Source: Desulfitibacter sp. BRH_c19
GTDB lineage: Bacteria; Bacillota; DSM-16504; Desulfitibacterales; Desulfitibacteraceae
DNA length: 64,000 nt
Direction: 5' to 3'
NCBI GenBank assembly: GCA_001515945.1
Contig: LOER01000026.1
Coordinates: 186,001 to 250,000 of the forward strand
Below are positions 1-64,000 of the stretch, piece by piece. The stretch's first letter is position 1. Each line of letters begins with the position of its first letter. The position numbers were made by a program, and so were the translations under genes. The notes beneath the pieces are model-generated. The model searched no databases. It had not been told where the DNA came from and worked only from the letters and a program-made list of their open reading frames with translations.

Positions 1-230
1 TGTAGAAGACAGTAAAGAAGTATGGAGCCATGGCCTGCTGAGAGAATAAATCTGTCTCTATTAGGCCATCTAGGATTAACGGGATTATGCTTTAATACTT
101 GAGACCACAATACATAGGCCGCTGGTGCTAAACCAAGGGGAAGTCCTGGGTGTCCTGAATTTGCCTTTTCAACTGCTTCAGCAGACAATACCCTGATGGT
201 ATTTATTGTAAGTTCTTTAATGCTTGTCAT
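1..230 (-). CDS. tkt: Transketolase, N-terminal part (cut by window edge)
   Basis: Only the first ~76 codons lie in the window; the rest continues beyond base 1. Reading the minus strand from the ATG at 230 gives [15 protein letters not shown], then a segment with [24 protein letters not shown] and LLYCLL. These match the start of transketolase, including the thiamine-diphosphate-site histidines in SGHPG and AGHGS. The enzyme moves two-carbon units between sugar phosphates in the pentose phosphate pathway. A strong ribosome site (GAGGAGG) lies 8-9 bases before the ATG. The gene is downstream of, and in the same direction as, the nad genes, but about 400 bases of palindromic repeat separate them, so it is probably transcribed on its own. 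An N-terminal half-subunit transketolase is possible because the C-terminus is not visible. Confidence 0.9.
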
Positions 231-627
231 ATCTATCTACCTCCTCATAGGGGAAAATTAAGTTCTATTGCTATTATACACATATATGATAAGATTTCCA
301 AAATGATGGAGATTTACCCGATGGCTAACTACCACTAAGACTCCCACCTCTTGCTTTGCACTGGTATTTCTACGCATTGCAAAAATCACAATGCTAGAAC
401 TACTGGCGGCTCTGCACTAGTATTTCTACGTATCGTAAAAAACACAATACTAGAACTACTGGCGTAGTGGGAGATAAGTGGTACTAAGCCCCTGGATAAC
501 GGTTTCTAATATTCAGATGAAGTCATTCAGTAAAACTTAGTTCAGGTGACTGTCCCTGAACTCTAGTTGAACTAATCCTGTGGGAAACTCCACCTGAATA
601 AAGAATCCTGTTTATAAGGTTTGAGTT
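231..627. repeat. Gene-free region holding a large palindromic element (family A, copy 1)
   Basis: No gene was found here. Bases 341-473 are bounded by the inverted pair CTCCCAC (341-347) and GTGGGAG (467-473). Inside, a unit of about 55 bases (GCACTGGTATTTCTACGCAT, then CACAATGCTAGAACTACTGG) occurs twice in tandem with several changes; each unit can fold into an imperfect hairpin. Bases 474-625 continue with a second structured part (GTTCAG and CTGAAC arms, then CTCCACCTGAAT and AAGAATCCTGTTTATA). That second part recurs closely at 48655-48800. The first unit recurs at 4142-4217 and 48575-48654. This is a mobile palindromic element or a structured RNA of unknown role; it may also terminate transcription of nadC. 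Confidence 0.75.
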
Positions 628-1464
628 CTAGGATAACTCTAGACTAATGTCAAGGGCTTTTACTGAATGGGTGAGGTCGCCAACAGAGATTATATTTACT
701 CCTGTTGCTGCAATTTCCTTAATACTATCCAGAGTTATTCCTCCAGAAGCTTCTATTATTGCTTGATCCTTTACTAGCTCTACAGCTTTAACCATCATTT
801 CTGGAGACATATTGTCCAGCATGATAATGTCTACTTTATTGTCGAGAGCTTCTTGAACCATCTTAAGATCTTCCGTTTCTACCTCGATTTTAATGGTAAA
901 TGGAAGCTTTTCTTTTAAAATGCTAATTGCTTTTGTGATGCTGCCTGCTGCTTTTAAGTGGTTATCCTTAAGCATTACTGCATCATAAAGCCCGAAGCGA
1001 TGATTGCTTCCGCCACCGACTCTTACTGCATATTTATCTAATATTCTCAAACCAGGGGCAGTTTTTCTTGTATCAACGATTCTTACCGGATAACCTTTAA
1101 CCTTTTTAACATAGCTATGGGTTTTAGTTGCTATACCAGAAAGACGTTGTAAAAAGTTTAATGCTACTCGTTCACCTGTTAAGATAGCTGGTAGTGAACC
1201 AGAGATGTAGACTAGTTTCATTCCATTCTGTACCTTGTCTCCATCCTTTACTATTTCTTCCCATGCTATATTTGGGGAAAGGGTCTTAAAAACAGTCTCA
1301 GCTACTGTAAGTCCCGCAATAATTCCGTCATCCTTTGCCAAGAAATAACCCTTGGCCTGAATATCATGCGAAAATAAATTATCAGTAGTAAGATCACCAT
1401 GTCCAATATCCTCTACAAGCGCCTGGGTAACTAATTTTTGTAATTGAGATAGGTTTATTTCCAT
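628..1464 (-). CDS. nadC: Nicotinate-nucleotide pyrophosphorylase (quinolinate phosphoribosyltransferase)
   Basis: NadC condenses quinolinate with phosphoribosyl pyrophosphate to give nicotinate mononucleotide, CO2 and pyrophosphate, the third step of de novo NAD synthesis in the cytoplasm. At 278 aa the length is normal. Visible family motifs are EDIGHGDLTT (about 18-27), ERVALNFLQRLSGIAT (98-113), DTRKTAPGLR (131-140, phosphate and quinolinate binding), GGGSNHR (150-156), MLKDNH (164-169) and EASGGI near 241. The ATG at 1464 has AGGAGG upstream. It is the last gene of the nadA-nadB-nadC run, 17 bases after nadB, so it is very probably cotranscribed and under the same NiaR control. Nothing looks broken. 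Confidence 0.96.
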   Translation of the reverse strand: MEINLSQLQKLVTQALVEDIGHGDLTTDNLFSHDIQAKGYFLAKDDGIIAGLTVAETVFKTLSPNIAWEEIVKDGDKVQNGMKLVYISGSLPAILTGERVALNFLQRLSGIATKTHSYVKKVKGYPVRIVDTRKTAPGLRILDKYAVRVGGGSNHRFGLYDAVMLKDNHLKAAGSITKAISILKEKLPFTIKIEVETEDLKMVQEALDNKVDIIMLDNMSPEMMVKAVELVKDQAIIEASGGITLDSIKEIAATGVNIISVGDLTHSVKALDISLELS

Positions 1465-1481
1465 TTAAAAAGATACCTCCT

Positions 1482-3026
1482 CTATGAAGATTTGTCCTTA
1501 GGTAAAGAATTGGTTCTGTAGTGTGCACCACAGCTAATATTTCTTGCCATTGCAGCTTGAGTAACCATATATGATACAATTACTTTATTTTGAAACTCAA
1601 TGCCTTCTTTAGACTGTAAATCATGGTCAAGAAAGGGAAAAACCATCTGTAATAAATTTAGATGCTTCTTTAAATCCTGAGCATCTCGAATTATACCTAC
1701 ATTTTCCTGCATGGATTGTTTTAAAAGCTTGTCATACTCCTGCGAATCTAGTTTTTTTGTTTTTTGTTTGGTATAGTTCAGAGATTCTATATTGCTCTTA
1801 TCATAAGATGTATCCTCAAGGGAGGCTGCTTTAGCTGTTCTGTAACCGAAAACAAGACCCTCTAACAACGAATTGCTAGCAAGTCTATTTGCACCGTGTA
1901 CTCCAGTACATGCCACTTCACCACATGCATATAGTCCACTAATATTTGTTCTTCCCCATGTATCAGTTTTTACACCTCCCATTAGGTAATGTGCACCAGG
2001 TGTAACGGGTATCATGTCTGAACTGGGGTCTATCCCAAGACTAGTGCATGTGTTATAAATAGTGGGAAAACGACTTTTGAAAAAGTTTTTTGCAAATCCT
2101 GTTGCGTCCAAATAGACCTGTGAAGATGATTCCAGCATTTGAGTAAATATAGCCCTGGTAACAATATCTCTAGGAGCTAAATCTGCTAGGGGATGAAATT
2201 TAGGCATGAACCTTTCACCATTATGATTGCGAAGCACAGCACCTTCACCACGAACTGCTTCAGAAATAAGAAAGCCACGCAACTTTTCACTATTTAACAT
2301 AGTTGGGTGAAACTGAACAAACTCCATGTCAGCAACCCTAGCCCCTATTCTTACTGACATTGCTATGCCATCACCTGTAACTCCTGGTGCATTTGTAGTT
2401 TTTTCATATAATTGACCTATTCCACCGGTTGCTAGAATAACAGCTCTTGCATAGATTACATTAGGCTGGTGCTCCTGTGTGAGAACAAGTACCCCTAAAC
2501 ATTTATTTGCCTGGGAGATTAAATCCACAGCCATAGTATTTTTTAATATTTCCACATTAGCTTTATTCTGTAGTTGTTCTGATAAAACTTTACATACGAC
2601 CTTTCCTGTTGCATCCCCCCCTGCATGAAGGATACGAGGTATTCCGTGAGCACCTTCTTGAGTGAGAGATATTTTTTTGCTACTTCTATCAAAGGGAACT
2701 CCCATTTTTAACAAATTTTGTATATGAACAGGTCCTTCTTCCACAAGTGTTTTAACTGCTTTTATATCACAAAGGCCTGCTCCAGCACTAAGAGTATCCT
2801 TTAGATGCAGAGTTGGGCTATCTTTTTCGTCAATCGCAGCAGCAATACCTCCTTGGGCATATATGGAATTTCCTGCAGGAAAATTATCCTTGGAGATTAG
2901 TAAAACCCGCCCGTGCTCAGATAGGTGCAGGGCAGAATACATTCCAGCTATTCCAGTACCAATAATAATGAAATCAAAACAAAGGTGTGTTTTACAATCA
3001 AAGTTGATTAAATATCTAGGAAACAA
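1482..3026 (-). CDS. nadB: L-aspartate oxidase
   Basis: NadB oxidises L-aspartate to iminoaspartate with FAD; in anaerobes fumarate can serve as electron acceptor. NadA consumes the unstable product. The ~514-aa protein begins MFPRYLINFD, has the FAD dinucleotide motif GTGIAGMYSA near residue 21, and further family motifs YAQGGIAAA, HAGGDATGKV, QFHPTML, APRDIVTRAI and GEVACTGVHGANRLASNSLL. The frame is open back to a GTG at 3035, but that codon overlaps the ribosome site AGGAG (3035-3039). The TTG at 3026 lies 8 bases from it and gives the usual N-terminus, so I chose it. The gene sits between nadA and nadC. The C-terminal arginine-rich end (MARNISCGAHYRTNS) is complete. Confidence 0.95.
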   Translation of the reverse strand: MFPRYLINFDCKTHLCFDFIIIGTGIAGMYSALHLSEHGRVLLISKDNFPAGNSIYAQGGIAAAIDEKDSPTLHLKDTLSAGAGLCDIKAVKTLVEEGPVHIQNLLKMGVPFDRSSKKISLTQEGAHGIPRILHAGGDATGKVVCKVLSEQLQNKANVEILKNTMAVDLISQANKCLGVLVLTQEHQPNVIYARAVILATGGIGQLYEKTTNAPGVTGDGIAMSVRIGARVADMEFVQFHPTMLNSEKLRGFLISEAVRGEGAVLRNHNGERFMPKFHPLADLAPRDIVTRAIFTQMLESSSQVYLDATGFAKNFFKSRFPTIYNTCTSLGIDPSSDMIPVTPGAHYLMGGVKTDTWGRTNISGLYACGEVACTGVHGANRLASNSLLEGLVFGYRTAKAASLEDTSYDKSNIESLNYTKQKTKKLDSQEYDKLLKQSMQENVGIIRDAQDLKKHLNLLQMVFPFLDHDLQSKEGIEFQNKVIVSYMVTQAAMARNISCGAHYRTNSLPKDKSS

Positions 3027-3082
3027 ATAAACCACTCCTATTTAGATGCTTTTACTATTTACGTTAGGGAGGTGAGTCTTTT

Positions 3083-4003
3083 TTAGTTATGACCTGATGC
3101 AATTGTAAGCATCTTTTCAAGAGTCCCACATGCAGCCTTTCTAATGGAATTATCTACTTTTATCTGTGGTTCCAAGGTTTCTAGAGCATCCTTTATTTTT
3201 GGAAGGGTGGTCATCTTCATATTTGGACAGATAAGCCCCTGTGACAATAAATAAAACTGCTTATCAGGATTTTCCTTTTTTAAGCGATAAAGCATTCCCA
3301 TTTCAGTTCCTATAATAAATTTTTTTGCCTTAGATTCCTTGGAAAAACGCAAAATTTCCGAAGTGCTGCCAACATGATCTGCAAGTGCTACTACTTCTGG
3401 TTGGCATTCTGGATGAACGACAATGATTCCATCAGGATGATGCAGGCGAACCTTTCTTACATCATCTACAGTTACTCTATGGTGAGTAATACAATACCCA
3501 TCCCATGGGATTATTTCCTTCTCGGTTTTTAAGGCAACATAGCTAGCCAAATTCCTGTCGGGAACAAAGAGTACCTGTTTTTGTTCTAGTGAATTTACAA
3601 TTTTGACAGCATTTGAAGAAGTACAGCAAATATCACTTTCAGCTTTTACTTCAGCTGACGAATTGACATAACACACAACAGCGGCTTCTGGATATTCTTT
3701 CTTCTTTTCAAGCAAGGTTTTAGAAGTGATAGTATCCGCCAATGGACATCCGGCATTCTTTTCAGGCAGCAATACAATCTTATCTGGGGACAATATGGCG
3801 GCACTTTCAGCCATAAATTGAACACCACAAAAAACAATAACCTCTGCATCTGTTGATGCAGCAAGCTTACTTAAGCCAAAGGAATCCCCAGTATAGTCAG
3901 CAATCTCTTGAACCTCGTCTATCTGATAGTTATGGGCCAGGATTATAGCGTTGCGTTGCTTTTTCAAATTTTTTATCTCTGCAATAGTATCAATTAAATT
4001 CAT
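3083..4003 (-). CDS. nadA: Quinolinate synthase A
   Basis: NadA condenses iminoaspartate from NadB with dihydroxyacetone phosphate to give quinolinate, using an oxygen-sensitive [4Fe-4S] cluster. The 306-aa length is normal. Recognisable segments are AIILAHNYQ near residue 20, [57 protein letters not shown] and [10 protein letters not shown] near the C-terminus. The three cluster cysteines are expected in CGVQF, within CCTSSNA or nearby, and in AACGT. It is the first gene of the minus-strand nad run, with a promoter and a candidate NiaR operator just upstream (4044-4103). The ATG at 4003 has a GGAG site about 11 bases upstream. Confidence 0.96.
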
Positions 4004-4043
4004 TAATCAGTAATCTCCTCTCTTATATGTGCTAACATGCATA

Positions 4044-4068
4044 GACAGATGTCTTGTCAGGTGCTGTC
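4044..4068 (-). promoter_or_regulatory. Candidate NiaR operator upstream of nadA
   Basis: The 25-base stretch has the outer inverted pair GACAG (4044-4048) and CTGTC (4064-4068), with further TGTC and GTCAG half-sites between. It lies directly downstream of the predicted -10 of the nad promoter, where a bound repressor would block transcription. The niaR gene is the next gene upstream. NiaR is known to repress nad genes in Firmicutes when niacin is present; assigning this exact site is inference. Confidence 0.55.
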
Positions 4069-4074
4069 AAAAAA

Positions 4075-4103
4075 ATTTTAACCTATACAGCAATCCCCGT
4101 CAA
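4075..4103 (-). promoter_or_regulatory. Sigma-A-type promoter of nadABC
   Basis: Read on the minus strand there is TTGACG (4103-4098), a 17-base spacer, and TAAAAT (4080-4075). The nadA ATG is about 70 bases downstream, and the candidate operator begins immediately after the -10 box. Confidence 0.55.
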
Positions 4104-4141
4104 TTATAACTATTACTTTTATCATGCACTTATTTTAAGGG

Positions 4142-4282
4142 TTCCACCTCTTGCTCTGCACTGGTATTTCTACGCATTGCAAAAATCACAATGCTAGAAC
4201 TACTGGCGTAGGTGGGATGTTCTAATCAGGTGGAGTAGAGTCTCCATCTGATTCCCGATGTTTCAGTATAGCTGAAACGAGT
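4142..4282. repeat. Palindromic repeat, families A and B joined (modules 1, 2 and 3)
   Basis: Module 1 (4142-4217) is bounded by TTCCACCT and AGGTGGGA and contains one copy of the hairpin unit seen twice at 341-473. Module 2 (about 4225-4252) is a hairpin with arms TCAGGTGGAG and CTCCATCTGA. Module 3 (about 4258-4286) has GTTTCAG and CTGAAAC arms followed by GAGTTCACT. Modules 2 and 3 occur in inverted orientation at 26207-26270, and module 3 alone at 11975-12006. The element ends at the niaR stop codon and may serve as its terminator. Confidence 0.75.
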
Positions 4283-4801
4283 TCACTGTTTTAGTAACAA
4301 GCCTGCTTTGTCTAGCTCCCTTTCAATATGGATAAAAACCTCTTCACTAGAAGCTTCAACAGTATGAAGATGTATTCCGTGGGTTAAAGCAGAAAGGGGT
4401 TTAGAATTAGAATTTTTGATATTATTAATAAATATTGAAATACCTCTGCGGGAGCTAAGCATAAGTATTCCCCTTAGTTCTCCATATACAGGATGCTCAA
4501 CAATAACATCTAAAACCTTGCCTCCGGCATCTACCATTATTTCAAGTTCCTGAGGCATTTCTTCTGAAGTATGGCAGGTAGCAAAGGTTTTTCTATAAGG
4601 GGTAGAGGTTAATGCTTGCATTAAAAGGTAGCCTTGGGGTGTAGCTAATATTTGTTCACCACTAGCCCTTAATATGGAAATGTCTTGAACTATAATCTGC
4701 CGACTGACGTATAGCCTGGTTGCAAGCTCAGAACCTGCAATTGGTTGGTCAGTTGTTTTTAGAATGGCCAAAATATTTTCTCTGCGGTTGATAGGATTCA
4801 T
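4283..4801 (-). CDS. niaR: NAD biosynthesis transcriptional repressor NiaR (HTH + 3H domain)
   Basis: This 172-aa protein has an N-terminal winged HTH_11-type domain (about residues 5-60, with LATRLYVSRQIIVQDISILR as the recognition region). A C-terminal 3H domain follows, named for three conserved histidines, seen here in CHTSEEMP, VIVEHPVYGEL and LTHGIHLHTVEA. Family members (B. subtilis YrxA, T. maritima TM1602) bind nicotinic acid and a metal and repress nad or niacin-transport genes. Its place next to nadABC, in the same direction, fits. The gap to nadA holds a palindromic repeat and a separate nad promoter, so niaR is probably transcribed independently. The ATG at 4801 is preceded by AAGGAG. 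Confidence 0.9.
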   Translation of the reverse strand: MNPINRRENILAILKTTDQPIAGSELATRLYVSRQIIVQDISILRASGEQILATPQGYLLMQALTSTPYRKTFATCHTSEEMPQELEIMVDAGGKVLDVIVEHPVYGELRGILMLSSRRGISIFINNIKNSNSKPLSALTHGIHLHTVEASSEEVFIHIERELDKAGLLLKQ

Positions 4802-4971
4802 CCAAATTATCTCCTTCCGTATTCTTAACTACTTGATACCATTTTCAGATACTATTTGAATTACATTTACAGGAAAATAGCAGTAGATTGTAGAAAGATA
4901 TTCCTTTGTAGTATATTATACACTTATCCATGATTTTTTCTATAAGCACAGTAAAAGAAGGATTGAATTAA

Positions 4972-5808
4972 ATGGTTAAATATTGTGAACTTGAAGTAAA
5001 AGACGCACTTCATAGGTTGACTAGGAGGGGATTACCCTATAAATACGATCTTAATATCTATAGAGGCTGTTCCCATGGATGCAAATATTGCTATGGTGTG
5101 AAAAGTCACTCCTATCTAAATAGTGAAAGTTTTCAGGATGAGATTTTTGTGAAGACTAATATCTCTGATAGGTTAGAGGAGACTTTAGCAAGTACAACAT
5201 GGGTAGGAGAAACCATTAACTTCGGAGGGGTTTGTGATAGTTATCAGGAAGGGGAAAGGCAATTTAAATTAATGCCGGATTTGTTACGGCTTATGATTAA
5301 GTACAAGAATCCTATAGTTATAAGTACTAAATCGGATCTGATTATGCGGGATATTGACTTAATAGCCGAGCTAGCTGAGGTCACAACCGTTAAGCTTGCA
5401 ATATGTATTACTTCAATTGACAAAGAAGTATCAAAAAGGGTGGAGCCGGGTGCATCCCTTCCGCGAGAAAGGTATATTGCACTTAAGGAGCTTAGCAAAA
5501 CAAAGGCAAGGGTAGGGCTGCATTTTTTCCCCATACTTCCATTTTTATCAGATGACGAAGAGAGTCTTGAAAAGATGGTAAAGGCAGGCGCTAATTCTGG
5601 TGCTGATTATATTATGTGCTGCATGTTGTATATGTCTGGAGGGATTAGAAAAAGATATTTGGATTTTATTCAAAAAGAATACCCTGAGTACTATGGGGGA
5701 TATCTAGGGTTATATAATAAAGGTAGTGCAAATAAGGAATATAAAGCTAAAATACATGGCTTTTTAAAAAATATGAAGAGCAAATATAGGATAGATAAAA
5801 GTTATTGA
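4972..5808 (+). CDS. Radical SAM protein, SPL-like family, function unknown
   Basis: The 278-aa protein carries CSHGCKYCY near residue 32, the CxxxCxxC motif that binds the radical-SAM [4Fe-4S] cluster. It is preceded by YDLNIYRGC, as in spore-photoproduct-lyase-like and Rv2578c-like proteins. STKSDLIMRDIDLI and LHFFPILPFLSDD are typical of the barrel of these proteins. The substrate cannot be read from sequence, and it lacks evidence for being the spore photoproduct lyase itself. The ATG at 4972 follows GAAGGA. The next gene, an EamA transporter, starts 15 bases after the stop, so the two may be cotranscribed. It is divergent from niaR, with a 170-base gap. Confidence 0.8.
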   Translation: MVKYCELEVKDALHRLTRRGLPYKYDLNIYRGCSHGCKYCYGVKSHSYLNSESFQDEIFVKTNISDRLEETLASTTWVGETINFGGVCDSYQEGERQFKLMPDLLRLMIKYKNPIVISTKSDLIMRDIDLIAELAEVTTVKLAICITSIDKEVSKRVEPGASLPRERYIALKELSKTKARVGLHFFPILPFLSDDEESLEKMVKAGANSGADYIMCCMLYMSGGIRKRYLDFIQKEYPEYYGGYLGLYNKGSANKEYKAKIHGFLKNMKSKYRIDKSY

Positions 5809-5823
5809 AGTAAGGGGATAGAC

Positions 5824-6765
5824 TTGGTGAAATTAAAATTTCTTGGGACTACAGATCCTTTGGCATATTTGTGTTATTTTATTATGTGTATTGTGTGGGG
5901 TTCTACATACTTAGCAATCAAATTAGGAATTGACGATTTACCTCCTGCATTATTTGCAGGTATTCGTTTTACTACTGTAGGCATAATTATGTTTATTTAT
6001 GCTAGACTAAAAGGTTTAAAAATGCCAGCTAACTTCCAGGACTTTAAAAGATCAGCCATAACTGGCTTGTTTTTACTTACTGGGGCAGCTGGGTTTGTGT
6101 TTTGGTCACAACAGTACATTGCTACAAGCCTGACTGCAATAATACTTGCGACTTCAGTACTGTTTACTGCTTTAATTGACAGCTTCTTGCCAGGGGGTAA
6201 TAGGGTTGGCAAGCGGGGATGGCTAGGTCTGATTTGCGGTTTTTTAGGGGTAGCTATTCTTTTTTCCCCGGAGTTAGAATTTGGTAATACTAGTTTACCC
6301 GGTCTCTTTGGGGCGCTTTCTTCCTCACTTTGCTGGGCAGTAGGGTCATTATATTCAGTACGAAGGCCACCGTCTTGCTCAACTATATCTAATATTGCTG
6401 TACAATCGTTAGCAGGAGGTGTTGCTCTATTAGTTCTTGGATTACTGGCAGGGGAGCTTGTTAGTGTTAAGATTACTCCAATAGGCATGGCAGCTTTATT
6501 ATACTTAATTATCTTTGGCTCTATAATTGCATATAGTGCCTATATTTATATATTAAAGGTTGTTCCTCCATACAAGGCTGTAACTTATACTTATATTAAT
6601 CCAATAGTTGCAATAATTCTTGGTTTCTTGGTTTTAAATGAATCTCTACACATAGAAATGGCCATTGGTGCAGTAGTAATTATAGGTGGAGTTATCTTAG
6701 TCCAGTCAGATATAATACCTGTTCATGACGATATAAATGTACAAGAGACTGATATACCAAGCTAG
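5824..6765 (+). CDS. EamA/DMT-family transporter
   Basis: This is a hydrophobic protein of about 313 aa with ten likely membrane helices arranged as two EamA repeats. YFIMCIVWGSTYLAIKLGID opens the first and GALSSSLCWAVGSLYSV the second. Family members move amino acids or other small metabolites, often as exporters; the substrate is not predictable. The start is a TTG at 5824 or the adjacent GTG at 5827; AAGGGG lies 6 and 9 bases upstream respectively, so the choice makes one residue of difference. The short charged tail (SDIIPVHDDINVQETD) is cytoplasmic or exposed. It follows the radical SAM gene closely. Confidence 0.85.
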   Translation: MVKLKFLGTTDPLAYLCYFIMCIVWGSTYLAIKLGIDDLPPALFAGIRFTTVGIIMFIYARLKGLKMPANFQDFKRSAITGLFLLTGAAGFVFWSQQYIATSLTAIILATSVLFTALIDSFLPGGNRVGKRGWLGLICGFLGVAILFSPELEFGNTSLPGLFGALSSSLCWAVGSLYSVRRPPSCSTISNIAVQSLAGGVALLVLGLLAGELVSVKITPIGMAALLYLIIFGSIIAYSAYIYILKVVPPYKAVTYTYINPIVAIILGFLVLNESLHIEMAIGAVVIIGGVILVQSDIIPVHDDINVQETDIPS

Positions 6766-6817
6766 GATAGTTACGCATGGTTGGTGCGTGAAGGTACAAT
6801 TATCTGGAGGTATGATT

Positions 6818-7792
6818 ATGGGAGCTAACCTACTTGAAGTAAATAATCTAAGTGCTGGATTCTCTACAAACAAAGGCAACTTTCAGGTGTTAACTGAGAT
6901 TTCTTTTACCCTTAAAGCTGGAGAAGCCTTAGGTATAGTTGGTGAGAGTGGTTGTGGTAAAAGTGTAACAGCTCTCTCAATCATGGGCTTACTACCATAT
7001 TTGGGAAAAGTAACCCAGGGAAACATATATTTTGAAGGTAATGATCTTCTAACACTTAAAGATAAGGAAATGCAAAAAATCCGCGGAAATAATATTGCAA
7101 TGATATTTCAAGATCCCATTACAGCTCTAAATCCTGTCCATACCATAGGTGATCAGATAGCTGAAGCAATCATGATACATAAAAAAGTAAGTAAAAAAGC
7201 TGCTATGGTACAAGCGATAGATGCTTTAAGATTAGTTATGATACCAATGCCAGAATTAAGACTGAAGGAATATTCATATCAAATGTCGGGCGGTATGAGC
7301 CAGCGGATTATGATTGCCATGGCTTTATCCTGTAATCCAAGAATCCTCTTGGCGGATGAGCCGACAGCTGCACTTGATGTTACAACACAATCTCAGATTA
7401 TTGACTTAATGATAAAGGCAAAGGAAGAACTAGGAACAGCAATTATCTTTATTTCCCACAACTTAGGAGTAATAGCAGAGATGGCACAGAGGGTTGCTGT
7501 AATGTATGCAGGCCGAATTGTTGAATTAAGTTATTCTAGCGATATCTTTGAAGATGCACTTCATCCATATACAGAAGGCCTTTTAAAATCAATGCCTGGT
7601 ATTCACAATGGGGGAAAAGAAAAACTGCATGTGATTAATGGTAGTGTACCACACCCAATGAACATGCCAGCAGGCTGTCCATTTCACCCTCGTTGTCCCT
7701 ATATGCTAGATATTTGTAAGGAGAGAACACCTAATCTAGTAGCTGTAACCAGGGAGCATTATGTTAGTTGTTGGAAGGTGGATGCAAAATGA
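6818..7792 (+). CDS. Oligopeptide/dipeptide ABC transporter ATP-binding protein (OppD/DppD type)
   Basis: This 324-aa ATPase of the peptide/nickel ABC importer family powers transport at the cytoplasmic face. Visible are Walker A GESGCGKS near residue 40, Q-loop [12 protein letters not shown], signature MSGGMSQR, Walker [14 protein letters not shown]-loop FISHNLG, and the oligo_HPY C-terminal region with the cysteines [14 protein letters not shown]. The frame is open from 6737, but CTGGAGG (6804-6810) is spaced for the ATG at 6818 rather than the one at 6812. It overlaps oppF by four bases (ATGA). No permease or solute-binding protein gene adjoins the pair, so the partners must lie elsewhere or be lost. 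Confidence 0.92.
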
Positions 7793-8760
7793 GCCAACCC
7801 CTAGTAAAAGTACAAAATCTTAAAAAGTATTTTCCAATTGGCGGGGGATTATTCAATCATAAAAAACATACGCTTAAAGCAGTAGATGATGTAAGTTTTT
7901 CTGTAGAAGAAGGGGAAACCTTTGGTATTGTTGGAGAAAGTGGTTGTGGCAAGAGCACCCTTGGCAGAATCGTGTTACGCTTACTAGAACCTACCGATGG
8001 GCACATTTATTTCGAAAATGAGGATATAACCCAACTTTCTAAGGATGAATTAAGACAGCTCCGTAGGAATATGCAAATGATCTTTCAAGATCCCTATGGT
8101 TCATTAAATAGTAGAATGACTGTTTCTTACATTATTAGAGAACCTCTGATAGTCCATGAAATAGGTGATCGTAAGGAGCAGGAACAGAAGGTTCAAAAGC
8201 TTCTTGAAGTGGTAGGTTTAAATAGTACATATGCAAAAAAATTGCCCCATGAGCTTAGTAGTGGCCAGCGTCAGCGGATCGGTATTGCAAGAGCACTTGC
8301 TATAAACCCCAAACTGATAATATGTGATGAGCCAGTTTCTGCTTTAGATGCTTCTATTCAATCCCAGGTATTAAATTTACTCCAGGAATTACAAAAAGAA
8401 TTTAATTTAACATATATTTTTATTTCCCATGATCTAGGGGTTGTAAGATATATAAGTGATAAGGTTGCAGTAATGTACCTTGGGAAACTAGTAGAACTTT
8501 CAGACAAGGATAATATATATCAAAATCCGCTACATCCCTATACAAAGGCACTTCTTTCGGCTATTCCTGTACCAAAAATAAATGGAAAAAAAGAAAGGAT
8601 TATCTTAAAATGGGATGTTCCAAATCTAGTGAACCCACCATCAGGGTGTAGATTTTCCACAAGGTGTCAGCTAGTTCAAGAAAAATGTAAGCAGATTGAA
8701 CCAAAGTTTAGCATGGTTGGTGATAAACACTTTGTGGCTTGTCATTTGGTAAATAACTGA
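7789..8760 (+). CDS. Oligopeptide/dipeptide ABC transporter ATP-binding protein (OppF/DppF type)
   Basis: This is the second ATPase of a peptide-family ABC importer, about 323 aa. It shows Walker [11 protein letters not shown]-loop [11 protein letters not shown], signature LSSGQRQR, Walker [13 protein letters not shown] and H-loop FISHDLG. The C-terminal oligo_HPY region has [14 protein letters not shown]. It starts at the ATG at 7789, overlapping the oppD stop as ATGA; GGAAGGTGG is upstream. The [14 protein letters not shown] start is typical of OppF. Downstream lies a TCAGAAG low-complexity tract and then an unrelated symporter, so the transport operon ends without membrane components. Confidence 0.92.
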
Positions 8761-8822
8761 AGTCGGAAGTCAGAAGCCAGAAGTTAGAAGTCAGAAGTCA
8801 GGAGTCAAGGAGTCAGGATAAA
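8761..8822. repeat. Low-complexity GAAGTCAG-type repeat tract
   Basis: The gap after oppF begins with about seven imperfect copies of a seven-base-like unit (AGTCGGAAGTCAGAAGCC, AGAAGTTAGAAGTCAG, AAGTCAGGAGTC, AAGGAGTCAGG). Similar tracts occur near 16120-16170, 17480-17595, 53100-53130 and 59330-59455, in either orientation, always between genes. Beyond 8823 the gap to 8984 shows nothing certain. Confidence 0.7.
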
Positions 8823-8984
8823 ACCTTTATCCTTTAGAATTAATGTTGAAAATGTGAAGAAAAAAGTAAGAAAGGGGTAATTGGGTTCCGTAGTTTTTTT
8901 GTTATGTTAAACTGTATATAGTGAGAAATAGCTTCATTATTATTTTAGTGAAGTTTTTTTGACATCAAAAAGGGGGACAGGTTT

Positions 8985-10316
8985 ATGAGGCAAACATTGA
9001 GTTATTTTCATCCTAGATCTTTAAAGCTTTTAAACCGTCACTTGCAAAATCTTGTCAAAGGTCGCCTATGGCTTAAAATTCTCATTGGTATGGCACTAGG
9101 TATTACTGTAGGGTTGTTTTTAAGCCCTTCGGCTGGATTTGTACGAGAAGAAGTAGGAACTACTATTGCAAACTGGCTGGCTTTACCGGGTCAAATCTTT
9201 TTAGGTATGATTCAGATGATAGTCATTCCTTTGATTTTTGCTTCTATTATTACTGGAGTAGCATCTAGCGATGACATGGAGCATTTAAAAAAGATTGGCG
9301 GGCGTGCAGCATCTTATTTTGTTTTTACAACAATTATTGCCATTACTATTGGTATAGGAGTAACATCCTTAATTCAACCAGGTAATTTTATAGATGGTTC
9401 TTTACTGGATGCACACAAAGAGACTGCCATAGTTGAACAAGCTGAAAGTGGGACTGATGAAATTCCTTCAATCGGTCAGGTGCCTCAATTAATAGCTAAT
9501 ATTTTACCAGATAATCCTTTAGGTGCAATGGTTGAAAAACAAATGCTCCAGGTTGTTTTATTTGCAATAGTACTAGGTCTCGCATTAATAGCTATGGCTC
9601 CTAAACAAGCTAAACCCATACTTGATTTGCTCAATTCCATTCAAGAGGTTTGCATGACGGTAGTAAAGTGGGCAATGCTACTAGCACCAGTTGCAGTCTT
9701 TGGATTACTGGCCCAAACTACAATTAATACTGGAATTGATGCTTTACTTGGTATGGCTGTGTATGTTGGGACAGTATTATTTGCTTTATTAATTCTAATG
9801 AGTATCTATCTACTATTTGTATTAATAGTATCAGGAATAAGACCATTAAAATTTTTAGGGATAGTAAGAGAAGTACAGCTTTTAGCATTTTCAACCTCAA
9901 GCTCTGCTGCTGTTATGCCCTTATCAATTACAACAGCAGAAGACAAACTAAGTGTGAAACCCTCAACTGCTCAATTTTTGATACCCTTAGGGGCAACAAT
10001 AAATATGGACGGAACAGCTCTCTATCAGGGTGCAGCAACAGTTTTTTTGGCTCAAGTATTTAGTGTAGACTTAAGTATGGCCTCTTTACTATTAATTGTA
10101 GTAACAACAGTAGCAGCATCTATAGGTGCCCCTGCTACACCAGGTGTTGGTATTGTTATCCTGGCAATGGTCTTAAATAGTGTTGGCATACCAGCAAGTG
10201 GTATAGCTTTGATCCTTGGTGTTGATAGAATTCTAGATATGTCTCGTACTGCAGTAAACGTAACAGGTGATCTTACAGCTTGTCTAGTAATGGAAAGATG
10301 GCTTGGTGATAGGTAA
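8985..10316 (+). CDS. Dicarboxylate/amino acid:cation symporter (DAACS/GltP family)
   Basis: This 443-aa secondary transporter takes up glutamate, aspartate or C4-dicarboxylates with Na+ or H+. Family signatures are the serine-rich hairpin FSTSSSAAVMPLS (near residue 304), NMDGTALYQ (near 345) and VDRILDMSRTAVNVTGD (near 413), which hold substrate- and cation-binding residues. About eight membrane helices plus two hairpins are expected, and the hydrophobic segments fit. The first 30 residues are polar and basic, longer than in many homologues. The ATG at 8985 follows GGGGGA by eight bases. It stands alone: a repeat tract lies upstream and a convergent uspA downstream. Confidence 0.9.
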   Translation: MRQTLSYFHPRSLKLLNRHLQNLVKGRLWLKILIGMALGITVGLFLSPSAGFVREEVGTTIANWLALPGQIFLGMIQMIVIPLIFASIITGVASSDDMEHLKKIGGRAASYFVFTTIIAITIGIGVTSLIQPGNFIDGSLLDAHKETAIVEQAESGTDEIPSIGQVPQLIANILPDNPLGAMVEKQMLQVVLFAIVLGLALIAMAPKQAKPILDLLNSIQEVCMTVVKWAMLLAPVAVFGLLAQTTINTGIDALLGMAVYVGTVLFALLILMSIYLLFVLIVSGIRPLKFLGIVREVQLLAFSTSSSAAVMPLSITTAEDKLSVKPSTAQFLIPLGATINMDGTALYQGAATVFLAQVFSVDLSMASLLLIVVTTVAASIGAPATPGVGIVILAMVLNSVGIPASGIALILGVDRILDMSRTAVNVTGDLTACLVMERWLGDR

Positions 10317-10340
10317 AACTTTAAGATACTGGGTTTCCTT

Positions 10341-10378
10341 AAAAATGGAGCTAACCCACAAGTGCTTGAGTTAGCTCC
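10341..10378 (-). terminator. Rho-independent terminator of uspA
   Basis: A nine-base perfect stem (GGAGCTAAC at 10347-10355, GTTAGCTCC at 10370-10378) is followed on the minus strand by ATTTTTAAGG. It sits between the converging symporter and uspA genes and may also slow transcripts from the plus strand. Confidence 0.75.
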
Positions 10379-10385
10379 GTGATTG

Positions 10386-10811
10386 CTATTTTACAACCAT
10401 TACAGGGATTGAAGCACAGTGCACAATGTTGTAAGAGACACTACCCATTACTGTTTTTTTTAAATTAGAAAGTCCTCTGCTACCTATTATTAGGAAGGAG
10501 TATTGACCCTTTTCGGCTTCCTTACAGATTTCTTCTACAGGGGGGCCAAATCTCGATAAGACTTCTGCTTCTACATTGTTTTCTTTAAAGAAATTTTTGT
10601 ACCTATCGAGAATATCTTCATTATGCCTTTTGTGACTTTCAACTAGATTTTCATAATACTTTTTCTTACTCAGTTCTAAAATGGATGGAATAAAGTCTGT
10701 TAAAACTGAAATTACAGTAATTTTAACGGGAAGCTGATTAGCAAATTCCAAGGCTTTTTCTGCGGCTCTTTGAGAGTTCTCAGAGCCATCAACGGCTAAT
10801 AGTATCTTCAT
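10386..10811 (-). CDS. Universal stress protein UspA family
   Basis: This 141-aa single Usp domain starts MKILLAVDGSENSQRAAEKA and ends with GSRGLSNLKKTVMGSVSYNIVHCASIPVMVVK (given here only to mark its motifs). The ATP-binding pattern G-x2-G-x9-G-S is seen as GSRGLSNLKKTVMGSVS, so an ATP-binding subfamily member is likely. These cytoplasmic dimers are induced under growth arrest and stress; the molecular role is not established. A promoter at 10845-10873 shares its -35 region with the divergent hemerythrin gene. The ATG at 10811 has AGGAGG upstream. Confidence 0.9.
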   Translation of the reverse strand: MKILLAVDGSENSQRAAEKALEFANQLPVKITVISVLTDFIPSILELSKKKYYENLVESHKRHNEDILDRYKNFFKENNVEAEVLSRFGPPVEEICKEAEKGQYSFLIIGSRGLSNLKKTVMGSVSYNIVHCASIPVMVVK

Positions 10812-10844
10812 AGATTATTCCTCCTATCGTAGTAGTATCATTGT

Positions 10845-10873
10845 ATTATATAAATTCTTCAAGACTTTGACAA
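10845..10873 (-). promoter_or_regulatory. Promoter of uspA
   Basis: On the minus strand: TTGTCA (10873-10868), a 17-base spacer, and TATAAT (10850-10845). The uspA ATG is about 34 bases from the -10 box. Confidence 0.65.
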
Positions 10874-10897
10874 AAACCTCTAATATTTTAATATATT
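10867..10897 (+). promoter_or_regulatory. Possible promoter of the hemerythrin gene
   Basis: TTGACA (10867-10872) is followed by AT-rich DNA with AATATA or TATATT near 10890-10897 (spacer 17-19). The -35 box overlaps that of the uspA promoter on the other strand, so the two genes may compete for or share a regulator. Confidence 0.4.
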
Positions 10898-10983
10898 AGA
10901 ATTGAAGTACCTGAAAGATATTTAGGCAAGGATGCTAACAGTAAAAAGCTAAGAAGTTTGACTATTAAAAAGGGGGAACAAAG

Positions 10984-11400
10984 ATGATATTTAAATGGAA
11001 CGATAAGTACAACGTGGGCATCACTTCTATTGATGAGCAGCATCAGCAATTATTTGTTTTGGGAAATCAGTTATTTGGTATTGTTTCCAAAGAAGATGAA
11101 ATAGATCACTATGACAAGATTATGGCTGTTTTAGTGGAACTAAAAAATTATACTGTGTATCATTTTAGTCATGAAGAAGAATTGATGAATAAATTTAATT
11201 TTGAATACTATCAAACACATAAAAGACAACATGAAGATTTTATAGAAAAAATTATGGAAGTTGAAGCGCAAAATATTGATGAAAACCAAAATAAAATAAC
11301 AATGGAAATAATAGAGTTTATAGCTGATTGGATTCAAAATCATATAATGAAATTAGACCATCAATATAAGAGCCTATTTATAGAAAGCAGAGCAAAATAA
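10984..11400 (+). CDS. Bacteriohemerythrin
   Basis: This 138-aa single-domain protein has a non-haem di-iron site. Expected ligands are visible in order: IDEQHQQLF (H near 20), HFSHEEELM (H and E near 57-61), YQTHKRQHEDF (H near 76 and 80) and NHIMKLDHQY (H and D near 118-123). Such proteins bind O2 reversibly and are thought to store, sense or remove oxygen in anaerobes and microaerophiles; some respond to nitric oxide. The ATG at 10984 follows GGGGGAACAAAG. It is divergent from uspA. No terminator with a clear stem was found after it. Confidence 0.93.
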   Translation: MIFKWNDKYNVGITSIDEQHQQLFVLGNQLFGIVSKEDEIDHYDKIMAVLVELKNYTVYHFSHEEELMNKFNFEYYQTHKRQHEDFIEKIMEVEAQNIDENQNKITMEIIEFIADWIQNHIMKLDHQYKSLFIESRAK

Positions 11401-11493
11401 ATAAACTTGAGGATTCCTTTACTCAGAAAATATCTCTACATATTTACTATTCCCCTCGGGGAAGTTATTTATAGATTAATAACAATTATCGTA

Positions 11494-11511
11494 TTGTGAC
11501 AAAAATCACCG
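11494..11511. promoter_or_regulatory. CRP/FNR-type palindrome upstream of the cupin gene
   Basis: TTGTGACAAAAATCACCG fits the CRP/FNR-family consensus TGTGA-N6-TCACA with one mismatch in the outer arm. It lies about 55 bases before the cupin start codon, a usual distance for such a factor. No CRP/FNR-family regulator gene is visible in the window, so the cognate factor is unknown. Confidence 0.45.
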
Positions 11512-11566
11512 TAAATAGTATTTCAGTAAAGTAAAATATAAACAAAAGAACAAAGGAGTGGATGAT

Positions 11567-11908
11567 ATGGAACAAGTATTAATTAAGAATATGCCATTTT
11601 CTCAGGCACTAAGTATGAAAGATCTTGTTGAATACAAAGAAGGAACAGTTATAAGCAGGACTATTTCTCAAAGGGATGACTTAAGTTTAACGCTATTTGC
11701 TTTTGATAAGGGAGAGGGGATTAGTTCCCATTCGGCATCAGGAGATGCACTTGTCTACATAATGGATGGCACAGCAGAAATTACTATTGGTGAAGAAAAG
11801 GTGATAGCAAAGGCTGGAGAAGTAGTTGTTATGCCAGCAAATATACCTCACGGGTTAGAAGCAGTTGAAAGATTTAAAATGTTCCTAGTGGTAATAAAAC
11901 CACAGTAA
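11567..11908 (+). CDS. Small cupin-domain protein
   Basis: This is a single cupin barrel of about 113 aa. The first cupin motif appears as GISSHSASGDALVYIMDGTAEI (residues about 46-67; metal ligands normally H, H/E and E) and the second as VVMPANIPHGLEAVE (about 89-103). The first motif has HSASGD where many homologues have HxH, so metal binding is uncertain. The function is not predictable. The frame opens with GTG at 11558, but that codon overlaps the ribosome site AAAGGAG (11551-11557), so the ATG at 11567 is preferred. A terminator hairpin follows at 11941. Confidence 0.85.
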   Translation: MEQVLIKNMPFSQALSMKDLVEYKEGTVISRTISQRDDLSLTLFAFDKGEGISSHSASGDALVYIMDGTAEITIGEEKVIAKAGEVVVMPANIPHGLEAVERFKMFLVVIKPQ

Positions 11909-11940
11909 TTTTTAAGTAGTGAATAATGAGTCTTCAAAAA

Positions 11941-11967
11941 TGAGCCCTTGTTTAGGGCTTATTTTTT
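11941..11967 (+). terminator. Rho-independent terminator after the cupin gene
   Basis: The stem TGAGCCC / GGGCTTA with a seven-base loop is followed by a run of six T. Confidence 0.75.
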
Positions 11968-11974
11968 CATGCAC

Positions 11975-12006
11975 AATGTTTCAGCATAGCTGAAACGAGT
12001 TCACTA
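11975..12006. repeat. Palindromic module 3 (solo copy)
   Basis: GTTTCAG-CATAG-CTGAAAC followed by GAGTTCACT matches the module at about 4258-4286 and, inverted, at 26207-26240. It lies exactly where the reading frame of the truncated antiporter begins. Confidence 0.7.
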
Positions 12007-12020
12007 AAGCATATTTACAA

Positions 12021-12464
12021 CCCCTAGAGGAAAACTTAAATATATTGTATTTAATATTAGGTGGTCATTTACTAGTAGAGTCTGCCACCAGCATATCACT
12101 TGCCTTTGGAGTTTCAGAGTGGGTCATAGCACTTTCTATGGTGGCTGTAGGCACCTCACTACCAGAGCTATCAACCTCCATCATTGCTGCTATTCGTGGG
12201 TATCCAGAAATGGTAATTGGCAATGTTATTGGTAGCAATATTTTCAATATTCTTTTTGTACAAGCTGCTGTTGCAATTGTTCGACCTGTTCCTGTACAGT
12301 GGTCTTTTGTAACATTTGAATTTCCTATCATGGTTGCTGGGGGTTTCTTCATGTTTCTAATACTCAGGACAAATTACAAAGTCAGCCGATTAGAAGGTGC
12401 GTTATTGTTGGTAGCTTATTTATTAGTAATACTAATATCTTTCTTGAGAAATCCCATGGTATAA
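12021..12464 (+). pseudogene. Truncated Na+/Ca2+ antiporter (CaCA family), C-terminal half only
   Basis: The open frame encodes LGGHLLVESATSISLAFGVS, then VALSM-like AVGTSLPELSTSI and GNVIGSNIFNILF, which together are the second alpha repeat of K+-dependent or YrbG-type Na+/Ca2+ exchangers. Intact proteins are about 310-330 aa with two such repeats; here the whole first half is absent. The frame has no ATG or ribosome site at its beginning (first possible start is the TTG at 12045, inside a membrane helix) and reaches a stop codon at 11991, inside palindromic module 3. A half-exchanger is not expected to work, since both repeats form the ion site. The most likely story is a deletion or rearrangement at the repeat. 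Confidence 0.8.
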
Positions 12465-12499
12465 AAACTTGGATAAAAATTTTAACTTATACTTTTTTA

Positions 12500-12529
12500 T
12501 TGACAGGAATTATCTCATAAGAGTAGAAT
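12500..12529 (+). promoter_or_regulatory. Promoter of the ferredoxin gene
   Basis: TTGACA (12500-12505), an 18-base spacer and TAGAAT (12524-12529), about 73 bases upstream of the ferredoxin ATG. Confidence 0.6.
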
Positions 12530-12602
12530 AAAATCGAGAGAAACCAATATGTTATGAATGCTTTCAATGTGTTCATATATAAAACAATTAGGGGGAGAAA
12601 AA

Positions 12603-12770
12603 ATGGCAGTAAAAATTGATAAGGATCTTTGTAATGCGTGTGGAACTTGTGTTGATGAGTGTGCATTTGAGGCACTATCAGTTGAAGATGTAGCAATTTG
12701 TAACGAAGAAGAGTGTACTGAATGTGAAGCTTGTATTGACGTATGTCCAAGTAACGCAATTAGTATATAG
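12603..12770 (+). CDS. 2[4Fe-4S] ferredoxin
   Basis: This 55-aa clostridial-type ferredoxin has the two cluster motifs CNACGTCVDEC (residues about 10-20) and CTECEACIDVCP (about 38-49), each CxxCxxCxxxC-like with the fourth cysteine exchanged between clusters. It carries low-potential electrons between cytoplasmic oxidoreductases. The frame is open further upstream, but GGGGGAG lies 5-6 bases before the ATG at 12603, which gives the usual MAVKI start. The gene has its own promoter and terminator, so it is monocistronic. No partner enzyme is adjacent. Confidence 0.95.
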   Translation: MAVKIDKDLCNACGTCVDECAFEALSVEDVAICNEEECTECEACIDVCPSNAISI

Positions 12771-12796
12771 GTTTAAAACTAAAATATTACTTGCTT

Positions 12797-12826
12797 AGCC
12801 CCTGTTTTCAAAGCAGGGGCTTTCAT
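12797..12826 (+). terminator. Terminator after the ferredoxin gene
   Basis: AGCCCCTG (12797-12804) and CAGGGGCT (12814-12821) form a perfect 8-bp stem followed by TTTC. The converging tauE gene ends at 12838. Confidence 0.75.
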
Positions 12827-12837
12827 CATCCTTGCCA

Positions 12838-13602
12838 CTAAATAAAAAGGTTAAATACACCTAGGAGTTTTAATGCCATGGCTATAACTGAGGCAGAAAG
12901 TACCCACTTTATCCACTTGTCACCCCCTGAAACAGCAAAAATACTGCCTAACCAAGCTCCCGCTCCATTACCTGCAGCTAAGATAAGACCTATTAACCAG
13001 TTAACATTTCCGGATAATAAAAAGACGATTAAAGATGTAATTATATATAATCCAACTACAAAGACCTTTAAACTGTTGATTTTAATTAAAGAGGTTCCAG
13101 TAAGTATAGACAGAGATGCAATGATTATGAAACCGACACCAGCTTGAATGAAGCCACCATAAATTCCTATGAAGAAAAAAACAACTCCAGCAAGCCATTT
13201 TTTCTCATTACTTAGTTCTTCCTCGTATTTGATATATTTTTTATGGGGTTCAAACAATATTACAAAGAGAACAATAAGCATTACAAATGCCAAGATTTTA
13301 TTGAAAACTTCGTCTGCTAGGTTTATGGCAAGGCTAGCTCCTAGGATAGAACCTATCATAGCTGGAATTCCTAACATAAGCCCAAACCTAAGATCGAAAA
13401 ATCCTTTATGACGAAAACCTGCTACGGCTACAATGTTTTGTACCACTAATGCAATTCGGTTTGTACCATTGGCCATGGCAGAGGGCATACCAAAAAAAAT
13501 AAGCATTGGCATTGTGATTAATGAACCGCCACCACCCACAGTATTTAAGAAACCTGCGACGATTCCTGTAATTAATATTAATGGTATATAATAATCCGGC
13601 AA
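12838..13602 (-). CDS. TauE/SafE-family sulfite/anion exporter
   Basis: This 254-aa integral membrane protein has about eight helices and the family's repeated motif: GFLNTVGGGGSLITMPMLIF near residue 17 and GGFIQAGVGFIIIASLSI near 139. Members export sulfite, sulfoacetate or related small anions, but the substrate here is unknown and no sulfur gene is adjacent. The ATG at 13602 follows GGAGGGG-like bases. It converges with the ferredoxin gene and diverges from the aroF operon, with a 360-base gap. Confidence 0.88.
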   Translation of the reverse strand: MPDYYIPLILITGIVAGFLNTVGGGGSLITMPMLIFFGMPSAMANGTNRIALVVQNIVAVAGFRHKGFFDLRFGLMLGIPAMIGSILGASLAINLADEVFNKILAFVMLIVLFVILFEPHKKYIKYEEELSNEKKWLAGVVFFFIGIYGGFIQAGVGFIIIASLSILTGTSLIKINSLKVFVVGLYIITSLIVFLLSGNVNWLIGLILAAGNGAGAWLGSIFAVSGGDKWIKWVLSASVIAMALKLLGVFNLFI

Positions 13603-13715
13603 AAGTACCCCTCCTATGTTTGTCTAAAATAATTTAGAACAATCTAATATTAAACCCATTCTAAAAAGAAGTCCATATTCATTTAAAGAGTTTTATAGAT
13701 ATTTTAAAATTTTTG

Positions 13716-13744
13716 TTGCTTTTTCATGCAAAAATACTTATAAT
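13716..13744 (+). promoter_or_regulatory. Promoter of aroF-tyrA-aroA-aroC
   Basis: TTGCTT (13716-13721), a 17-base spacer and a perfect TATAAT (13739-13744). Confidence 0.6.
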
Positions 13745-13885
13745 AGTTCAAACTATATAGTGTTACGAAATACTATATATTATTTGGTAGGAACTTGTAG
13801 AATGGTGATTACTGGTATCAAGATGTAGTAGGCTAAAAAGCAAAAATTGTAGGACGGTAGGATGGTAGAGGGACGGCTTATTTAG

Positions 13886-13909
13886 GCACTCTTTCTGGGT
13901 GTTTTTTTT
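13886..13909 (+). terminator. Weak terminator-like hairpin in the aroF leader
   Basis: The six-base stem GCACTC / GGGTGT (with wobble pairs) has a five-base loop and is followed by seven T. It lies between the promoter and aroF, so it could act as an attenuator, or could be a leftover terminator. Confidence 0.45.
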
Positions 13910-13964
13910 GTACCCTTCATCCATACTAGAAGAAAAGAAATTAAGTAAAACTGGAGGGGTAAAA

Positions 13965-14984
13965 ATGATTATAGTTATGGAAAATGGTGCAAGGGAAGAA
14001 TCAATAACAAAAGTAGTTGAAAAACTGGAGGAAAATGGGTTTTCGATTCATTTATCACAAGGCGTGGAAAGAACGATAATAGGTGCAGTTGGGGATAAAT
14101 CCCGTTTGGCTGACCTGTCTATTGAGGCTATGTCAAGTGTAGATAGGGTTATAGGTATACTTGCTCCCTATAAACTAGCTTCTAGAGAATTTAAATCGGA
14201 CAATACAATTATTCAGCTTGGGGATGTAAATATAGGTGGGGATGAGATTCAAATAATGGCAGGTCCATGTGCAATTGAAAGCAGGGAACAGGCTTTAGAG
14301 ATTGCTGATATTGTAAAAAGATCAGGAGCAAAGATAATGAGGGGTGGAGCTTTTAAACCTAGAACATCTCCCTATGCATTTCAAGGTTTAGGTGAAGAAG
14401 GGTTGAAGATTCTGCGAGAAGCAGGGGAGGCTTATGGATTAAAAATAATTACAGAGGTAATGGAACCAGGAAATGTTGAATTAGTAGCACATTATAGTGA
14501 TATTTTACAGATTGGTGCTAGAAACATGCAAAACTTTCCATTACTAAAGGAAGTGGCAAGATTCGATAAACCTGTTTTAATAAAAAGAGGATTATCGGCA
14601 ACTATTGAGGAATGGATTATGGCAGCAGAATATGTATTAAATGGTGGGAATAATAAGGTTATGCTCTGTGAAAGGGGTATTAGAACCTTTGAAACATATA
14701 CGAGAAATACTCTAGATTTATCTGCAGTTGTGGTAGCTAAGCAATTAACCCACTTGCCAGTCATAGTGGATCCAAGTCATGGAACTGGAAAGTGGAAAAT
14801 TGTGGGACCCATGGCATTGGCTGCAGTAACAGCAGGAGCGGATGGTCTAATAATCGAAGTTCATCCTCGTCCAAGTGAAGCATTATGTGATGGTTCCCAA
14901 TCACTTACAGAAGAAAACTTTAACAAACTCTTAATAAATATAAAAAAAGTTGCAAATGCAGTAGACAGGGAAGCGGTGCAGTAA
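13965..14984 (+). CDS. aroF: DAHP synthase, type I-beta (first copy)
   Basis: The enzyme condenses phosphoenolpyruvate and erythrose-4-phosphate to DAHP, the first step of the shikimate pathway. The 339-aa protein has an N-terminal ferredoxin-like regulatory domain (about 1-75, IIVMENGA...) and a TIM barrel with AGPCAIES, RGGAFKPRTSPYAFQG, QIGARNMQNF, LIKRGLSATIEEW, CERGIRTFE and VDPSHGTGKW. This is the T. maritima/B. subtilis type. The frame opens at 13899, but GGAGGGG directs the ATG at 13965. It is translationally close to tyrA (stop and start abut). A second copy at 22414 is about as long and similar throughout. Feedback specificity cannot be read here; linkage to tyrA suggests service to the Tyr/chorismate branch. 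Confidence 0.95.
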   Translation: MIIVMENGAREESITKVVEKLEENGFSIHLSQGVERTIIGAVGDKSRLADLSIEAMSSVDRVIGILAPYKLASREFKSDNTIIQLGDVNIGGDEIQIMAGPCAIESREQALEIADIVKRSGAKIMRGGAFKPRTSPYAFQGLGEEGLKILREAGEAYGLKIITEVMEPGNVELVAHYSDILQIGARNMQNFPLLKEVARFDKPVLIKRGLSATIEEWIMAAEYVLNGGNNKVMLCERGIRTFETYTRNTLDLSAVVVAKQLTHLPVIVDPSHGTGKWKIVGPMALAAVTAGADGLIIEVHPRPSEALCDGSQSLTEENFNKLLINIKKVANAVDREAVQ

Positions 14985-16094
14985 ATGATAACAGCTCTAA
15001 AAAAGGTTACAATTATAGGATTAGGACTAATAGGTGGTTCATTTGCTTTAGCCTTAAAAAGAGTGCGTCCAGAAATATCTATAGCTGGATATGATTTAGA
15101 TGAACATACACTATTAAAAGGTGAACAATCAGGTATTATTGACGGGTATTCCTTAAAGATAGATGACGCTGTTAAAGAGTCAGACTTGATAGTAATCGCC
15201 TGTTCTTTAAGTCAAACCGTACCCATGGCTTTAAAAGCAATTCCCCATCTGAAAGCTGGAGCCATTCTAACTGATGTAGGTAGTGTAAAGGAGACCATAG
15301 TAACTAAAATTGAAGAAGTACTACCGGCAAATATTCACTATATACCGGGTCATCCAATGGCAGGTTCTGAAAAGAAGGGGTTAGATGGAGCAGATACATA
15401 TTTATTTGAAAACGCCGCTTATATACTTACACCAACAACGAAAACATCCCAAAATGGATTAAACACCCTATTGGATATAATTAAAGCTCTGGGTGCTAGA
15501 CCTTTAATAATGAGCCCTTCTGAGCATGACCATCAGGTGGCAGCAGTTAGTCACTTACCCCATTTGTTAGCAACTTCTTTAGTCAATGCTGCTGGTATTG
15601 TAAAAGACAAGTATCCTGACCTGTTACTTCTTGCTGCTGGAGGCTTTAGAGATACCACGAGAATAGCATCTAGTCAGCCTGAAATGTGGAAGGATATCTG
15701 TCTTAATAATAGAAAAGCCATCTTGGAGGTTTTGGAGATTCATGAGAGTGCCTTAACTGTATTAAAACACTCTATTTTGGAACAGAATAGTGAATGTCTT
15801 ACCAATACTTTTGCAAGTGCCAAAAGAATTAGAGAAGACATACCATCAGGTATCAAAGGAATCCTACCTGAACTTTTTGAAATAGTAGTTGTAGTACCAG
15901 ATAAACCTGGCATGATAGGGCAGATTGCTATTCTTTTAGGTCAAAAAGATGTTAATATTATTGATATTGAAATCTTGAGAGTTCGCGAGGGCGATGGTGG
16001 AACAATCCGTTTTGGTTTTCTTGAAAGAGAAGATGCTCAAAGGGCAGTAGAAATACTCAGAAATGAAGAATTTATCGTCTATCCCAAGTTTTAA
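14985..16094 (+). CDS. tyrA: Prephenate dehydrogenase with C-terminal ACT domain
   Basis: TyrA converts prephenate to 4-hydroxyphenylpyruvate with NAD+, the tyrosine branch. The 369-aa protein opens with a Rossmann fold (VTIIGLGLIGGSFALAL, residues 8-24). It contains VGSVKETIV, HPMAGSEKKGLDGAD (catalytic histidine region), and HDHQVAAVSHLPHLLA. A C-terminal ACT domain follows (about 295-369, VVVPDKPGMIGQIAILL), likely sensing tyrosine. It starts directly at the base after the aroF stop codon; the ribosome site lies inside the aroF end (GGGAAGCGG). It is part of aroF-tyrA-aroA-aroC. Length and domain layout match Bacillus TyrA. Confidence 0.94.
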   Translation: MITALKKVTIIGLGLIGGSFALALKRVRPEISIAGYDLDEHTLLKGEQSGIIDGYSLKIDDAVKESDLIVIACSLSQTVPMALKAIPHLKAGAILTDVGSVKETIVTKIEEVLPANIHYIPGHPMAGSEKKGLDGADTYLFENAAYILTPTTKTSQNGLNTLLDIIKALGARPLIMSPSEHDHQVAAVSHLPHLLATSLVNAAGIVKDKYPDLLLLAAGGFRDTTRIASSQPEMWKDICLNNRKAILEVLEIHESALTVLKHSILEQNSECLTNTFASAKRIREDIPSGIKGILPELFEIVVVVPDKPGMIGQIAILLGQKDVNIIDIEILRVREGDGGTIRFGFLEREDAQRAVEILRNEEFIVYPKF

Positions 16095-16109
16095 CTAATA
16101 AAGTTAAGT

Positions 16110-16170
16110 TTTTAATATTTCTCTGACTTCTGAGTTCTAAAATAGGACTTCTGAGATCCGACTTCAGTTA
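16110..16170. repeat. Low-complexity CTTCTGAGTTC tract between tyrA and aroA
   Basis: Imperfect repeats (CTGACTTCTGAGTTCTA, GGACTTCTGAGATCCGAC, TTCAG) are the inverted form of the GAAGTCAG tract at 8761. They fill the short gap before aroA. Confidence 0.6.
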
Positions 16171-16190
16171 TAGAAGGGTGATTGAGTTTA

Positions 16191-17477
16191 ATGGAATTGA
16201 CAATAAAACCTAGAAAAAGCTTACAGGGGACAGTTAAGGTTCCAGGTGATAAATCTATATCCCATAGGTCAGTAATGCTTGGAAGTCTTGCCCAGGGAAT
16301 TACAAGTATTAAAGGTTTTCTCATGGGAGAGGACTGTCTTAGTACAGTTAAATGTTTCGAAGCAATGGGGATAGATGCTAAAATACAAGAAGATACTGTA
16401 ACCATACACGGAAAAGGACTTCATGGTTTAGTAGAACCTCAGGATGTTTTGGATGTTGGAAACTCTGGTACAACAATACGACTCATGTCAGGTATTCTGG
16501 CTGGCCAACTATTTAACTCTGTTGTTACAGGAGACTCCTCTATTCGTAAAAGGCCCATGGGTAGAGTTACCAGCCCTTTAAAGGAAATGGGGGCAACCAT
16601 ATTAGGAAGAAATAATGGGGATTTAGCTCCGTTAACCATTAATGGAGGTAACTTAAAACCTATTTCCTACAAAACTCCAGTTGCAAGTGCCCAGATAAAA
16701 TCATCTATTCTCCTAGCAGGCTTATTTTCTAATGGTTGGACAGAGGTTATAGAACCTGAAAAGTCAAGAGACCATTCAGAAAGAATGCTAAAGTATTTTG
16801 GTGCAGAAGTGGAAGTTGATGGATTGGCAGCAAGGATAAAAGGCTACCCAACTTTACTAGGAAAGGAAATACAAGTTCCTGGAGACATATCATCTGCAGC
16901 TTTTTTATTGGTAGCTGGGGCAATAGTACCTGATTCCAGGATAATTATAAAAGATGTTGGTTTAAATCCTACTCGAACAGGAATAGTAGATGTTCTTACA
17001 GAAATGGGAGCAAGTATTAAAGTGAGTGAAACATCAGGAGATACAGGTGAGCCTATTGGGGAGATAATCATTGAAACTAGTAACCTTCATGGGGTTCAGT
17101 TCGGAGGGGAATTAATACCAAGATTAGTGGATGAAATACCTGTGTTAGCTGTGGCAGCAGCTTGTGCAAATGGAATAACAGAAATAAGAGATGCAGCAGA
17201 ATTAAAGGTAAAGGAAAGTAATCGGATAGAAGCCATTTGTAGGGGTCTTAAACAAATGGGAGCAGATATAGAAGAGCTTCCAGATGGACTTCGGATAAGA
17301 GGAGGAAAGCCCCTTAAAGGAGATGTTACCCTTGATAGCCAAGGAGACCATAGAATAGCTATGGCCCTGGCAGTAGCAGGTTTTGTTGCAGATAAACCAA
17401 TAAAAATAAATAACTCTGATTCAATCAATGTATCCTTTCCAGGGTTTAATGATTTACTAGATACATTAGGAAACTAG
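16191..17477 (+). CDS. aroA: 3-phosphoshikimate 1-carboxyvinyltransferase (EPSP synthase)
   Basis: AroA joins shikimate-3-phosphate and phosphoenolpyruvate to EPSP, the sixth step of the shikimate pathway. The ~428-aa protein has VPGDKSISHRSVMLGSLA (substrate-binding Lys/Ser region near residue 19), LDVGNSGTTIRLMSGIL, GDSSIRKRPM, ASAQIKSSILLAGL, RDHSERML, and the late motifs DEIPVLAVAAA and KESNRI. LFSNG in place of the usual ALFAxG fits the class II (Gram-positive) form. The frame begins at TTG 16182, but AAGGGTG spacing favours the ATG at 16191. It follows tyrA across a repeat tract and precedes aroC by 142 bases. Confidence 0.94.
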   Translation: MELTIKPRKSLQGTVKVPGDKSISHRSVMLGSLAQGITSIKGFLMGEDCLSTVKCFEAMGIDAKIQEDTVTIHGKGLHGLVEPQDVLDVGNSGTTIRLMSGILAGQLFNSVVTGDSSIRKRPMGRVTSPLKEMGATILGRNNGDLAPLTINGGNLKPISYKTPVASAQIKSSILLAGLFSNGWTEVIEPEKSRDHSERMLKYFGAEVEVDGLAARIKGYPTLLGKEIQVPGDISSAAFLLVAGAIVPDSRIIIKDVGLNPTRTGIVDVLTEMGASIKVSETSGDTGEPIGEIIIETSNLHGVQFGGELIPRLVDEIPVLAVAAACANGITEIRDAAELKVKESNRIEAICRGLKQMGADIEELPDGLRIRGGKPLKGDVTLDSQGDHRIAMALAVAGFVADKPIKINNSDSINVSFPGFNDLLDTLGN

Positions 17478-17600
17478 AATACAGAAGTCAGAATTTAGAA
17501 GTCATATACTAACAGAAGACAGAATTTAAAAAAATAGAATAAAATCTGCGATAGTTTGAGAATTTTATTCTGGCTCCTGTATCTGAATTCTATGTTCTTG
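17478..17600. repeat. Low-complexity GAAGTCAGAATT tract with inverted ends
   Basis: ACAGAAGTCAGAATTTAG and ACAGAAGACAGAATTT repeat, and further on the inverse TTCTGGCTCCTGTATCTG and GAATTCTATG appear. AGAATAAAAT (about 17536-17545) and ATTTTATTCT (about 17562-17571) form a hairpin. This belongs to the same repeat type as 8761, 53100 and 59400. Confidence 0.6.
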
Positions 17601-17619
17601 ATTTTAAAGGAGGATTTTT

Positions 17620-18729
17620 ATGTTACGTTACCTAACAGCGGGGGAATCCCATGGCCCATCCCTTACAGCCATAGTTGAAGGAATGCCAGCTGGTATTGAG
17701 GTTGATATTGAGTTAATAAATACTATGTTAAAAAGAAGACAGGGTGGCTATGGCAGGGGTAAACGAATGGATATTGAGAGTGACAAGGTAGAAATATCCT
17801 CTGGAATTAGAAATGGTCTAACCCTTGGTAGCCCAATTACCCTAACAATTCAAAACAAGGATTGGGAGAACTGGAAGGAAATCATGTACCCTTATTCAGG
17901 AGCAAAAACTCAGGAAAGAGTTGTTACTAAGCCCAGACCTGGTCATGCTGATTTACCTGGAGCAATAAAATACGGACAGAAGGACATGAGAAATATCCTT
18001 GAACGGGCCAGTGCCAGGGAAACTGCCATGAGAACAGCTGTTGGAGCTCTGGCAAAATCATTCCTTAAAAGGTTTCAGATATGGTCAATAGCGCATGTAG
18101 TGAAAATTGGAGAAGTAGAAGCCAAGGATATAGATTATAAAAAGCTCAAAAGCCTAGATCAGGAAATTTATAATACTCCCCTTTATTGTCATGATTCTGT
18201 GGTTACCCAAAATATGATTAAGGAAATTGACAGAGCAAAAGAAGAAGGAGATTCTCTCGGTGGTGTATTTGAAATTGTCATGGGAAACCTACCTGTTGGT
18301 CTAGGAAGTCATGTCCAGTGGGATAGGAAGATCGATGGAAAAATTGCAGGAGCATTAATGAGTGTTCAAGCAATCAAGGCAGTAGAAATTGGACTTGGGT
18401 TTAAAGCTGCAAGCACACCTGGATCTAAGGTTCATGATGAAATCTTCTATAGTGAGGAAGAGGGTTTCTATCGTAAAATCAATAATGCAGGTGGCATAGA
18501 GGGTGGAATGACAAATGGTGAGCTCTTAGTTGTGAGAGCCGCTATGAAACCGATACCCACACTATATTCACCATTACATTCAGTAGATTACATAACAAAA
18601 GAACCATTTAAAGCTAGTGTTGAAAGATCCGATACCTGTGCAGTACCTGCAGCATCAATAGTAGGTGAAGCTGTGGTAGCTTGGGAAATAGCCAAAGCAC
18701 TCTTAGAGGATTATCAAGGTACTTGTTAG
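17620..18729 (+). CDS. aroC: Chorismate synthase
   Basis: AroC makes chorismate from EPSP by anti-1,4-elimination of phosphate, using reduced FMN. The 369-aa protein has the three family signatures: GESHGPSLTAIVEGMPAG near residue 9, GYGRGKRM near 43 with the start of signature two (KPRPGHADLPGAIKYG), and RASARETAMRTAVGALAK near 128. EGGMTNGELLVVRAAMKP comes late. The ATG at 17620 follows AAAGGAGGA. It closes the aroF-tyrA-aroA-aroC run and is followed by a terminator. aroB, aroD/Q, aroE and aroK are not in the window. Confidence 0.96.
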   Translation: MLRYLTAGESHGPSLTAIVEGMPAGIEVDIELINTMLKRRQGGYGRGKRMDIESDKVEISSGIRNGLTLGSPITLTIQNKDWENWKEIMYPYSGAKTQERVVTKPRPGHADLPGAIKYGQKDMRNILERASARETAMRTAVGALAKSFLKRFQIWSIAHVVKIGEVEAKDIDYKKLKSLDQEIYNTPLYCHDSVVTQNMIKEIDRAKEEGDSLGGVFEIVMGNLPVGLGSHVQWDRKIDGKIAGALMSVQAIKAVEIGLGFKAASTPGSKVHDEIFYSEEEGFYRKINNAGGIEGGMTNGELLVVRAAMKPIPTLYSPLHSVDYITKEPFKASVERSDTCAVPAASIVGEAVVAWEIAKALLEDYQGTC

Positions 18730-18734
18730 GTTTT

Positions 18735-18771
18735 CCCCTTCTGTTTGCATAAAAAGCAGGAGGTTTTTTTT
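18735..18771 (+). terminator. Terminator after aroC
   Basis: CCCTTCTG...GC and GCAGGAGG form an interrupted stem (G·T allowed) followed by eight T. Confidence 0.7.
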
Positions 18772-18876
18772 ATCCTATCCGATAAAGGATAATGTAAAAA
18801 TTTGTCGAAAAGGGTGATAACTGATATTTAGTATTTAGAAATACAGCATTGATCCATGGATTGGGGATGGGTTTAG

Positions 18877-21800
18877 TTGAAAAGTTTAAAGAGCAAATTG
18901 GCTGTTCTAGGAATTATTCCAGTTTTAGTACTACTTGCTTTGGTAGTATTTGTTTTTCTACCTTCAATAAAAGCTGATATTATGAAGGAAAAACAAAGTC
19001 AAACTGAAGAATTAATTGATGCTGGTATTTCTCTTCTAGAATATTATCATTCTCTAGAAATGAATAATGAAATGACTAGAGCGGAAGCACAGGATGCTGC
19101 AAAAGGTGCCATTAGAAACCTAAAGTATGGGACTGACCAACAAGACTATTTTTGGATTAATGATTTGAATCAAATAATAATTGTTCATCCATTTAGATCT
19201 GAACTTGAGGGAAATGCAGAGCAGGATCCAGACGGCATCGCATTACTTGCCGAGTTTGTAAGGATTGCTAAAGAAGAGGGGAAGGGCTGTATATTTTACC
19301 AATGGCAGTATTATGATGAAATTGATAGAATTGAACCCAAGTTAGCTTGTGTAGCCCTATTTGAACCTTGGGAATGGGTAATAGGAACTGGAATATATGT
19401 TAACGATGTAGATATAATGATATCCGAAAAAACACAGCAGATATTTTTAGCTACGCTTGGAGTATTAGTTTTAGCTTTTTTCACTTATATGTTGCTAGGT
19501 AACCATATTCTAATCAAGCCAATAAATAAACTAATAGATTATGGTAAAAGTTTAAGCACAGGTGTTTTTAGCGAAAGGGTACAGATGAACTATCAGGATG
19601 AATTGGGACAGTTAGGGGATTCTATGAATAAAATGTCCTCAGATGTAGAGCAACTGTTCAATAGACTTTCAGATCAAAAGCAGCATTTTGAAGCTTTGTT
19701 CAATAATACTTCAGATGCTGTGGTCTACTTTGATACTGAATTTAGGATTTATGATGCCAATTTTCAATTTACTAAAACCTTTGGCTATTCCTTAGAAGAA
19801 GTTACTGGAATGGATATTAATCAAGCTACTGGCAATGACGATTTAAGAGTGTACAATAATCAAAATCAATTTAATCTGAAGCTACCAGTAAGTCATGAGG
19901 GTACCGCTGTTAAAAAGAATGGGCAAAAAATAATTGTGTTAATAGTGAGTGCACCAGTAATTATAGATGGGAAATTAGTTGGTGGTTATGCAATTTATTC
20001 AGATATAACAGAACGAAAAAATGCTGAAATCAAACTTCAGGAAAACTATCAAGAATTAGAGTCAACTTATGAAGAATTAGCTGCCTCTGAGGAAGAATTA
20101 AAATCCCAATTTGATGAGCTACAAGAGATAACGGACAGCCTTCATATATCTCAATTTGCCCTTGATAATTCCTCTGATGCAGTTTTCTGGATTGAGAGAT
20201 CAGGATCCTTTGCATATGCAAATCTAGCTGCATGTGAATTATTAGGATATTTAAGTAAAGAGGTTCTTGAAAAAAGTGTTTTTGATATAGATCCTAATAT
20301 TTCTAAAAGAAATTGGGATAAACATTGGAATTACACAAAGAAAAAAAGAAAGGTTAGATTTGAAACCCTACATAAAAAAAAGAATGGAATCATTTATCCA
20401 GTAGAGATATTTTCAACCTACTTAAATTATGGTAATGAGGAATACATATTCTCGTTTGTAACAGACATAACTAAAAGAAAAAATACTGAGGCAGAAATAG
20501 AACTTCAAAAAAGACGTTATGAGGCTTTATTTTTAGACTCCATGGATGCACTAGTGTTTATTGGTGAAGGGAAAAATATTCTAGAAATTAATAAAAAGTA
20601 TACAGAACTATTTGGATACAGTTTAGAAGAGGCAAAGGGGTCACGTTCCTCTGATTTATTATCTTCAGGGGATGAAAAGCATAAAGAAGAGTTTATGGAG
20701 ATGTATGAACAAATCACTAATGGCAAAACCTATGAATTGGAAACTGTGAGATATTCGAAGTCTGGTAAACCTATTGATGTGTATCTAAAAGGAATCCCAG
20801 TTATTATTGATGATAAATTTGTTGGTTGTTATGTAATATATACAGATATTACTGAGAGAAAAAGGTATGAAGATAATCTAAAGCATATAAGCTTACATGA
20901 TTCTTTAACAGGCTTATACAATAGAGTATATTTTGAAGAAGAAATAAAAAAGCTTGATGGTGCTAGAAACTATCCAGTATCGATGATCTCTGCTGACTTA
21001 GATGGCTTAAAGCTTATTAATGATACAATGGGTCATGACAAGGGTGATAAATTATTAAATGCTGCTGCTAGGGTGTTAGAGAGATCTCTAAGAAAGGCAG
21101 ACATAATAGCTAGAATTGGTGGGGATGAGTTTTCCGTTATCCTTCCAAATACTGAAGAAGAAGTTGCAGATGAAATAATTGGAAGAATAAAGCGAGAAAT
21201 AGAGAAATATAATCTGCGAAATCTAAAAATACCTTTAAGTATATCACTTGGTGTAGCAACTACTAGTGGGCCTGAGAAATCTCTAAACGAAGTTTTAAAA
21301 AGTGCAGATGACCTTATGTACAAGGATAAGCTTTATAGAAGCTCAAGTGTAAGAAGCCAGATTGTAAACTCTCTTCTTGCTGCTCTTTCCGAGAGAGATT
21401 ATATTGCTGATGGCCATGCATCTCGTATGCTCAAACTTAGCCATGAACTAGGAGAGAGAGTTGGTTTAACAACTCGTCAACTAATAGATTTAAATCTTTT
21501 GGCGCAAGTGCATGACTTGGGCAAGGTTGGCATTCCAGATAATATTTTATTTAAAGAAGCCCGACTTACCGTCAAGGAATGGGAGATAATGCAGCAACAT
21601 CCTGAAAAAGGCTATAGAATTGCCCAATCATCACCTGATCTGTCAGTAATTGCTGATTTAATATTAAAGCATCATGAAAAGTGGGATGGAACTGGATACC
21701 CATTGGGCTTGAAAGGGGAAGAAATACCCATTGAGTGTCGCATCATGGCCATAGTTGACGCATTTGATGCAATGACCAATAATCGCCCTTATAGAAAAGC

Positions 21801-21903
21801 AATGAGTAAAGCTGATGCATTGATGGAACTAGAAAAACAGGCAGGAAAACAATTTGACCCACACCTAGTGGCAGAGTTCATAGGGTCAGGCTTGACAAAT
21901 TGA
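18877..21903 (+). CDS. Membrane sensor with sCache, HAMP, three PAS, GGDEF and HD-GYP domains
   Basis: This 1008-aa protein probably makes and breaks cyclic di-GMP, or uses the GGDEF part to regulate the HD-GYP phosphodiesterase. Order: membrane helix (about 8-30); extracellular single Cache_2 domain (about 35-185; DYFWINDLNQIIIVHPF); second helix (about 187-208); HAMP (about 215-265); PAS (about 270-380); coiled coil with ENYQELESTYEELAASEEEL (about 385-420); two more PAS domains (about 425-535 and 545-660). GGDEF (about 670-825) has intact RIGGDEFS, and HD-GYP (about 835-1005) has VHDLGKVGIPD, HHEKWDGTGYP and DAFDAMTNNRPYRKA. The start is TTG at 18877 after GGGGATGG. The last residues, GSGLTN and the stop, come from a REP copy. 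Monocistronic. Confidence 0.93.
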   Translation: MKSLKSKLAVLGIIPVLVLLALVVFVFLPSIKADIMKEKQSQTEELIDAGISLLEYYHSLEMNNEMTRAEAQDAAKGAIRNLKYGTDQQDYFWINDLNQIIIVHPFRSELEGNAEQDPDGIALLAEFVRIAKEEGKGCIFYQWQYYDEIDRIEPKLACVALFEPWEWVIGTGIYVNDVDIMISEKTQQIFLATLGVLVLAFFTYMLLGNHILIKPINKLIDYGKSLSTGVFSERVQMNYQDELGQLGDSMNKMSSDVEQLFNRLSDQKQHFEALFNNTSDAVVYFDTEFRIYDANFQFTKTFGYSLEEVTGMDINQATGNDDLRVYNNQNQFNLKLPVSHEGTAVKKNGQKIIVLIVSAPVIIDGKLVGGYAIYSDITERKNAEIKLQENYQELESTYEELAASEEELKSQFDELQEITDSLHISQFALDNSSDAVFWIERSGSFAYANLAACELLGYLSKEVLEKSVFDIDPNISKRNWDKHWNYTKKKRKVRFETLHKKKNGIIYPVEIFSTYLNYGNEEYIFSFVTDITKRKNTEAEIELQKRRYEALFLDSMDALVFIGEGKNILEINKKYTELFGYSLEEAKGSRSSDLLSSGDEKHKEEFMEMYEQITNGKTYELETVRYSKSGKPIDVYLKGIPVIIDDKFVGCYVIYTDITERKRYEDNLKHISLHDSLTGLYNRVYFEEEIKKLDGARNYPVSMISADLDGLKLINDTMGHDKGDKLLNAAARVLERSLRKADIIARIGGDEFSVILPNTEEEVADEIIGRIKREIEKYNLRNLKIPLSISLGVATTSGPEKSLNEVLKSADDLMYKDKLYRSSSVRSQIVNSLLAALSERDYIADGHASRMLKLSHELGERVGLTTRQLIDLNLLAQVHDLGKVGIPDNILFKEARLTVKEWEIMQQHPEKGYRIAQSSPDLSVIADLILKHHEKWDGTGYPLGLKGEEIPIECRIMAIVDAFDAMTNNRPYRKAMSKADALMELEKQAGKQFDPHLVAEFIGSGLTN

Positions 21904-21908
21904 CAAAA
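21883..21908 (+). repeat. REP copy 1 (3' end of the GGDEF/HD-GYP gene)
   Basis: GGGTCAGGCTTGACAAA followed by TTGACAAAA. The TGA stop of the upstream gene (21901-21903) is inside the repeat, which encodes the last residues GSGLTN. Confidence 0.9.
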
Positions 21909-21917
21909 TAATTTTTC

Positions 21918-21947
21918 TTGACATGACCTTTTAATATAGTATATAAT
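21918..21947 (+). promoter_or_regulatory. Promoter of the T-box aroF2-pheA operon
   Basis: A perfect TTGACA (21918-21923), an 18-base spacer and a perfect TATAAT (21942-21947), immediately upstream of the T-box leader. Confidence 0.7.
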
Positions 21948-21974
21948 ATTGAGAAATACATCAAACATAATATT

Positions 21975-22267
21975 AAAAGACTATGATGGAGAAAAGTAGA
22001 TTAGACCCAGTTTTTTCAGGGAGAAGGTGTCATCGACTGAAAGCACCTTTAAAACATGATTAATCGAAGTTCACTCCTGAGTCACTAGTTGAAAGCCTTA
22101 ATGGTGAATAGACAGGGTCGTATATTCTCTACGTTACAAGAGAAGGGGTATCGGAATAGTTATTTCCCGTATCTTATTTGAGAGGTTCTGTTTATTAACA
22201 GAACAATTAAGGTGGTAACGCGATAAGCTAAAGCTTTTCGTCCTTTGGGACGAAAGGCTTTTTTTGT
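21975..22267 (+). promoter_or_regulatory. T-box riboswitch, likely phenylalanine-specific
   Basis: Stem I closes with TCAGGGAG (22016-22023) and CTCCTGA (22074-22080), with an inner GGTG/CACC arm. In the expected specifier position on the 3' side stands TTC (22070-22072) followed by A, a Phe codon. Downstream is a GTTCTG/CAGAAC hairpin (stem III-like), the T-box AAGGTGGTAACGCG (about 22209-22222), and a terminator (22231-22265: stem TTTCGTCC/GGGACGAAA then a T run). Uncharged tRNA-Phe would stabilise the antiterminator. It controls a second DAHP synthase and PheA, which suits Phe. Confidence 0.88.
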
Positions 22268-22269
22268 TC

Positions 22270-22390
22270 CAAAAAACTATTCCCGTATCCAATATGAGTG
22301 GGTCATTTTTTAATATAATGACCAATTAGGGTGGTACCGCGAAATCCGTAGCCTTCGTTCCTAAAACGAAAATGGCTATGGTTTTAAAAT
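22270..22390 (+). promoter_or_regulatory. Duplicated 3' half of the T-box (second antiterminator/terminator)
   Basis: A second unit repeats TTCCCGTATC (22280-22289; first copy 22164-22173), then a GGTCATT/AATGACC hairpin, a second T-box AGGGTGGTACCGCG (about 22328-22341), and a hairpin CGTAGCC-TTCGTT / AACGAA-GGCTA (22347-22379) followed by only four T. There is no second stem I. The weak T run makes the strength of the second terminator uncertain. Confidence 0.8.
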
Positions 22391-22413
22391 TCACTCTACA
22401 GGAGGTATACAAA

Positions 22414-23457
22414 ATGGTAGTAGTAATGACAAATAATTCAACACCTAAGCAAATTAAATTAGTGACTGAAAAGCTGGAAAGATTGGGTTTTAAAATCCAC
22501 ATAATTCATGGTTCAAAAAGAATAGTTATTGGTGCTGTTGGAACTAGAGAAGATATAGAATCCATGAGTCTGGAGAGACTACCAGGGGTAGAAAAAATTG
22601 TACCTATAATGAAACCTTTTAAGCTGGTTAGTCGAGAGGCCCAAGAAGAAGATTCTATTATTGATATTAATGGTGTGTGTTTCGGAGGTAGTCATAAGAC
22701 TATTATAGCAGGTCCATGTGCTGTAGAAAGTAGAGAACAATTATTAACTGCTGCTCAAATTGTTAAAAAAGCTGGAGCACAAGTTTTAAGAGGGGGAGCT
22801 TTCAAGCCAAGGACTTCCCCATATAGCTTTCAAGGTATGGAGAAAGAAGGTCTGAAATTATTAAAGGAAGCTTCCTTAAAAACGGGATTGATTACAGTAA
22901 CAGAAGTAATAGATGAACGTAGCCTAGAAATGTCCTTGGATTATGTAGACATTCTACAAATTGGGGCCCGTAACATGCACAACTTTCAACTGCTCAAAGT
23001 GGCAGGCCAGTCTGGAAAACCAATCTTGCTAAAAAGGGGATTATCAGCAACTATTGAGGAATGGTTAATGTCAGCTGAATATATCATGGCAGAAGGCAAC
23101 CATCGGGTTATTCTTTGTGAACGTGGCATTAGAACCTTTGAAAATTATACTCGCAATACCCTTGACTTAAGCGCAGTATCATTGGTTAGGCAACTTAGTC
23201 ATTTGCCGGTAATCGTGGATCCAAGTCATTCCACAGGCAATACCAAACTCGTCCCACCCATGTCTTTGGCGGCTTTAGCAGCTGGAGCAAATGGTTTGAT
23301 AATAGAAATGCATCCTGATCCAAGTACAGCTTTATGTGATGGACATCAATCATTAACACCTGATGAATTAAACCGCTTGATGAGTAGGATTAAAAAGATG
23401 CTTCCTGCTTTAGAAGATGACTTAATTCTTGAAAGGGAGGTAGTTGTCAATGAATAA
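22414..23457 (+). CDS. DAHP synthase, type I-beta (second copy, T-box controlled)
   Basis: Same reaction as the gene at 13965. The 347-aa protein has the N-terminal ferredoxin-like domain (MVVVMTNNSTPKQIK...) and the barrel with AGPCAVES, RGGAFKPRTSPYSFQG, QIGARNMHNF, LLKRGLSATIEEW, CERGIRTFE and VDPSHSTGNT, so the active site is intact. The frame is open from 22372 inside the T-box terminator, but ACAGGAGGT sets the ATG at 22414. pheA starts 8 bases before its stop codon. The Phe-type T-box upstream says this copy is raised when charged tRNA-Phe is low, unlike the tyrA-linked copy. The two copies probably arose by duplication within the lineage or were recruited separately. Confidence 0.94.
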   Translation: MVVVMTNNSTPKQIKLVTEKLERLGFKIHIIHGSKRIVIGAVGTREDIESMSLERLPGVEKIVPIMKPFKLVSREAQEEDSIIDINGVCFGGSHKTIIAGPCAVESREQLLTAAQIVKKAGAQVLRGGAFKPRTSPYSFQGMEKEGLKLLKEASLKTGLITVTEVIDERSLEMSLDYVDILQIGARNMHNFQLLKVAGQSGKPILLKRGLSATIEEWLMSAEYIMAEGNHRVILCERGIRTFENYTRNTLDLSAVSLVRQLSHLPVIVDPSHSTGNTKLVPPMSLAALAAGANGLIIEMHPDPSTALCDGHQSLTPDELNRLMSRIKKMLPALEDDLILEREVVVNE

Positions 23458-24604
23458 AAAGATAGGCTATTTAGGGCCCTGTGGTACCTTTTGCGAGTCA
23501 GCTGTACAACAGTATTCTAAAGAAAAGAACTATCAAAGTCTTGCTTTTCAAACAATTGAAGCAGTTTTTTCCTCAGTAGATTCAGGGGAAATTGATCTGG
23601 GAGTTCTCCCAATGGAAAACTCCTGTGAAGGTGCAGTTAATCAGACCTTTGATTTACTAGCGTATGGTTATCCACCTGTATCTGGTAGAGAGGATAATTG
23701 TAGTTATGACATCAAAATAATAGGAGAAATTATTTTGCCGGTTAAGCATAGTATCTTAGTTCGACCGGGCATAAAACTAGAAGATATTAATTGTATCATT
23801 TCCCATCCCCAGGCATTAGCCCAATGCCGGGAATACTTGACAGAAAGCTTTCCTCAAGTTGAATTAGTAGAAGCAAGTAGTACTGCTGAAGCAGTAAGGC
23901 AAGTCGCTCAGGCAACTAAACCTTGGGCAGCCATTGCCATGTCTGGTGTAGCAGTAAAATATGGACTAAATGTCTTGGAGCACGAGATAAATGACTATCT
24001 CAATAATGAAACTAGATTTATAGTTATTTCAAAAAAGGAGCAGGAATGTAATATAGAATGTAAAACATCTTTGTTAATCAATGTAGCAAATCAGCCAGGG
24101 GCTTTGTATCAGGTATTAAAGGAGTTTTCCCTTAGGGGGATAAATTTAACTAAAATAGAATCAAGGCCTGCCAAGACAAAAATGGGAGAATACTTGTTTT
24201 TCATAGATATAGATGGACATTATTTGGAACCAAAAATTAGCGATGCTCTTAATGAAATTAAGACTATTACTCAGCCAGCAAAGGTCTTAGGCTCATATCC
24301 AGCAGCCAGCCAAAATACGGGAAGGAAAAGCGAATTTACCCCCAGCCTACAAAATTTACGCCAGGAAGTAGATGTTTTAGACGAGCAAATAATTGAGATG
24401 CTTGGAAGACGTACCCGGATTGTTAAGAGAATAGGAGACTTTAAAGCTAGTATTGGAGAGGTCCATGACCCAAAAAGAGAAGAGTGGATACTTGAAAAAC
24501 TTAGCTCAGTTGCAGAACAAAAAGGCTTTAGCCCAACTGTAACAAAAGACATATACAAAACCCTATTTGAACACTTCGTCGCCCTGCAACGGGGTCAGGC
24601 TTGA
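23450..24604 (+). CDS. pheA: Bifunctional prephenate dehydratase / chorismate mutase, reversed domain order
   Basis: PheA turns chorismate to prephenate and then to phenylpyruvate. The 384-aa protein begins with a prephenate dehydratase domain (about 1-190; IGYLGPCGTFCESA, PMENSCEGAVNQTFD, and the catalytic TRF motif NNETRFIVIS). An ACT domain follows (about 200-275, with ESRPAKTKMGEYLFFIDIDG, the Phe-binding ESRP). An AroQ-type chorismate mutase closes the protein (about 295-380; LRQEVDVLDEQIIEMLGRR, KASIGEVHDPKRE). In the usual PheA the mutase is N-terminal. The ATG at 23450 overlaps the preceding gene; GGGAGG is upstream. The last residues (RGQA) and stop lie in a REP copy. Confidence 0.93.
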   Translation: MNKKIGYLGPCGTFCESAVQQYSKEKNYQSLAFQTIEAVFSSVDSGEIDLGVLPMENSCEGAVNQTFDLLAYGYPPVSGREDNCSYDIKIIGEIILPVKHSILVRPGIKLEDINCIISHPQALAQCREYLTESFPQVELVEASSTAEAVRQVAQATKPWAAIAMSGVAVKYGLNVLEHEINDYLNNETRFIVISKKEQECNIECKTSLLINVANQPGALYQVLKEFSLRGINLTKIESRPAKTKMGEYLFFIDIDGHYLEPKISDALNEIKTITQPAKVLGSYPAASQNTGRKSEFTPSLQNLRQEVDVLDEQIIEMLGRRTRIVKRIGDFKASIGEVHDPKREEWILEKLSSVAEQKGFSPTVTKDIYKTLFEHFVALQRGQA

Positions 24605-24616
24605 CAAATTGACAAA
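24592..24616 (+). repeat. REP copy 2 (3' end of pheA)
   Basis: GGGTCAGGCTTGACAAA then TTGACAAA. The pheA stop codon TGA (24602-24604) is inside it, in a different frame from copy 1. Confidence 0.9.
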
Positions 24617-24677
24617 ACAAAAGCACAAAAGCGGGAAAAGCCTTTGTGATGGACCAAATCAAAAATATTTTATGAAT

Positions 24678-24827
24678 CTATGAGGGGTCAACTTCATCGT
24701 AGGACAAATGAGTCACTTTGGTGACTTTTTGTTTTTTCTTTTCATCCCTGGTTGCTCCGCGTTCTAATTCATCATCCATTCCAGGTGCAAACCTAGGAGT
24801 CTTTTCTATTTTTCTAGCTCGTTTCAT
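24678..24827 (-). CDS. Hypothetical 49-aa basic/acidic peptide
   Basis: An open frame on the minus strand starts at ATG 24827, preceded by GGAGGTCTATC, a near-perfect ribosome site. It encodes MKRARKIEKTPRFAPGMDDE and continues through a lysine-rich KKKQK stretch to THLSYDEVDPS. The composition is strongly charged, with no membrane segment or signal peptide. It resembles the small conserved spore- or nucleic-acid-associated proteins of Firmicutes in size only; I do not recognise the family. It lies between the pheA end (opposite strand) and the adenine methylase gene (same strand, 84 bases upstream), and could be cotranscribed with the latter. Confidence 0.65.
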   Translation of the reverse strand: MKRARKIEKTPRFAPGMDDELERGATRDEKKKQKVTKVTHLSYDEVDPS

Positions 24828-24911
24828 GATAGACCTCCATATATTGTTATTGTTATCCTGAAAATAGTTTTTACCCTTTAAGCACTTTTTATTTCAAAAA
24901 TTACTCCATAA

Positions 24912-26039
24912 TTAGTAGTTACATATTAATAAATGTTCAGTCTTCCTATTATTCCGTCCCCGAACATTATACAAATAGGTTTTTTCAAAAGAAGTAATAT
25001 TGACTCCTGGCTTATCTCTGTACAAATCCATAATAAAATCAGTTTTTTTAATTATTAAAATAAACTTAGCATTTAGATTCACTAAACATTTAGAAAGTCT
25101 TATTTGGTCTTCTAAAGTAAAAGAGTTTTGCTCATACTTACTGAAATCTGAATCATAGGGTGGATCTAAAAAAACAAAGTCATCATCTGTCAGGATATAT
25201 TTCTGGAAAAAATCCTCAAAATCCATGGTTTCTATAATGGTATTGCTTAGAATTTTACTAGTTTTTTCACTAAAAATTAAGTCTACTTTTTTTCTGAAAT
25301 TTTTTCTGTTATATCCTATACCGCCATAAGGTATATTAAATTCACCCTTAGAGCTAAAACGGAACATGGACCCATAACAGAACTCTCTAATAAAGTAATA
25401 GTTAGCAACTTTTTTTACCTCTGGAATTATACGGCCTTCAACACTATAGGTATTTAAAAGATCACGGAAGTGCATATAAAAACCACTTCTTATAGCAGTT
25501 TCAATATTTTTCATAAGATCCTCAGTAGAGAGGCAACCTTGTTTTTCCTCAAGAATCATAATACGGCTAAGTTTAGCTATTGTATTTTTAGACATCTGGC
25601 GTAAAAGGTTTCCGGGTAATATTGTAAAATTTATGTTGAAATGATTATCAATGGCTACTGTATTTTCCGTAAAAACTGCAAGAACCCTTTCCTTCATCTG
25701 GCTACTATTTGCTAAACCTTGTCTATAGTCTAGATAAAGCTCAAGTAGCTCCTCAAATACGGCTTCCATATAGTTGGAGATTTTTTCCCAGCAGTCTACA
25801 TATCTATACAGTTCTACTTTAAAGGACTCTCTATCTAGGTCATCTTTTACATATTTATAAAAAAGAATTAGTTCTTTACAACGGTCATTTATAATGGCTT
25901 TTTTGGGTTCAATATCAAAATATACTGCTCCTCCCCCAAAAAAGGGTTCTATATATCTATCAAAATCCTTAGGAATTAGTTGTCTCACATAGTTTAATTC
26001 CTTACTTTTTCCGCCGGGCCATTTAATAATTGTCTTCAT
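24912..26039 (-). CDS. Solitary D12-class adenine-N6 DNA methyltransferase
   Basis: This 375-aa Dam/DpnM-type enzyme transfers a methyl group from S-adenosylmethionine to adenine in DNA. Motifs: KWPGGKSKEL near residue 5 (SAM-binding motif X), EPFFGGGAVYFD near 31 (motif I) and FVFLDPPYDSDFSKY near 290 (motif IV, DPPY catalytic). It is about 100 aa longer than E. coli Dam. The extra sequence lies between motifs I and IV (about 70-230) and probably forms a larger target-recognition domain, so the recognition site cannot be called. No restriction endonuclease gene is next to it, so it is likely an orphan or regulatory methylase. The ATG at 26039 has GGCGGAA upstream. Confidence 0.9.
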   Translation of the reverse strand: MKTIIKWPGGKSKELNYVRQLIPKDFDRYIEPFFGGGAVYFDIEPKKAIINDRCKELILFYKYVKDDLDRESFKVELYRYVDCWEKISNYMEAVFEELLELYLDYRQGLANSSQMKERVLAVFTENTVAIDNHFNINFTILPGNLLRQMSKNTIAKLSRIMILEEKQGCLSTEDLMKNIETAIRSGFYMHFRDLLNTYSVEGRIIPEVKKVANYYFIREFCYGSMFRFSSKGEFNIPYGGIGYNRKNFRKKVDLIFSEKTSKILSNTIIETMDFEDFFQKYILTDDDFVFLDPPYDSDFSKYEQNSFTLEDQIRLSKCLVNLNAKFILIIKKTDFIMDLYRDKPGVNITSFEKTYLYNVRGRNNRKTEHLLICNY

Positions 26040-26181
26040 AGTATTCCGCCTTAAGATTATTTATTTACTCCAATTATACTAAATTCTGCTACTACTCTGC
26101 ATTTCCTGCTCTTAGATATAGTTAAAATATTGTATTATGTGCAAAAATGTGTTAAATTGTGGAAAAACAATGGGTGAGATA

Positions 26182-26206
26182 GGGTCAGGCTTGACAAATT
26201 GACAAA
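26182..26206 (+). repeat. REP copy 3
   Basis: GGGTCAGGCTTGACAAA then TTGACAAA, intergenic upstream of polX. It is directly joined to palindromic module 3 starting at 26207. Confidence 0.9.
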
Positions 26207-26302
26207 GTGAACTCGTTCAGCTAAAGCTGAACATCGGGGAATCAGATGGAGACTCTACTCCACCTGATTTAGAGCCCACTTATATAGAAGTGGGAGTCTT
26301 AA
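26207..26302. repeat. Palindromic repeat, inverted modules 3 and 2 plus a hairpin
   Basis: In order: AGTGAACTCGTTCAG...CTGAACATCGG (module 3), AATCAGATGGAG and CTCCACCTGATT (module 2), then CCCACTT-ATATAGA-AGTGGG. Modules 3 and 2 are the reverse complement of 4222-4286. Together with REP copy 3 this fills most of the dam-polX gap (26040-26338). Confidence 0.75.
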
Positions 26303-26338
26303 CTCATATGGAATATTATGGATAAGGGTGGGATTGCA

Positions 26339-28048
26339 ATGGATAAGCATTCAGTAGCCAGAATTTTAAAGGAAATAGGTTTATTCCTTGAGCTAATGGG
26401 AGAGAACCCTTTTAAGACCAGGGCTTACTATAATGGTGCTAGGATAATAGAATTTTTAGAAGAAGATTTGGGAGTTTTGGTAAAGGAAAATAGGTTAAAA
26501 GATGTAAAAGGTATTGGTGCAGCACTTAATGAAAAAATTACAGAGCTGGTTCTTTCAGGTCAACTCATATATTATGAAGAACTAAAGGCTAATATTCCCC
26601 AGGGTCTTATGGAAATGCTCCATGTCCCTGGCCTTGGGCCTAAAAAGATCAAAGTATTATATGAGGAATTAGCAATTAATAGTATCATAGAACTTGAATA
26701 TGCATGTAAAGAAAACAGACTGGTTGACCTAAAAGGTTTCGGCGCTAAATCTCAAGAAAACATATTAAAAGGGATAGAGTATTTAAAGCGTTTTCAAGGC
26801 CAATATTATTATAGTGAAGCAATTGTGATTGCAGAAGATATTATACAAGAATTAAAAACATCTCCAGATCTGGTTCAAATCAGTCTAGCAGGCAGTATAA
26901 GAAGATGCAAGGAGACTGTAAAGGATATAGACCTGGTAGCTTCTTCTGAGAACCCTAAAGAATTGACCAACTATCTGGCAAATCTTTCCGTGGTGAATGA
27001 TGTGATCGCACTTGGTGAAACAAAGGTGTCAGTAAAACTTAATCTAGGAATAAACCTTGACTTGAGAGTGGTCAAACCAGATGAATACCCATATGCATTG
27101 CACCATTTTACAGGGAGCAAGGAGCATAATACTGCCATGCGCCATAGGGCAAAGACCATAGACTTAAAAATGAATGAATATGGTGTTTTTCAAGGAGAAA
27201 AGAGGATAGACTGTTCAGATGAAATTGAAGTTTTTAAAGCACTCGGACTTGAATTCATACCTCCAGAGCTTAGAGAAGACTTAGGTGAAATCGAAGCTGC
27301 TGAGAACGGCAGCCTGCCTCAACTAGTTAAAGAAGCAGATATAAAGGGTGCTTTTCATATACATACAACCTTTAGTGATGGTACTAATACACTTCATGAA
27401 ATGGTATGTGCTTGTATTGAACTTGGTTATGAATATCTTGGAATTACAGACCATAGTCAATCTGCTTTTTATGCAGGTGGGTTGCGGGAAAGAGAAGTCT
27501 ATAGACAGCAGCAAGAAATAGCCCATTTAAAAGAAAAATATCCCGAAATAGATATTTATAGTGGTATTGAGTCTGATATTAAGCCAGATGGATCTCTCGA
27601 TTATTCCGATGAAGTATTGGATTCTTTTGACTTTGTGATAGCATCCGTACACTCCAATTTAAAGATGTCGAAAGATAAGGCTACTGAAAGATTAGTCAGG
27701 GCAATGGAACATCCAAAGGTTACAATGCTTGGTCATCCTACTGGAAGGCTTTTATTAGGTAGAGAAGGCTATCCGCTTGACATGGAGCAGATATTTGATG
27801 CAGCACGTAAGTATAATGTTATTATTGAATTAAATGCAAGCCCAGCTCGCCTTGACCTTGATTGGAGATATTTAAAAAGGGCTAAAGAATTAGGAATTCT
27901 TATAACCATTAACACTGATGCTCACAGGATTGAGGAACTACGGGACGTTGTTTATGGAGTGAAAATAGCTCGAAAGGGTTGGCTTGAGTCGCAAAATATA
28001 TTTAATTGCAAGAGTCGTCAAGATGTAAGACAATATCTGTTAAAATAG
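26339..28048 (+). CDS. polX: DNA polymerase/3'-5' exonuclease PolX
   Basis: PolX is a family X polymerase with a PHP nuclease domain, used in base-excision and gap-filling repair. The ~569-aa protein has an 8-kDa-like and HhH region (residues about 1-145; HVPGLGPKKI, LKGFGAKSQENI). The nucleotidyltransferase palm follows with AGSIRRCKETVKDIDLV (near 180; metal-binding DID) and HFTGSKEHN, and then a PHP domain from about 330 (FHIHTTFSDG, GITDHSQSAF, GIESDI, SVHSNLKM, GHPTGRLL, NTDAHR), whose metal ligands look complete. Two ATGs are possible (26318 and 26339); only the second has a GGTGGG sequence upstream. The gene stands alone. Confidence 0.92.
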   Translation: MDKHSVARILKEIGLFLELMGENPFKTRAYYNGARIIEFLEEDLGVLVKENRLKDVKGIGAALNEKITELVLSGQLIYYEELKANIPQGLMEMLHVPGLGPKKIKVLYEELAINSIIELEYACKENRLVDLKGFGAKSQENILKGIEYLKRFQGQYYYSEAIVIAEDIIQELKTSPDLVQISLAGSIRRCKETVKDIDLVASSENPKELTNYLANLSVVNDVIALGETKVSVKLNLGINLDLRVVKPDEYPYALHHFTGSKEHNTAMRHRAKTIDLKMNEYGVFQGEKRIDCSDEIEVFKALGLEFIPPELREDLGEIEAAENGSLPQLVKEADIKGAFHIHTTFSDGTNTLHEMVCACIELGYEYLGITDHSQSAFYAGGLREREVYRQQQEIAHLKEKYPEIDIYSGIESDIKPDGSLDYSDEVLDSFDFVIASVHSNLKMSKDKATERLVRAMEHPKVTMLGHPTGRLLLGREGYPLDMEQIFDAARKYNVIIELNASPARLDLDWRYLKRAKELGILITINTDAHRIEELRDVVYGVKIARKGWLESQNIFNCKSRQDVRQYLLK

Positions 28049-28122
28049 TAAGAGGAATTAAGAAGCGTAGGCAATAAATGCAAGCAACAGAGGAAGCGTA
28101 GGCCCATCTGAGTAAATTGCAA

Positions 28123-28166
28123 TTAAGAAAGCAAGAAGCCTAGGGACGATTCTCTTGCTTCCTTAA
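28123..28166. other. Strong hairpin between polX and the MazG-like gene
   Basis: TTAAGAAAGCAAGA (28123-28136) pairs with TCTTGCTTCCTTAA (28153-28166) with one mismatch. No T run follows in either direction, so it is not a clear terminator. The preceding bases carry AAGCGTAGGC twice (about 28061 and 28094). Confidence 0.6.
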
Positions 28167-28191
28167 CTAAGAGTTAATGGGAGGTATATAA

Positions 28192-28530
28192 GTGACAAAA
28201 AATAGTTTGACTATAGAAGAAATGCAACAAATGGTTGATGAATATATTTCTCAATTTGAAGAAGGATATTTTAGTCCTCTGGCATTAATGGCACGTTTAA
28301 CAGAAGAAACAGGAGAACTGGCCAGAGAAGTAAACCATTATTATGGAGAAAAACCCAAAAGAGCTGATGAAGAGGAAAATAGCATAGATATGGAATTGGC
28401 AGACTGCATGTTTATTCTTATCTGCTTTGCTAATTCACTAAATATAGATTTAGAAAAGGCATTTAACGCAATGATGTATAAGTTTAATACAAGAGATAAG
28501 AATCGCTGGACCAGGAAAAAGGAAGATTAA
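28192..28530 (+). CDS. MazG-like nucleotide pyrophosphohydrolase
   Basis: This 112-aa all-alpha NTP pyrophosphatase is of the short MazG/YpjD type. The metal-binding pattern ExxE...ExxD is visible as LTEETGELAREVNHYY (residues about 42-57) and MELADCMFILICFAN (about 72-86). Such enzymes hydrolyse non-canonical or excess (d)NTPs to monophosphates, a housekeeping role; the preferred nucleotide is unknown. The GTG start at 28192 is well placed after GGGAGG. recQ follows 26 bases after the stop, so the two are likely cotranscribed, a sensible repair grouping with polX upstream. Confidence 0.88.
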   Translation: MTKNSLTIEEMQQMVDEYISQFEEGYFSPLALMARLTEETGELAREVNHYYGEKPKRADEEENSIDMELADCMFILICFANSLNIDLEKAFNAMMYKFNTRDKNRWTRKKED

Positions 28531-28556
28531 GTTAGTTCTTCAAGGGAGGCAGAGAA

Positions 28557-30353
28557 TTGCTACAGCAGCCAAGGTTATTATTAAAGCAGTACTATGGATA
28601 TGATGATTTTCGCAAAGGGCAGGAACAGATTATCCAATCTATTCTGCAAAAACAAGATACTTTTGGAATTATACCAACAGGAGGAGGCAAGTCCGCCTGT
28701 TTCCAAATCCCAGCTATCATATTTAAAGGAATAACACTAGTTATTTCACCATTAATATCGCTCATGAAGGATCAAATAGAAGCACTGGAGCAGCTCGGAA
28801 TTCCGGCGACATTTATTAACAGCTCCCTGGATTATTATGAGGTAATGGAGCGTATTGAAGCATGTAAAAATGGAAAATACAAGCTGATTTATATTGCACC
28901 GGAAAGGCTAGAATCAGGGGATTTCAAACAATTGGTACGGAATCTTTCCATAGATTTAATTGCAGTAGATGAAGCTCATTGTGTATCCCAATGGGGGCAT
29001 GATTTTCGCCCTAGCTATCGATCCATAGCATTATTCATTGAAGAATTAAAGAGTAGGCCTACCGTTGCTGCATTTACAGCAACGGCTACTGATGAAGTAA
29101 AAAACGATGTGGTAAAGCAGTTAAAATTACAAGACCCTAACGTGTTTATAGCAGGCTTTGACCGCAAAAACTTATACTTTTCTGTACATAAGGAAATAGA
29201 CAAGGAAAAATTTTTACTGCGTTTTTTGGAACAACATAAAGATGAGGTTGGAATTATATATGCCGCAACACGTAAAGAGGTTGATAAGCTTTATGAAACC
29301 CTATACCACAAAGGATTTGCTGCAGCTAGATATCATGCAGGCATGAATGATCTGCGTCGTAATAAAGCCCAAGAAGCATTCATATTTGATGATGTAAATG
29401 TTATGGTAGCAACTAATGCTTTTGGGATGGGCATTGATAAATCAAATGTTCGATATGTTATTCATTTCAATATGCCAAAAAATATTGAAGCATATTATCA
29501 AGAAGCCGGACGGGCAGGGCGGGATAATGAACCTAGTGAGTGTATCCTTCTTTTTTCATCCAGGGATGTGGTACTGCAAAGATTTATGATACAGAACAAT
29601 AGTTTATCTGATGAAAGAAAGCAGTTTGAGTATAATAGGCTGCAGACAATGGTCGATTACTGTCATACAACGAAATGTTTAAGAAAATCTATACTTGAAT
29701 ATTTTGGGGAGGAGTATTTGCAGGACAATTGTTCTAATTGCAGTATTTGTGCGGATGAAACAGAGCTTTTTGACATTACACTTGATGCCCAAAAGATATT
29801 TTCCTGTATCCATCGAATGAGAGAGCGTTATGGGGTTTCAATGATTTCCCAGGTGTTAAAGGGTTCCAATAGTAAAAGATTGAAGCAGCTAGGACTGGAT
29901 AGGTTAACAACCTATGGAATTATGCAGGAACATACCCTAAAGCAGATAAAAGAAACAATCAATGTACTAATTGCAGATGGTTATTTGCATCTTACAGAAG
30001 ATGAATATCCAGTAATTAAATTACAGGAAAAGGCTGTATCTGTGGTAAAAAATGAGGAAAAAGTATTTCAAAGAGTTCATCATAAAGTAGAAACTGTGAA
30101 AGCAGATTATACTTTATTTGAAGAACTTCGTAGCCTTCGCAAGGAAATTTCTTTGCGAGAACACGTACCACCTTATATTATTTTTAATGATAGTACCTTA
30201 CGGGAGATGAGTGAATACTACCCAACGGACATGACAGCTTTTAGCAGAATTAAAGGTGTTGGTCAGGCCAAACTTGAAAAATATGGAGAAGAATTTATAA
30301 AGGTAATACGAGAGAGGGTCAGGCTTGACAAATTGACAAAAAACCCTAGATAG
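28557..30353 (+). CDS. recQ: RecQ-family ATP-dependent DNA helicase
   Basis: This ~598-aa 3'-5' DNA helicase acts in recombination repair. It shows motif I GIIPTGGGKSACFQIP (near 40), DEAH box VDEAHCVSQWGHDFRPSY (near 141), ATNAFGMGIDKSNVRY and YYQEAGRAGRDNEPSE. The RecQ zinc-binding domain carries four cysteines (CHTTKCLRK..., CSNCSIC), followed by a winged helix and an HRDC domain (about 510-590). The TTG start at 28557 follows AAGGGAGG. The C-terminal tail VRLDKLTKNPR and stop are read from REP copy 4, so the natural end has been replaced by about a dozen residues encoded by the repeat. Confidence 0.94.
   Translation: MLQQPRLLLKQYYGYDDFRKGQEQIIQSILQKQDTFGIIPTGGGKSACFQIPAIIFKGITLVISPLISLMKDQIEALEQLGIPATFINSSLDYYEVMERIEACKNGKYKLIYIAPERLESGDFKQLVRNLSIDLIAVDEAHCVSQWGHDFRPSYRSIALFIEELKSRPTVAAFTATATDEVKNDVVKQLKLQDPNVFIAGFDRKNLYFSVHKEIDKEKFLLRFLEQHKDEVGIIYAATRKEVDKLYETLYHKGFAAARYHAGMNDLRRNKAQEAFIFDDVNVMVATNAFGMGIDKSNVRYVIHFNMPKNIEAYYQEAGRAGRDNEPSECILLFSSRDVVLQRFMIQNNSLSDERKQFEYNRLQTMVDYCHTTKCLRKSILEYFGEEYLQDNCSNCSICADETELFDITLDAQKIFSCIHRMRERYGVSMISQVLKGSNSKRLKQLGLDRLTTYGIMQEHTLKQIKETINVLIADGYLHLTEDEYPVIKLQEKAVSVVKNEEKVFQRVHHKVETVKADYTLFEELRSLRKEISLREHVPPYIIFNDSTLREMSEYYPTDMTAFSRIKGVGQAKLEKYGEEFIKVIRERVRLDKLTKNPR
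30316..30340 (+). repeat. REP copy 4 (inside the 3' end of recQ)
   Basis: GGGTCAGGCTTGACAAA then TTGACAAA. It is read through in the frame that avoids TGA and becomes the residues after RER in the recQ product; the stop TAG is beyond the repeat. Confidence 0.9.
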
Positions 30354-30404
30354 GTTAATAACATGGGTTGTTATTTTTTGAATAAAATTTAATACTTTTA
30401 TATT

Positions 30405-30728
30405 CTACAATAAAAGTTTGTTTACAGATATCATTACAGTCATTCCTATAATAATAGTAGTTAATACGTTTTTAGTTTTATAAGCAGTAAATGCAGCAAT
30501 AATTCCTGCTAAAAGATAACTATTGTTCAATGATATATCCAGAAAACCCTTTGGTAATAAAATAGCTGGAATTATTAGAGCTGTTAAAAATGCTGTAGGT
30601 ACATGTTTCAACCACTTTTCTAGCCAAGATGGTATTCCGGTACGAGCGAAGATAACCTGTGACCCAATTCGGGTAAAGAAGGTTACCAAAGCCATACCTA
30701 ATATAATGGAGATTAATTTAAGATTCAC
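30405..30728 (-). CDS. azlD: Branched-chain amino acid exporter small subunit AzlD
   Basis: This ~107-aa protein has four hydrophobic helices and is the small partner of AzlC in export of branched-chain amino acids. It contains FFTRIGSQVIFAR and KHVPTAFLTALIIPAILLP, typical of AzlD. The frame is open to 30746, but AAAGGGGAAG points to the GTG at 30728. It overlaps the azlC stop codon by 11 bases, so translation is coupled. It converges with recQ, with the end about 50 bases away. Confidence 0.9.
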   Translation of the reverse strand: MNLKLISIILGMALVTFFTRIGSQVIFARTGIPSWLEKWLKHVPTAFLTALIIPAILLPKGFLDISLNNSYLLAGIIAAFTAYKTKNVLTTIIIGMTVMISVNKLLL

Positions 30729-31464
30729 TTTTACTTCCCCTTTCAATCAGTCCTCCAACAATGCTTGCTGCAAAAGCGGCCAGAATTATGTACCACTTGC
30801 CAGGCAGATATAAAGCTCCCCAAACAGCAGTCAGAGCAGAGACCAGGGCTACAAGCAGGGCGGTTCGGTTAATAAGACGAGGTATTAACAAAACCAGAAA
30901 TGTTAATGGTATGACAAAATCAAGCCCCCATTCCAGCGGATTAGGAATATTATGGTAAAGAGAAGCTCCTAGAAAAGTAGAAGTAACCCATATGATATAT
31001 AACAAAGAGCTTACTCCCAACTGGTAATATGGATCATAGCCCTTTTTTTCAATACGATTGATAGTCAAAGCATAGCTTTCATCCACCATGCCAAAAGCCA
31101 ACAGATACTGTAGATTCCGAGGCAGCTTAAAAAGGTAAGGAGATAATGATGCACCCATTAACAAATGGCGCAGGTTAATTAAGAAGGTGGTAAAGACAAT
31201 TACTCCCCATGTGGTAATGCCGGAATTGATCATGGCAATAGCCATAAACTGCGCTGCACCGGCAAAGACTGTCATGGACATAAAGGTTATTTCAAAAGCT
31301 GAAAAACCTGCGGTACTGCCCATTATCCCACAGGTCAATCCAAATGGAATAATTCCAGCGGTAATTGGCAAGCAGTCTTTTAATACTTCCTTCCATATCA
31401 CAATATCCCAATTTCGCAAAGTGTAAGATATATTTCTATCCACTAGAGATTTCAACTCCTTCAT
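30718..31464 (-). CDS. azlC: Branched-chain amino acid exporter large subunit AzlC
   Basis: This 248-aa inner-membrane protein is the large subunit of the AzlCD exporter (BrnFE in corynebacteria). It shows the typical LPITAGIIPFGLTCGIMG near residue 31, FAGAAQFMAIAMI near 66 and NLRHLLMGASLSPYL near 96. It uses the proton gradient to expel leucine, isoleucine, valine and analogues. It is divergently arranged with a MocR-type regulator, and an inverted repeat lies between them (31499-31533). The start at 31464 has AGGAGTTGAA-like purines a few bases upstream on the minus strand. Confidence 0.9.
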   Translation of the reverse strand: MKELKSLVDRNISYTLRNWDIVIWKEVLKDCLPITAGIIPFGLTCGIMGSTAGFSAFEITFMSMTVFAGAAQFMAIAMINSGITTWGVIVFTTFLINLRHLLMGASLSPYLFKLPRNLQYLLAFGMVDESYALTINRIEKKGYDPYYQLGVSSLLYIIWVTSTFLGASLYHNIPNPLEWGLDFVIPLTFLVLLIPRLINRTALLVALVSALTAVWGALYLPGKWYIILAAFAASIVGGLIERGSKSES

Positions 31465-31498
31465 TTTTATTCTAACTCAGAAGGAAATACTAGGTAAA

Positions 31499-31533
31499 TA
31501 TCCAATTATAATAGTATTAGGTGAAATTGGATA
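31499..31533. promoter_or_regulatory. Likely operator between azlC and the MocR regulator gene
   Basis: TATCCAATT (31499-31507) and AATTGGATA (31525-31533) are a perfect nine-base inverted repeat with a 17-base spacer that contains AATA and ATTA arms. It is in the 91-base divergent gap between azlC and the regulator gene. Confidence 0.6.
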
Positions 31534-31555
31534 CCAAAGGAGTGAAAAATGGGAA

Positions 31556-33064
31556 ATGGATATATCCAAACTGATGGTTAACACAAAATTGGACAGCAAT
31601 TCTCCATATTACCTGCAGATTTCTGCCCTTATAAAAGATAAGATTGTTGATGGTTCCCTGGCAGTAGGTGAAAAGCTTCCTGCTGAAAGGGAACTGGCAT
31701 TGTTGTTCGAGGTTAGTAGGACCACAGCTATCAATGCGTATCGTTATTTAGAAAAGAATGGTTATGTAAGCATAAAAAATGGTAGTGGTACATATGTCAG
31801 TGACAGCTATACTTTAGCAAGCAAAACCAATAATGAGATACCCTGGCCCCAATTGTTAAAACCTTATATTCAGCCCTCAATGGCTTCGCTTATGAGTGAA
31901 CTGATGGTTAGCAGTATGCTGGAGGATAAGATTTCTCTTGATGCAGGTATGCCGGATCCTGATTATTACCCTGTAGATATATTCTGTAAGCTGCATAGGG
32001 ATTACGTGGGAGAGTTGAAATCTAGAGATTTTGGACATATACCTATACAGGGGTATGAACCTTTGCGAAAAACTATTACTCAAATGTTAGATGCAGATGG
32101 TATCAAATGTCAGCCTGATGAAATGGTTATTCTTTCAGGGTCCCAACAGGGTTTATATCTTACTGCAAGAGTAATGATTGAGCCAGGTGATTATGTGATT
32201 ATCCAGTCTCCTACCTATCTAGGAGCTATTCAGGTTTTTCAAGCCTTGGGGGCAAGAGTATTAAGCCTGCCTCAAAGGGAGGATTTCCCCCTTGAAATCC
32301 TGGAAGATTATCTAGCCCGGTATAGGCCAAAATTGTTGTACTGTATTCCTACCTTCCGAAATCCTAACGGTAATGTTATTAATACTGAGGAAAGAAAAAA
32401 GCTTATCCAGCTTGCAGCACGGTATCGGTTGGTTATTCTGGAAGATGATCCTTACAGCAACTTCTACTATGAATGCAGTCCGCCAACGAGTTTGAAAGCT
32501 TTAGATAATTATGGAGGGGTGATATATTTAAGCACTTTTTCAAAAATCCTGATGCCCGGATTAAGGCTGGGATATATGGTTGCCCATCCATCTTTGATTA
32601 ATAGAATAATCTTAGAGAAACAATATGTTGATTTGCACAGCAATAATATTTCACAATGGCTCCTTGACTTGTTCATCAAGGAGGGGTATCTGGCAAAACA
32701 CCTGACAAAGATGCGGGGAATTTACAAGAAACGAAGAAATGTTATGGCTGATGCCCTTAACCAGGGACTGAAATCAAAGCTTTCCTATCATATCCCTCAA
32801 GGAGGATTTTACATATGGTGCAGAATTCATGAAAACATTCCATCAAAAAGATTGCTGCAGGAGGCTTTAAAAATGGGAGTGTCCTTTGTTCCAGGAGAAG
32901 CATTTTATGCAACTCCAGGAGAAGATAAGGAATTTCGTCTCTGCTTCTCCCAGCATAATGAAAAAGTACTTTTAGAAGGGATAAGCAGACTAGAAAAAGC
33001 ATTAGGAAAATTAAAGAAAGGTCAATATTCTGTTCCAAAAAGGGAAGTAATACCAATTATTTAA
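31556..33064 (+). CDS. MocR-family regulator (GntR winged helix + PLP aminotransferase-like domain)
   Basis: This 502-aa protein has an N-terminal GntR winged helix (about 12-75; GEKLPAERELALLFEVSRTT) and a fold-type-I aminotransferase-like domain (about 120-490). The domain carries GSQQGLYLTARVMIEPGD, FRNPNGNV, EDDPYSNFYYE and the PLP-lysine motif STFSKILMPGLRLGYM. It may be a PLP-dependent regulator (like GabR or PdxR) or retain aminotransferase activity as in YdcR/LysN-like proteins. Divergence from azlCD suggests it senses an amino acid and controls the exporter. ATG 31556 is the only start in frame near the AAAGGAG site, though the spacing (13) is long. Confidence 0.88.
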   Translation: MDISKLMVNTKLDSNSPYYLQISALIKDKIVDGSLAVGEKLPAERELALLFEVSRTTAINAYRYLEKNGYVSIKNGSGTYVSDSYTLASKTNNEIPWPQLLKPYIQPSMASLMSELMVSSMLEDKISLDAGMPDPDYYPVDIFCKLHRDYVGELKSRDFGHIPIQGYEPLRKTITQMLDADGIKCQPDEMVILSGSQQGLYLTARVMIEPGDYVIIQSPTYLGAIQVFQALGARVLSLPQREDFPLEILEDYLARYRPKLLYCIPTFRNPNGNVINTEERKKLIQLAARYRLVILEDDPYSNFYYECSPPTSLKALDNYGGVIYLSTFSKILMPGLRLGYMVAHPSLINRIILEKQYVDLHSNNISQWLLDLFIKEGYLAKHLTKMRGIYKKRRNVMADALNQGLKSKLSYHIPQGGFYIWCRIHENIPSKRLLQEALKMGVSFVPGEAFYATPGEDKEFRLCFSQHNEKVLLEGISRLEKALGKLKKGQYSVPKREVIPII

Positions 33065-33093
33065 TCATTAGATATGTGCCATTAAAAACTTAA

Positions 33094-33122
33094 TGTAGGC
33101 CCCTTGATCTTTAGGGCCTACA
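33094..33122. terminator. Hairpin between convergent genes
   Basis: TGTAGGCCC (33094-33102) and GGGCCTACA (33114-33122) form a perfect nine-base stem. Only short T stretches follow on either strand, so it is a plausible but weak bidirectional terminator. Confidence 0.6.
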
Positions 33123-33124
33123 TC

Positions 33125-33409
33125 TTATGTTTCAAGCAATACCAAACCTAAAAGAATAAGAAATATGAGGCTGGTTGTAAGGTCAACCCGTTGATATAAC
33201 AACTCTTTTCTCTTTGAGGTTTTATTACTATCCTTAATCAGTTTATTAAAATAATCCTCAACCGGTCCGACGATAATGATAGCTAGTGCTATGTATAACG
33301 AAACATAACTGGAACGATCAATGAAAAATTTATAAATTCCCATCAAAATAACTGTTCCACCGGTAATGATGTTTAATTTGCCTAAAATTTGATTTAATGT
33401 ACTTTTCAT
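33125..33409 (-). CDS. Hypothetical small membrane protein
   Basis: This 94-aa protein has three hydrophobic segments (about 10-27, 33-52 and 75-92) separated by a basic, polar stretch (KLIKDSNKTSKRKEL). I do not recognise a family. The ATG at 33409 has GGGGGAATATT before it, a good ribosome site. It stands alone between the MocR gene (convergent) and the LD-carboxypeptidase gene (divergent, 180 bases). Its function is unknown. Confidence 0.65.
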   Translation of the reverse strand: MKSTLNQILGKLNIITGGTVILMGIYKFFIDRSSYVSLYIALAIIIVGPVEDYFNKLIKDSNKTSKRKELLYQRVDLTTSLIFLILLGLVLLET

Positions 33410-33590
33410 AATATTCCCCCAGTATAAATTATGAAAAGAGGAAAGATTTTAATACAAATAATATAGCCTATCCAATGAGAACATTCAGAGTTTGGATCAT
33501 GTTTGTCTAATTTTGCCAAATGTAAATCAACTGGCCAGGCTCTATACTTATGGTTCAACATTGAATTAGTGGTATTCAGGAGGTAAACAA

Positions 33591-34553
33591 ATGATAATCA
33601 AACCAAAAGCCCTAAGAGCGGGTGATAAAGTTGCAATTATTTCTCCCACATCAGCGGCTGATTTAAATGCGGTAAACAAGGCAGAACAGCGCATACGGGC
33701 AATGGGACTTGAACCTGTAATGTCTCCGGTGTGTTACACAAGATATGGTTATTTGTCGGCAACAGACGAAAAAAGAGCAGCAGATGTAAACAATGCCTTT
33801 GCCGATAGAAGCATAAAAGGAATAATTTGCCTTAGGGGCGGATACGGGACAACGCGCATCCTTAATTTACTTGATTATGACATGATAAAGAAAAATCCCA
33901 AGGTATTCCTTGGATTCAGCGATATAACTGGGCTTCACACAGCATTTAATAAAATATGCAGAATGGTTACATACCATGGCCCAATGGCAACATCATCCTT
34001 TGCAAAGGTTAAAGGAACCAAAGTTAAATTTGAAAGATATACATATAACAGCCTGAGAAAAAACCTTTTTACAAATGAAGCACCTGGACTTGTGGAAAAT
34101 CCAGAAGGGGAGGTTATGGAAGTACTTGTTGGCGGAAAGGCTGAAGGCGAAATAGTCGGCGGAAATCTATCCTTGCTTGTGGCAACCCTTGGTTCACCTT
34201 ATGAGATTGATACAAAGGGGAAATTATTATTCATAGAAGATGTTGGTGAGAAGGTATATAGAATAGATAGAATGCTTACCTCTTTAGCTTTGGCAGGAAA
34301 GTTCAGAGACTGTCTGGGAGTGATACTGGGAACATGGATAGACTGTGTTTCGGAACAAAGAGGCGATGAAGGAGGTGCCGATTTGTCTCTGGAAGAAGTG
34401 TTTATGGATATAATAGTTCCATTTAACAAACCGGTTATCACAAACTTCACGGCTGGACATAACTTTCCTCAGCCCACGATGGCTTTTGGAACAAGGGTCA
34501 TAATGGATGCTGATAAAAAAGAAATAATTTTCACAGAAAGTGGAAATATGTAG
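33591..34553 (+). CDS. LD-carboxypeptidase, S66 family
   Basis: This 320-aa serine peptidase cleaves the L-Lys (or mDAP)-D-Ala bond of muropeptides, or, like MccF, breaks peptide-nucleotide antibiotics. Family features are RGGYGTTRILNLLDYD near residue 82, the nucleophile serine in GFSDITGLH near 111, the glutamate in FIEDVGEKVYRID near 216, and the histidine in FTAGHNFPQPTMAFGT near 288. The catalytic Ser-Glu-His are all present. GGAGGT lies seven bases before the ATG at 33591. It is monocistronic; the neighbouring MATE gene converges. Confidence 0.9.
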   Translation: MIIKPKALRAGDKVAIISPTSAADLNAVNKAEQRIRAMGLEPVMSPVCYTRYGYLSATDEKRAADVNNAFADRSIKGIICLRGGYGTTRILNLLDYDMIKKNPKVFLGFSDITGLHTAFNKICRMVTYHGPMATSSFAKVKGTKVKFERYTYNSLRKNLFTNEAPGLVENPEGEVMEVLVGGKAEGEIVGGNLSLLVATLGSPYEIDTKGKLLFIEDVGEKVYRIDRMLTSLALAGKFRDCLGVILGTWIDCVSEQRGDEGGADLSLEEVFMDIIVPFNKPVITNFTAGHNFPQPTMAFGTRVIMDADKKEIIFTESGNM

Positions 34554-34660
34554 AGTTTACCGATTGTTTTCATTTAGGGCATTTGTTAGATCGTAAGATA
34601 ATATATAGCGATGCCAATTAAAAGAGACTATCTATAGAATAGGGTAGCCTCTTTTGTGTC

Positions 34661-36031
34661 TTATGCATTTTGATTGGAAATAATTAAATTCTCTTTACCA
34701 AAAAATATTGATTTATGACTATTTATAAACCAAAGGGCTAGGAAAAAAGATAGTAAGTCTGCTATAGGAAAAGCCAACCAAATCCCGACCACACTAAACA
34801 TAGATGGAAGAATTAGCATCAATGGAATTAAGAACAATACCTGGCGTGACATGGATAAAATTAAGGCTGCTCTTGCTTTTCCCAAGGATTGAAAGACCCC
34901 ACCGGTAACCATTTGTATTCCTATTGTAACAGTCAGAGAAAACAAAATTCTCAGGGCAGTTTGACCCATCTGAATGGCCTCTGGATCACTTGTAAAAATC
35001 AACATAATATATTTTGGAAACACCATAATAACGATAAATGCAATTAAAACAATTAAAGTTGAAGCTTTTACGGCTAACATAATAGCTTCACTTACACGGT
35101 GGTGTTGCTTAGCACCATAATTGTAACCAACTATGGGCATGAGTCCCTGAATAATCCCCATCGTTGGCATGAGTGAGAACATAATGACCTTATGGATTAT
35201 TCCAAAGACTGCAACTGCCAGATCCCCACCATGAAAAATTAGCATATGGTTGGCAACAATGAACATTAGACTTCCGGCGGCTTGTTGTACAAAAGCCGAT
35301 GATCCTATGGCTAATATTTGCTTAATAACAAGTAATTTAGGGCGTAGATATAGAGTCCTAAAAGAAAGAGAACTTCTTCCTGAAAGGAAGTATATTACCA
35401 GATAAACCGCTGTAATTCCCTGAGATAATACGGTGGCAAGAGCTGAACCTTTAATACCTAAACCAAAACCAAAGATAAAAGTAGGAGTTAGAATTATATT
35501 TAAGACTGCTCCAATAACCATTGTCAACATGGCAGTTTTAGCATTACCTTCAGAGCGAATGATATTATTCATTGAAAAAGCAAAAGCAAAGAAGATGGTA
35601 CCATATAAAATAATTCCTAAATAATCCTTGGCATAAGGTAAAATAGTTTCACTAGATCCAAATAGGTAAAGGATAGGGGTTAAAAAGTTAAGTCCTAATA
35701 AGATACCAATAATACTAACTAAAAAGACCAAACTGATTACGTTACCAAAAACTTGATTAGCATCCTCTAATTTATTAGCTCCAAGCATTCTTGAGATTAC
35801 TGAAGCCCCTCCGATACCAATAGCCCCTGCTAGTGCCATGACTATCATTTGTACTGGAAAAGCAATAGAAACTGCAGCAACCCCTACTGTACCCACAGCT
35901 CTTGACACAAATATCGTATCAACAACATTATATAGGGCCATCACGAACATACCAAACATGGCAGGGACAGCTAATTTAGCTAAAAGCTTGGGAATTGGCT
36001 CTTTTCCAAGACGTTCACTTTGTTGTTTCAT
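34661..36031 (-). CDS. MATE-family efflux transporter
   Basis: This ~456-aa Na+- or H+-driven multidrug/toxin exporter has 12 helices in two MATE repeats. It begins MKQQSERLGKEPIPKLLAKL; first-helix features include AVPAMFGMFVMALYNVVDTI and the FVSRAVGTVGVAAVSIAFP loop. The second half opens near AIGSSAFVQQAAGS. The frame continues to a TTG at 36055, but AAGGAG nine bases before the ATG at 36031 makes that the start. The substrate is unknown. It probably has its own promoter at 36086-36115. Confidence 0.9.
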   Translation of the reverse strand: MKQQSERLGKEPIPKLLAKLAVPAMFGMFVMALYNVVDTIFVSRAVGTVGVAAVSIAFPVQMIVMALAGAIGIGGASVISRMLGANKLEDANQVFGNVISLVFLVSIIGILLGLNFLTPILYLFGSSETILPYAKDYLGIILYGTIFFAFAFSMNNIIRSEGNAKTAMLTMVIGAVLNIILTPTFIFGFGLGIKGSALATVLSQGITAVYLVIYFLSGRSSLSFRTLYLRPKLLVIKQILAIGSSAFVQQAAGSLMFIVANHMLIFHGGDLAVAVFGIIHKVIMFSLMPTMGIIQGLMPIVGYNYGAKQHHRVSEAIMLAVKASTLIVLIAFIVIMVFPKYIMLIFTSDPEAIQMGQTALRILFSLTVTIGIQMVTGGVFQSLGKARAALILSMSRQVLFLIPLMLILPSMFSVVGIWLAFPIADLLSFFLALWFINSHKSIFFGKENLIISNQNA

Positions 36032-36085
36032 TAAGGTTTTCTCCTTCCATTGCAAATATCATTGCGGATAAGCGGCATAACATTT

Positions 36086-36115
36086 ATTATAACCTGATAC
36101 TGGTTGTCAATGCAA
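36086..36115 (-). promoter_or_regulatory. Possible promoter of the MATE gene
   Basis: On the minus strand: TTGCAT (36115-36110), an 18-base spacer, TATAAT (36091-36086). The REP copy at 36132 lies just upstream. Confidence 0.45.
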
Positions 36116-36131
36116 CAAATAAAAACCATCG

Positions 36132-36156
36132 GGGTCAGGCTTGACAAATTGACAAA
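36132..36156 (+). repeat. REP copy 5
   Basis: GGGTCAGGCTTGACAAA then TTGACAAA in the gap between the MATE gene (minus) and the DUF2680 gene (plus). Confidence 0.9.
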
Positions 36157-36342
36157 AAAATCATGACTCATGGAGTATGTAATAAATGGTAATAATTTTG
36201 AACCCAGAATTGTAATATCAAAGTTTTAATAAAGATATTTTTTAGAAAATTTAATGGAAAAAGTTCCTTTTATTCTATAGATAAAACTCCGCAGTAATGC
36301 AAAAAATAATATCATCAATTGAAGAAGGAGGTGATTTTTTTT

Positions 36343-36660
36343 ATGAAAAAGCTTCAAATTTTAGTTATTGCCATGCTTGTATTTGGACTCTTAATGGCAG
36401 CGGGGCTTCCTATTCAAGCAACAGACATTAATTCAGAAAAACAAACAGTAGAATTAACAGATGCACAAAAAGGTGAATTAGCCGCACTTCATAAGGACAT
36501 TTTTGGCAAGAAAAAAGAACTTATAAATAAGTATGTTGAATTCGGGATAATTACAAAGGAAAAAGGAGATAAAATAATCTCTAGAATGGAAAAATGTTAT
36601 GAAGATCTAGATGAAAATGGTTTTATGCCCCAGTGGCATAAAATGAAATACAGGCAGTAA
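36343..36660 (+). CDS. Small secreted DUF2680/YckD-like protein
   Basis: This ~105-aa protein starts MKKLQILVIAMLVFGLLMAA, a clear signal peptide with a likely cut after IQA (about residue 26). The mature part is a charged helical segment (LTDAQKGELAALHKDIFGKK, KYVEFGIITKEKGDKI) that fits the DUF2680 family found in Bacillus (YckD) and Clostridia. Its function is unknown. The frame opens at 36319, but AAGGAGGTGA sets the ATG at 36343. A terminator follows at 36673. REP copies flank the gene at 36132 and 36713. Confidence 0.8.
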   Translation: MKKLQILVIAMLVFGLLMAAGLPIQATDINSEKQTVELTDAQKGELAALHKDIFGKKKELINKYVEFGIITKEKGDKIISRMEKCYEDLDENGFMPQWHKMKYRQ

Positions 36661-36672
36661 TAGCCAATATTT

Positions 36673-36702
36673 AAAGACTGTCCCAAAGGCAGTCTTTTTT
36701 TG
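36673..36702 (+). terminator. Terminator after the DUF2680 gene
   Basis: AAAGACTG and CAGTCTTT form an eight-base stem with loop TCCCAAAGG, followed by a T run. Confidence 0.85.
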
Positions 36703-36712
36703 GGTTTTTTTA

Positions 36713-37663
36713 GGGTCAGGCTTGACGATTTGACAAAAATAAAGGTAATATAAAGAAAAAAATGGAAGTGAGAAAATGGCACGAAGACCTAGAGTACATT
36801 ATAGTGGGGCATTATATCATGTCATTGTACGAGGCAATAACAAAGCATATATTTTTGAAGGGGAAGCAGATAAAGTAAATTATAAGGAGATTATCAAGAA
36901 TTATAAGAAAAAATACTTATTTCTAATTTATGCTTATTGCATTATGGACAACCATGCACATATACTAATAGAAATTAAGAATACAGAACTTTCAAAAATT
37001 ATGCAGGGAATACAACAGGTCTATACGCAAGTGTTCAATAAAAAGTATGAAAGAACTGGACATGTATTTGAACAAAGATATAAAGCAATACTGTGTGATA
37101 AGGAAAATTATTTCTTAGAGCTGATAAGATATATCCACCAAAATCCGATAAAGGCAGAGATAACAAAGACGCCAAATTATAAGTGGAGCAGTTATGCAGA
37201 ATATCTTGGGCTTCCAGAGTTAGTAGACACAAGTTATCTATTAATGCGGTTCTCAAAAAATAGGCAAGAGGCAATTAAAAAATACCAGAAATTCATGGGA
37301 GCAGCCGACCTGCAGGATAATATTCAAGATGCGTATGCGGTGGAGGAAGAGGTAGAAAAGATAGGTGAAAAAGTAGAACTAACGATGAAAATTGGGAAGG
37401 ATAAATATTTAGAAAGTGTGATAGACTACTACAACGTCAATTTTGAAGAATACAAGAATGGTAGAATAACAAAAGAGGATAGGAGAAAGAGGGCGATTAT
37501 TCTATTGCTTAGCAAAGAAATCTCGGATATAAGTAATAATGAACTTGGAGAATTGTTTGGCTTAACACCATCAGGAATTAGCAAGATATTAACAAGAACG
37601 GACTACAATCTTGTAAAAGATGAATATAACAAATTGAAAATGTCAATTTGTCAAGCCTGACCC
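36713..37663 (+). mobile_element. REP-associated transposase element bounded by inverted REP copies
   Basis: The left end 36713-36738 is a slightly varied REP (GGGTCAGGCTTGACGATT then TGACAAAAA). The right end 37641-37663 is the reverse complement (TGTCAATTTGTCAAGCCTGA then CCC). The transposase gene lies between. Solo copies of the same REP occur at 21883, 24592, 26182, 30316, 36132 and 50272. This is the expected layout of a RAYT and its REP family. Confidence 0.85.
36776..37660 (+). CDS. REP-associated tyrosine transposase (Y1_Tnp family)
   Basis: The 294-aa HUH single-strand transposase is of the IS200-related RAYT group. It begins ARRPRVHYSGALYHVIVRGN and has the metal-binding HUH motif MDNHAHILIE near residue 58, a likely catalytic tyrosine in QGIQQVYTQVFN near 85, and the characteristic YKAILCDKENYFLELIRYIH and QNPIKA. 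The C-terminal part (about 215-290) ends in a helix-turn-helix-like ELGELFGLTPSGISKILTR, as in the long RAYT subgroup with a DnaA-like end. The final residues CQA and the stop are encoded by the right-hand REP. RAYTs act on REP hairpins; this one likely mobilises the eight copies seen here. Confidence 0.92.
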   Translation: MARRPRVHYSGALYHVIVRGNNKAYIFEGEADKVNYKEIIKNYKKKYLFLIYAYCIMDNHAHILIEIKNTELSKIMQGIQQVYTQVFNKKYERTGHVFEQRYKAILCDKENYFLELIRYIHQNPIKAEITKTPNYKWSSYAEYLGLPELVDTSYLLMRFSKNRQEAIKKYQKFMGAADLQDNIQDAYAVEEEVEKIGEKVELTMKIGKDKYLESVIDYYNVNFEEYKNGRITKEDRRKRAIILLLSKEISDISNNELGELFGLTPSGISKILTRTDYNLVKDEYNKLKMSICQA

Positions 37664-37678
37664 CGAGAGGTGATAATG

Positions 37679-38140
37679 ATGTTGATTTGGTTGAGGGTTA
37701 ATGACAAGGAATACACTTTAGAGGTTGAGAGTCACTTGAGGTTGATAGATATTTTGCGGGATAAACTAAAACTCACAGGCACTAAAGAGGGCTGTGGTGA
37801 GGGTGAGTGTGGAGCTTGTTCTGTTCTTATGGATGGAAATATTGTTAATGCATGCCTAGTATTGGCAGTTCAGGCACAGGGTAAAGAAATAACTACTATA
37901 GAAGGAATAGCAACAGGGGAGGAACTCCATCCTGTGCAGCAGGCATTTTTAGAAGAGGGTGCAGTACAGTGCGGTTATTGTACTCCAGGTATGGTTATAT
38001 CAGCTGTAGACCTCTTAAATAAAAAACCTAGTCCTACAAAAAGCGAAATTAAAAGGCACCTTGCAGGCAACCTATGCAGATGTACGGGATACGATAAAAT
38101 AATTAAGGCAGTACAAAAGGCATCTAGGAGGGTTGAGTAG
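37679..38140 (+). CDS. Molybdenum hydroxylase, [2Fe-2S] small subunit (XdhC/CoxS/CutS type)
   Basis: This ~153-aa electron-transfer subunit of xanthine-dehydrogenase-family enzymes carries two [2Fe-2S] clusters. The plant-type cluster is at GCGEGECGACSVLMDG (about 40-55; fourth Cys in NACLV) and the second in the helical domain at CGYCTPGM and LCRCTGYDKI. The start could be 37676 or 37679; the GAGAGG spacing favours 37679. The large-subunit gene begins two bases after the stop. No FAD-subunit gene is present in the operon. A REP end (37663) lies just before its ribosome site, so the native promoter may have been displaced by the transposon. Confidence 0.92.
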   Translation: MLIWLRVNDKEYTLEVESHLRLIDILRDKLKLTGTKEGCGEGECGACSVLMDGNIVNACLVLAVQAQGKEITTIEGIATGEELHPVQQAFLEEGAVQCGYCTPGMVISAVDLLNKKPSPTKSEIKRHLAGNLCRCTGYDKIIKAVQKASRRVE

Positions 38141-38142
38141 GT

Positions 38143-39429
38143 ATGTTTAAGGAAAAGGTAATAGGCCAAAACTCCATCAAAGTTGATGCTTTAAGCAAAG
38201 TTACAGGTAGGGCGCAATACCCTGCAGATCTTGAAATGGGTAACATGCTATATGGAAGGCTGTTCCAATTAGATGTGGCACATGCAAGGATAATTGATAT
38301 TAATATTAATGAGGCACAAAAACTGCCAGGAGTAAAAGTGGTCTTAACGGGTAAGGATGTGCCAGGCCTTAATGGTCAGGGTGTTTTATTTGCTGACATG
38401 CCAGTTTTATCTGCAGACAGGATTCGCTCCATCAATGATGTTGTAGCTATAGTGGTTGCTGAAAGAGAAGACATTGCAGAAGAAGCATTAACCAAAATCA
38501 AAGTGGAATACGAAGAACTTCCCGCCGTATTTGATGCAGAAGAAGCAATGAAAGAAGATGCTCCAAAGGTACATGATAATAATAATATAATCTATCACTT
38601 GAAAATTAGAAAGGGCAATGTAGAGGATGGATTTGAAAAGGCAGCCGCGGTAATTGAAGATATATACACAACTCAAATGGTGGATCATGCCTTTTTACAA
38701 CCTGAAGGCTGCCTTGCCTATCTAGATAATAGAGGCCATCTAGTTATTCATGTAGCCACCCAGTATATTCATTGGGATCGCTATGAAATTTCTAGAGCAT
38801 TGAATATGCCTGTTCATAAGATAAAAGTAATAAACACATCAGTCGGTGGCGCATTTGGCGGCAGGGAGGACATAACATTACAGATAAGAACGGCTCTCCT
38901 GGCTTTAAAAACAGGCAAACCAGTCAAAATGGTTTCTGATAGAAAGGAATCCTTTAAAATCCATTCTAAACGACATCCTATTAAAATGTATTATAAGACA
39001 GGAGCAGATGCAGAAGGAAAGTTAACTGCACTAGAAGCAAGGATCATAGGAGATACAGGAGCATATGCTTCATGGGCCCCAAATATCATGAGAAAAGCAG
39101 CTATTCATGCCACGGGACCGTACAATATACCAAATGTGAAGGTTGACTCCTTTGCAGTATATACAAATAATCCATTTGCTGGCGCCATGAGGGGGTTTGG
39201 TGCAGCACAACCACCCTTGGCTCATGAGTCTCAGATGGATAGAATAGCAGAAAAGCTAGGGATTCACCCTTTCACCATACGTTGGCTAAATGCCATGGAA
39301 GAAGGTAGTGAAACGGCTACAGAGCAAGTTCTTGATACTAGTGTAGGGCTAAAGGAATGCATGAGAGTAACAGCAGCTGCTGCCGGATGGAATCTTGAGG
39401 AGTTGACTGGAGGTGGCAGCAATGACTAA
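38143..39429 (+). CDS. Molybdenum hydroxylase large subunit, N-terminal part (split gene)
   Basis: This 428-aa protein corresponds to the first ~55% of a typical 750-780-aa molybdopterin-binding subunit (xanthine dehydrogenase/aldehyde oxidase family). It has the ald_Xan_dh N-domain (about 15-125: DALSKVTGRAQYPADL, VKVVLTGKDVPG). The start of the Moco-binding domain follows with EGCLAYLD, GGAFGGREDI near 242 and GAMRGFGAAQPPLAHE near 352, whose glycine-rich motifs contact the cofactor. It ends in the linker LTGGGSND and a TAA. The next gene restarts in another frame with a proper ribosome site. RGFG rather than the CODH AYRCSFR loop argues against CO dehydrogenase. The substrate is unknown. 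Confidence 0.85.
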   Translation: MFKEKVIGQNSIKVDALSKVTGRAQYPADLEMGNMLYGRLFQLDVAHARIIDININEAQKLPGVKVVLTGKDVPGLNGQGVLFADMPVLSADRIRSINDVVAIVVAEREDIAEEALTKIKVEYEELPAVFDAEEAMKEDAPKVHDNNNIIYHLKIRKGNVEDGFEKAAAVIEDIYTTQMVDHAFLQPEGCLAYLDNRGHLVIHVATQYIHWDRYEISRALNMPVHKIKVINTSVGGAFGGREDITLQIRTALLALKTGKPVKMVSDRKESFKIHSKRHPIKMYYKTGADAEGKLTALEARIIGDTGAYASWAPNIMRKAAIHATGPYNIPNVKVDSFAVYTNNPFAGAMRGFGAAQPPLAHESQMDRIAEKLGIHPFTIRWLNAMEEGSETATEQVLDTSVGLKECMRVTAAAAGWNLEELTGGGSND

Positions 39430-40420
39430 AAAACGTGGCACGGGAATGGCAAGTATTTTTTACGGTCTTGGCTACGGTAATGGTTTTGCAGATACATCTA
39501 GTGCCTTTGTGGAGGTCAATGAAGATGGTACTGCTATTGTACGCATTGGTGCTTCAGATTGTGGTCAGGGATCAAGTACAGTTATTGCCCAAATAGCTGC
39601 AGAAGAATTAGGTATAAGGGTTGATGATATAACTGTAATTACTGAAGATACGGATGCCACCCCAGATGCTGGAACTTCCGCTGCCACCAGGCAGACATAT
39701 ACTTCAGGAAATGCTGTTCGTAAAGCAGCACGAGAAGCAAGAGAAATCTTATATGATAGAGCTCGTATAGAATTAGAAGTAAACACATTACATGGACTTG
39801 TAGGGGAAAAAGGGTACATTTATCCTAGAGGTTTACCAAATAGAAAAATTAGTATTAAAGAATTAGCATTTAACGCTAAACTAGAAGGCTTAAGACTTGT
39901 TGGTGAGGGTAGCTTTACAGCCCATAGTACCAAGGTAGATATGGAAACAGGACAAGGTGCTCCATACTGGCCCTATGCCTTTGCAGTTCAAATTGTTGAG
40001 GTTGAAGTGGATACCTTGACAGGCATGGTGGATGTGATTAAAGTTATTGCTGCCAATGACGTTGGCCGAGCAATAAATCCTTTTAATGTGGAAGGACAAA
40101 TCGCGGGTGGTGTTTGCCAAGGAATGGGCATGGCACTATTGGAAGAGGTACAACTAAGTAATGGAAAAATCAAAAACCCTAGCTTCTCCAAATATTTGAT
40201 ACCTACCTTTGCGGACATACCAGACATTGAGCCGCTAATAGTAGAGTCCCCTGAGCCTACTGGGCCTTATGGTGCTAAGGGAGTGGGAGAGCCGTGTATG
40301 ATACCAACCGCTCCAGCAATAATTAATGCAATATATGATGCTGTTGGTATAAGGATTACAAGTCTTCCAGCTACACCTGAGAAAATTTTGGAGGCCCTTA
40401 AGAATAAGGAAAACTTTTAG
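39422..40420 (+). CDS. Molybdenum hydroxylase large subunit, C-terminal part (split gene)
   Basis: This ~332-aa protein continues the large subunit: KKRGTGMASIFYGLGYGNGF, ASDCGQGSSTVIAQIAAEEL (Moco contacts), TPDAGTSAATRQTYTSGNAV, and near the end TGPYGAKGVGEPCMIPTAPA, whose GVGE glutamate is the expected general base. The active site is therefore complete when both halves combine. GGAGGTGG (39409-39416) lies six bases before the ATG at 39422, which overlaps the previous stop codon by eight bases, so translational coupling is plausible. A terminator follows at 40498. The possibility of a single-base frameshift in one continuous gene remains. Confidence 0.85.
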   Translation: MTKKRGTGMASIFYGLGYGNGFADTSSAFVEVNEDGTAIVRIGASDCGQGSSTVIAQIAAEELGIRVDDITVITEDTDATPDAGTSAATRQTYTSGNAVRKAAREAREILYDRARIELEVNTLHGLVGEKGYIYPRGLPNRKISIKELAFNAKLEGLRLVGEGSFTAHSTKVDMETGQGAPYWPYAFAVQIVEVEVDTLTGMVDVIKVIAANDVGRAINPFNVEGQIAGGVCQGMGMALLEEVQLSNGKIKNPSFSKYLIPTFADIPDIEPLIVESPEPTGPYGAKGVGEPCMIPTAPAIINAIYDAVGIRITSLPATPEKILEALKNKENF

Positions 40421-40497
40421 AAAAAACATGGCAAGATGTAAGCTATAAATCATACCGAAATGTGTCAAAATGATGTCAGACTATTATTTAAGTTATG

Positions 40498-40537
40498 AAA
40501 TGGTTTCTGTATTTTACAGGGGAACCATTTTTTTTTA
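40498..40537 (+). terminator. Terminator of the molybdenum hydroxylase operon
   Basis: AAATGGTT-CTGTA (40498 on) pairs with TACAG-AACCATTT, a long stem with short internal mismatches, followed by a T run. Confidence 0.8.
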
Positions 40538-40578
40538 AGATATCTTTTGGAATATTGTCTGAAGTTTTAATGAAGACG

Positions 40579-40608
40579 TTAGTTGAGTACTAGTAGTTCT
40601 GTTATAAT
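40579..40608 (+). promoter_or_regulatory. Promoter of the glp operon
   Basis: TTAGTT (40579-40584), an 18-base spacer, and a perfect TATAAT (40603-40608). Confidence 0.5.
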
Positions 40609-40709
40609 TATTGTAACAAATAGTATTAAAACCAAAGAGGCGGCTTAGATTTAATGACGAACATAAGATGATAGGCTCTTGAAATTTAGTTGGGCGAAAC
40701 TATAGTTAG

Positions 40710-42209
<1,500 letters not shown>

Positions 42210-42299
42210 ACTAGTCTTAGATTAGTCTTAAACTTGACTCAGATTAGTTTTAAGCTAGGATTTGATGAGCTTAGAGCAGGCTTAGAGAGGTGAGTGCTA

Positions 42300-43820
42300 A
42301 TGGGAGAAAAGGTGCAAGTTGTTGTAATCGGAGGAGGGGCTACAGGAACTGGTGTTTTGAGGGACCTTGCTTTAAGGGGAATAGACTGCCTTTTGGTAGA
42401 GCAAAACGACCTTGCCACGGGAACTAGTGGCCGCTTCCATGGACTTTTGCATAGCGGAGCACGCTATGTGGTCAAGGATTTAAATTCTGGCAAAGAATGT
42501 ATAGATGAGAACAGAATACTAAAAGAAATTGCTCCAACCTGTATTGAAGATACTGGCGGGATGTTTATAGCTACCAAAGAAGATGACCCTGGATATATTA
42601 CTAAATGGCTTGAGGGTTGTTCCCAGGCAGGTATACGTACTGAGGAAATATCACCAGCAGACTTGAAAAATGAGGAACCAGCCCTGACAACAGAAGTAAA
42701 AAAAGCATTCCTTGTTCCTGATGCGGCAGTAGATGGCTTTACCTTAGCTGCTGCAAATGTCAATTCTGCAAAAAAGGCTGGGGCTAAAGCAAAAACCTAT
42801 TCCAAAGTGACTGCCTTTAAAACAGAAAATAACAAAATAAAAGGTGTATTTATAAAGGATAAATATTCTGGCAAAGAAGACTTTGTTGAATGTGACTTTG
42901 TTATAAATGCGGCAGGTGCTTGGGCAGGAAAAGTTGCTGAGCTTGCTGGAGAGAATTTAAACATTTCTCCAGATAAGGGTGTCCTAGTTATATTCAATCA
43001 CCGAATTACTAGTAGGGTCCTTAACCGTTTACGTCCCCCTGGAGATGGAGATATATTTGTACCTCATGGGAGTGTAACTGTTTTTGGAACTACATCTAAG
43101 AGTACCAGTTCGCCTGATGATACTGAAGCAACAAAGGAAGAGGTTCTAGCCTTATTGGAAGAGGGTTCTCGGCTCATTCCTGAGCTTAGAGATATGCGTT
43201 TGATACGTGCATTTGCAGGTGTTAGGCCCCTATATCAACCTAATGGGGAAGCAGCCGGTAGGGGGGCTACAAGAGATTTCACCCTAATTAATCATCAGGA
43301 ACTAACAGGTCTTGAGGGCTTAATCTCATTGGTAGGTGGAAAGCTTACCACCTACCGGCTAATGGCTAAATCTGGCGTCGATTTTGTAGCCAACAAATTA
43401 GGTGTGGATAAGCCTTGTATAACCCACAAAGAACAGATATTTGCACCTATTATCAGGCAGGAATCCAGCCATGAGAACCGTTTATGTCAATGTGAAATGG
43501 TTACTAAAGAGATGCTTAACAAGGCAGTCGTAGATAAAGACAAGTTTACTTTAAGTGACGTTCGTAGATCAACTCGTTTAGGGATGGGTCCTTGTCAAGG
43601 CACTTTTTGTACCTTTAGAGCAACAGGTTACTATCATGAGACAAGGGGCCTAGAGGTTACAGAGACCAATAAGCTCCTAATGAACCACATCCAGGAGCGT
43701 TGGAAGGGAAGCAGACCTGTCCTTTGGGGCGGGCAAGCTCAGGAAGTAGAGTTAACTAGGGGAATTTATCTAGGTTTATTAAACCTGGAGAGATTGGAAA
43801 GTGATGAAAATGACCTATGA
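42300..43820 (+). CDS. glpA: Anaerobic glycerol-3-phosphate dehydrogenase subunit A
   Basis: GlpA is the catalytic FAD subunit oxidising glycerol-3-phosphate to dihydroxyacetone phosphate in the anaerobic GlpABC complex. The ~506-aa protein has VVVIGGGATGTGVLRDLALRG (about 6-26, FAD motif), FHGLLHSGARYVVKD, and NAAGAWAGKVAELAG. The C-terminal BFD-like [2Fe-2S] domain has cysteines CQCEMV and GPCQGTFC (about 398-445), which marks GlpA rather than aerobic GlpD. The frame begins with GTG 42294, but GAGAGGTG points to the ATG at 42300. Its stop overlaps glpB. Confidence 0.94.
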   Translation: MGEKVQVVVIGGGATGTGVLRDLALRGIDCLLVEQNDLATGTSGRFHGLLHSGARYVVKDLNSGKECIDENRILKEIAPTCIEDTGGMFIATKEDDPGYITKWLEGCSQAGIRTEEISPADLKNEEPALTTEVKKAFLVPDAAVDGFTLAAANVNSAKKAGAKAKTYSKVTAFKTENNKIKGVFIKDKYSGKEDFVECDFVINAAGAWAGKVAELAGENLNISPDKGVLVIFNHRITSRVLNRLRPPGDGDIFVPHGSVTVFGTTSKSTSSPDDTEATKEEVLALLEEGSRLIPELRDMRLIRAFAGVRPLYQPNGEAAGRGATRDFTLINHQELTGLEGLISLVGGKLTTYRLMAKSGVDFVANKLGVDKPCITHKEQIFAPIIRQESSHENRLCQCEMVTKEMLNKAVVDKDKFTLSDVRRSTRLGMGPCQGTFCTFRATGYYHETRGLEVTETNKLLMNHIQERWKGSRPVLWGGQAQEVELTRGIYLGLLNLERLESDENDL

Positions 43821-45084
43821 TGTTGTAATAATTGGTGCGGGTTTGGCAGGCTTTAGCTCGGCCCTTGCTGCCATAAAATACAATAAAAAAGCACTTATTG
43901 TTGCTAAGGGCCTGGGAAACTTCTACTCTGCTTCAGGATATATAGACTTTCTAGGCTACTACCCTGCAAATTCAAAGCAACCAGTACCAAATCCTAAGAT
44001 TAGCGTAAAAGAACTGATTGACAAACAACCTAATCACCCATATAGCCTTGTTGGAGAGGATGCTATTAATGATGCATTCTCCGCCTTTTTACAGGCCACA
44101 AATGAAATGGGGCTTCCATATACAGGTAGTATGGATGAAAATATATTAATGCCTTCAGCTGCCGGTGCATTAGTTCCTACAAGCCTTTACCCAAAAACAG
44201 CAAATAGAAAGATTACTGAAGCAAAAGAAGTGATTGTAGTAGGTATTAAGGAACTGGCTGATTTTTATCCAGTCTATGCTGCTCACAACCTGAAACGGCA
44301 GCTTAAATGTTCAATAAAACCTGTCTGGGTTACCTTAGGACTTAAAATAAATAGAGAATTAAACAGCTATGATATTGCTATAGCTATGGAAAAAAGTGAA
44401 ATAAAAAATAGTTTTATCAACCAATTAAAAAGTATTGTATCTAAGGATTCTTTAGTGGTTGTTCCAGCAGTCCTTGGTGTGAATGCTTGGCAAGAGGTCA
44501 TAAGTGATATTGAGCAGGGGCTAGAATGTAGTGTGTTGGAGTTTCCCACATTACCACCATCAGTTATGGGTTATCGTTTAGCAGAAAACCTTAAAGACTA
44601 TTTAGAGTTTAATGGAGTAGATTTCATAATTGGGCACCCTGTGACCCATGTTAATTATAGCCAGAATGCGTGCCAGGAAATAGGCATTACAACAGGAAGC
44701 GGTAGAGTAAAGATTATTAATGGAGATAACTTTATCCTAGCAACAGGTGGCATCTTAAGTGAAGGTCTCTTTGTATATCCTCATGAAATAAAAGAAACAG
44801 TATTTGGGCTGCCAGTCGCCCTTGTACCCCAAACTACCCATGAAGATTTTTTCGATATGGAGCAGGTAGCCATTTCCCATGCTGGTGTTCTGACAAATAC
44901 AAAGCTCCAGCCTGTCAAGCCAGGTACACAACAAGTGCTATATGAAAATATTTTTGTAGCAGGAGCTACCCTGGCGGGCTATGATCCTTTTATAGAAAAA
45001 AGCGGTAATGGAGTTGCCTTAGCTAGTGGATATAAGGCTGGACTAATGGCTGTGGCAGGTAGGGAGGATGGATACAATGAGTAA
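43810..45084 (+). CDS. glpB: Anaerobic glycerol-3-phosphate dehydrogenase subunit B
   Basis: The ~424-aa flavoprotein subunit probably passes electrons from GlpA to GlpC. It begins MTYDVVIIGAGLAGFSSALA (FAD motif). It contains VTLGLKINRE, PPSVMGYRLAENLKDYLE, and a C-terminal FAD-binding stretch NIFVAGATLAGYDPFIEKSG. The frame is open from 43801 with three candidate starts (GTG 43801, ATG 43804, ATG 43810). GGAAAG lies eight bases before 43810, giving the usual short N-terminus. It overlaps both glpA and glpC, so the three subunits are likely made in balance. Confidence 0.9.
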   Translation: MTYDVVIIGAGLAGFSSALAAIKYNKKALIVAKGLGNFYSASGYIDFLGYYPANSKQPVPNPKISVKELIDKQPNHPYSLVGEDAINDAFSAFLQATNEMGLPYTGSMDENILMPSAAGALVPTSLYPKTANRKITEAKEVIVVGIKELADFYPVYAAHNLKRQLKCSIKPVWVTLGLKINRELNSYDIAIAMEKSEIKNSFINQLKSIVSKDSLVVVPAVLGVNAWQEVISDIEQGLECSVLEFPTLPPSVMGYRLAENLKDYLEFNGVDFIIGHPVTHVNYSQNACQEIGITTGSGRVKIINGDNFILATGGILSEGLFVYPHEIKETVFGLPVALVPQTTHEDFFDMEQVAISHAGVLTNTKLQPVKPGTQQVLYENIFVAGATLAGYDPFIEKSGNGVALASGYKAGLMAVAGREDGYNE

Positions 45085-46279
45085 TGTCCGTGAAGGAAAC
45101 CTTGACTACTGTTTGAAATGTAGTACCTGCCATACCCAGTGCCCAGTAGTTGCAAATTATATGAAATATCCTGGCCCCAAATATTTAGGACCTGAGCTTG
45201 AAAGACTACGTTTAGCTAGGGGAGAAAAGGAACCTTTAACTATTGATGCTAGTCTGGCCTATTGTACTAACTGTAAGAGATGTGATGTTGCCTGCCCACA
45301 CGGTGTTAAACCATCTTTTTATAACCTGAAAAATAAAGCAAAAGTGAAGGCCAACCCATCAGAAAGACTTAGAGATTGGATTTTAGCACACAATGTTTGG
45401 TGGGGAAAAGTAGCCAGTAAAGTGCCGGCCTTAAGCAACTTTACTTTAACGCTGCCAGTTACTAAATTTGCCATGAATATGATGGGTATAGCTCCCCGAG
45501 ATTTTCCGAAATACCACAAGCAAAAGCTTAGATTTAAGAAAATAAATATTAATAATGATATAGGGCAAGTAAATAAAAAGATTTTATACTATCCTGGATG
45601 TTATGCTAGTTTTAATGAACCAGAGATTATTCAAGCAACTATAGATATCCTTGAAAGACACGGCTACTATGTTGAAATAGCCCCAGTATCCTGCTGTGGA
45701 ACCCCCATTTTTAGTAACGGACTTCTAGATGAAACAAGGAGCCTAGCTAAAAAGAATATAGATGTTTTTCTCAAATATATTGAAAAGGGCTATAAAATAG
45801 TAACCACATGCCCGAGCTGCGGCCTTGCAATAAAGGATGAGTACAGGGATCTTGTCCCTGGAGAAAAGGCAGAGCTACTAGCCCAAAATGTGTGGGATCT
45901 TTTTGAGCTTCTTGAAGAGGAAAAAAACCTCTATTTCAAGGAGGATAGGAGTAAAATAGATAAAGCCTTTTATCATGTTCCCTGTCATCTAAGAGCACAG
46001 GGGATGGGGTATCCTGCGGCAAGCATTCTAAAAAAGTATGCAGTAAATAAACTAATCTTAGAGGATAGCTACTGCTGTGGTATTTCAGGGACCTATGGGT
46101 TTAAAAAGGAAAAGTATCAACTATCCAAGGCGATTGGAAGTCCTCTTTTTAATGCTGTCAAAGCTTCGGGGGCCAACTTAGTCATTACAGATTGTGGCAC
46201 ATGTAAATTGCAAATAGAACAGGCAACCAAGATTTCTGTTAAGCATACGGGCCTAGTTCTAAGAGAATATTTAGCCTAG
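45077..46279 (+). CDS. glpC: Anaerobic glycerol-3-phosphate dehydrogenase subunit C
   Basis: This ~400-aa membrane-associated iron-sulfur subunit passes electrons from GlpAB to the quinone pool. Two [4Fe-4S] ferredoxin motifs lie near the N-terminus (CLKCSTCHTQCP about 13-24, and CTNCKRCDVACPHG about 61-74). Two cysteine-rich CCG domains follow (YYPGCYASFN, SCCGTPIFS; FYHVPCHLRAQG, YCCGISGTYG). There are no membrane helices, as in other GlpC proteins. GGGAGG lies nine bases before the ATG at 45077; that start overlaps the glpB end. It is the last gene of glpKABC. Confidence 0.93.
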   Translation: MSNVREGNLDYCLKCSTCHTQCPVVANYMKYPGPKYLGPELERLRLARGEKEPLTIDASLAYCTNCKRCDVACPHGVKPSFYNLKNKAKVKANPSERLRDWILAHNVWWGKVASKVPALSNFTLTLPVTKFAMNMMGIAPRDFPKYHKQKLRFKKININNDIGQVNKKILYYPGCYASFNEPEIIQATIDILERHGYYVEIAPVSCCGTPIFSNGLLDETRSLAKKNIDVFLKYIEKGYKIVTTCPSCGLAIKDEYRDLVPGEKAELLAQNVWDLFELLEEEKNLYFKEDRSKIDKAFYHVPCHLRAQGMGYPAASILKKYAVNKLILEDSYCCGISGTYGFKKEKYQLSKAIGSPLFNAVKASGANLVITDCGTCKLQIEQATKISVKHTGLVLREYLA

Positions 46280-46411
46280 TAAGGAATAATAGATTTTCAG
46301 ATACCAAACCCTACTATTGTATGTAATGGTTGCATTATTTCTTTGGTAAACGAGAAGGTAAGGAAATCTGATGACGGTTGCTAACTATGTATCTGATAGG
46401 AGAGATATTTT

Positions 46412-48121
46412 ATGGCTGAGCTTAAAGATAGGGCACTAGGTATGGCAAGAGGTGATTACCTAGCAGACCTAGTACTAAAGAACTGTAATATCATAGATGT
46501 ATTTACTGGGAGTCACTATAATGGTGATATTGCCATAGTTGACGGTTATATAGTGGGTATTGGTGAATATTCTGGAACAGAGCAGATTGATATTGGGGGC
46601 AGATTTGTCGCTCCTGGCTTTATAGATGGTCATGTGCATATTGAAAGCTCTATGGTTACTCCTGGGCAGTTTGCTGCGGCAATATTGCCTAGGGGGACTA
46701 CTACTATAATTGCTGACCCCCATGAACTAGCTAATGTTCATGGAACAGCTGCAATTGAGTATTTCCTTAAAGCAGATGAACAGATACCCCTAGATATCTA
46801 TTTAATGCTCCCATCATGTGTCCCTGCAACAGATTTAGAAACTTCTGGTGCAACACTAACCCACAGAGACCTTGAACAATTTATTGGACACCCAATGGTT
46901 CTTGGCCTAGGTGAAATGATGAATTATCCAGGTGTTATTTATGGAGACCCATCAGTATGGGATAAGCTGGATTTATTTAACAACCACAAAATGATTATTG
47001 ATGGGCACATTCAATCTATAAGCGGTAAACAACTGAGTGCCTATGTATTGGGAGGCATTGGCTCCAATCATGAGTGTACCACAGTTGAAGAAGCTCTAGA
47101 TACCCTGAGAATGGGGATGAGGCTTATGATTAGGGAGGGCTCTGCGGCAAAGAATTTAAAGGATTTATTGCCAGTAGTAAATCAACATACAATACCACAT
47201 TGCATGCTTGTGACAGATGACAGGCATCCTACTGACTTAGTTTCTGAAGGTCATTTGGATTATTTAATAAAACTGTGCATAAATGAAGGTCTAAGTCCTA
47301 TTGAGGCTATACAGATGGTTACCATAAACCCAGCAAGGTACTTTGGATTAAAACACTTAGGAGCTGTAGCCCCTGGTTGTCAAGCCGACCTTGTAATCAT
47401 TTCAGACCTATCCTCAATGATAATAGACAAAGTATATAAAAAGGGATTGTTAATTGCTGAAAAGGAAAAAACAGCATATCCAGTTGTGGAACAAAATCCA
47501 GAGGCAAGATTAGCAGCTGATCTAAATGTAAGACAGATTTCAAAAAGCGATCTTAATCTGGACCTTTCAGGAGACATGATAAAAGTAATAGGGATTATTC
47601 CAAGCCAACTTTTGACCGAGTGTCTTACAATTCCTGTAGAAAAAATTTACCAGCAAACAGAAGATATAGTGAAGCTGGTAGTAGTTGAAAGGCACAAAGG
47701 AACCGGCAATGTTGGTGTTGGGTTGGTTCAGGGGTTTAATATTATAAAGGGAGCAATCGCTTCTACAGTAGCCCATGATAGTCATAATATTGTAGCTGTA
47801 GGGGACAACGATGATGATATTTTAATTGCCATAGAAAGGTTTATTAAAACAAAAGGTGGGCTGGCAGTAGTTAGGGAGGGGCAAGTTCTAGGATCATTAG
47901 CCTTACCCATTGGCGGCCTAATGTCCCAAAGTGACCTGAAGACAGTAGTTAACCAGCTGGAAAGTTTAGAGGTGGCAGCCCACCAAATAGGTGTTCCGTA
48001 CGATTTAAACCCTTTTATGACACTGGCCTTTTTATCATTACCGGTTATTCCACACCTGAGGCTGACAGATAAAGGTCTAGTGGATGTAGATCAATTTAAA
48101 ATAGTTTCACTTAGCGAATAA
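46412..48121 (+). CDS. ade: Adenine deaminase
   Basis: Ade hydrolyses adenine to hypoxanthine and ammonia in purine salvage. The 569-aa amidohydrolase has the metal-binding HVHIESSM (about 75-82) and FVAPGFIDG, MLPSCVPATDLETSG, LGLGEMMNYPGVI, HGHIQS-like DGHIQSISGKQL, and the late GSLALPIGGLMS typical of the bacterial Ade family. It is 130 bases after glpC with no visible terminator in between and no purine riboswitch in that gap, so it may be cotranscribed or have its own promoter. A xanthine-dehydrogenase-family enzyme is encoded upstream, but the glp operon separates them. Confidence 0.95.
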   Translation: MAELKDRALGMARGDYLADLVLKNCNIIDVFTGSHYNGDIAIVDGYIVGIGEYSGTEQIDIGGRFVAPGFIDGHVHIESSMVTPGQFAAAILPRGTTTIIADPHELANVHGTAAIEYFLKADEQIPLDIYLMLPSCVPATDLETSGATLTHRDLEQFIGHPMVLGLGEMMNYPGVIYGDPSVWDKLDLFNNHKMIIDGHIQSISGKQLSAYVLGGIGSNHECTTVEEALDTLRMGMRLMIREGSAAKNLKDLLPVVNQHTIPHCMLVTDDRHPTDLVSEGHLDYLIKLCINEGLSPIEAIQMVTINPARYFGLKHLGAVAPGCQADLVIISDLSSMIIDKVYKKGLLIAEKEKTAYPVVEQNPEARLAADLNVRQISKSDLNLDLSGDMIKVIGIIPSQLLTECLTIPVEKIYQQTEDIVKLVVVERHKGTGNVGVGLVQGFNIIKGAIASTVAHDSHNIVAVGDNDDDILIAIERFIKTKGGLAVVREGQVLGSLALPIGGLMSQSDLKTVVNQLESLEVAAHQIGVPYDLNPFMTLAFLSLPVIPHLRLTDKGLVDVDQFKIVSLSE

Positions 48122-48146
48122 CCCCTAAAAATAGGGGTTATTTTTT
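48119..48146 (+). terminator. Terminator after ade
   Basis: TAACCCCTA and TAGGGGTTA (loop AAAA) form a perfect nine-base stem followed by six T. It includes the ade stop codon. Confidence 0.9.
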
Positions 48147-48149
48147 GTA

Positions 48150-48574
48150 TACTATTTGACTTAAATCCCTAAAAAACCTAGTAAATCGACATAATGTGTG
48201 CTAAAAATTGCTAGTATTCAAGAGGATATCTGAGTAAAATGGAACATGCTTTAAGAATCAAAGAAAGAACACATAAATATGCTTAAGTAGTCCAAAAAGG
48301 CATATTTTACAGTAGAACAAGCCGAAATTTACCTTAAATTGCTCAAACTAGAATTATTCAAATTATAAAGCAAGGGATATAATGGAAGCGATAAGATTTA
48401 TTTATCCGATGACTATCGCCACTAGCCTTGCATGGGTTCAGCTATGCCAATAAAACAAAACTTAGTTTACACCAAAGCTATTGTTTAGGGCGGAAACTTT
48501 AGTTGAGTTAATACTATCTACCTATGAAAATTATTGTTCAACGATAGTGCAAGTTGACAAGTTTCACTCCAACA
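48150..48574. other. Gene-free stretch, probably gene remnants
   Basis: No intact gene is seen. Short open pieces resemble broken coding DNA: one at 48239-48286 (MEHALRIKERTHKYA then stop, with AGAGGA upstream) and a piece near 48302-48368 (TVEQAEIYLKLLKLELFKL then stop). Base composition looks coding-like and no strong hairpin is present until 48575. Confidence 0.35.
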
Positions 48575-48800
48575 CTCCTATCTTCTAGCCTTGTACTGGT
48601 ATTTCTACGCATCCGCAAAAATCACAACGCTAAAACTAACGGTGCAAGTAGGAGATAAGTGGCGCTACGTCCCTGGATAGCGGTTTCTAAAACTCAGATG
48701 GAGTCATCAGTGAAACTTAGTTCAGGTGTTTTTTTCTGAACTGTAGTTGAACTAATCCGAAACTCCACCTGAGTATAAGAATCCTGTTTATAGTACTTTG
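48575..48800. repeat. Large palindromic element (family A, copy 3)
   Basis: CTCCTA (48575-48580) and TAGGAG (48649-48654) bound one hairpin unit with TGGTATTTCTACGCATCC and CACAACGCTAAAACTAAC. Bases 48655-48800 then match 474-625 closely: GGATAGCGGTTTCTAA, CTCAGATGGAGT paired with ACTCCACCTGAG, an inner AGTTCAG/CTGAACT hairpin and AAGAATCCTGTTTATA. It is the only second copy of the full-length (~230-280 base) form in the window. Confidence 0.75.
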
Positions 48801-48891
48801 TGTTATTTGTAACAAATGAGCGCATGGGAGGTGAACAGAAAATAACTTAAGATTGCAATTATTATGAAAAAAATTAAGGAGGTTGAGACCT

Positions 48892-50208
48892 ATGAGTCAG
48901 AGCACTCAAAAAAGACCTATTTTTGAAGGAGTGTTTTCAAAAGAAGATTGGTTTACGGTATGGTTAGGCGCTATTGTTATAGTTTTAGGAGCTGCAGGTG
49001 CATGGCCAAAAGTTGTCATGCCAGCAAAATGGGGAGTAGATGGACTTGGATTTTTTGCTTCTATTCCAGGCAGTTCTCTAACAGGAATTATTGTAACTGG
49101 CATCTTATGTTTAATACTTTTTGCATTTTCTATGTTCTTTACCAACAAACCATTGGTTGGAAAATTTGCAGTAGCATTTCCTATGATTTTTATAATTGCT
49201 ATTCTTGCAGAAATCTTGGGAAAATTTGCCCCATTGAGCCATTATGGATTGAATAGTGTTGTTTGGGCATTAGTTTTAGGTTTATTAATTAGTAATACCA
49301 TTAAAACCCCCGATCTATTGAAGCCTGGGGTTAAAACAGAATTGTATATTAAAACTGGTTTAGTTTTATTAGGAGCTTCTATTCTGTTTGATCGTATGTT
49401 GACATTAGGTGTCCTCGGCATAGGTGTTGCTTGGCTGGTAACTCCTGTTGTAATTATTTTCATGTATTGGTATTCTCAAAGCTATCTTAAAATGCAGGAG
49501 AATAGAGGTTTAGCGATTACTATTGCAGCCGCAACTTCCGTTTGTGGTGTATCCGCTGCAATTGCTGCTGGTACTGCAGCAAAAGCTAAAAAAGAAGAAA
49601 TATCATTAGCAATTGGTATTTCCTTAATATTCACAGTTATTATGATGGTTGCTATGCCCGCTTTAGTAGTGGCAATTGGTATGGATCCATATATAGGAGC
49701 AGCTTGGATGGGTGGTACAATTGATGCAACTGGTGCGGTTGTTGCAGCTGGAACTATGCTAGGTGACGAAGCAATGGAAATTGCCTCTGTTATTAAAATG
49801 ATTCAGAACATATTGATTGGACTTTCTGCTTTCGTTATAGCAGTATTCTGGGTAGTTAGATATGAAGGAAAATCAGTATCTGATGCTAATGTTGGGGCAT
49901 CTGAAATCTGGTTCCGTATGCCTAAGTTCATACTTGGTTTCATTGGTGCTTCAATAATTTTCTCCTTCTTCTTACCAGACGCACTTGTAAGTGATACTCT
50001 TGGTGTGGTTAATGGATATAGAAAGTTTTTCTTTACATTAGCCTTTGTGAGTATTGGACTTGAATCTAACTTTGGTGATATGGCTAAACTTGTTAAGGGT
50101 GGTAAGCCATTAAACCTATACATTGTTGGTCAAACATTTAACCTTGTTCTAACATTAATTGCAGCTTACGTATTCTTTAGTGGCAACTTCTTTGCACTAC
50201 CATTCTAA
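48892..50208 (+). CDS. YeiH/UPF0324-family putative sulfate exporter
   Basis: This ~438-aa membrane protein has about eleven helices. It matches the TIGR00698/Cons_hypoth698 family (E. coli YeiH), predicted anion or sulfate exporters, though function is not proven. Visible family segments are GLLISNTI near 137, KTGLVLLGASILFDR near 157, AAATSVCGVSAAIAAG near 209, GGTIDATGAVVAAG near 276 and FVSIGLESNFGDMAK near 386. Reading from GTG 48883 is possible, but AAGGAGG sets the ATG at 48892. It is monocistronic with a terminator at 50230. Confidence 0.88.
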   Translation: MSQSTQKRPIFEGVFSKEDWFTVWLGAIVIVLGAAGAWPKVVMPAKWGVDGLGFFASIPGSSLTGIIVTGILCLILFAFSMFFTNKPLVGKFAVAFPMIFIIAILAEILGKFAPLSHYGLNSVVWALVLGLLISNTIKTPDLLKPGVKTELYIKTGLVLLGASILFDRMLTLGVLGIGVAWLVTPVVIIFMYWYSQSYLKMQENRGLAITIAAATSVCGVSAAIAAGTAAKAKKEEISLAIGISLIFTVIMMVAMPALVVAIGMDPYIGAAWMGGTIDATGAVVAAGTMLGDEAMEIASVIKMIQNILIGLSAFVIAVFWVVRYEGKSVSDANVGASEIWFRMPKFILGFIGASIIFSFFLPDALVSDTLGVVNGYRKFFFTLAFVSIGLESNFGDMAKLVKGGKPLNLYIVGQTFNLVLTLIAAYVFFSGNFFALPF

Positions 50209-50229
50209 AAAATTTGAAAAGCAAAAAAT

Positions 50230-50260
50230 CCCTTCAGCCTTTCAAAGCTGAAGGGTTTTT
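50230..50260 (+). terminator. Terminator after the YeiH-type gene
   Basis: CCCTTCAGC (50230-50238) and GCTGAAGGG (50247-50255), a perfect nine-base stem, then TTTTT. Confidence 0.9.
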
Positions 50261-50271
50261 ATAGTTCTTTA

Positions 50272-50294
50272 GGGTCAGGCTTGACAAATTGACA
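50272..50294 (+). repeat. REP copy 8
   Basis: GGGTCAGGCTTGACAAA then TTGACA. It lies between the terminator of the YeiH-type gene and a hairpin at 50301. Confidence 0.9.
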
Positions 50295-50300
50295 TTTTAA

Positions 50301-50336
50301 TTGCGGCAATAGCAATTGAAACTGCTATTGCTGCAA
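50301..50336. other. Hairpin downstream of the ligase pair
   Basis: TTGCGGCAATAGCA (50301-50314) and TGCTATTGCTGCAA (50323-50336) pair along 14 bases with one wobble. On the minus strand it follows the ATP-grasp gene (ending 50365), where a terminator is expected, but the T run is missing and a REP adjoins. The REP may have replaced the terminator tail. Confidence 0.65.
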
Positions 50337-50364
50337 TATTACCCTAGAGTAAAGGCCTGTATTG

Positions 50365-51690
50365 TTATCTCGCTAAAAAAGTAGGTATCAAGGCGCCCCC
50401 TCTTGAGGTTGTTATAACTTCCAAATTGGATATTCTAGTGTAAAAGCCCTTAAGTTTACCACCATATAAAAAGGGGCTTAAATTAACCTTTAGACTTTCT
50501 ACCTTGCTAGGAGAGGCAAGAAAATCTTCTGTTGGAATGGCTATTAATTCCTGAGCAATATAGTTCTTATCCAGATTATCACTAATTAACTGTTGCCACT
50601 GGCTGGTAGAATAATCTTTTCCCATATACAAACCCTGGCTACCATAGGAATTATGGGGTTTTATTATATGATTATCTTTCTCCTTTAGTACTTGGTTAAG
50701 GAGCAGTTTATTACTTGAAGTTAACCTGATGGTAAAAGGCAAATGATTTCTGATAAATGTAATCTCTTCTTTTGAGAAATACTCTTCTGCAGTAGATGAG
50801 GTAAGAAAGGTAAAGACAAGCTTACTATGAGCTGCTTCAGATCGAAAGGAACCTACCATACAAAAGGCTTTATTTTTGTATGCCTCAATAAAAGCTTGAA
50901 CTGCATCAAATCTTTCCAGTAATTCAGTAGTTACTGCCCTTCTATATATCAAGTCAATCTTAAAATCTTCCATCCATAAAGCATCCTCATGATAGGTTAA
51001 ATCTCTGGGATCAGCAATTATAGTATTATATCCTTCTGCTATGAAAACATCCCGTAAAGCTTCAAATTCTGCGATAGTTGCTTTATCCATAAAATCGACT
51101 ATTGCGATATTAGGTTTCTTAGTAGGCATCTTAGTTCCATTAAAGGATTCGTAGGACTCAACCAGAGTAGCCAATAAGCTTCTTCTTAATTCAAATTGCT
51201 CTAATGAATATGTTTCCCGCAATTCTCTGCCTACCTTAGTACTTAAAAAACATTCTTCCATAGTATTTGTTTCATTCATTCCACTAGTGCCATCTGTGTT
51301 AAACTCACAAAAATAAATACTACCCTTTGGATTATAAAAAGCATCAAAGCGGGTTATAGGTATGTTTGTATCATAGCCTGGAGTAATTCTTAATAATCCT
51401 AAAAGCTCCTTAGGAAAATCAAAAAATTCGGCAACCTTCTTATCAGTAACAAGCAGCCGAGCAGTTTTTTCAAGGATATTCCAGAGCCTTTCAGACTTAT
51501 TCTTTATCCAAACATATTCTTCATTAGTTAATACATAAGGGTGGAATATACTTCTAATTGTATTACCTTGAATCTTGGCGGAACTCTCGTCTAGTTTATT
51601 AAAATATACGCTATGACTACTTTTAAGATTTAAAGTAGATAAATCATTTAGTATCTTTTTTCTAATATCTTCTCGATAGATAATAGGCAC
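50365..51690 (-). CDS. Circularly permuted ATP-grasp protein, glutathionylspermidine-synthase-like
   Basis: This 441-aa predicted ligase forms amide bonds using ATP. The recognised signal is YFCEFNTDGTSGMNET near residue 128 (glutathionylspermidine-synthase-type ATP-grasp). Later come HIIKPHNSYGSQGLYMG near 342, YIAQELI near 377, VNLSPFLYGGKLKGFYTRIS near 405 and a terminal TSRGGALIPTF. The substrate is unknown. It starts at GTG 51690, two bases after the stop of the glutamate-cysteine-ligase-like gene, with GGGGG seven bases upstream, so the pair is one translational unit. A product of the upstream enzyme is the likely acceptor. Confidence 0.8.
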   Translation of the reverse strand: MPIIYREDIRKKILNDLSTLNLKSSHSVYFNKLDESSAKIQGNTIRSIFHPYVLTNEEYVWIKNKSERLWNILEKTARLLVTDKKVAEFFDFPKELLGLLRITPGYDTNIPITRFDAFYNPKGSIYFCEFNTDGTSGMNETNTMEECFLSTKVGRELRETYSLEQFELRRSLLATLVESYESFNGTKMPTKKPNIAIVDFMDKATIAEFEALRDVFIAEGYNTIIADPRDLTYHEDALWMEDFKIDLIYRRAVTTELLERFDAVQAFIEAYKNKAFCMVGSFRSEAAHSKLVFTFLTSSTAEEYFSKEEITFIRNHLPFTIRLTSSNKLLLNQVLKEKDNHIIKPHNSYGSQGLYMGKDYSTSQWQQLISDNLDKNYIAQELIAIPTEDFLASPSKVESLKVNLSPFLYGGKLKGFYTRISNLEVITTSRGGALIPTFLAR

Positions 51691-51692
51691 TT

Positions 51693-53042
51693 TTAATCCC
51701 CCTGAATTGTAATCATATCCTTTAGCCTAAACAAATTTCGCCCATTGTTTTCCCATGCAGCTAGCAGGATTTCAGCAGGACATGTTCCCCGCTCTATAAG
51801 CATTTCTTCGACGGGCTCAATGTTCCTAAGATCAACTTCTTCAGCAAGAATTCCCTCTTTAACCAACCCTTTTAAGCCATTTTTACCAGCTAAAAATACC
51901 TCCTGGCATAAATCCAGTAATCTGCCTTTTTCAAAGCTTGTGGCAAGTCCGGTTTTATGACAACGATAATGCAAGTCAAGGATAGTATCACCAGACCATC
52001 TAGAAAAATAATCTAGCAAGCTTCGGCGAGTATCATTATGGTAAAATAGACCTCTTATTAAAGATGGAACACTTGGAACAAGGTTTGGTAGTTGTGCATC
52101 TATAACACGCATCTCAATATATTTTTGTTTAAGCCTTGTTTCAAAGAATGCAAAAGATAGATGTGTTGCAAAGTCATCCATATAAACTTTTTCTTTTTCC
52201 ATATAATCTCTCATGGTTATTCCATTCATGGGGATAGATTTACTATCCTTCTGTAGGAGTATGATGGGCATATCCAATAATACATTCACATAGTCCATGA
52301 ACGAAAAGTCCTCTTTAAAGCTTTCCTTGACTATTCCGCATCTATCATTATCAGTATGTTCCCAGATGTGTCCCCGAAAATCTAGATAATTACTATATGT
52401 ACCCTGTTTAAATGGAGAATTTGCATAGATAGATTGGAGAATTGGTGCCAAGTAGCTGCTCAATCTAAATTTTTCACTAAAATCATTTTCATCTGCATAG
52501 TCAATATTTATTTGAACACTAGTAGAAAGCTTCATCATATGATGAGCCAGCGTTCCCTTATCTAAAAAATATTTGGACATTATATTATAACGAGTCTTTG
52601 GAAGCCATTCAATATTATCAAGAGAACTAACAGGTTGATAGCCCATGGGCAGTAAACGAATATTTTTTGGACTACAAACATAAATAAGGTTTTGATAAAA
52701 TCTGTTATACTCATCTATGCAGCTTTGTGTTCTACTCTGTGGCATGCCACTCAATTCTATTTGGCCGCCAGGTTCTAAGGTAATATTTGAAGTGCCATTC
52801 TTCAGGCCAAGCAATTTTTCATTCTCGTATACAGGTTTCCAATTATATTTATCAATGAGATCACCTAGTATTCCCTCAATCCCTTGTTTGCCTGTGTAAG
52901 GGACTGAATGTAAGGTGTCAGCATTTACAGCAAAAATCTCACATTCTAGGCCTGTTCTCCATTTATCTCTTGGGGTGGTTGATTGACTAAAATATTTTTC
53001 TAGTTGATCCAGACCTTGAACTTCTTCTCTGTTTAACATCAT
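51693..53042 (-). CDS. Glutamate-cysteine ligase family 2 (GCS2)-like enzyme
   Basis: This 449-aa protein is of the GCS2 family (plant GshA, EgtA). Those enzymes join the gamma-carboxyl of glutamate to cysteine or another amine with ATP. Key segments: KWRTGLECEIFAV near residue 26 (catalytic glutamates), LEPGGQIELSGMPQSRTQSC near 113 (the typical ITLEPGGQxELS), TSVQINIDYAD near 190, and FFETRLKQKYIEMRVIDAQLP near 310. Substrate specificity cannot be read. The ATG at 53042 follows GGAGGAG by seven bases. It is followed at once by the permuted ATP-grasp gene. Typical Gram-positive GshF is a fused protein, so this arrangement differs from known clostridial glutathione synthesis. Confidence 0.85.
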   Translation of the reverse strand: MMLNREEVQGLDQLEKYFSQSTTPRDKWRTGLECEIFAVNADTLHSVPYTGKQGIEGILGDLIDKYNWKPVYENEKLLGLKNGTSNITLEPGGQIELSGMPQSRTQSCIDEYNRFYQNLIYVCSPKNIRLLPMGYQPVSSLDNIEWLPKTRYNIMSKYFLDKGTLAHHMMKLSTSVQINIDYADENDFSEKFRLSSYLAPILQSIYANSPFKQGTYSNYLDFRGHIWEHTDNDRCGIVKESFKEDFSFMDYVNVLLDMPIILLQKDSKSIPMNGITMRDYMEKEKVYMDDFATHLSFAFFETRLKQKYIEMRVIDAQLPNLVPSVPSLIRGLFYHNDTRRSLLDYFSRWSGDTILDLHYRCHKTGLATSFEKGRLLDLCQEVFLAGKNGLKGLVKEGILAEEVDLRNIEPVEEMLIERGTCPAEILLAAWENNGRNLFRLKDMITIQGD

Positions 53043-53419
53043 TTAGGTTCTCCTCCAAATTATAACCGATTGATTTGTTATTGTACTTCTATTTAGCTCA
53101 TGGGACAGAAGACAGAATTCAGAATGCAGAAAAAACTGGCAAATCAGGATGTAGGGTTTTGGTTGTTTTGACTGGGAAATAGGCTTTCTGTCAGTAAAGT
53201 CCATTTGTTTTATTATCCTTAATAGTATCCGTTTTTAATAACATAATCAATTCCTTTAATATAGTTTTCCCAAAAACTTCATCTTTTTAGATAGAAAATT
53301 CCGTATTAATTTACCTGAAAATTTGGTATCATCAAGGTGTGTAGGCAAGGTTTTGCAAAAGAATGTTACAAAATTTCAAAAAAGATGCAAGATTTACCCA
53401 AAAGGAGTAGTAGTATATA
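53043..53419. other. Gene-free gap between the ligase pair and the sigma-factor gene
   Basis: Divergent promoters for both sides must lie here, but no convincing -35/-10 or ECF pair (GAAC...CGTC-like) was found. Bases 53101-53130 hold the low-complexity tract GGGACAGAAGACAGAATTC and AGAATGCAG. The rest is AT-rich with no clear hairpin. Confidence 0.5.
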
Positions 53420-54070
53420 GTGACAGAAAAAAATAATCATAAAGAACCTAGTGATGGGTCAAAGGGAAGTGAATATGTGGAGCGGGTAGCCGATGAAATT
53501 CTTGTCAACTTGACAATTCAAGGAGACAAAAACGCCTTTTGTGAACTTATAAGGCGTTATGAAAAACAAATATATAGCCTTGCATACAGGTTAACCAATA
53601 ACGTTGAGGATGCTCAGGACTTAGCCCAGGAAGCATTTAGCAAGATTTATCTTGTCCTTGAAAAATATGACCCTGGTAGGCCCTTTTTCCCTTGGATGTA
53701 TAAGGTAGCAAATAATATAATTTACAGTCATCTAAGGAGTCAAAAAAATAGGAACCAGGAAATATCTCTGGAAAAGGTAATTGACTTTTCACCTTTGATA
53801 CCAAATAAAGAAACCCATCCAGAGGAGTATTCTATAACAAGAGAAACCCAAAGGTTAGTCCAACAAGCAATAGTTGAACTACCTGAAAAATACAAAGTAC
53901 CACTAGTCTTAAAGTATTTAGAGGAACTTTCTTATAAAGCAATTGCCGAAATATTGGATTTACCAGTAACAACCATAGAAACTCGATTATATAGAGGAAA
54001 AATTCTTTTACAAAAAAGATTAAATAAAGTGATGGAAGGAGGGGAGTATTATGAAGTGTCAAGAAAATAG
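53420..54070 (+). CDS. ECF-type RNA polymerase sigma factor
   Basis: This 216-aa alternative sigma factor has region 2 (about 35-105; FCELIRRYEKQIYSLAYRLT, NVEDAQDLAQEAFSKIY, PFFPWMYKVANNIIYSHLR) and region 4 (about 145-205; LPEKYKVPLVLKYLEELSYK, PVTTIETRLYRGKILLQKRL). It resembles the SigW-like ECF groups. About 33 extra residues of polar sequence precede region 2. The GTG at 53420 is the only start near the AAAGGAG site (spacing about 12). The anti-sigma gene overlaps its end by 20 bases. Activity is probably released when its membrane partner senses a signal outside the cell. Confidence 0.92.
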   Translation: MTEKNNHKEPSDGSKGSEYVERVADEILVNLTIQGDKNAFCELIRRYEKQIYSLAYRLTNNVEDAQDLAQEAFSKIYLVLEKYDPGRPFFPWMYKVANNIIYSHLRSQKNRNQEISLEKVIDFSPLIPNKETHPEEYSITRETQRLVQQAIVELPEKYKVPLVLKYLEELSYKAIAEILDLPVTTIETRLYRGKILLQKRLNKVMEGGEYYEVSRK

Positions 54071-55808
54071 ACAGATGATCCACACATATTTGGATGGAGA
54101 ATTATCTACATATGAAGAACGCAATTTATACAGTCATATGGCTGCGTGTGATTCCTGTCAGCTTGACATGAATCGTGCAAGAAGCATTCATCATCTATTA
54201 GAAAATACCATAAAGCACGTAGAACCTCCCCGCGGATTTGCTGATAGAGTTATGGCAAACCTACCTCCAAGTACAGGCATAGACAAAAATGGTCAGGCTT
54301 CTGAATTTGATTTCTATAAAGAAGAAAGTGCTGCTGAAGAAAGTGTTAAAGAAACTAAAAAGGTCTTTAAATTTAAAAGCCGTTGGATTGGACTTGTAGC
54401 AGGAATAGCCTTTACAATCCTTGCAATCGCTAGTCTAAATCAAGTGGCTAATATAGCCATAGATCCAAAGGCAGAGGATGGATTTTTCGTTGCTATTACA
54501 CCTAAAGAAGCAGACGTATTAATAGCAGAGCATATTGATAAGGCACAAGATTCTGAGGAGCCAGAAGGACAAAATTCAGTTGTTGATGACACAGGTGCTA
54601 AGCAAAATAATGAAACAGATGAAAATCCTTCTGTAGATCCAGGCAATAACATGGTGGCAGATAATAGCACACCGGATAGTGAATCTACTCAAGGCAACAA
54701 TAATAACGAAGGTAAAGACAATGAAGATCCAAAGACACCCAACACGGATGAACCCTCACATGTCATGGCATCTAATCTTCCTGATGAAAAGGAAGAGACT
54801 ACTGAAATAAGAGAGCCTATTGTTATTGCTAATGCTACGGGTACGGTAACACTTACTCCCCTGGCAGAAAAAGTAAATGGTGCAACATGGAATTCCGATG
54901 GATCTTTACCAATATATATGATGGAAGATGATGGAGATTTCCGGGTTTATGAGAGTCAGATAAGCGGGGAAAACAAAAACTCCATTGGTAAATATAGTGC
55001 TGTAGGCGAATGGTCTCCCAATAAAGATTACATTGTATATACACAGACAGTTAATGGGAAGAGTACCATTTGGGTTGAAGGCAGAAAAGATAAGAAAAAC
55101 CTTACTCCTGAAGAAACAGGATCAAAGGGTGAAGGAGCAAAATGGGCTTATAATCCAGTATGGTCAAATCAAAATGAAATTGCTTTTCTTACAGATAGAT
55201 TTGGCGGAACTGAAATAATGGTAGTTGATATGGAAGGCAATTCTCGCAGAATTACTACCTCAGGGGATAGAAAAGACTCCATAACCTGGTCCCCAGATGG
55301 CAAACAAATTGCTTATTATAGAGCTTGGGATGACAAGAATGTAAGGGTTGGAGAGATAATTGTAGTATCTGCTGATGGAGAGAGTTCCAAAAGTGTTACA
55401 CCTACTATTAAAGCAACTAATATGTCGGCAACATGGTCTCCCGATGGGAAACTACTCGCTGTAAATGTTGCAGGCGACCAGCAAGGGGTATGGGTGGCTA
55501 GTACTGATGGAGATAGCTGGGATCGTCGTTTAACAACAAAAGGCGGTGGAAAGACTATAAAATGGTCACCTGATGGCCAAAAGATGGCATTTAGTGACTC
55601 TATAGGAGTGTTCCATATCTTAGTTTGGAAATCTGCCCAGGCAAATGCTAATATGATACAGATTACACCCATGGGTGGTCAAATGAGTAATGCCAACATT
55701 GAATGGTCTAGAAACTCTAATCAAGTTCTTCTTGAACAACCTATATCAGGAAGTAATCAAAAATCTATATGGATAGCTACATTACCTAAATCCATGAGCG
55801 CGTATTGA
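54051..55808 (+). CDS. Membrane anti-sigma factor with zinc-finger and extracellular beta-propeller
   Basis: This 585-aa protein is the likely partner of the sigma factor overlapping its start. The N-terminal zf-HC2 anti-sigma domain (about 1-55) has the ligand set MKCQENRQMIHTYLDGEL and HMAACDSC (HxxxCxxC). One membrane helix follows at about 111-131 (WIGLVAGIAFTILAIASLN). A long acidic, Asn/Ser-rich spacer (about 160-265) leads to TolB/WD40-like repeats (about 280-580), with recurring W-SPDGK units such as TWSPDGKQIAYYR, TWSPDGKLLAV and KWSPDGQKMAF. It may be a sensor for a wall or surface ligand. The ATG at 54051 follows GGAGGGGAG. Confidence 0.9.
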   Translation: MKCQENRQMIHTYLDGELSTYEERNLYSHMAACDSCQLDMNRARSIHHLLENTIKHVEPPRGFADRVMANLPPSTGIDKNGQASEFDFYKEESAAEESVKETKKVFKFKSRWIGLVAGIAFTILAIASLNQVANIAIDPKAEDGFFVAITPKEADVLIAEHIDKAQDSEEPEGQNSVVDDTGAKQNNETDENPSVDPGNNMVADNSTPDSESTQGNNNNEGKDNEDPKTPNTDEPSHVMASNLPDEKEETTEIREPIVIANATGTVTLTPLAEKVNGATWNSDGSLPIYMMEDDGDFRVYESQISGENKNSIGKYSAVGEWSPNKDYIVYTQTVNGKSTIWVEGRKDKKNLTPEETGSKGEGAKWAYNPVWSNQNEIAFLTDRFGGTEIMVVDMEGNSRRITTSGDRKDSITWSPDGKQIAYYRAWDDKNVRVGEIIVVSADGESSKSVTPTIKATNMSATWSPDGKLLAVNVAGDQQGVWVASTDGDSWDRRLTTKGGGKTIKWSPDGQKMAFSDSIGVFHILVWKSAQANANMIQITPMGGQMSNANIEWSRNSNQVLLEQPISGSNQKSIWIATLPKSMSAY

Positions 55809-55836
55809 TCCATTTATAGAATAAAGTAGATAAAAT

Positions 55837-55873
55837 AAAACAAGACAGAGGAACCAACCCTCTGTCTTGTTTT
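55837..55873 (+). terminator. Terminator after the anti-sigma gene
   Basis: AAAACAAGACAGAGG (55837-55851) and CCTCTGTCTTGTTTT (55859-55873) form a perfect 15-base stem with a seven-base loop. Confidence 0.9.
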
Positions 55874-56038
55874 GTGTTTAAATAAAAAAATACTATATTT
55901 CGACTTAACTCTATGTAAATTTCGCCTGACAGGGTAAAATAGAGATAAAATATGGTAGAATAAGTTGAATTCATTTAAAGAGTATCATCACATTTTAGAA
56001 TTAGTTTTGTTGATTCAATGGAAGGAAGGTGTTTCATT

Positions 56039-57721
56039 TTGAACCTTGTTGAACAGTTTGTAAATAAAATCTGCGCATCTTTGGAGGACTCTTTAGAAAG
56101 GGCAAAAAGTGAAGGTAAAATAAACTATGAATCTATTCCTGCATTTGTTGTCGAAGTTCCGAGAGAAAAGAATCATGGAGACTTTGCAACTAACATAGCA
56201 ATGCTAATGGCAAAGGAAGCTAGAAAGGCACCAAGGCAAATAGCTGAAATTATTGTGGAAACCTTGGATTTAGAGGATACTGGTGTTGAAAAGGTAGAAA
56301 TAGCAGGAGCAGGTTTTATAAATTTTTACTTGAGTACTGCTTGGCTGCATCAAATTCTTCCTATAGTAGCAGAAATGGATACAGAATATGGTACAAGCCA
56401 CTATGGTAGCGGAAGGAAAGTTCAAGTTGAGTTTGTTAGTGCAAATCCTACTGGATTACTACATATGGGAAATGCGAGAGGTGCAGCTCTTGGTGACTCC
56501 TCGGCAAACCTTTTAAAAACTGCTGGTTACCAGGTTAGTAAGGAATACTACATAAATGATACAGGAAATCAAATTGAGAACCTGGGGAAGTCATTAGAAT
56601 CAATTTATTTAGAGAAACATGGTATTAATGCTCCATTCCCTGAGGAAGGCTATCATGGAGAAGACCTTAAAGTTACAGTAGATAAGTTTATCGAAAAGTA
56701 TAGTAAGAAGTATGTTGATACAGCAGCAGATTTGCGCAGAGAACGATTAATAGAATATGCGTTGGAAGAGAAGTTAACTCTGATAAGAAAAGGTCTGGAG
56801 AATTTTGGAGTAAATTACGATGTTTGGTTTAGTGAGCAAATACTTCATGACTCTGGAGAACTAGAAAAAACAATCTCAATACTAAAGGACAATGGATATG
56901 TCTATGAAAAGGAAGGAGCACTTTGGTTTGAGAGTACCCGTTTTGGCGATGAAAAGGACGAAGTTTTAGTTCGCTCAAATGGTATTCCAACTTACTTTGC
57001 AGCAGACATTGCCTATCATAAAAACAAGTTTGAAAGAGGTTTTGATTGGGCAATTAACGTCTGGGGTGCTGACCATCATGGTCATGTAAATAGAATGAAG
57101 GGTGCAATGGAGGCCATAGGCTACAAGCAAGAACAGCTTCATGTGATACTAATGCAGCTTGTAAGACTTTTCAGAGGTGGAGAAATAGTTAGAATGTCAA
57201 AAAGATCTGGTCAATATGTCACACTTCAAGAGCTTATTGAAGAAGTGGGAGCGGACGCCGCTAGATACTTTTTTGTTATGAGAAGTGCCGATAGTCATTT
57301 AGATTTTGACCTTGATTTGGCCAAGTCTCAATCCCAAGAGAATCCAGTGTATTATGTTCAATATGCCCATGCCCGTATCTGCAGTATCATAAGACAAGCC
57401 CAAGAAGGAAAAATTAATTTGATACCTGCAGATAAAATAAATTATAGCTTGTTGACTGAAGAAGTGGAGCTTGCTCTTATTCGTAAAATTATGGAGTATC
57501 CCGAACTTGTAGTGGGTGCAGCTAAAGCATTAGAACCCCATAGACTCACAAAGTATGCTCATGAACTGGCCAGCAGTTTTCATAGCTTTTATACCCAGTG
57601 CAGAGTCTTAAATACTGATGAGGATTTGGTGCAAGCGAGGCTTGCTCTTGTAAATTCTGTAAGAATAACCTTGAGAAATGTGTTAAAGATCATCGGCATT
57701 AAAGCACCAGAAAGAATGTAG
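56039..57721 (+). CDS. argS: Arginyl-tRNA synthetase
   Basis: ArgS charges tRNA-Arg with arginine using ATP. The ~560-aa class I synthetase has an N-terminal additional domain (about 1-105), the HIGH-type motif [20 protein letters not shown] near 135, [18 protein letters not shown] near 339, the KMSKS-type motif [13 protein letters not shown] near 385, and the DALR anticodon-binding domain to the end ([19 protein letters not shown]). The frame begins at ATG 56018, but GGAAGG is spaced correctly only for the TTG at 56039, giving [10 protein letters not shown]. It precedes pyrG by 10 bases, so it is probably cotranscribed. Confidence 0.95.
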
Positions 57722-57731
57722 GAGGTTAATT

Positions 57732-59378
57732 ATGACAAAGTATATATTTGTAACTGGTGGAGTTACTTCATCATTAGGTAAGGGTATAACAGCAGCATCT
57801 TTAGGACGTTTGTTAAAAAGTAGGGGTTTGAAAGTTGCTTTGCAAAAGTTTGATCCGTATATCAATATTGATCCTGGTACAATGAGTCCCTATCAACATG
57901 GAGAAGTGTTTGTTACTGATGATGGGGGAGAGACTGATTTGGATCTAGGACACTATGAAAGGTTTGTTGATATAAGCCTCAGCAAAAGCAGTAGTGTAAC
58001 TACAGGAATAATTTACTGGTCTGTTATCAATAAGGAGCGCAAAGGAGAATATTTAGGTGGTACAGTACAGGTTATTCCTCACATAACCAATGAAATAAAG
58101 GATAGGATATTCAGAGTAGCCAAGGAAAAAGACTATTTTGATGTAGTAATTACTGAAATAGGCGGTACTGTAGGGGATATTGAATCTCTGCCCTTTTTAG
58201 AAGCAATTCGCCAAATAAGAAGTGATATTGGCAGAGAGAATGTTATGTATTTACATGTGACCCTAGTTCCATTTTTGGAAGCTGCGGGAGAGGCAAAGAC
58301 TAAACCAACCCAGCATAGTGTTAAAGAATTAAGAGGTCTTGGTATACAACCTGATGTTATTGTTTGTCGATCTCACAGACCATTGACCAAAGAGATTGAG
58401 GACAAAATTGCTTTATTTACTGATGTTTCTCCAGAAGCAGTAATTCAAGCAGTAGATGCTGAGTCAATATATGAAGTACCCTTACTGCTAGAGCAACAGG
58501 GGCTAGATGATATTGTGGTTGACAGGCTACACCTAGAATGTGGACCAACTGAATTAACAGAGTGGATAGAAATTGTGAATAAGGTTAAAAATCCTCGCGA
58601 TAGGGTAAAAATAGCACTAGTAGGAAAATATGTTGAGCTACAGGATGCTTACTTAAGTGTTGCAGAGTCACTATGCCATGCAGGAATTCATCATCTGAGT
58701 AAGGTGGATATCGAGTGGATAAATGCAGGTCATGTAGATGAAAACAATGTTCGAGAAATTCTTAAGGACATGGATGGAATTCTTGTGCCCGGTGGCTTTG
58801 GAGATAGGGCAATTGAAGGTAAAATAGTTGCAATTAAATATGCCAGAGAGTGTAAGATACCTTTCCTTGGCATATGTCTAGGAATGCAACTTTCAGTAGT
58901 TGAGTATGGAAGAAATGTTCTTGGCTACCCTCTTGCTAATAGCGCTGAATTTGCTCCCGAAACTGTACACCCAGTTATTGATCTTCTTCCAGAGCAAAAA
59001 GAAATTGATGACAAAGGTGGAACAATGCGTCTAGGTCTTTATCCATGTAAGCTTCTTGAAGGAACTAAAACTTGGGAAGCATATAAAGATGAATTAATCT
59101 ATGAAAGGCATAGACATCGATATGAGTTTAACAATACCTATAAACAAGAATTCTTGTCCAGGGATTTAGTCATTAGTGGAATATCACCTGATGATAGGTT
59201 AGTAGAAATAATTGAAGTAAAAGATCATCCGTGGTTTGTTGCAACCCAGTTCCACCCTGAATTTAAATCTCGTCCTAATAGACCTCATCCACTATTTAGA
59301 GATTTCATTGGGGCAGCACTACAAGAAGCTAGAAACAAGAAGCAAGAAGCAAGCAAGAAGGAAGAGTCATTCTTATAA
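57732..59378 (+). CDS. pyrG: CTP synthase
   Basis: PyrG aminates UTP to CTP using glutamine and ATP. The 548-aa enzyme has the synthetase domain ([17 protein letters not shown] at 3-19; [37 protein letters not shown]). The class I glutaminase domain has the nucleophile Cys in [18 protein letters not shown] near 382 and the His-Glu in [10 protein letters not shown] near 511. The first 530 residues are standard. The last ~15, [13 protein letters not shown]-like, are lysine/glutamate-rich and come from low-complexity AAGAAGCAAGAAGCAAGCAA DNA at the gene end. Confidence 0.95.
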
Positions 59379-59457
59379 ACAGGATTCTTAACTCTTCAGG
59401 TTTTATTCTGAATTCTGAATTCTGGCTCCTGACTACTGACTACTGACTATTGATTTA
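59330..59457. repeat. Low-complexity tract overlapping the end of pyrG
   Basis: It begins inside pyrG (AACAAGAAGCAAGAAGCAAG) and continues after the stop with TTATAAACAGGATTCTTAAC (reverse complement of the end of family A at about 604-625) and then ATTCTGAATTCTGAATTCTG and CTGACTACTGACTACTGAC. Several repeat types are joined here. Confidence 0.65.
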
Positions 59458-59474
59458 AAGCAAGGAGGAAAACT

Positions 59475-60560
59475 GTGACCCGGGTAGCTAGATTAATTAA
59501 AGAAGATGAAAAACATATATATAACGATTTTGTGGCAAATTGCTCTAAAGGGCATATACTTCAATCCTATGAATGGGGACAAGTAAAATCCCTCACAGGA
59601 TGGAAACCCTTTAGACTTGTTGTTGAAGAAGATGGGAAAATAGTGGCTGCAATAAGCCTTCTAAAAAGAGATGTGCCTGGTATCAAAAAGAGTATTTTCT
59701 ATGCCACTAGAGGTCCTGTTCAAGACCTTAAAGACCATTCACTTTTTATGTTCCTTATGGATGAGGTTAAAAAACTTGCCCTTAAGGAAAATGTTATTTT
59801 TTTGAAAATGGATCCTGATGTTCCCACCAGTAATGATAATCTTAGAGACCTATTAAAAAAGACAGGCTTTGTTTCTGCTGAAAAGAGTGGAAACTTTGAG
59901 GGGCTGCAGCCCAAATTTGTCTTTCGATTAAATATAGAGCCATCTGAAGACGAATTAATGGCAAATTTTCATCAAAAGACACGCTATAATATACGCTTAG
60001 CGCGGAAGAAAGAAGTTGTTATCAAAGATGAGTGTACCAAAGAAGATTTGCCTGTATTTTATAAGATACTAGTAGCCACTGCCAAAAGGGATCAGTTCCT
60101 TATCCGTTCCTATGAGTACTTTGATATCATGTGGGAACAATTGGTAAAAAATAACTTAGCAAAGCTTTTTATGGCATATTATAAAGGGGAACCTATTGCA
60201 GGTACCCTTGCCTTTATAATGGGAGAAAAGGCGTGGTACATATATGGCGCGTCAGCCAATGAACATAGAAATAAGATGCCCAATTATCTATTACAATGGA
60301 CAATGATTAAGTGGGCAAAAAGCAATGGTTGCACCTTGTATGACTTTAGGGGAGTTCCCGGAAACCTAACTGAAGATAGTCCGATTTATGGACTTTATCG
60401 TTTTAAAAAAGGTTTTGATGCAGAGTACACAGAATTTATAGGTGAATTTGACCTAGTATACTCACCTTTTTATTATAAGGCTTGGTTGCTTGGAGAACCG
60501 TTATACAGTAAAGGTATTAAACAGTTTAGTAAAATAAAGAAAAAATTGAGGGGAAAGTAA
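59475..60560 (+). CDS. FemAB/FemX-family peptidyltransferase (peptidoglycan bridge)
   Basis: This 361-aa protein belongs to the FemABX family of tRNA-dependent amino-acid ligases that attach residues to lipid-linked peptidoglycan precursors. It has the double GNAT-like layout: HILQSYEWGQVKSLTGWKPF near 28, MDPDVPTSNDNLRDLL, FHQKTRYNIRLARKKEV near 166, and GTLAFIMGEKAWYIYGAS, MIKWAKSNGCTLYDFRGVP and PIYGLYRFKKGFDAE in the C-terminal half. FemX-type peptidoglycan enzymes and other acyltransferases share this fold. GTG 59475 follows GGAGGAA. alr starts two bases after its stop, so a cell-wall pair is likely. Confidence 0.88.
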   Translation: MTRVARLIKEDEKHIYNDFVANCSKGHILQSYEWGQVKSLTGWKPFRLVVEEDGKIVAAISLLKRDVPGIKKSIFYATRGPVQDLKDHSLFMFLMDEVKKLALKENVIFLKMDPDVPTSNDNLRDLLKKTGFVSAEKSGNFEGLQPKFVFRLNIEPSEDELMANFHQKTRYNIRLARKKEVVIKDECTKEDLPVFYKILVATAKRDQFLIRSYEYFDIMWEQLVKNNLAKLFMAYYKGEPIAGTLAFIMGEKAWYIYGASANEHRNKMPNYLLQWTMIKWAKSNGCTLYDFRGVPGNLTEDSPIYGLYRFKKGFDAEYTEFIGEFDLVYSPFYYKAWLLGEPLYSKGIKQFSKIKKKLRGK

Positions 60561-60562
60561 AG

Positions 60563-61762
60563 ATGTTGGAATATAAGCTTCCAAGTGAAGTTTCCGCATG
60601 GATTGAAGTTGACTCAGATGCTATTGTACACAATCTTGAAAGAATAAAGAAAACTATTAAACCTGCTACGAAAATATTAGCTGTTGTAAAAGCAAATGCT
60701 TATGGTCTTGGACAGAATGAGGTTGCTGAAATTCTCCAAAGGGCTGGCGTATATTGCTTTGGTGTTACCAACTTATCAGAGGCAATAAATCTTAGAAATG
60801 GGGGAATACACTCCCCTATTGTTTTGTTTGCACCTCTTTTACCGCAACAGATTGAAGCAGCGCTAGAATATGGGATAATTCCTACTGTTAGTAGCAAAGC
60901 GCAGCTCCAGGAAGTGCAAAAAGTTGCTTCAGATCTAAAAAAGAGGGTCAAAATACATATAGAGCTTGAAACTGGGATGGGAAGAACCGGCATATGGTTA
61001 ACTGATATTTCCTCATTCATTGAAGAGCTGCTCTCATGTTCAAACATAGAGGTAGAAGGTATCTATACTCATCTAGCTAAGGCAGGATCCGACAAAGAAT
61101 TTTCTGAGAAACAGTTTTCTGCTTTTAAAGAAGGGTGCAAATTATTTCAGTTAAGGGGAATAGACATTCAGATTAGGCATATAGTTAATAGCGCAGGGGT
61201 TATAAACTATCCACATATGCATCTAGACATGGTAAGGGTTGGAACTCTACTGTTTGGACAAACTCCCATAGAAACAAAATTCAGAAACATCAAGGACCCA
61301 TGGAAAGCAAGGGCCAAAATTATAAACATAAGAACCGTTCCCGGCAACTGGCCGATTGGCTATGGGGGTGAGTATACAACCCGCAGGGAGAGTAAAATAG
61401 GAATTGTTCCAATAGGATTTGCAGATGGTTATAATGTAAGTCCAAAAATTAGGGCTAAGGGATTTATAGATTTATTAAAAGTTATTGTCAAAGAAATATT
61501 ATCATATTATGGAAAAGGGCCTAAGGCTAGAGGTGTAGAATTTGAGAATAGTATCTATCCAGTAGTGGGAAGGATAGGTATGCAGCTAACGATGGTTGAT
61601 TTTACTGGCAGTGCTATTCAAGAAAATGATACTGTTAACTTTTCACTTAGAAGAATAAATGCACCGTTACACCTTCCTAGAGTATACCTTAAAGACAAGA
61701 AGCCATATAAAATTGCTTATCCTGAAAGGGAAATCAGCCTTTTGGAGAAAGGGGAAATGTAA
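60563..61762 (+). CDS. alr: Alanine racemase
   Basis: Alr interconverts L- and D-alanine with PLP; D-Ala goes into peptidoglycan. The 399-aa length is close to the family's (about 370-390). It begins near SEVSAWIEVDSDAIVHNL; the PLP lysine is in AVVKANAYGLGQNEVAE near residue 43; further motifs are FGVTNLSEAINLR, HIELETGMGRTGIW, RVGTLLFGQTP, and the catalytic Tyr in GYGGEYTTRRESKIGIVPIG followed by FADGYNVSPK. GAAAGTAAAG purines precede the ATG. It overlaps sppA by one base and may be translationally coupled to femX and sppA. Confidence 0.94.
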   Translation: MLEYKLPSEVSAWIEVDSDAIVHNLERIKKTIKPATKILAVVKANAYGLGQNEVAEILQRAGVYCFGVTNLSEAINLRNGGIHSPIVLFAPLLPQQIEAALEYGIIPTVSSKAQLQEVQKVASDLKKRVKIHIELETGMGRTGIWLTDISSFIEELLSCSNIEVEGIYTHLAKAGSDKEFSEKQFSAFKEGCKLFQLRGIDIQIRHIVNSAGVINYPHMHLDMVRVGTLLFGQTPIETKFRNIKDPWKARAKIINIRTVPGNWPIGYGGEYTTRRESKIGIVPIGFADGYNVSPKIRAKGFIDLLKVIVKEILSYYGKGPKARGVEFENSIYPVVGRIGMQLTMVDFTGSAIQENDTVNFSLRRINAPLHLPRVYLKDKKPYKIAYPEREISLLEKGEM

Positions 61763-62682
61763 TGCGTAAAACTGTTTTAGTGGGGATAGTTATTGTACTC
61801 TTAGTTTTTGTCCTTATAGCATCCTTTCTGATAGATACTTCGGGGCCTGGCACGAGTAGTGAAGAAGGAGGCCAGATAGCTGTAGTATTCATAGAGGGTA
61901 CTATCATGGGTGGCCGCTCAGGTGGTGACTTTTTATCAGGAGTATCAGCAGGTTCTATGACGGTAATGGAACACTTACGAAAAGCAGCCGACGACCCATC
62001 AGTAAGTGCTGTAATACTAAGATTTAATACACCAGGGGGTAGTGTGCCAGCTTCACAGGAAATAGCTACAGAAATCAAACGATTAAAGGAAACCGGAAAA
62101 CCTATTATAGCATCAATGGGAGATACTTCTGCATCTGCAGGCTATTACTTAGCATCCATTGCTGACGTGATAGTAGCTAATCCTGGAACTATAACTGGAA
62201 GCCTTGGTGTTTATATGCAGGTAGCTAATTTTGAAGAATTATATGAAAAATTAGGAATAGAATATTACTACATAAAAAGTGGAGAGTATAAAGATATGGG
62301 TGCAAATAATAGAGACATGCGTCCAGAAGAAGAGGAAATTTTACAGGCAATGGTAGATGATATCTACGAGGAATTTGTAGGAACTATTGCAGAGGGTAGA
62401 AGCATGTCCCGAGAAAGAGTAAAGGAATTAGCCGATGGTAGGATTTATACAGGTAATCAGGCTAAGGAACTAGGACTTGTTGACCAATTAGGTAACTATT
62501 ATGACGCTATTGATGTTGCAGCTGATATGGCTGGTATAACTGGAGAGCCACGAGTTAAGAGTTACTATAAACCAGGCCCTTTAGATTACATATTTAGTAG
62601 CCAAAGTTTACTGAATCTCTGGAAAGGTATCTCAACACAATCTGGGAATCCCTTAGTAGTAAATCCAAGTAACTTCAAGTAA
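61762..62682 (+). CDS. sppA: Signal peptide peptidase SppA, short form
   Basis: This 306-aa protein cuts up cleaved signal peptides in the membrane; the Gram-positive form is about 300-340 aa, half the size of E. coli SppA. One N-terminal helix (about 5-25; VLVGIVIVLLVFVLIASFLI) anchors it. The catalytic Ser is in MGDTSASAGYYLASIAD near 117 and the catalytic Lys in YYIKSGEYKDMGANNRDM near 170, with NTPGGSVPASQEI before. ATG at 61762 shares its first base with the alr stop (TAATG). Downstream, direct repeats of TAACTTCA lead to the next gene. Confidence 0.93.
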   Translation: MRKTVLVGIVIVLLVFVLIASFLIDTSGPGTSSEEGGQIAVVFIEGTIMGGRSGGDFLSGVSAGSMTVMEHLRKAADDPSVSAVILRFNTPGGSVPASQEIATEIKRLKETGKPIIASMGDTSASAGYYLASIADVIVANPGTITGSLGVYMQVANFEELYEKLGIEYYYIKSGEYKDMGANNRDMRPEEEEILQAMVDDIYEEFVGTIAEGRSMSRERVKELADGRIYTGNQAKELGLVDQLGNYYDAIDVAADMAGITGEPRVKSYYKPGPLDYIFSSQSLLNLWKGISTQSGNPLVVNPSNFK

Positions 62683-62719
62683 CTTCAATTAACTTCAGTT
62701 AATTTAGGGGGAGAGTAGT

Positions 62720-63457
62720 TTGACCGAGGAGAAAAGAATTACAGAAGAAACTACAAGTGAGACTAGAAATGAGATTTTAGGGGAAGAAATAGAAAGTGAC
62801 CAAGATACTATAGGTAGTGAAGAAGAACTATCTTTAGTAGAGATCTTATATGGAACAGTTACAGCTCCAAATAATACTTTTGCTAAGTTAGCCAAGAGAC
62901 CACGAATTGCTTATAGTATTCTTACTGTATTAGCAATCTATCTGTTTACATGGCTCCTTAATTTATCTGACTTAAAAAATGCTCAATTTGGAAATGTAAT
63001 CATGGAAGAGTTTGGGGAGATTTCGACAGAACTATTAAGTAACATCTTTATCTTAATGGGGATTTATGGGTTGATTCTTTTGTTTTTAACTTGGTTTATT
63101 GTTTCAGGAACTTTAAACCTATGGGCATCCCTACTTGGCAGTAAAGGTAATGCAAAAGGCCTATTCGCATGTTTTGGATTTGCAATGCTACCAAGTGTGT
63201 TTTCAGAAGTATTACAAACAATCATTAACTTGTTGAGGTTACCAAATGTCATTAACACGATAATTGTTGTACTATCGTTTATTTGGATACTTTATCTGCA
63301 GATGGTTTCCGTTAGAACGACGCAAGGCTTATCTACAGGCATTTCTTTTTTTATAGCCCTCACTCCCATACTTGTTTTTGGAATACTAATGTTTGTGTCT
63401 GTTTTTCTAATGTTTGCTATGTTTTTCCCAGTTTATCAAAATTTTTTCATAACGTAA
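62720..63457 (+). CDS. Yip1-domain membrane protein
   Basis: The 245-aa protein has an acidic N-terminal ~55 residues (EEKRITEETTSETRNEILGE) and then about five membrane helices. SLVEILYGTVTAPNNTFAKL marks the start of the Yip1 (PF04893) domain common in Firmicutes. Function is unknown; it may affect membrane composition or protein sorting. The TTG start at 62720 follows GGGGGAG. It lies 37 bases after sppA, in a gap of three short TAACTTCA/TTAACTTCAGTTAA repeats. Confidence 0.75.
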   Translation: MTEEKRITEETTSETRNEILGEEIESDQDTIGSEEELSLVEILYGTVTAPNNTFAKLAKRPRIAYSILTVLAIYLFTWLLNLSDLKNAQFGNVIMEEFGEISTELLSNIFILMGIYGLILLFLTWFIVSGTLNLWASLLGSKGNAKGLFACFGFAMLPSVFSEVLQTIINLLRLPNVINTIIVVLSFIWILYLQMVSVRTTQGLSTGISFFIALTPILVFGILMFVSVFLMFAMFFPVYQNFFIT

Positions 63458-63540
63458 ATTTATAACTTAGAAGGAATTACCTAAACTTAGAAGAAATATA
63501 TCAAAGGAATGGAATGATTGGATAAATGGAGGGAACTTCT

Positions 63541-63921
63541 GTGAATAATAAGAGAAGACCACATGTTCTAATTATAGATGACCAATTAGGTGTTAGGATG
63601 CTTCTTTCGGAAGCTTTCAAAAACGAAGATTTTCTAGTAACAACTGCAGCTAATGGAGAAGAAGCATTGGAACTGCTGAAAACAAGCTATCCTGATATTA
63701 TATTTTTAGATATGAAAATGCCAAAAAGGGATGGAAATTTCGTTTATTATGAGCTAAGGAATTTAGGTTATCAGGGGCCTGTTGTTATTATGACAGGTAT
63801 GGAAAAAAGAGATGTTGATTTAGAGGTGGATTATATATTAAGCAAGCCATTTGACATTGATGAAGCTATAGAGATGCTACATCAACTGCTTAATACTAGA
63901 GAAGAAAAGCGTTTGTCCTAG
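63541..63921 (+). CDS. Spo0F-like stand-alone response regulator
   Basis: This ~126-aa single receiver domain matches Spo0F of the sporulation phosphorelay in size and motifs: VLIIDDQLGVRMLL (acidic pair DD near 12), the phosphoacceptor Asp in PDIIFLDMKMPKRDG near 57, VIMTG with the conserved Thr near 85, and the Lys in YILSKPFDIDEA near 105. Its place shortly after pyrG is like spo0F in Bacillus. The frame begins with ATG 63526, but GGAGGG in the next codons positions the GTG at 63541. Many clostridial Spo0F-like proteins are not sporulation-specific, so the role is inferred. Confidence 0.85.
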   Translation: MNNKRRPHVLIIDDQLGVRMLLSEAFKNEDFLVTTAANGEEALELLKTSYPDIIFLDMKMPKRDGNFVYYELRNLGYQGPVVIMTGMEKRDVDLEVDYILSKPFDIDEAIEMLHQLLNTREEKRLS

Positions 63922-63977
63922 ACAGAAGGATTTTATACTTTTAGCTAGAATTATTTAAAGGAAAGGAGGGTATATAG

Positions 63978-64000
63978 ATGATCCCTACCAGTACAGTTAT
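63978..64000 (+). CDS. Start of an unidentified gene (cut by window edge)
   Basis: ATG at 63978 with AAAGGAGGG upstream begins a frame reading MIPTSTV before the window ends. Too short to identify. In related genomes, central carbon genes such as fructose-bisphosphate aldolase often follow spo0F-like genes, but the sequence does not show this. Confidence 0.4.

Follow-up and report, generated by a model that had tools for sequence, protein, structure and literature searches.

A conserved two-gene unit of a plant-type glutamate-cysteine ligase and a circularly permuted ATP-grasp ligase, a likely glutathione route in anaerobic bacteria

We found a pair of ligase genes in Desulfitibacter sp. BRH_c19 that likely represents a third, independently evolved bacterial route to glutathione. 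In this route a plant-type glutamate-cysteine ligase (GCL) would act with a circularly permuted (CP) ATP-grasp synthetase, the two being encoded in an operon or as a fused protein in hundreds of anaerobic species. As part of the same likely reading, the route is spread through the Bacillota and occurs patchily in MAGs of Cloacimonadota, Lentisphaerota, Bipolaricaulota, Elusimicrobiota and Bacteroidota. There is no biochemistry for either enzyme. We are quite confident that the pair makes a thiol of the form gamma-Glu-Cys-X. That the product is glutathione itself is probable, and we hold it with more reserve; glycine as the third residue is inferred from the displacement of a GshF-type synthetase described below.

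The window, that is, the whole stretch of 64,000 nucleotides analyzed (positions 186,001 to 250,000 of contig LOER01000026.1), contains the two genes on the minus strand (Table 1). An earlier note on this DNA had described same-strand genes two bases apart, with the GCS2 motif TLEPGGQIELS in the first protein and EFNTDGTSGMNE in the CP protein. Both open reading frames and both motifs are present as it gave them. The GCS2 gene is the first in the direction of transcription and ends with a TAA stop at 51695-51693, and the start codon of the CP gene is a GTG at 51690. The pair is flanked upstream by a divergent sigma-factor gene and downstream by a convergent PF03601 transporter gene, and the terminator past the CP gene is bidirectional and shared with the convergent gene at 48883-50208. 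Both ribosome-binding sites are good ones. Because of these boundaries on its 5' and 3' sides, the pair is an isolated, self-contained two-gene unit.

Table 1. Features of the ligase gene pair (positions in the window)
Feature	Coordinates	Strand	Remarks
GCS2-family ligase, plant-type glutamate-cysteine ligase-like, 449 aa	51693..53042	-	Predicted product gamma-glutamylcysteine
Circularly permuted (CP) ATP-grasp ligase, 441 aa	50365..51690	-	Predicted addition of glycine (or close analogue) to gamma-Glu-Cys
Ribosome-binding site GGAGGA, GCS2 gene	53051..53056	-	8 nt before ATG at 53042; read from sequence
Ribosome-binding site GGGGGA, CP gene	51697..51702	-	Inside 3' end of GCS2 gene; read from sequence
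Intergenic gap, 2 bp	51691-51692	-	Between GCS2 and CP genes; read from sequence
Intrinsic terminator, 11-bp stem and T tail	50230..50255	-	~110 bp past CP gene; terminator scan and sequence reading

The first protein belongs to the GCS2 family (Pfam PF04107, 147.8 bits; cut-off 21). Its best NCBIfam model was plant-type glutamate-cysteine ligase (TIGR01436; 316.9 bits, E 1.6e-94), and the equivalog cut-off of that model, 463 bits, was not reached. The models for EgtA (TIGR03444; 110 bits, cut-off 371) and YbdK (31 bits, below its equivalog cut-off) were rejected as identities for this protein. A phmmer search of the PDB matched residues 13-427 to the plant GCL structures 9ufc, 6gmo and 2gwc (E 1e-67 to 1e-68). 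The catalytic residues are kept: all 19 of the family-invariant positions in a 63-member alignment are retained. As judged from sequence, then, the enzyme groups with plant-type glutamate-cysteine ligase and not with EgtA or YbdK. That it forms gamma-Glu-Cys is an inference from homology to plant GCL and from the replacement of this partner by a curated GshA in another genome (see below).

The pairing of the two genes is widely conserved. In a scan of 84,980 species genomes we identified 471 relatives of the CP enzyme, 80 of whose loci were read. The 80 include loci from Tissierella, Peptoniphilus, Alkaliphilus, Natronincola, Orenia, Natroniella, Halanaerobiales and Lachnospiraceae and from MAGs of the five phyla outside the Bacillota named above. 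The earlier note had proposed a search for adjacent homologues across genomes, and this search bore out the pairing: a GCS gene was directly upstream and on the same strand in 86 of the 97 de-duplicated CP loci, with a median gap of -1 bp and a gap within 60 bp in 79 of the 86. In three of the 97 loci the two were a single fused open reading frame (~840-870 aa), and in eight GCS was locally absent. A fourth fusion (L035) was counted outside the 97-locus set. The four fusions (L035, L063, L102 and L116) fall in two well-separated places in the CP tree. Five Tissierellia loci had the CP gene alone, with GCS elsewhere in the genome. Pairwise distances among GCS proteins and among CP proteins were correlated (r 0.86), with a maximum of 0.17 in 1000 shuffles. 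The adjacency is far beyond chance, since it recurs in 86 of 97 loci and several phyla with constant order and strand, in addition to the fusions. The pair is real and old.

We found no conserved third gene among the neighbors of 82 loci; only lineage-specific neighbors recurred. It had been noted for the window that no peptidase, transporter or reductase adjoins the pair, and this held among the neighbor sets, in which none was consistently linked, with one outlying exception that has a MATE gene. That exception is an outlying member on a Selenomonas plasmid, where the MATE transporter gene lies between the two genes. A more distant plasmid relative adjoins a biotin-carboxylase-like ATP-grasp gene and an MFS gene. 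One scan of viral contigs gave no relative.

We also determined the phylogenetic profile of both genes in a phylum sample of 398 genomes. The CP enzyme was present in 25, and all 25 of these had GCS (p 6e-32, without correction for kinship). Weak matches to the CP profile in three further genomes (G091, G147 and G308; 47-72 bits, frames of 823-880 aa) were other CP ATP-grasp proteins and were excluded. Ten genomes had a GCS2 match without CP. Six of these ten copies had lost catalytic residues, four of them beside zapA-like genes; one was truncated, another lay next to an IS element where its contig ends, and the remaining two were intact, each with an EgtC-like amidotransferase gene next to it. 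This pattern speaks for a specific partnership of GCS with CP. Of the 398 genomes, one had a convincing GshB and 11 had type-1 GshA or GshF, none of them with CP. That is, no canonical GshB, GshF or type-1 GshA was found in the 25 CP-containing genomes of the sample. Mutual exclusion of CP and GshB or GshF is not significant by itself (Fisher p = 1.0), the absence being expected from rarity. Glutaredoxin domains of at least 60 bits were present in 12 of the 25 CP-containing genomes compared to 4 of 28 comparison genomes (p 0.015, uncorrected for kinship), an enrichment that is weak and only suggestive.

The most informative locus is that of Ca. Formimonas warabiya, in which the usual partner of CP has been displaced. 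We found no GCS2 in this genome. Its type-1 (E. coli-type) GshA (TIGR01434, 405 bits; cut-off 393) and the CP gene are 1.7 kb apart, separated by genes for an ABC ATPase and permease; the CP gene is convergent with the gshA-ABC genes. In the matching locus of a relative (genome G354), a GshA 55% identical to that of Formimonas precedes a GshF-type glutathione synthetase (NF002688, 481 bits; cut-off 425); next come the same two ABC genes (63% identity for the permease) and a gene resembling serine acetyltransferase. A synthetase of the G354 type was not found in Formimonas; the best match, and the only strong one, was a 916-aa frame with 34% identity and the length of a cyanophycin synthetase. 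In the tree, the Formimonas CP is nested inside the clade of GCS2-paired CP enzymes. Thus, a CP enzyme of the GCS2-paired family is found with an unrelated GshA where the relative has a glutathione synthetase. Based on this displacement, the evidence points to gamma-Glu-Cys as the CP substrate and suggests glutathione as the product. The argument comes from one genome, and from the main CP branch, not from the branch of the window's enzyme. The window CP groups with four other sequences (5 of 100) on a divergent branch of length 1.13, and it carries a few fixed differences, among them N in place of D at position 347.

The earlier note had called the second enzyme glutathionylspermidine-synthase (GspS)-like. 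This was right as to fold and did not hold as to family. The CP protein is a member of CP_ATPgrasp_2 (PF14403; 41.2 bits, cut-off 32), with 25.8 bits to CP_ATPgrasp_1 (PF04174) in Pfam. It scored 22.8 bits with the GspS model (PF03738), under the gathering cut-off of 29.3, and the N-terminal amidase domain of glutathionylspermidine synthetase/amidase is absent, as is any other Pfam domain in the 441 residues. The protein had no match to GshB (PF02955) in the Pfam scan, and no PF02955 match was found in the window's genome. The eukaryotic glutathione synthetase family was also absent from its Pfam and NCBIfam matches, with only 12-15% identity. A family-profile search of solved structures recovered only distant relatives, namely Cp1B, YgiC, trypanothione synthetase, 3n6x and GspS.

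An AlphaFold model of the CP protein (pLDDT 95.4, pTM 0.94) was made from an alignment of 85 relatives with the plasmid-collection row left out. In Foldseek, 3n6x (a putative GspS; 3e-20) was followed by human glutathione synthetase (2hgs; 5e-18, TM 0.68), soybean homoglutathione synthetase, potato glutathione synthetase and then E. coli GspS (2io8; 4e-16) and Cp1B. Solved eukaryotic glutathione synthetases are therefore at least as close to the CP fold as GspS is. A viral structure library gave no meaningful match to the model.

Fourteen residues are invariant in the 85 CP members: R114, D116, E129, N131, D133, G134, D199, Y249, R250, R251, H288, K290, K344 and R419. The numbers given here to D127, E144 and N146 of human glutathione synthetase are our own assignment. 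When the human and CP sequences are matched by residue spacing, without superposing structures, the human pair R125/D127 falls at R114/D116 of the CP enzyme, E144 at E129, N146 at N131, S151 at S136, E214 at D199, the S-loop YxR (R267) at Y249-x-R251, K305 at K290, K364 at K344, and the glycine-binding R450 at R419. The residues of the eukaryotic enzymes that bind gamma-Glu-Cys, Mg, ATP and the glycine carboxylate are given in PMC2845819. All of the CP counterparts are invariant in the family except S136 (83/85). Human S149, which contacts the cysteine amide, is Gly134 in the CP enzyme. Thus the CP enzyme resembles the eukaryotic glutathione synthetases in both fold and substrate-binding residues, with this one position differing. 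Several of the matched positions are probably common to all CP ATP-grasps. R419 is probably general in this way and so is no proof of glycine. Across the CP family, the sequence varies in the predicted acceptor (A-)loop (residues 427-434).

Taken together, these results bring strong support to the proposal in the earlier note of a two-step pathway to a gamma-glutamyl peptide, possibly a low-molecular-weight thiol, and allow it to be made more specific; the pairing, the fusions, the partner swap and the affinity to plant-type GCL all bear on it. In the pathway we propose, the GCS2 enzyme would, with ATP, link cysteine to the gamma-carboxylate of glutamate, yielding gamma-Glu-Cys, a step that rests on homology and genetics. 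The CP enzyme would then activate gamma-Glu-Cys at its cysteine carboxylate, by way of an acyl phosphate, and couple this carboxylate to an amine, most probably glycine, to give glutathione; both parts are inferred from genetics and structure. The product could serve as a thiol buffer and as a cofactor (for glutaredoxin, glyoxalase and similar enzymes) in anaerobes without the classical thiol genes tested. The two enzymes are fused head to tail in several lineages, an event with an independent parallel in GshF. Genetically, the CP enzyme behaves like a glutathione synthetase, in its conserved pairing, independent fusions, swap to an unrelated GshA and the lack of GshB or GshF in the same genomes. 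The best explanation is that it is a non-orthologous counterpart of GshB and of the synthetase domain of GshF, having only the fold in common with eukaryotic glutathione synthetase.

It is possible, though we think it unlikely, that the logic is the same and the third residue is not glycine, giving a homoglutathione-like thiol such as gamma-Glu-Cys-beta-Ala, gamma-Glu-Cys-Ser or one with another amino acid. Among the closest structures, soybean homoglutathione synthetase, an enzyme that takes beta-alanine, scores as well as glutathione synthetase does; the variable loop could allow acceptor choice to vary, and the window's branch is divergent. Against this, the Formimonas CP sits in the place of a GshF-type synthetase, an enzyme known to use glycine as acceptor, and no gene for biosynthesis of beta-alanine or another such compound is linked. 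Addition of an amine (polyamine, ethanolamine or ammonia) to gamma-Glu-Cys, to make a thiol like glutathionylspermidine or glutathione amide, seems improbable. The CP ATP-grasp fold does include GspS, trypanothione synthetase and the YgiC and Cp1B acid-amine ligases, some of which use amines. However, the window protein lacks the amidase domain and falls below the GspS threshold, its predicted acceptor loop has no conserved acidic residue (position 431 is E in 33, G in 27 and D in 8 of 85), no polyamine genes are linked, and glutathionylspermidine would also need a glutathione synthetase, which was not found.

Two other readings dispense with a redox thiol, or with a thiol altogether. The pair might make a gamma-glutamyl peptide with a role as signal or secondary metabolite, as other CP ATP-grasps act in pathways for peptide-like natural products (Cp1B, 9cjn, taken to be the ligase of the E-64 pathway), and transporter genes do accompany the two plasmid-borne relatives (MATE in one, MFS beside an ATP-grasp gene in the other). 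We consider this less probable still, given the lack of a conserved third gene or exporter, the deep and broad conservation and co-divergence of just two genes, and the partner swap with a GshA that passes a curated glutamate-cysteine ligase model. The other reading is that the amine used by the GCS2 enzyme is not cysteine, as with EgtA-like or YbdK-like enzymes, so that the product of the pair is not a thiol. The superfamily is functionally mixed, and the TIGR01436 cut-off was missed (317 of 463 bits). We give this reading very little credence, as TIGR01436 is by far the best model (EgtA 110 bits, YbdK 31 bits), the match to plant GCL structures is full-length, and it is a type-1 GshA that replaces GCS in Formimonas. 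The best-supported reading remains that the pair makes gamma-Glu-Cys and then glutathione.

In CC-licensed literature we found no description of the pair, of a CP glutathione synthetase, of C. acetobutylicum CAC1539/1540 or of glutathione in these taxa; an account in a subscription journal could have been missed. A survey based on the E. coli and cyanobacterial gshA and gshB genes found pathways in Cyanobacteria, Proteobacteria, one actinobacterium and Eukarya, and reported none in Firmicutes (PMC6282198). By sequence comparison, the second-step enzyme described here is unrelated to the two bacterial types that we searched for, GshB and GshF. If the proposal is correct, many anaerobes thought not to synthesize a low-molecular-weight thiol make glutathione or a new gamma-Glu-Cys-X thiol, an antioxidant overlooked by surveys with known genes. 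The pair would be a direct genetic marker for it in hundreds of species, including Peptoniphilus, Tissierella, Halanaerobiales and Alkaliphilus. Clostridium (Alkaliphilus) oremlandii has a glutaredoxin-dependent selenoprotein MsrA (PMC4479559), for which the pair, whose presence in that organism is only supposed, would offer a plausible electron donor. For glutathione producers, too, a second type of synthetase and a new natural fusion could be of interest.

Each enzyme resembles known systems in part. The GCS2 protein has full-length homology to GCL of the plant/proteobacterial type (TIGR01436; 2gwc, 6gmo, 9ufc) and keeps its active-site motifs, but has only about one-third identity, is below the equivalog cut-off, and is partnered with a CP ATP-grasp instead of GshB or eukaryotic glutathione synthetase. 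By profile and fold together, the CP enzyme is nearest to GspS, YgiC and trypanothione synthetase (PF03738), Cp1B and CP_ATPgrasp_1/2 (PF04174, PF14403), with which it shares the RxD and ExNxD motifs. It differs from the GspS group in lacking the amidase domain, in its score below the model cut-off and in being a near-obligate partner of glutamate-cysteine ligase. With eukaryotic glutathione synthetase (2hgs, 3kal, 5oes, 1m0w) it has in common the circularly permuted ATP-grasp fold (TM 0.6-0.7) and spacing-matched RxD, ExN...S, YxR and terminal Arg; in contrast, there is no detectable sequence homology (12-15% identity), the S149 counterpart is Gly, and the distribution is bacterial and anaerobic. 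GshB (PF02955) catalyzes the reaction predicted for the CP enzyme and is a different, non-permuted ATP-grasp.

The closest parallel in organization is GshF (NF002688/TIGR01435). In both systems two ligases, with the GshA step first, are fused or adjacent (here, 86 adjacent loci plus the fusions), and both serve bacteria outside the classical glutathione groups. The domains themselves are not homologous: the L063 fusion scores with TIGR01436 and EgtA and with no GshF model. The first half is a plant-type GCS2 here and a type-1 (E. coli-like) GshA in GshF, and the second is a CP ATP-grasp here and a canonical ATP-grasp of the D-Ala-D-Ala-ligase/cyanophycin type in GshF. The split GshF of G354 is the direct positional counterpart.

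A YeiH-type gene lies next to the GCS/CP pair in the window. The equivalent position in the sister species (L007) has two tandem copies of the YeiH-type gene, both longer (1440-3173 and 4082-5851). The VOC-family gene has the same position and orientation in four Halanaerobiales loci (L009, L041, L050 and L067); this neighbor fits a thiol-dependent use, although it is not co-directional with the pair. The plasmid arrangement in L136 is a variant of the pair, with an exporter candidate placed between both ligases.

Coordinates of features by locus
Feature	Location	Remarks
YeiH-type (PF03601) membrane protein	window 48883-50208	convergent with GCS/CP pair
VOC-family (glyoxalase I-like) gene	L009:5517-5900	just upstream of pair, opposite strand
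GCS, MATE efflux transporter, CP ATP-grasp	L136:1954-6296	single run; NC_017076, Selenomonas ruminantium plasmid pSRC2
Glutaredoxin-domain frame	G000:C36:128895-129071	one in-frame TGA
GCS2-like protein	L125:2830-4062	next to small zapA-like gene
GCS2-like protein	L126:4385-5638	same
GCS2-like protein	L128:4220-5518	same
GCS2-like protein	L131:4718-5971	same
Split GshF (G354)	L134:661-5534	type-1 gshA, separate GshF-type glutathione synthetase
Plant-type GCS2, intact	L127:4202-6290	with class II glutamine amidotransferase resembling EgtC
Plant-type GCS2, intact	L132:4138-6112	same

Glutaredoxin-domain frames with a single in-frame TGA, probably selenocysteine glutaredoxins, were found in the window's genome, in G002, G003, G042, G196 and G381, and in some genomes without the CP enzyme. 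The contig of L093 (JAGXRF010000025.1), labelled Flavobacteriales, is probably mis-binned: its CP gene and neighbors (truA and others) are typical of Alkaliphilus-like Clostridia, and in the tree its CP enzyme places with a Clostridiaceae MAG.

The GCS2-like proteins beside zapA-like genes, from four genomes and a single family (f52), have most catalytic Glu/Arg residues substituted and are apparent pseudoenzymes. Similarly degenerate proteins adjoin a lipoprotein gene in L130 (G303) and L135 (G009).

Downstream of the split GshF genes, G354 carries an ABC pair plus a serine-acetyltransferase-like gene. In L127 and L132, from genomes without the CP enzyme, the amidotransferase gene overlaps or adjoins GCS2. 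Its resemblance to EgtC (66 bits) is under the cut-off; it is possible that these two genes constitute a gamma-glutamyl pathway of another kind.
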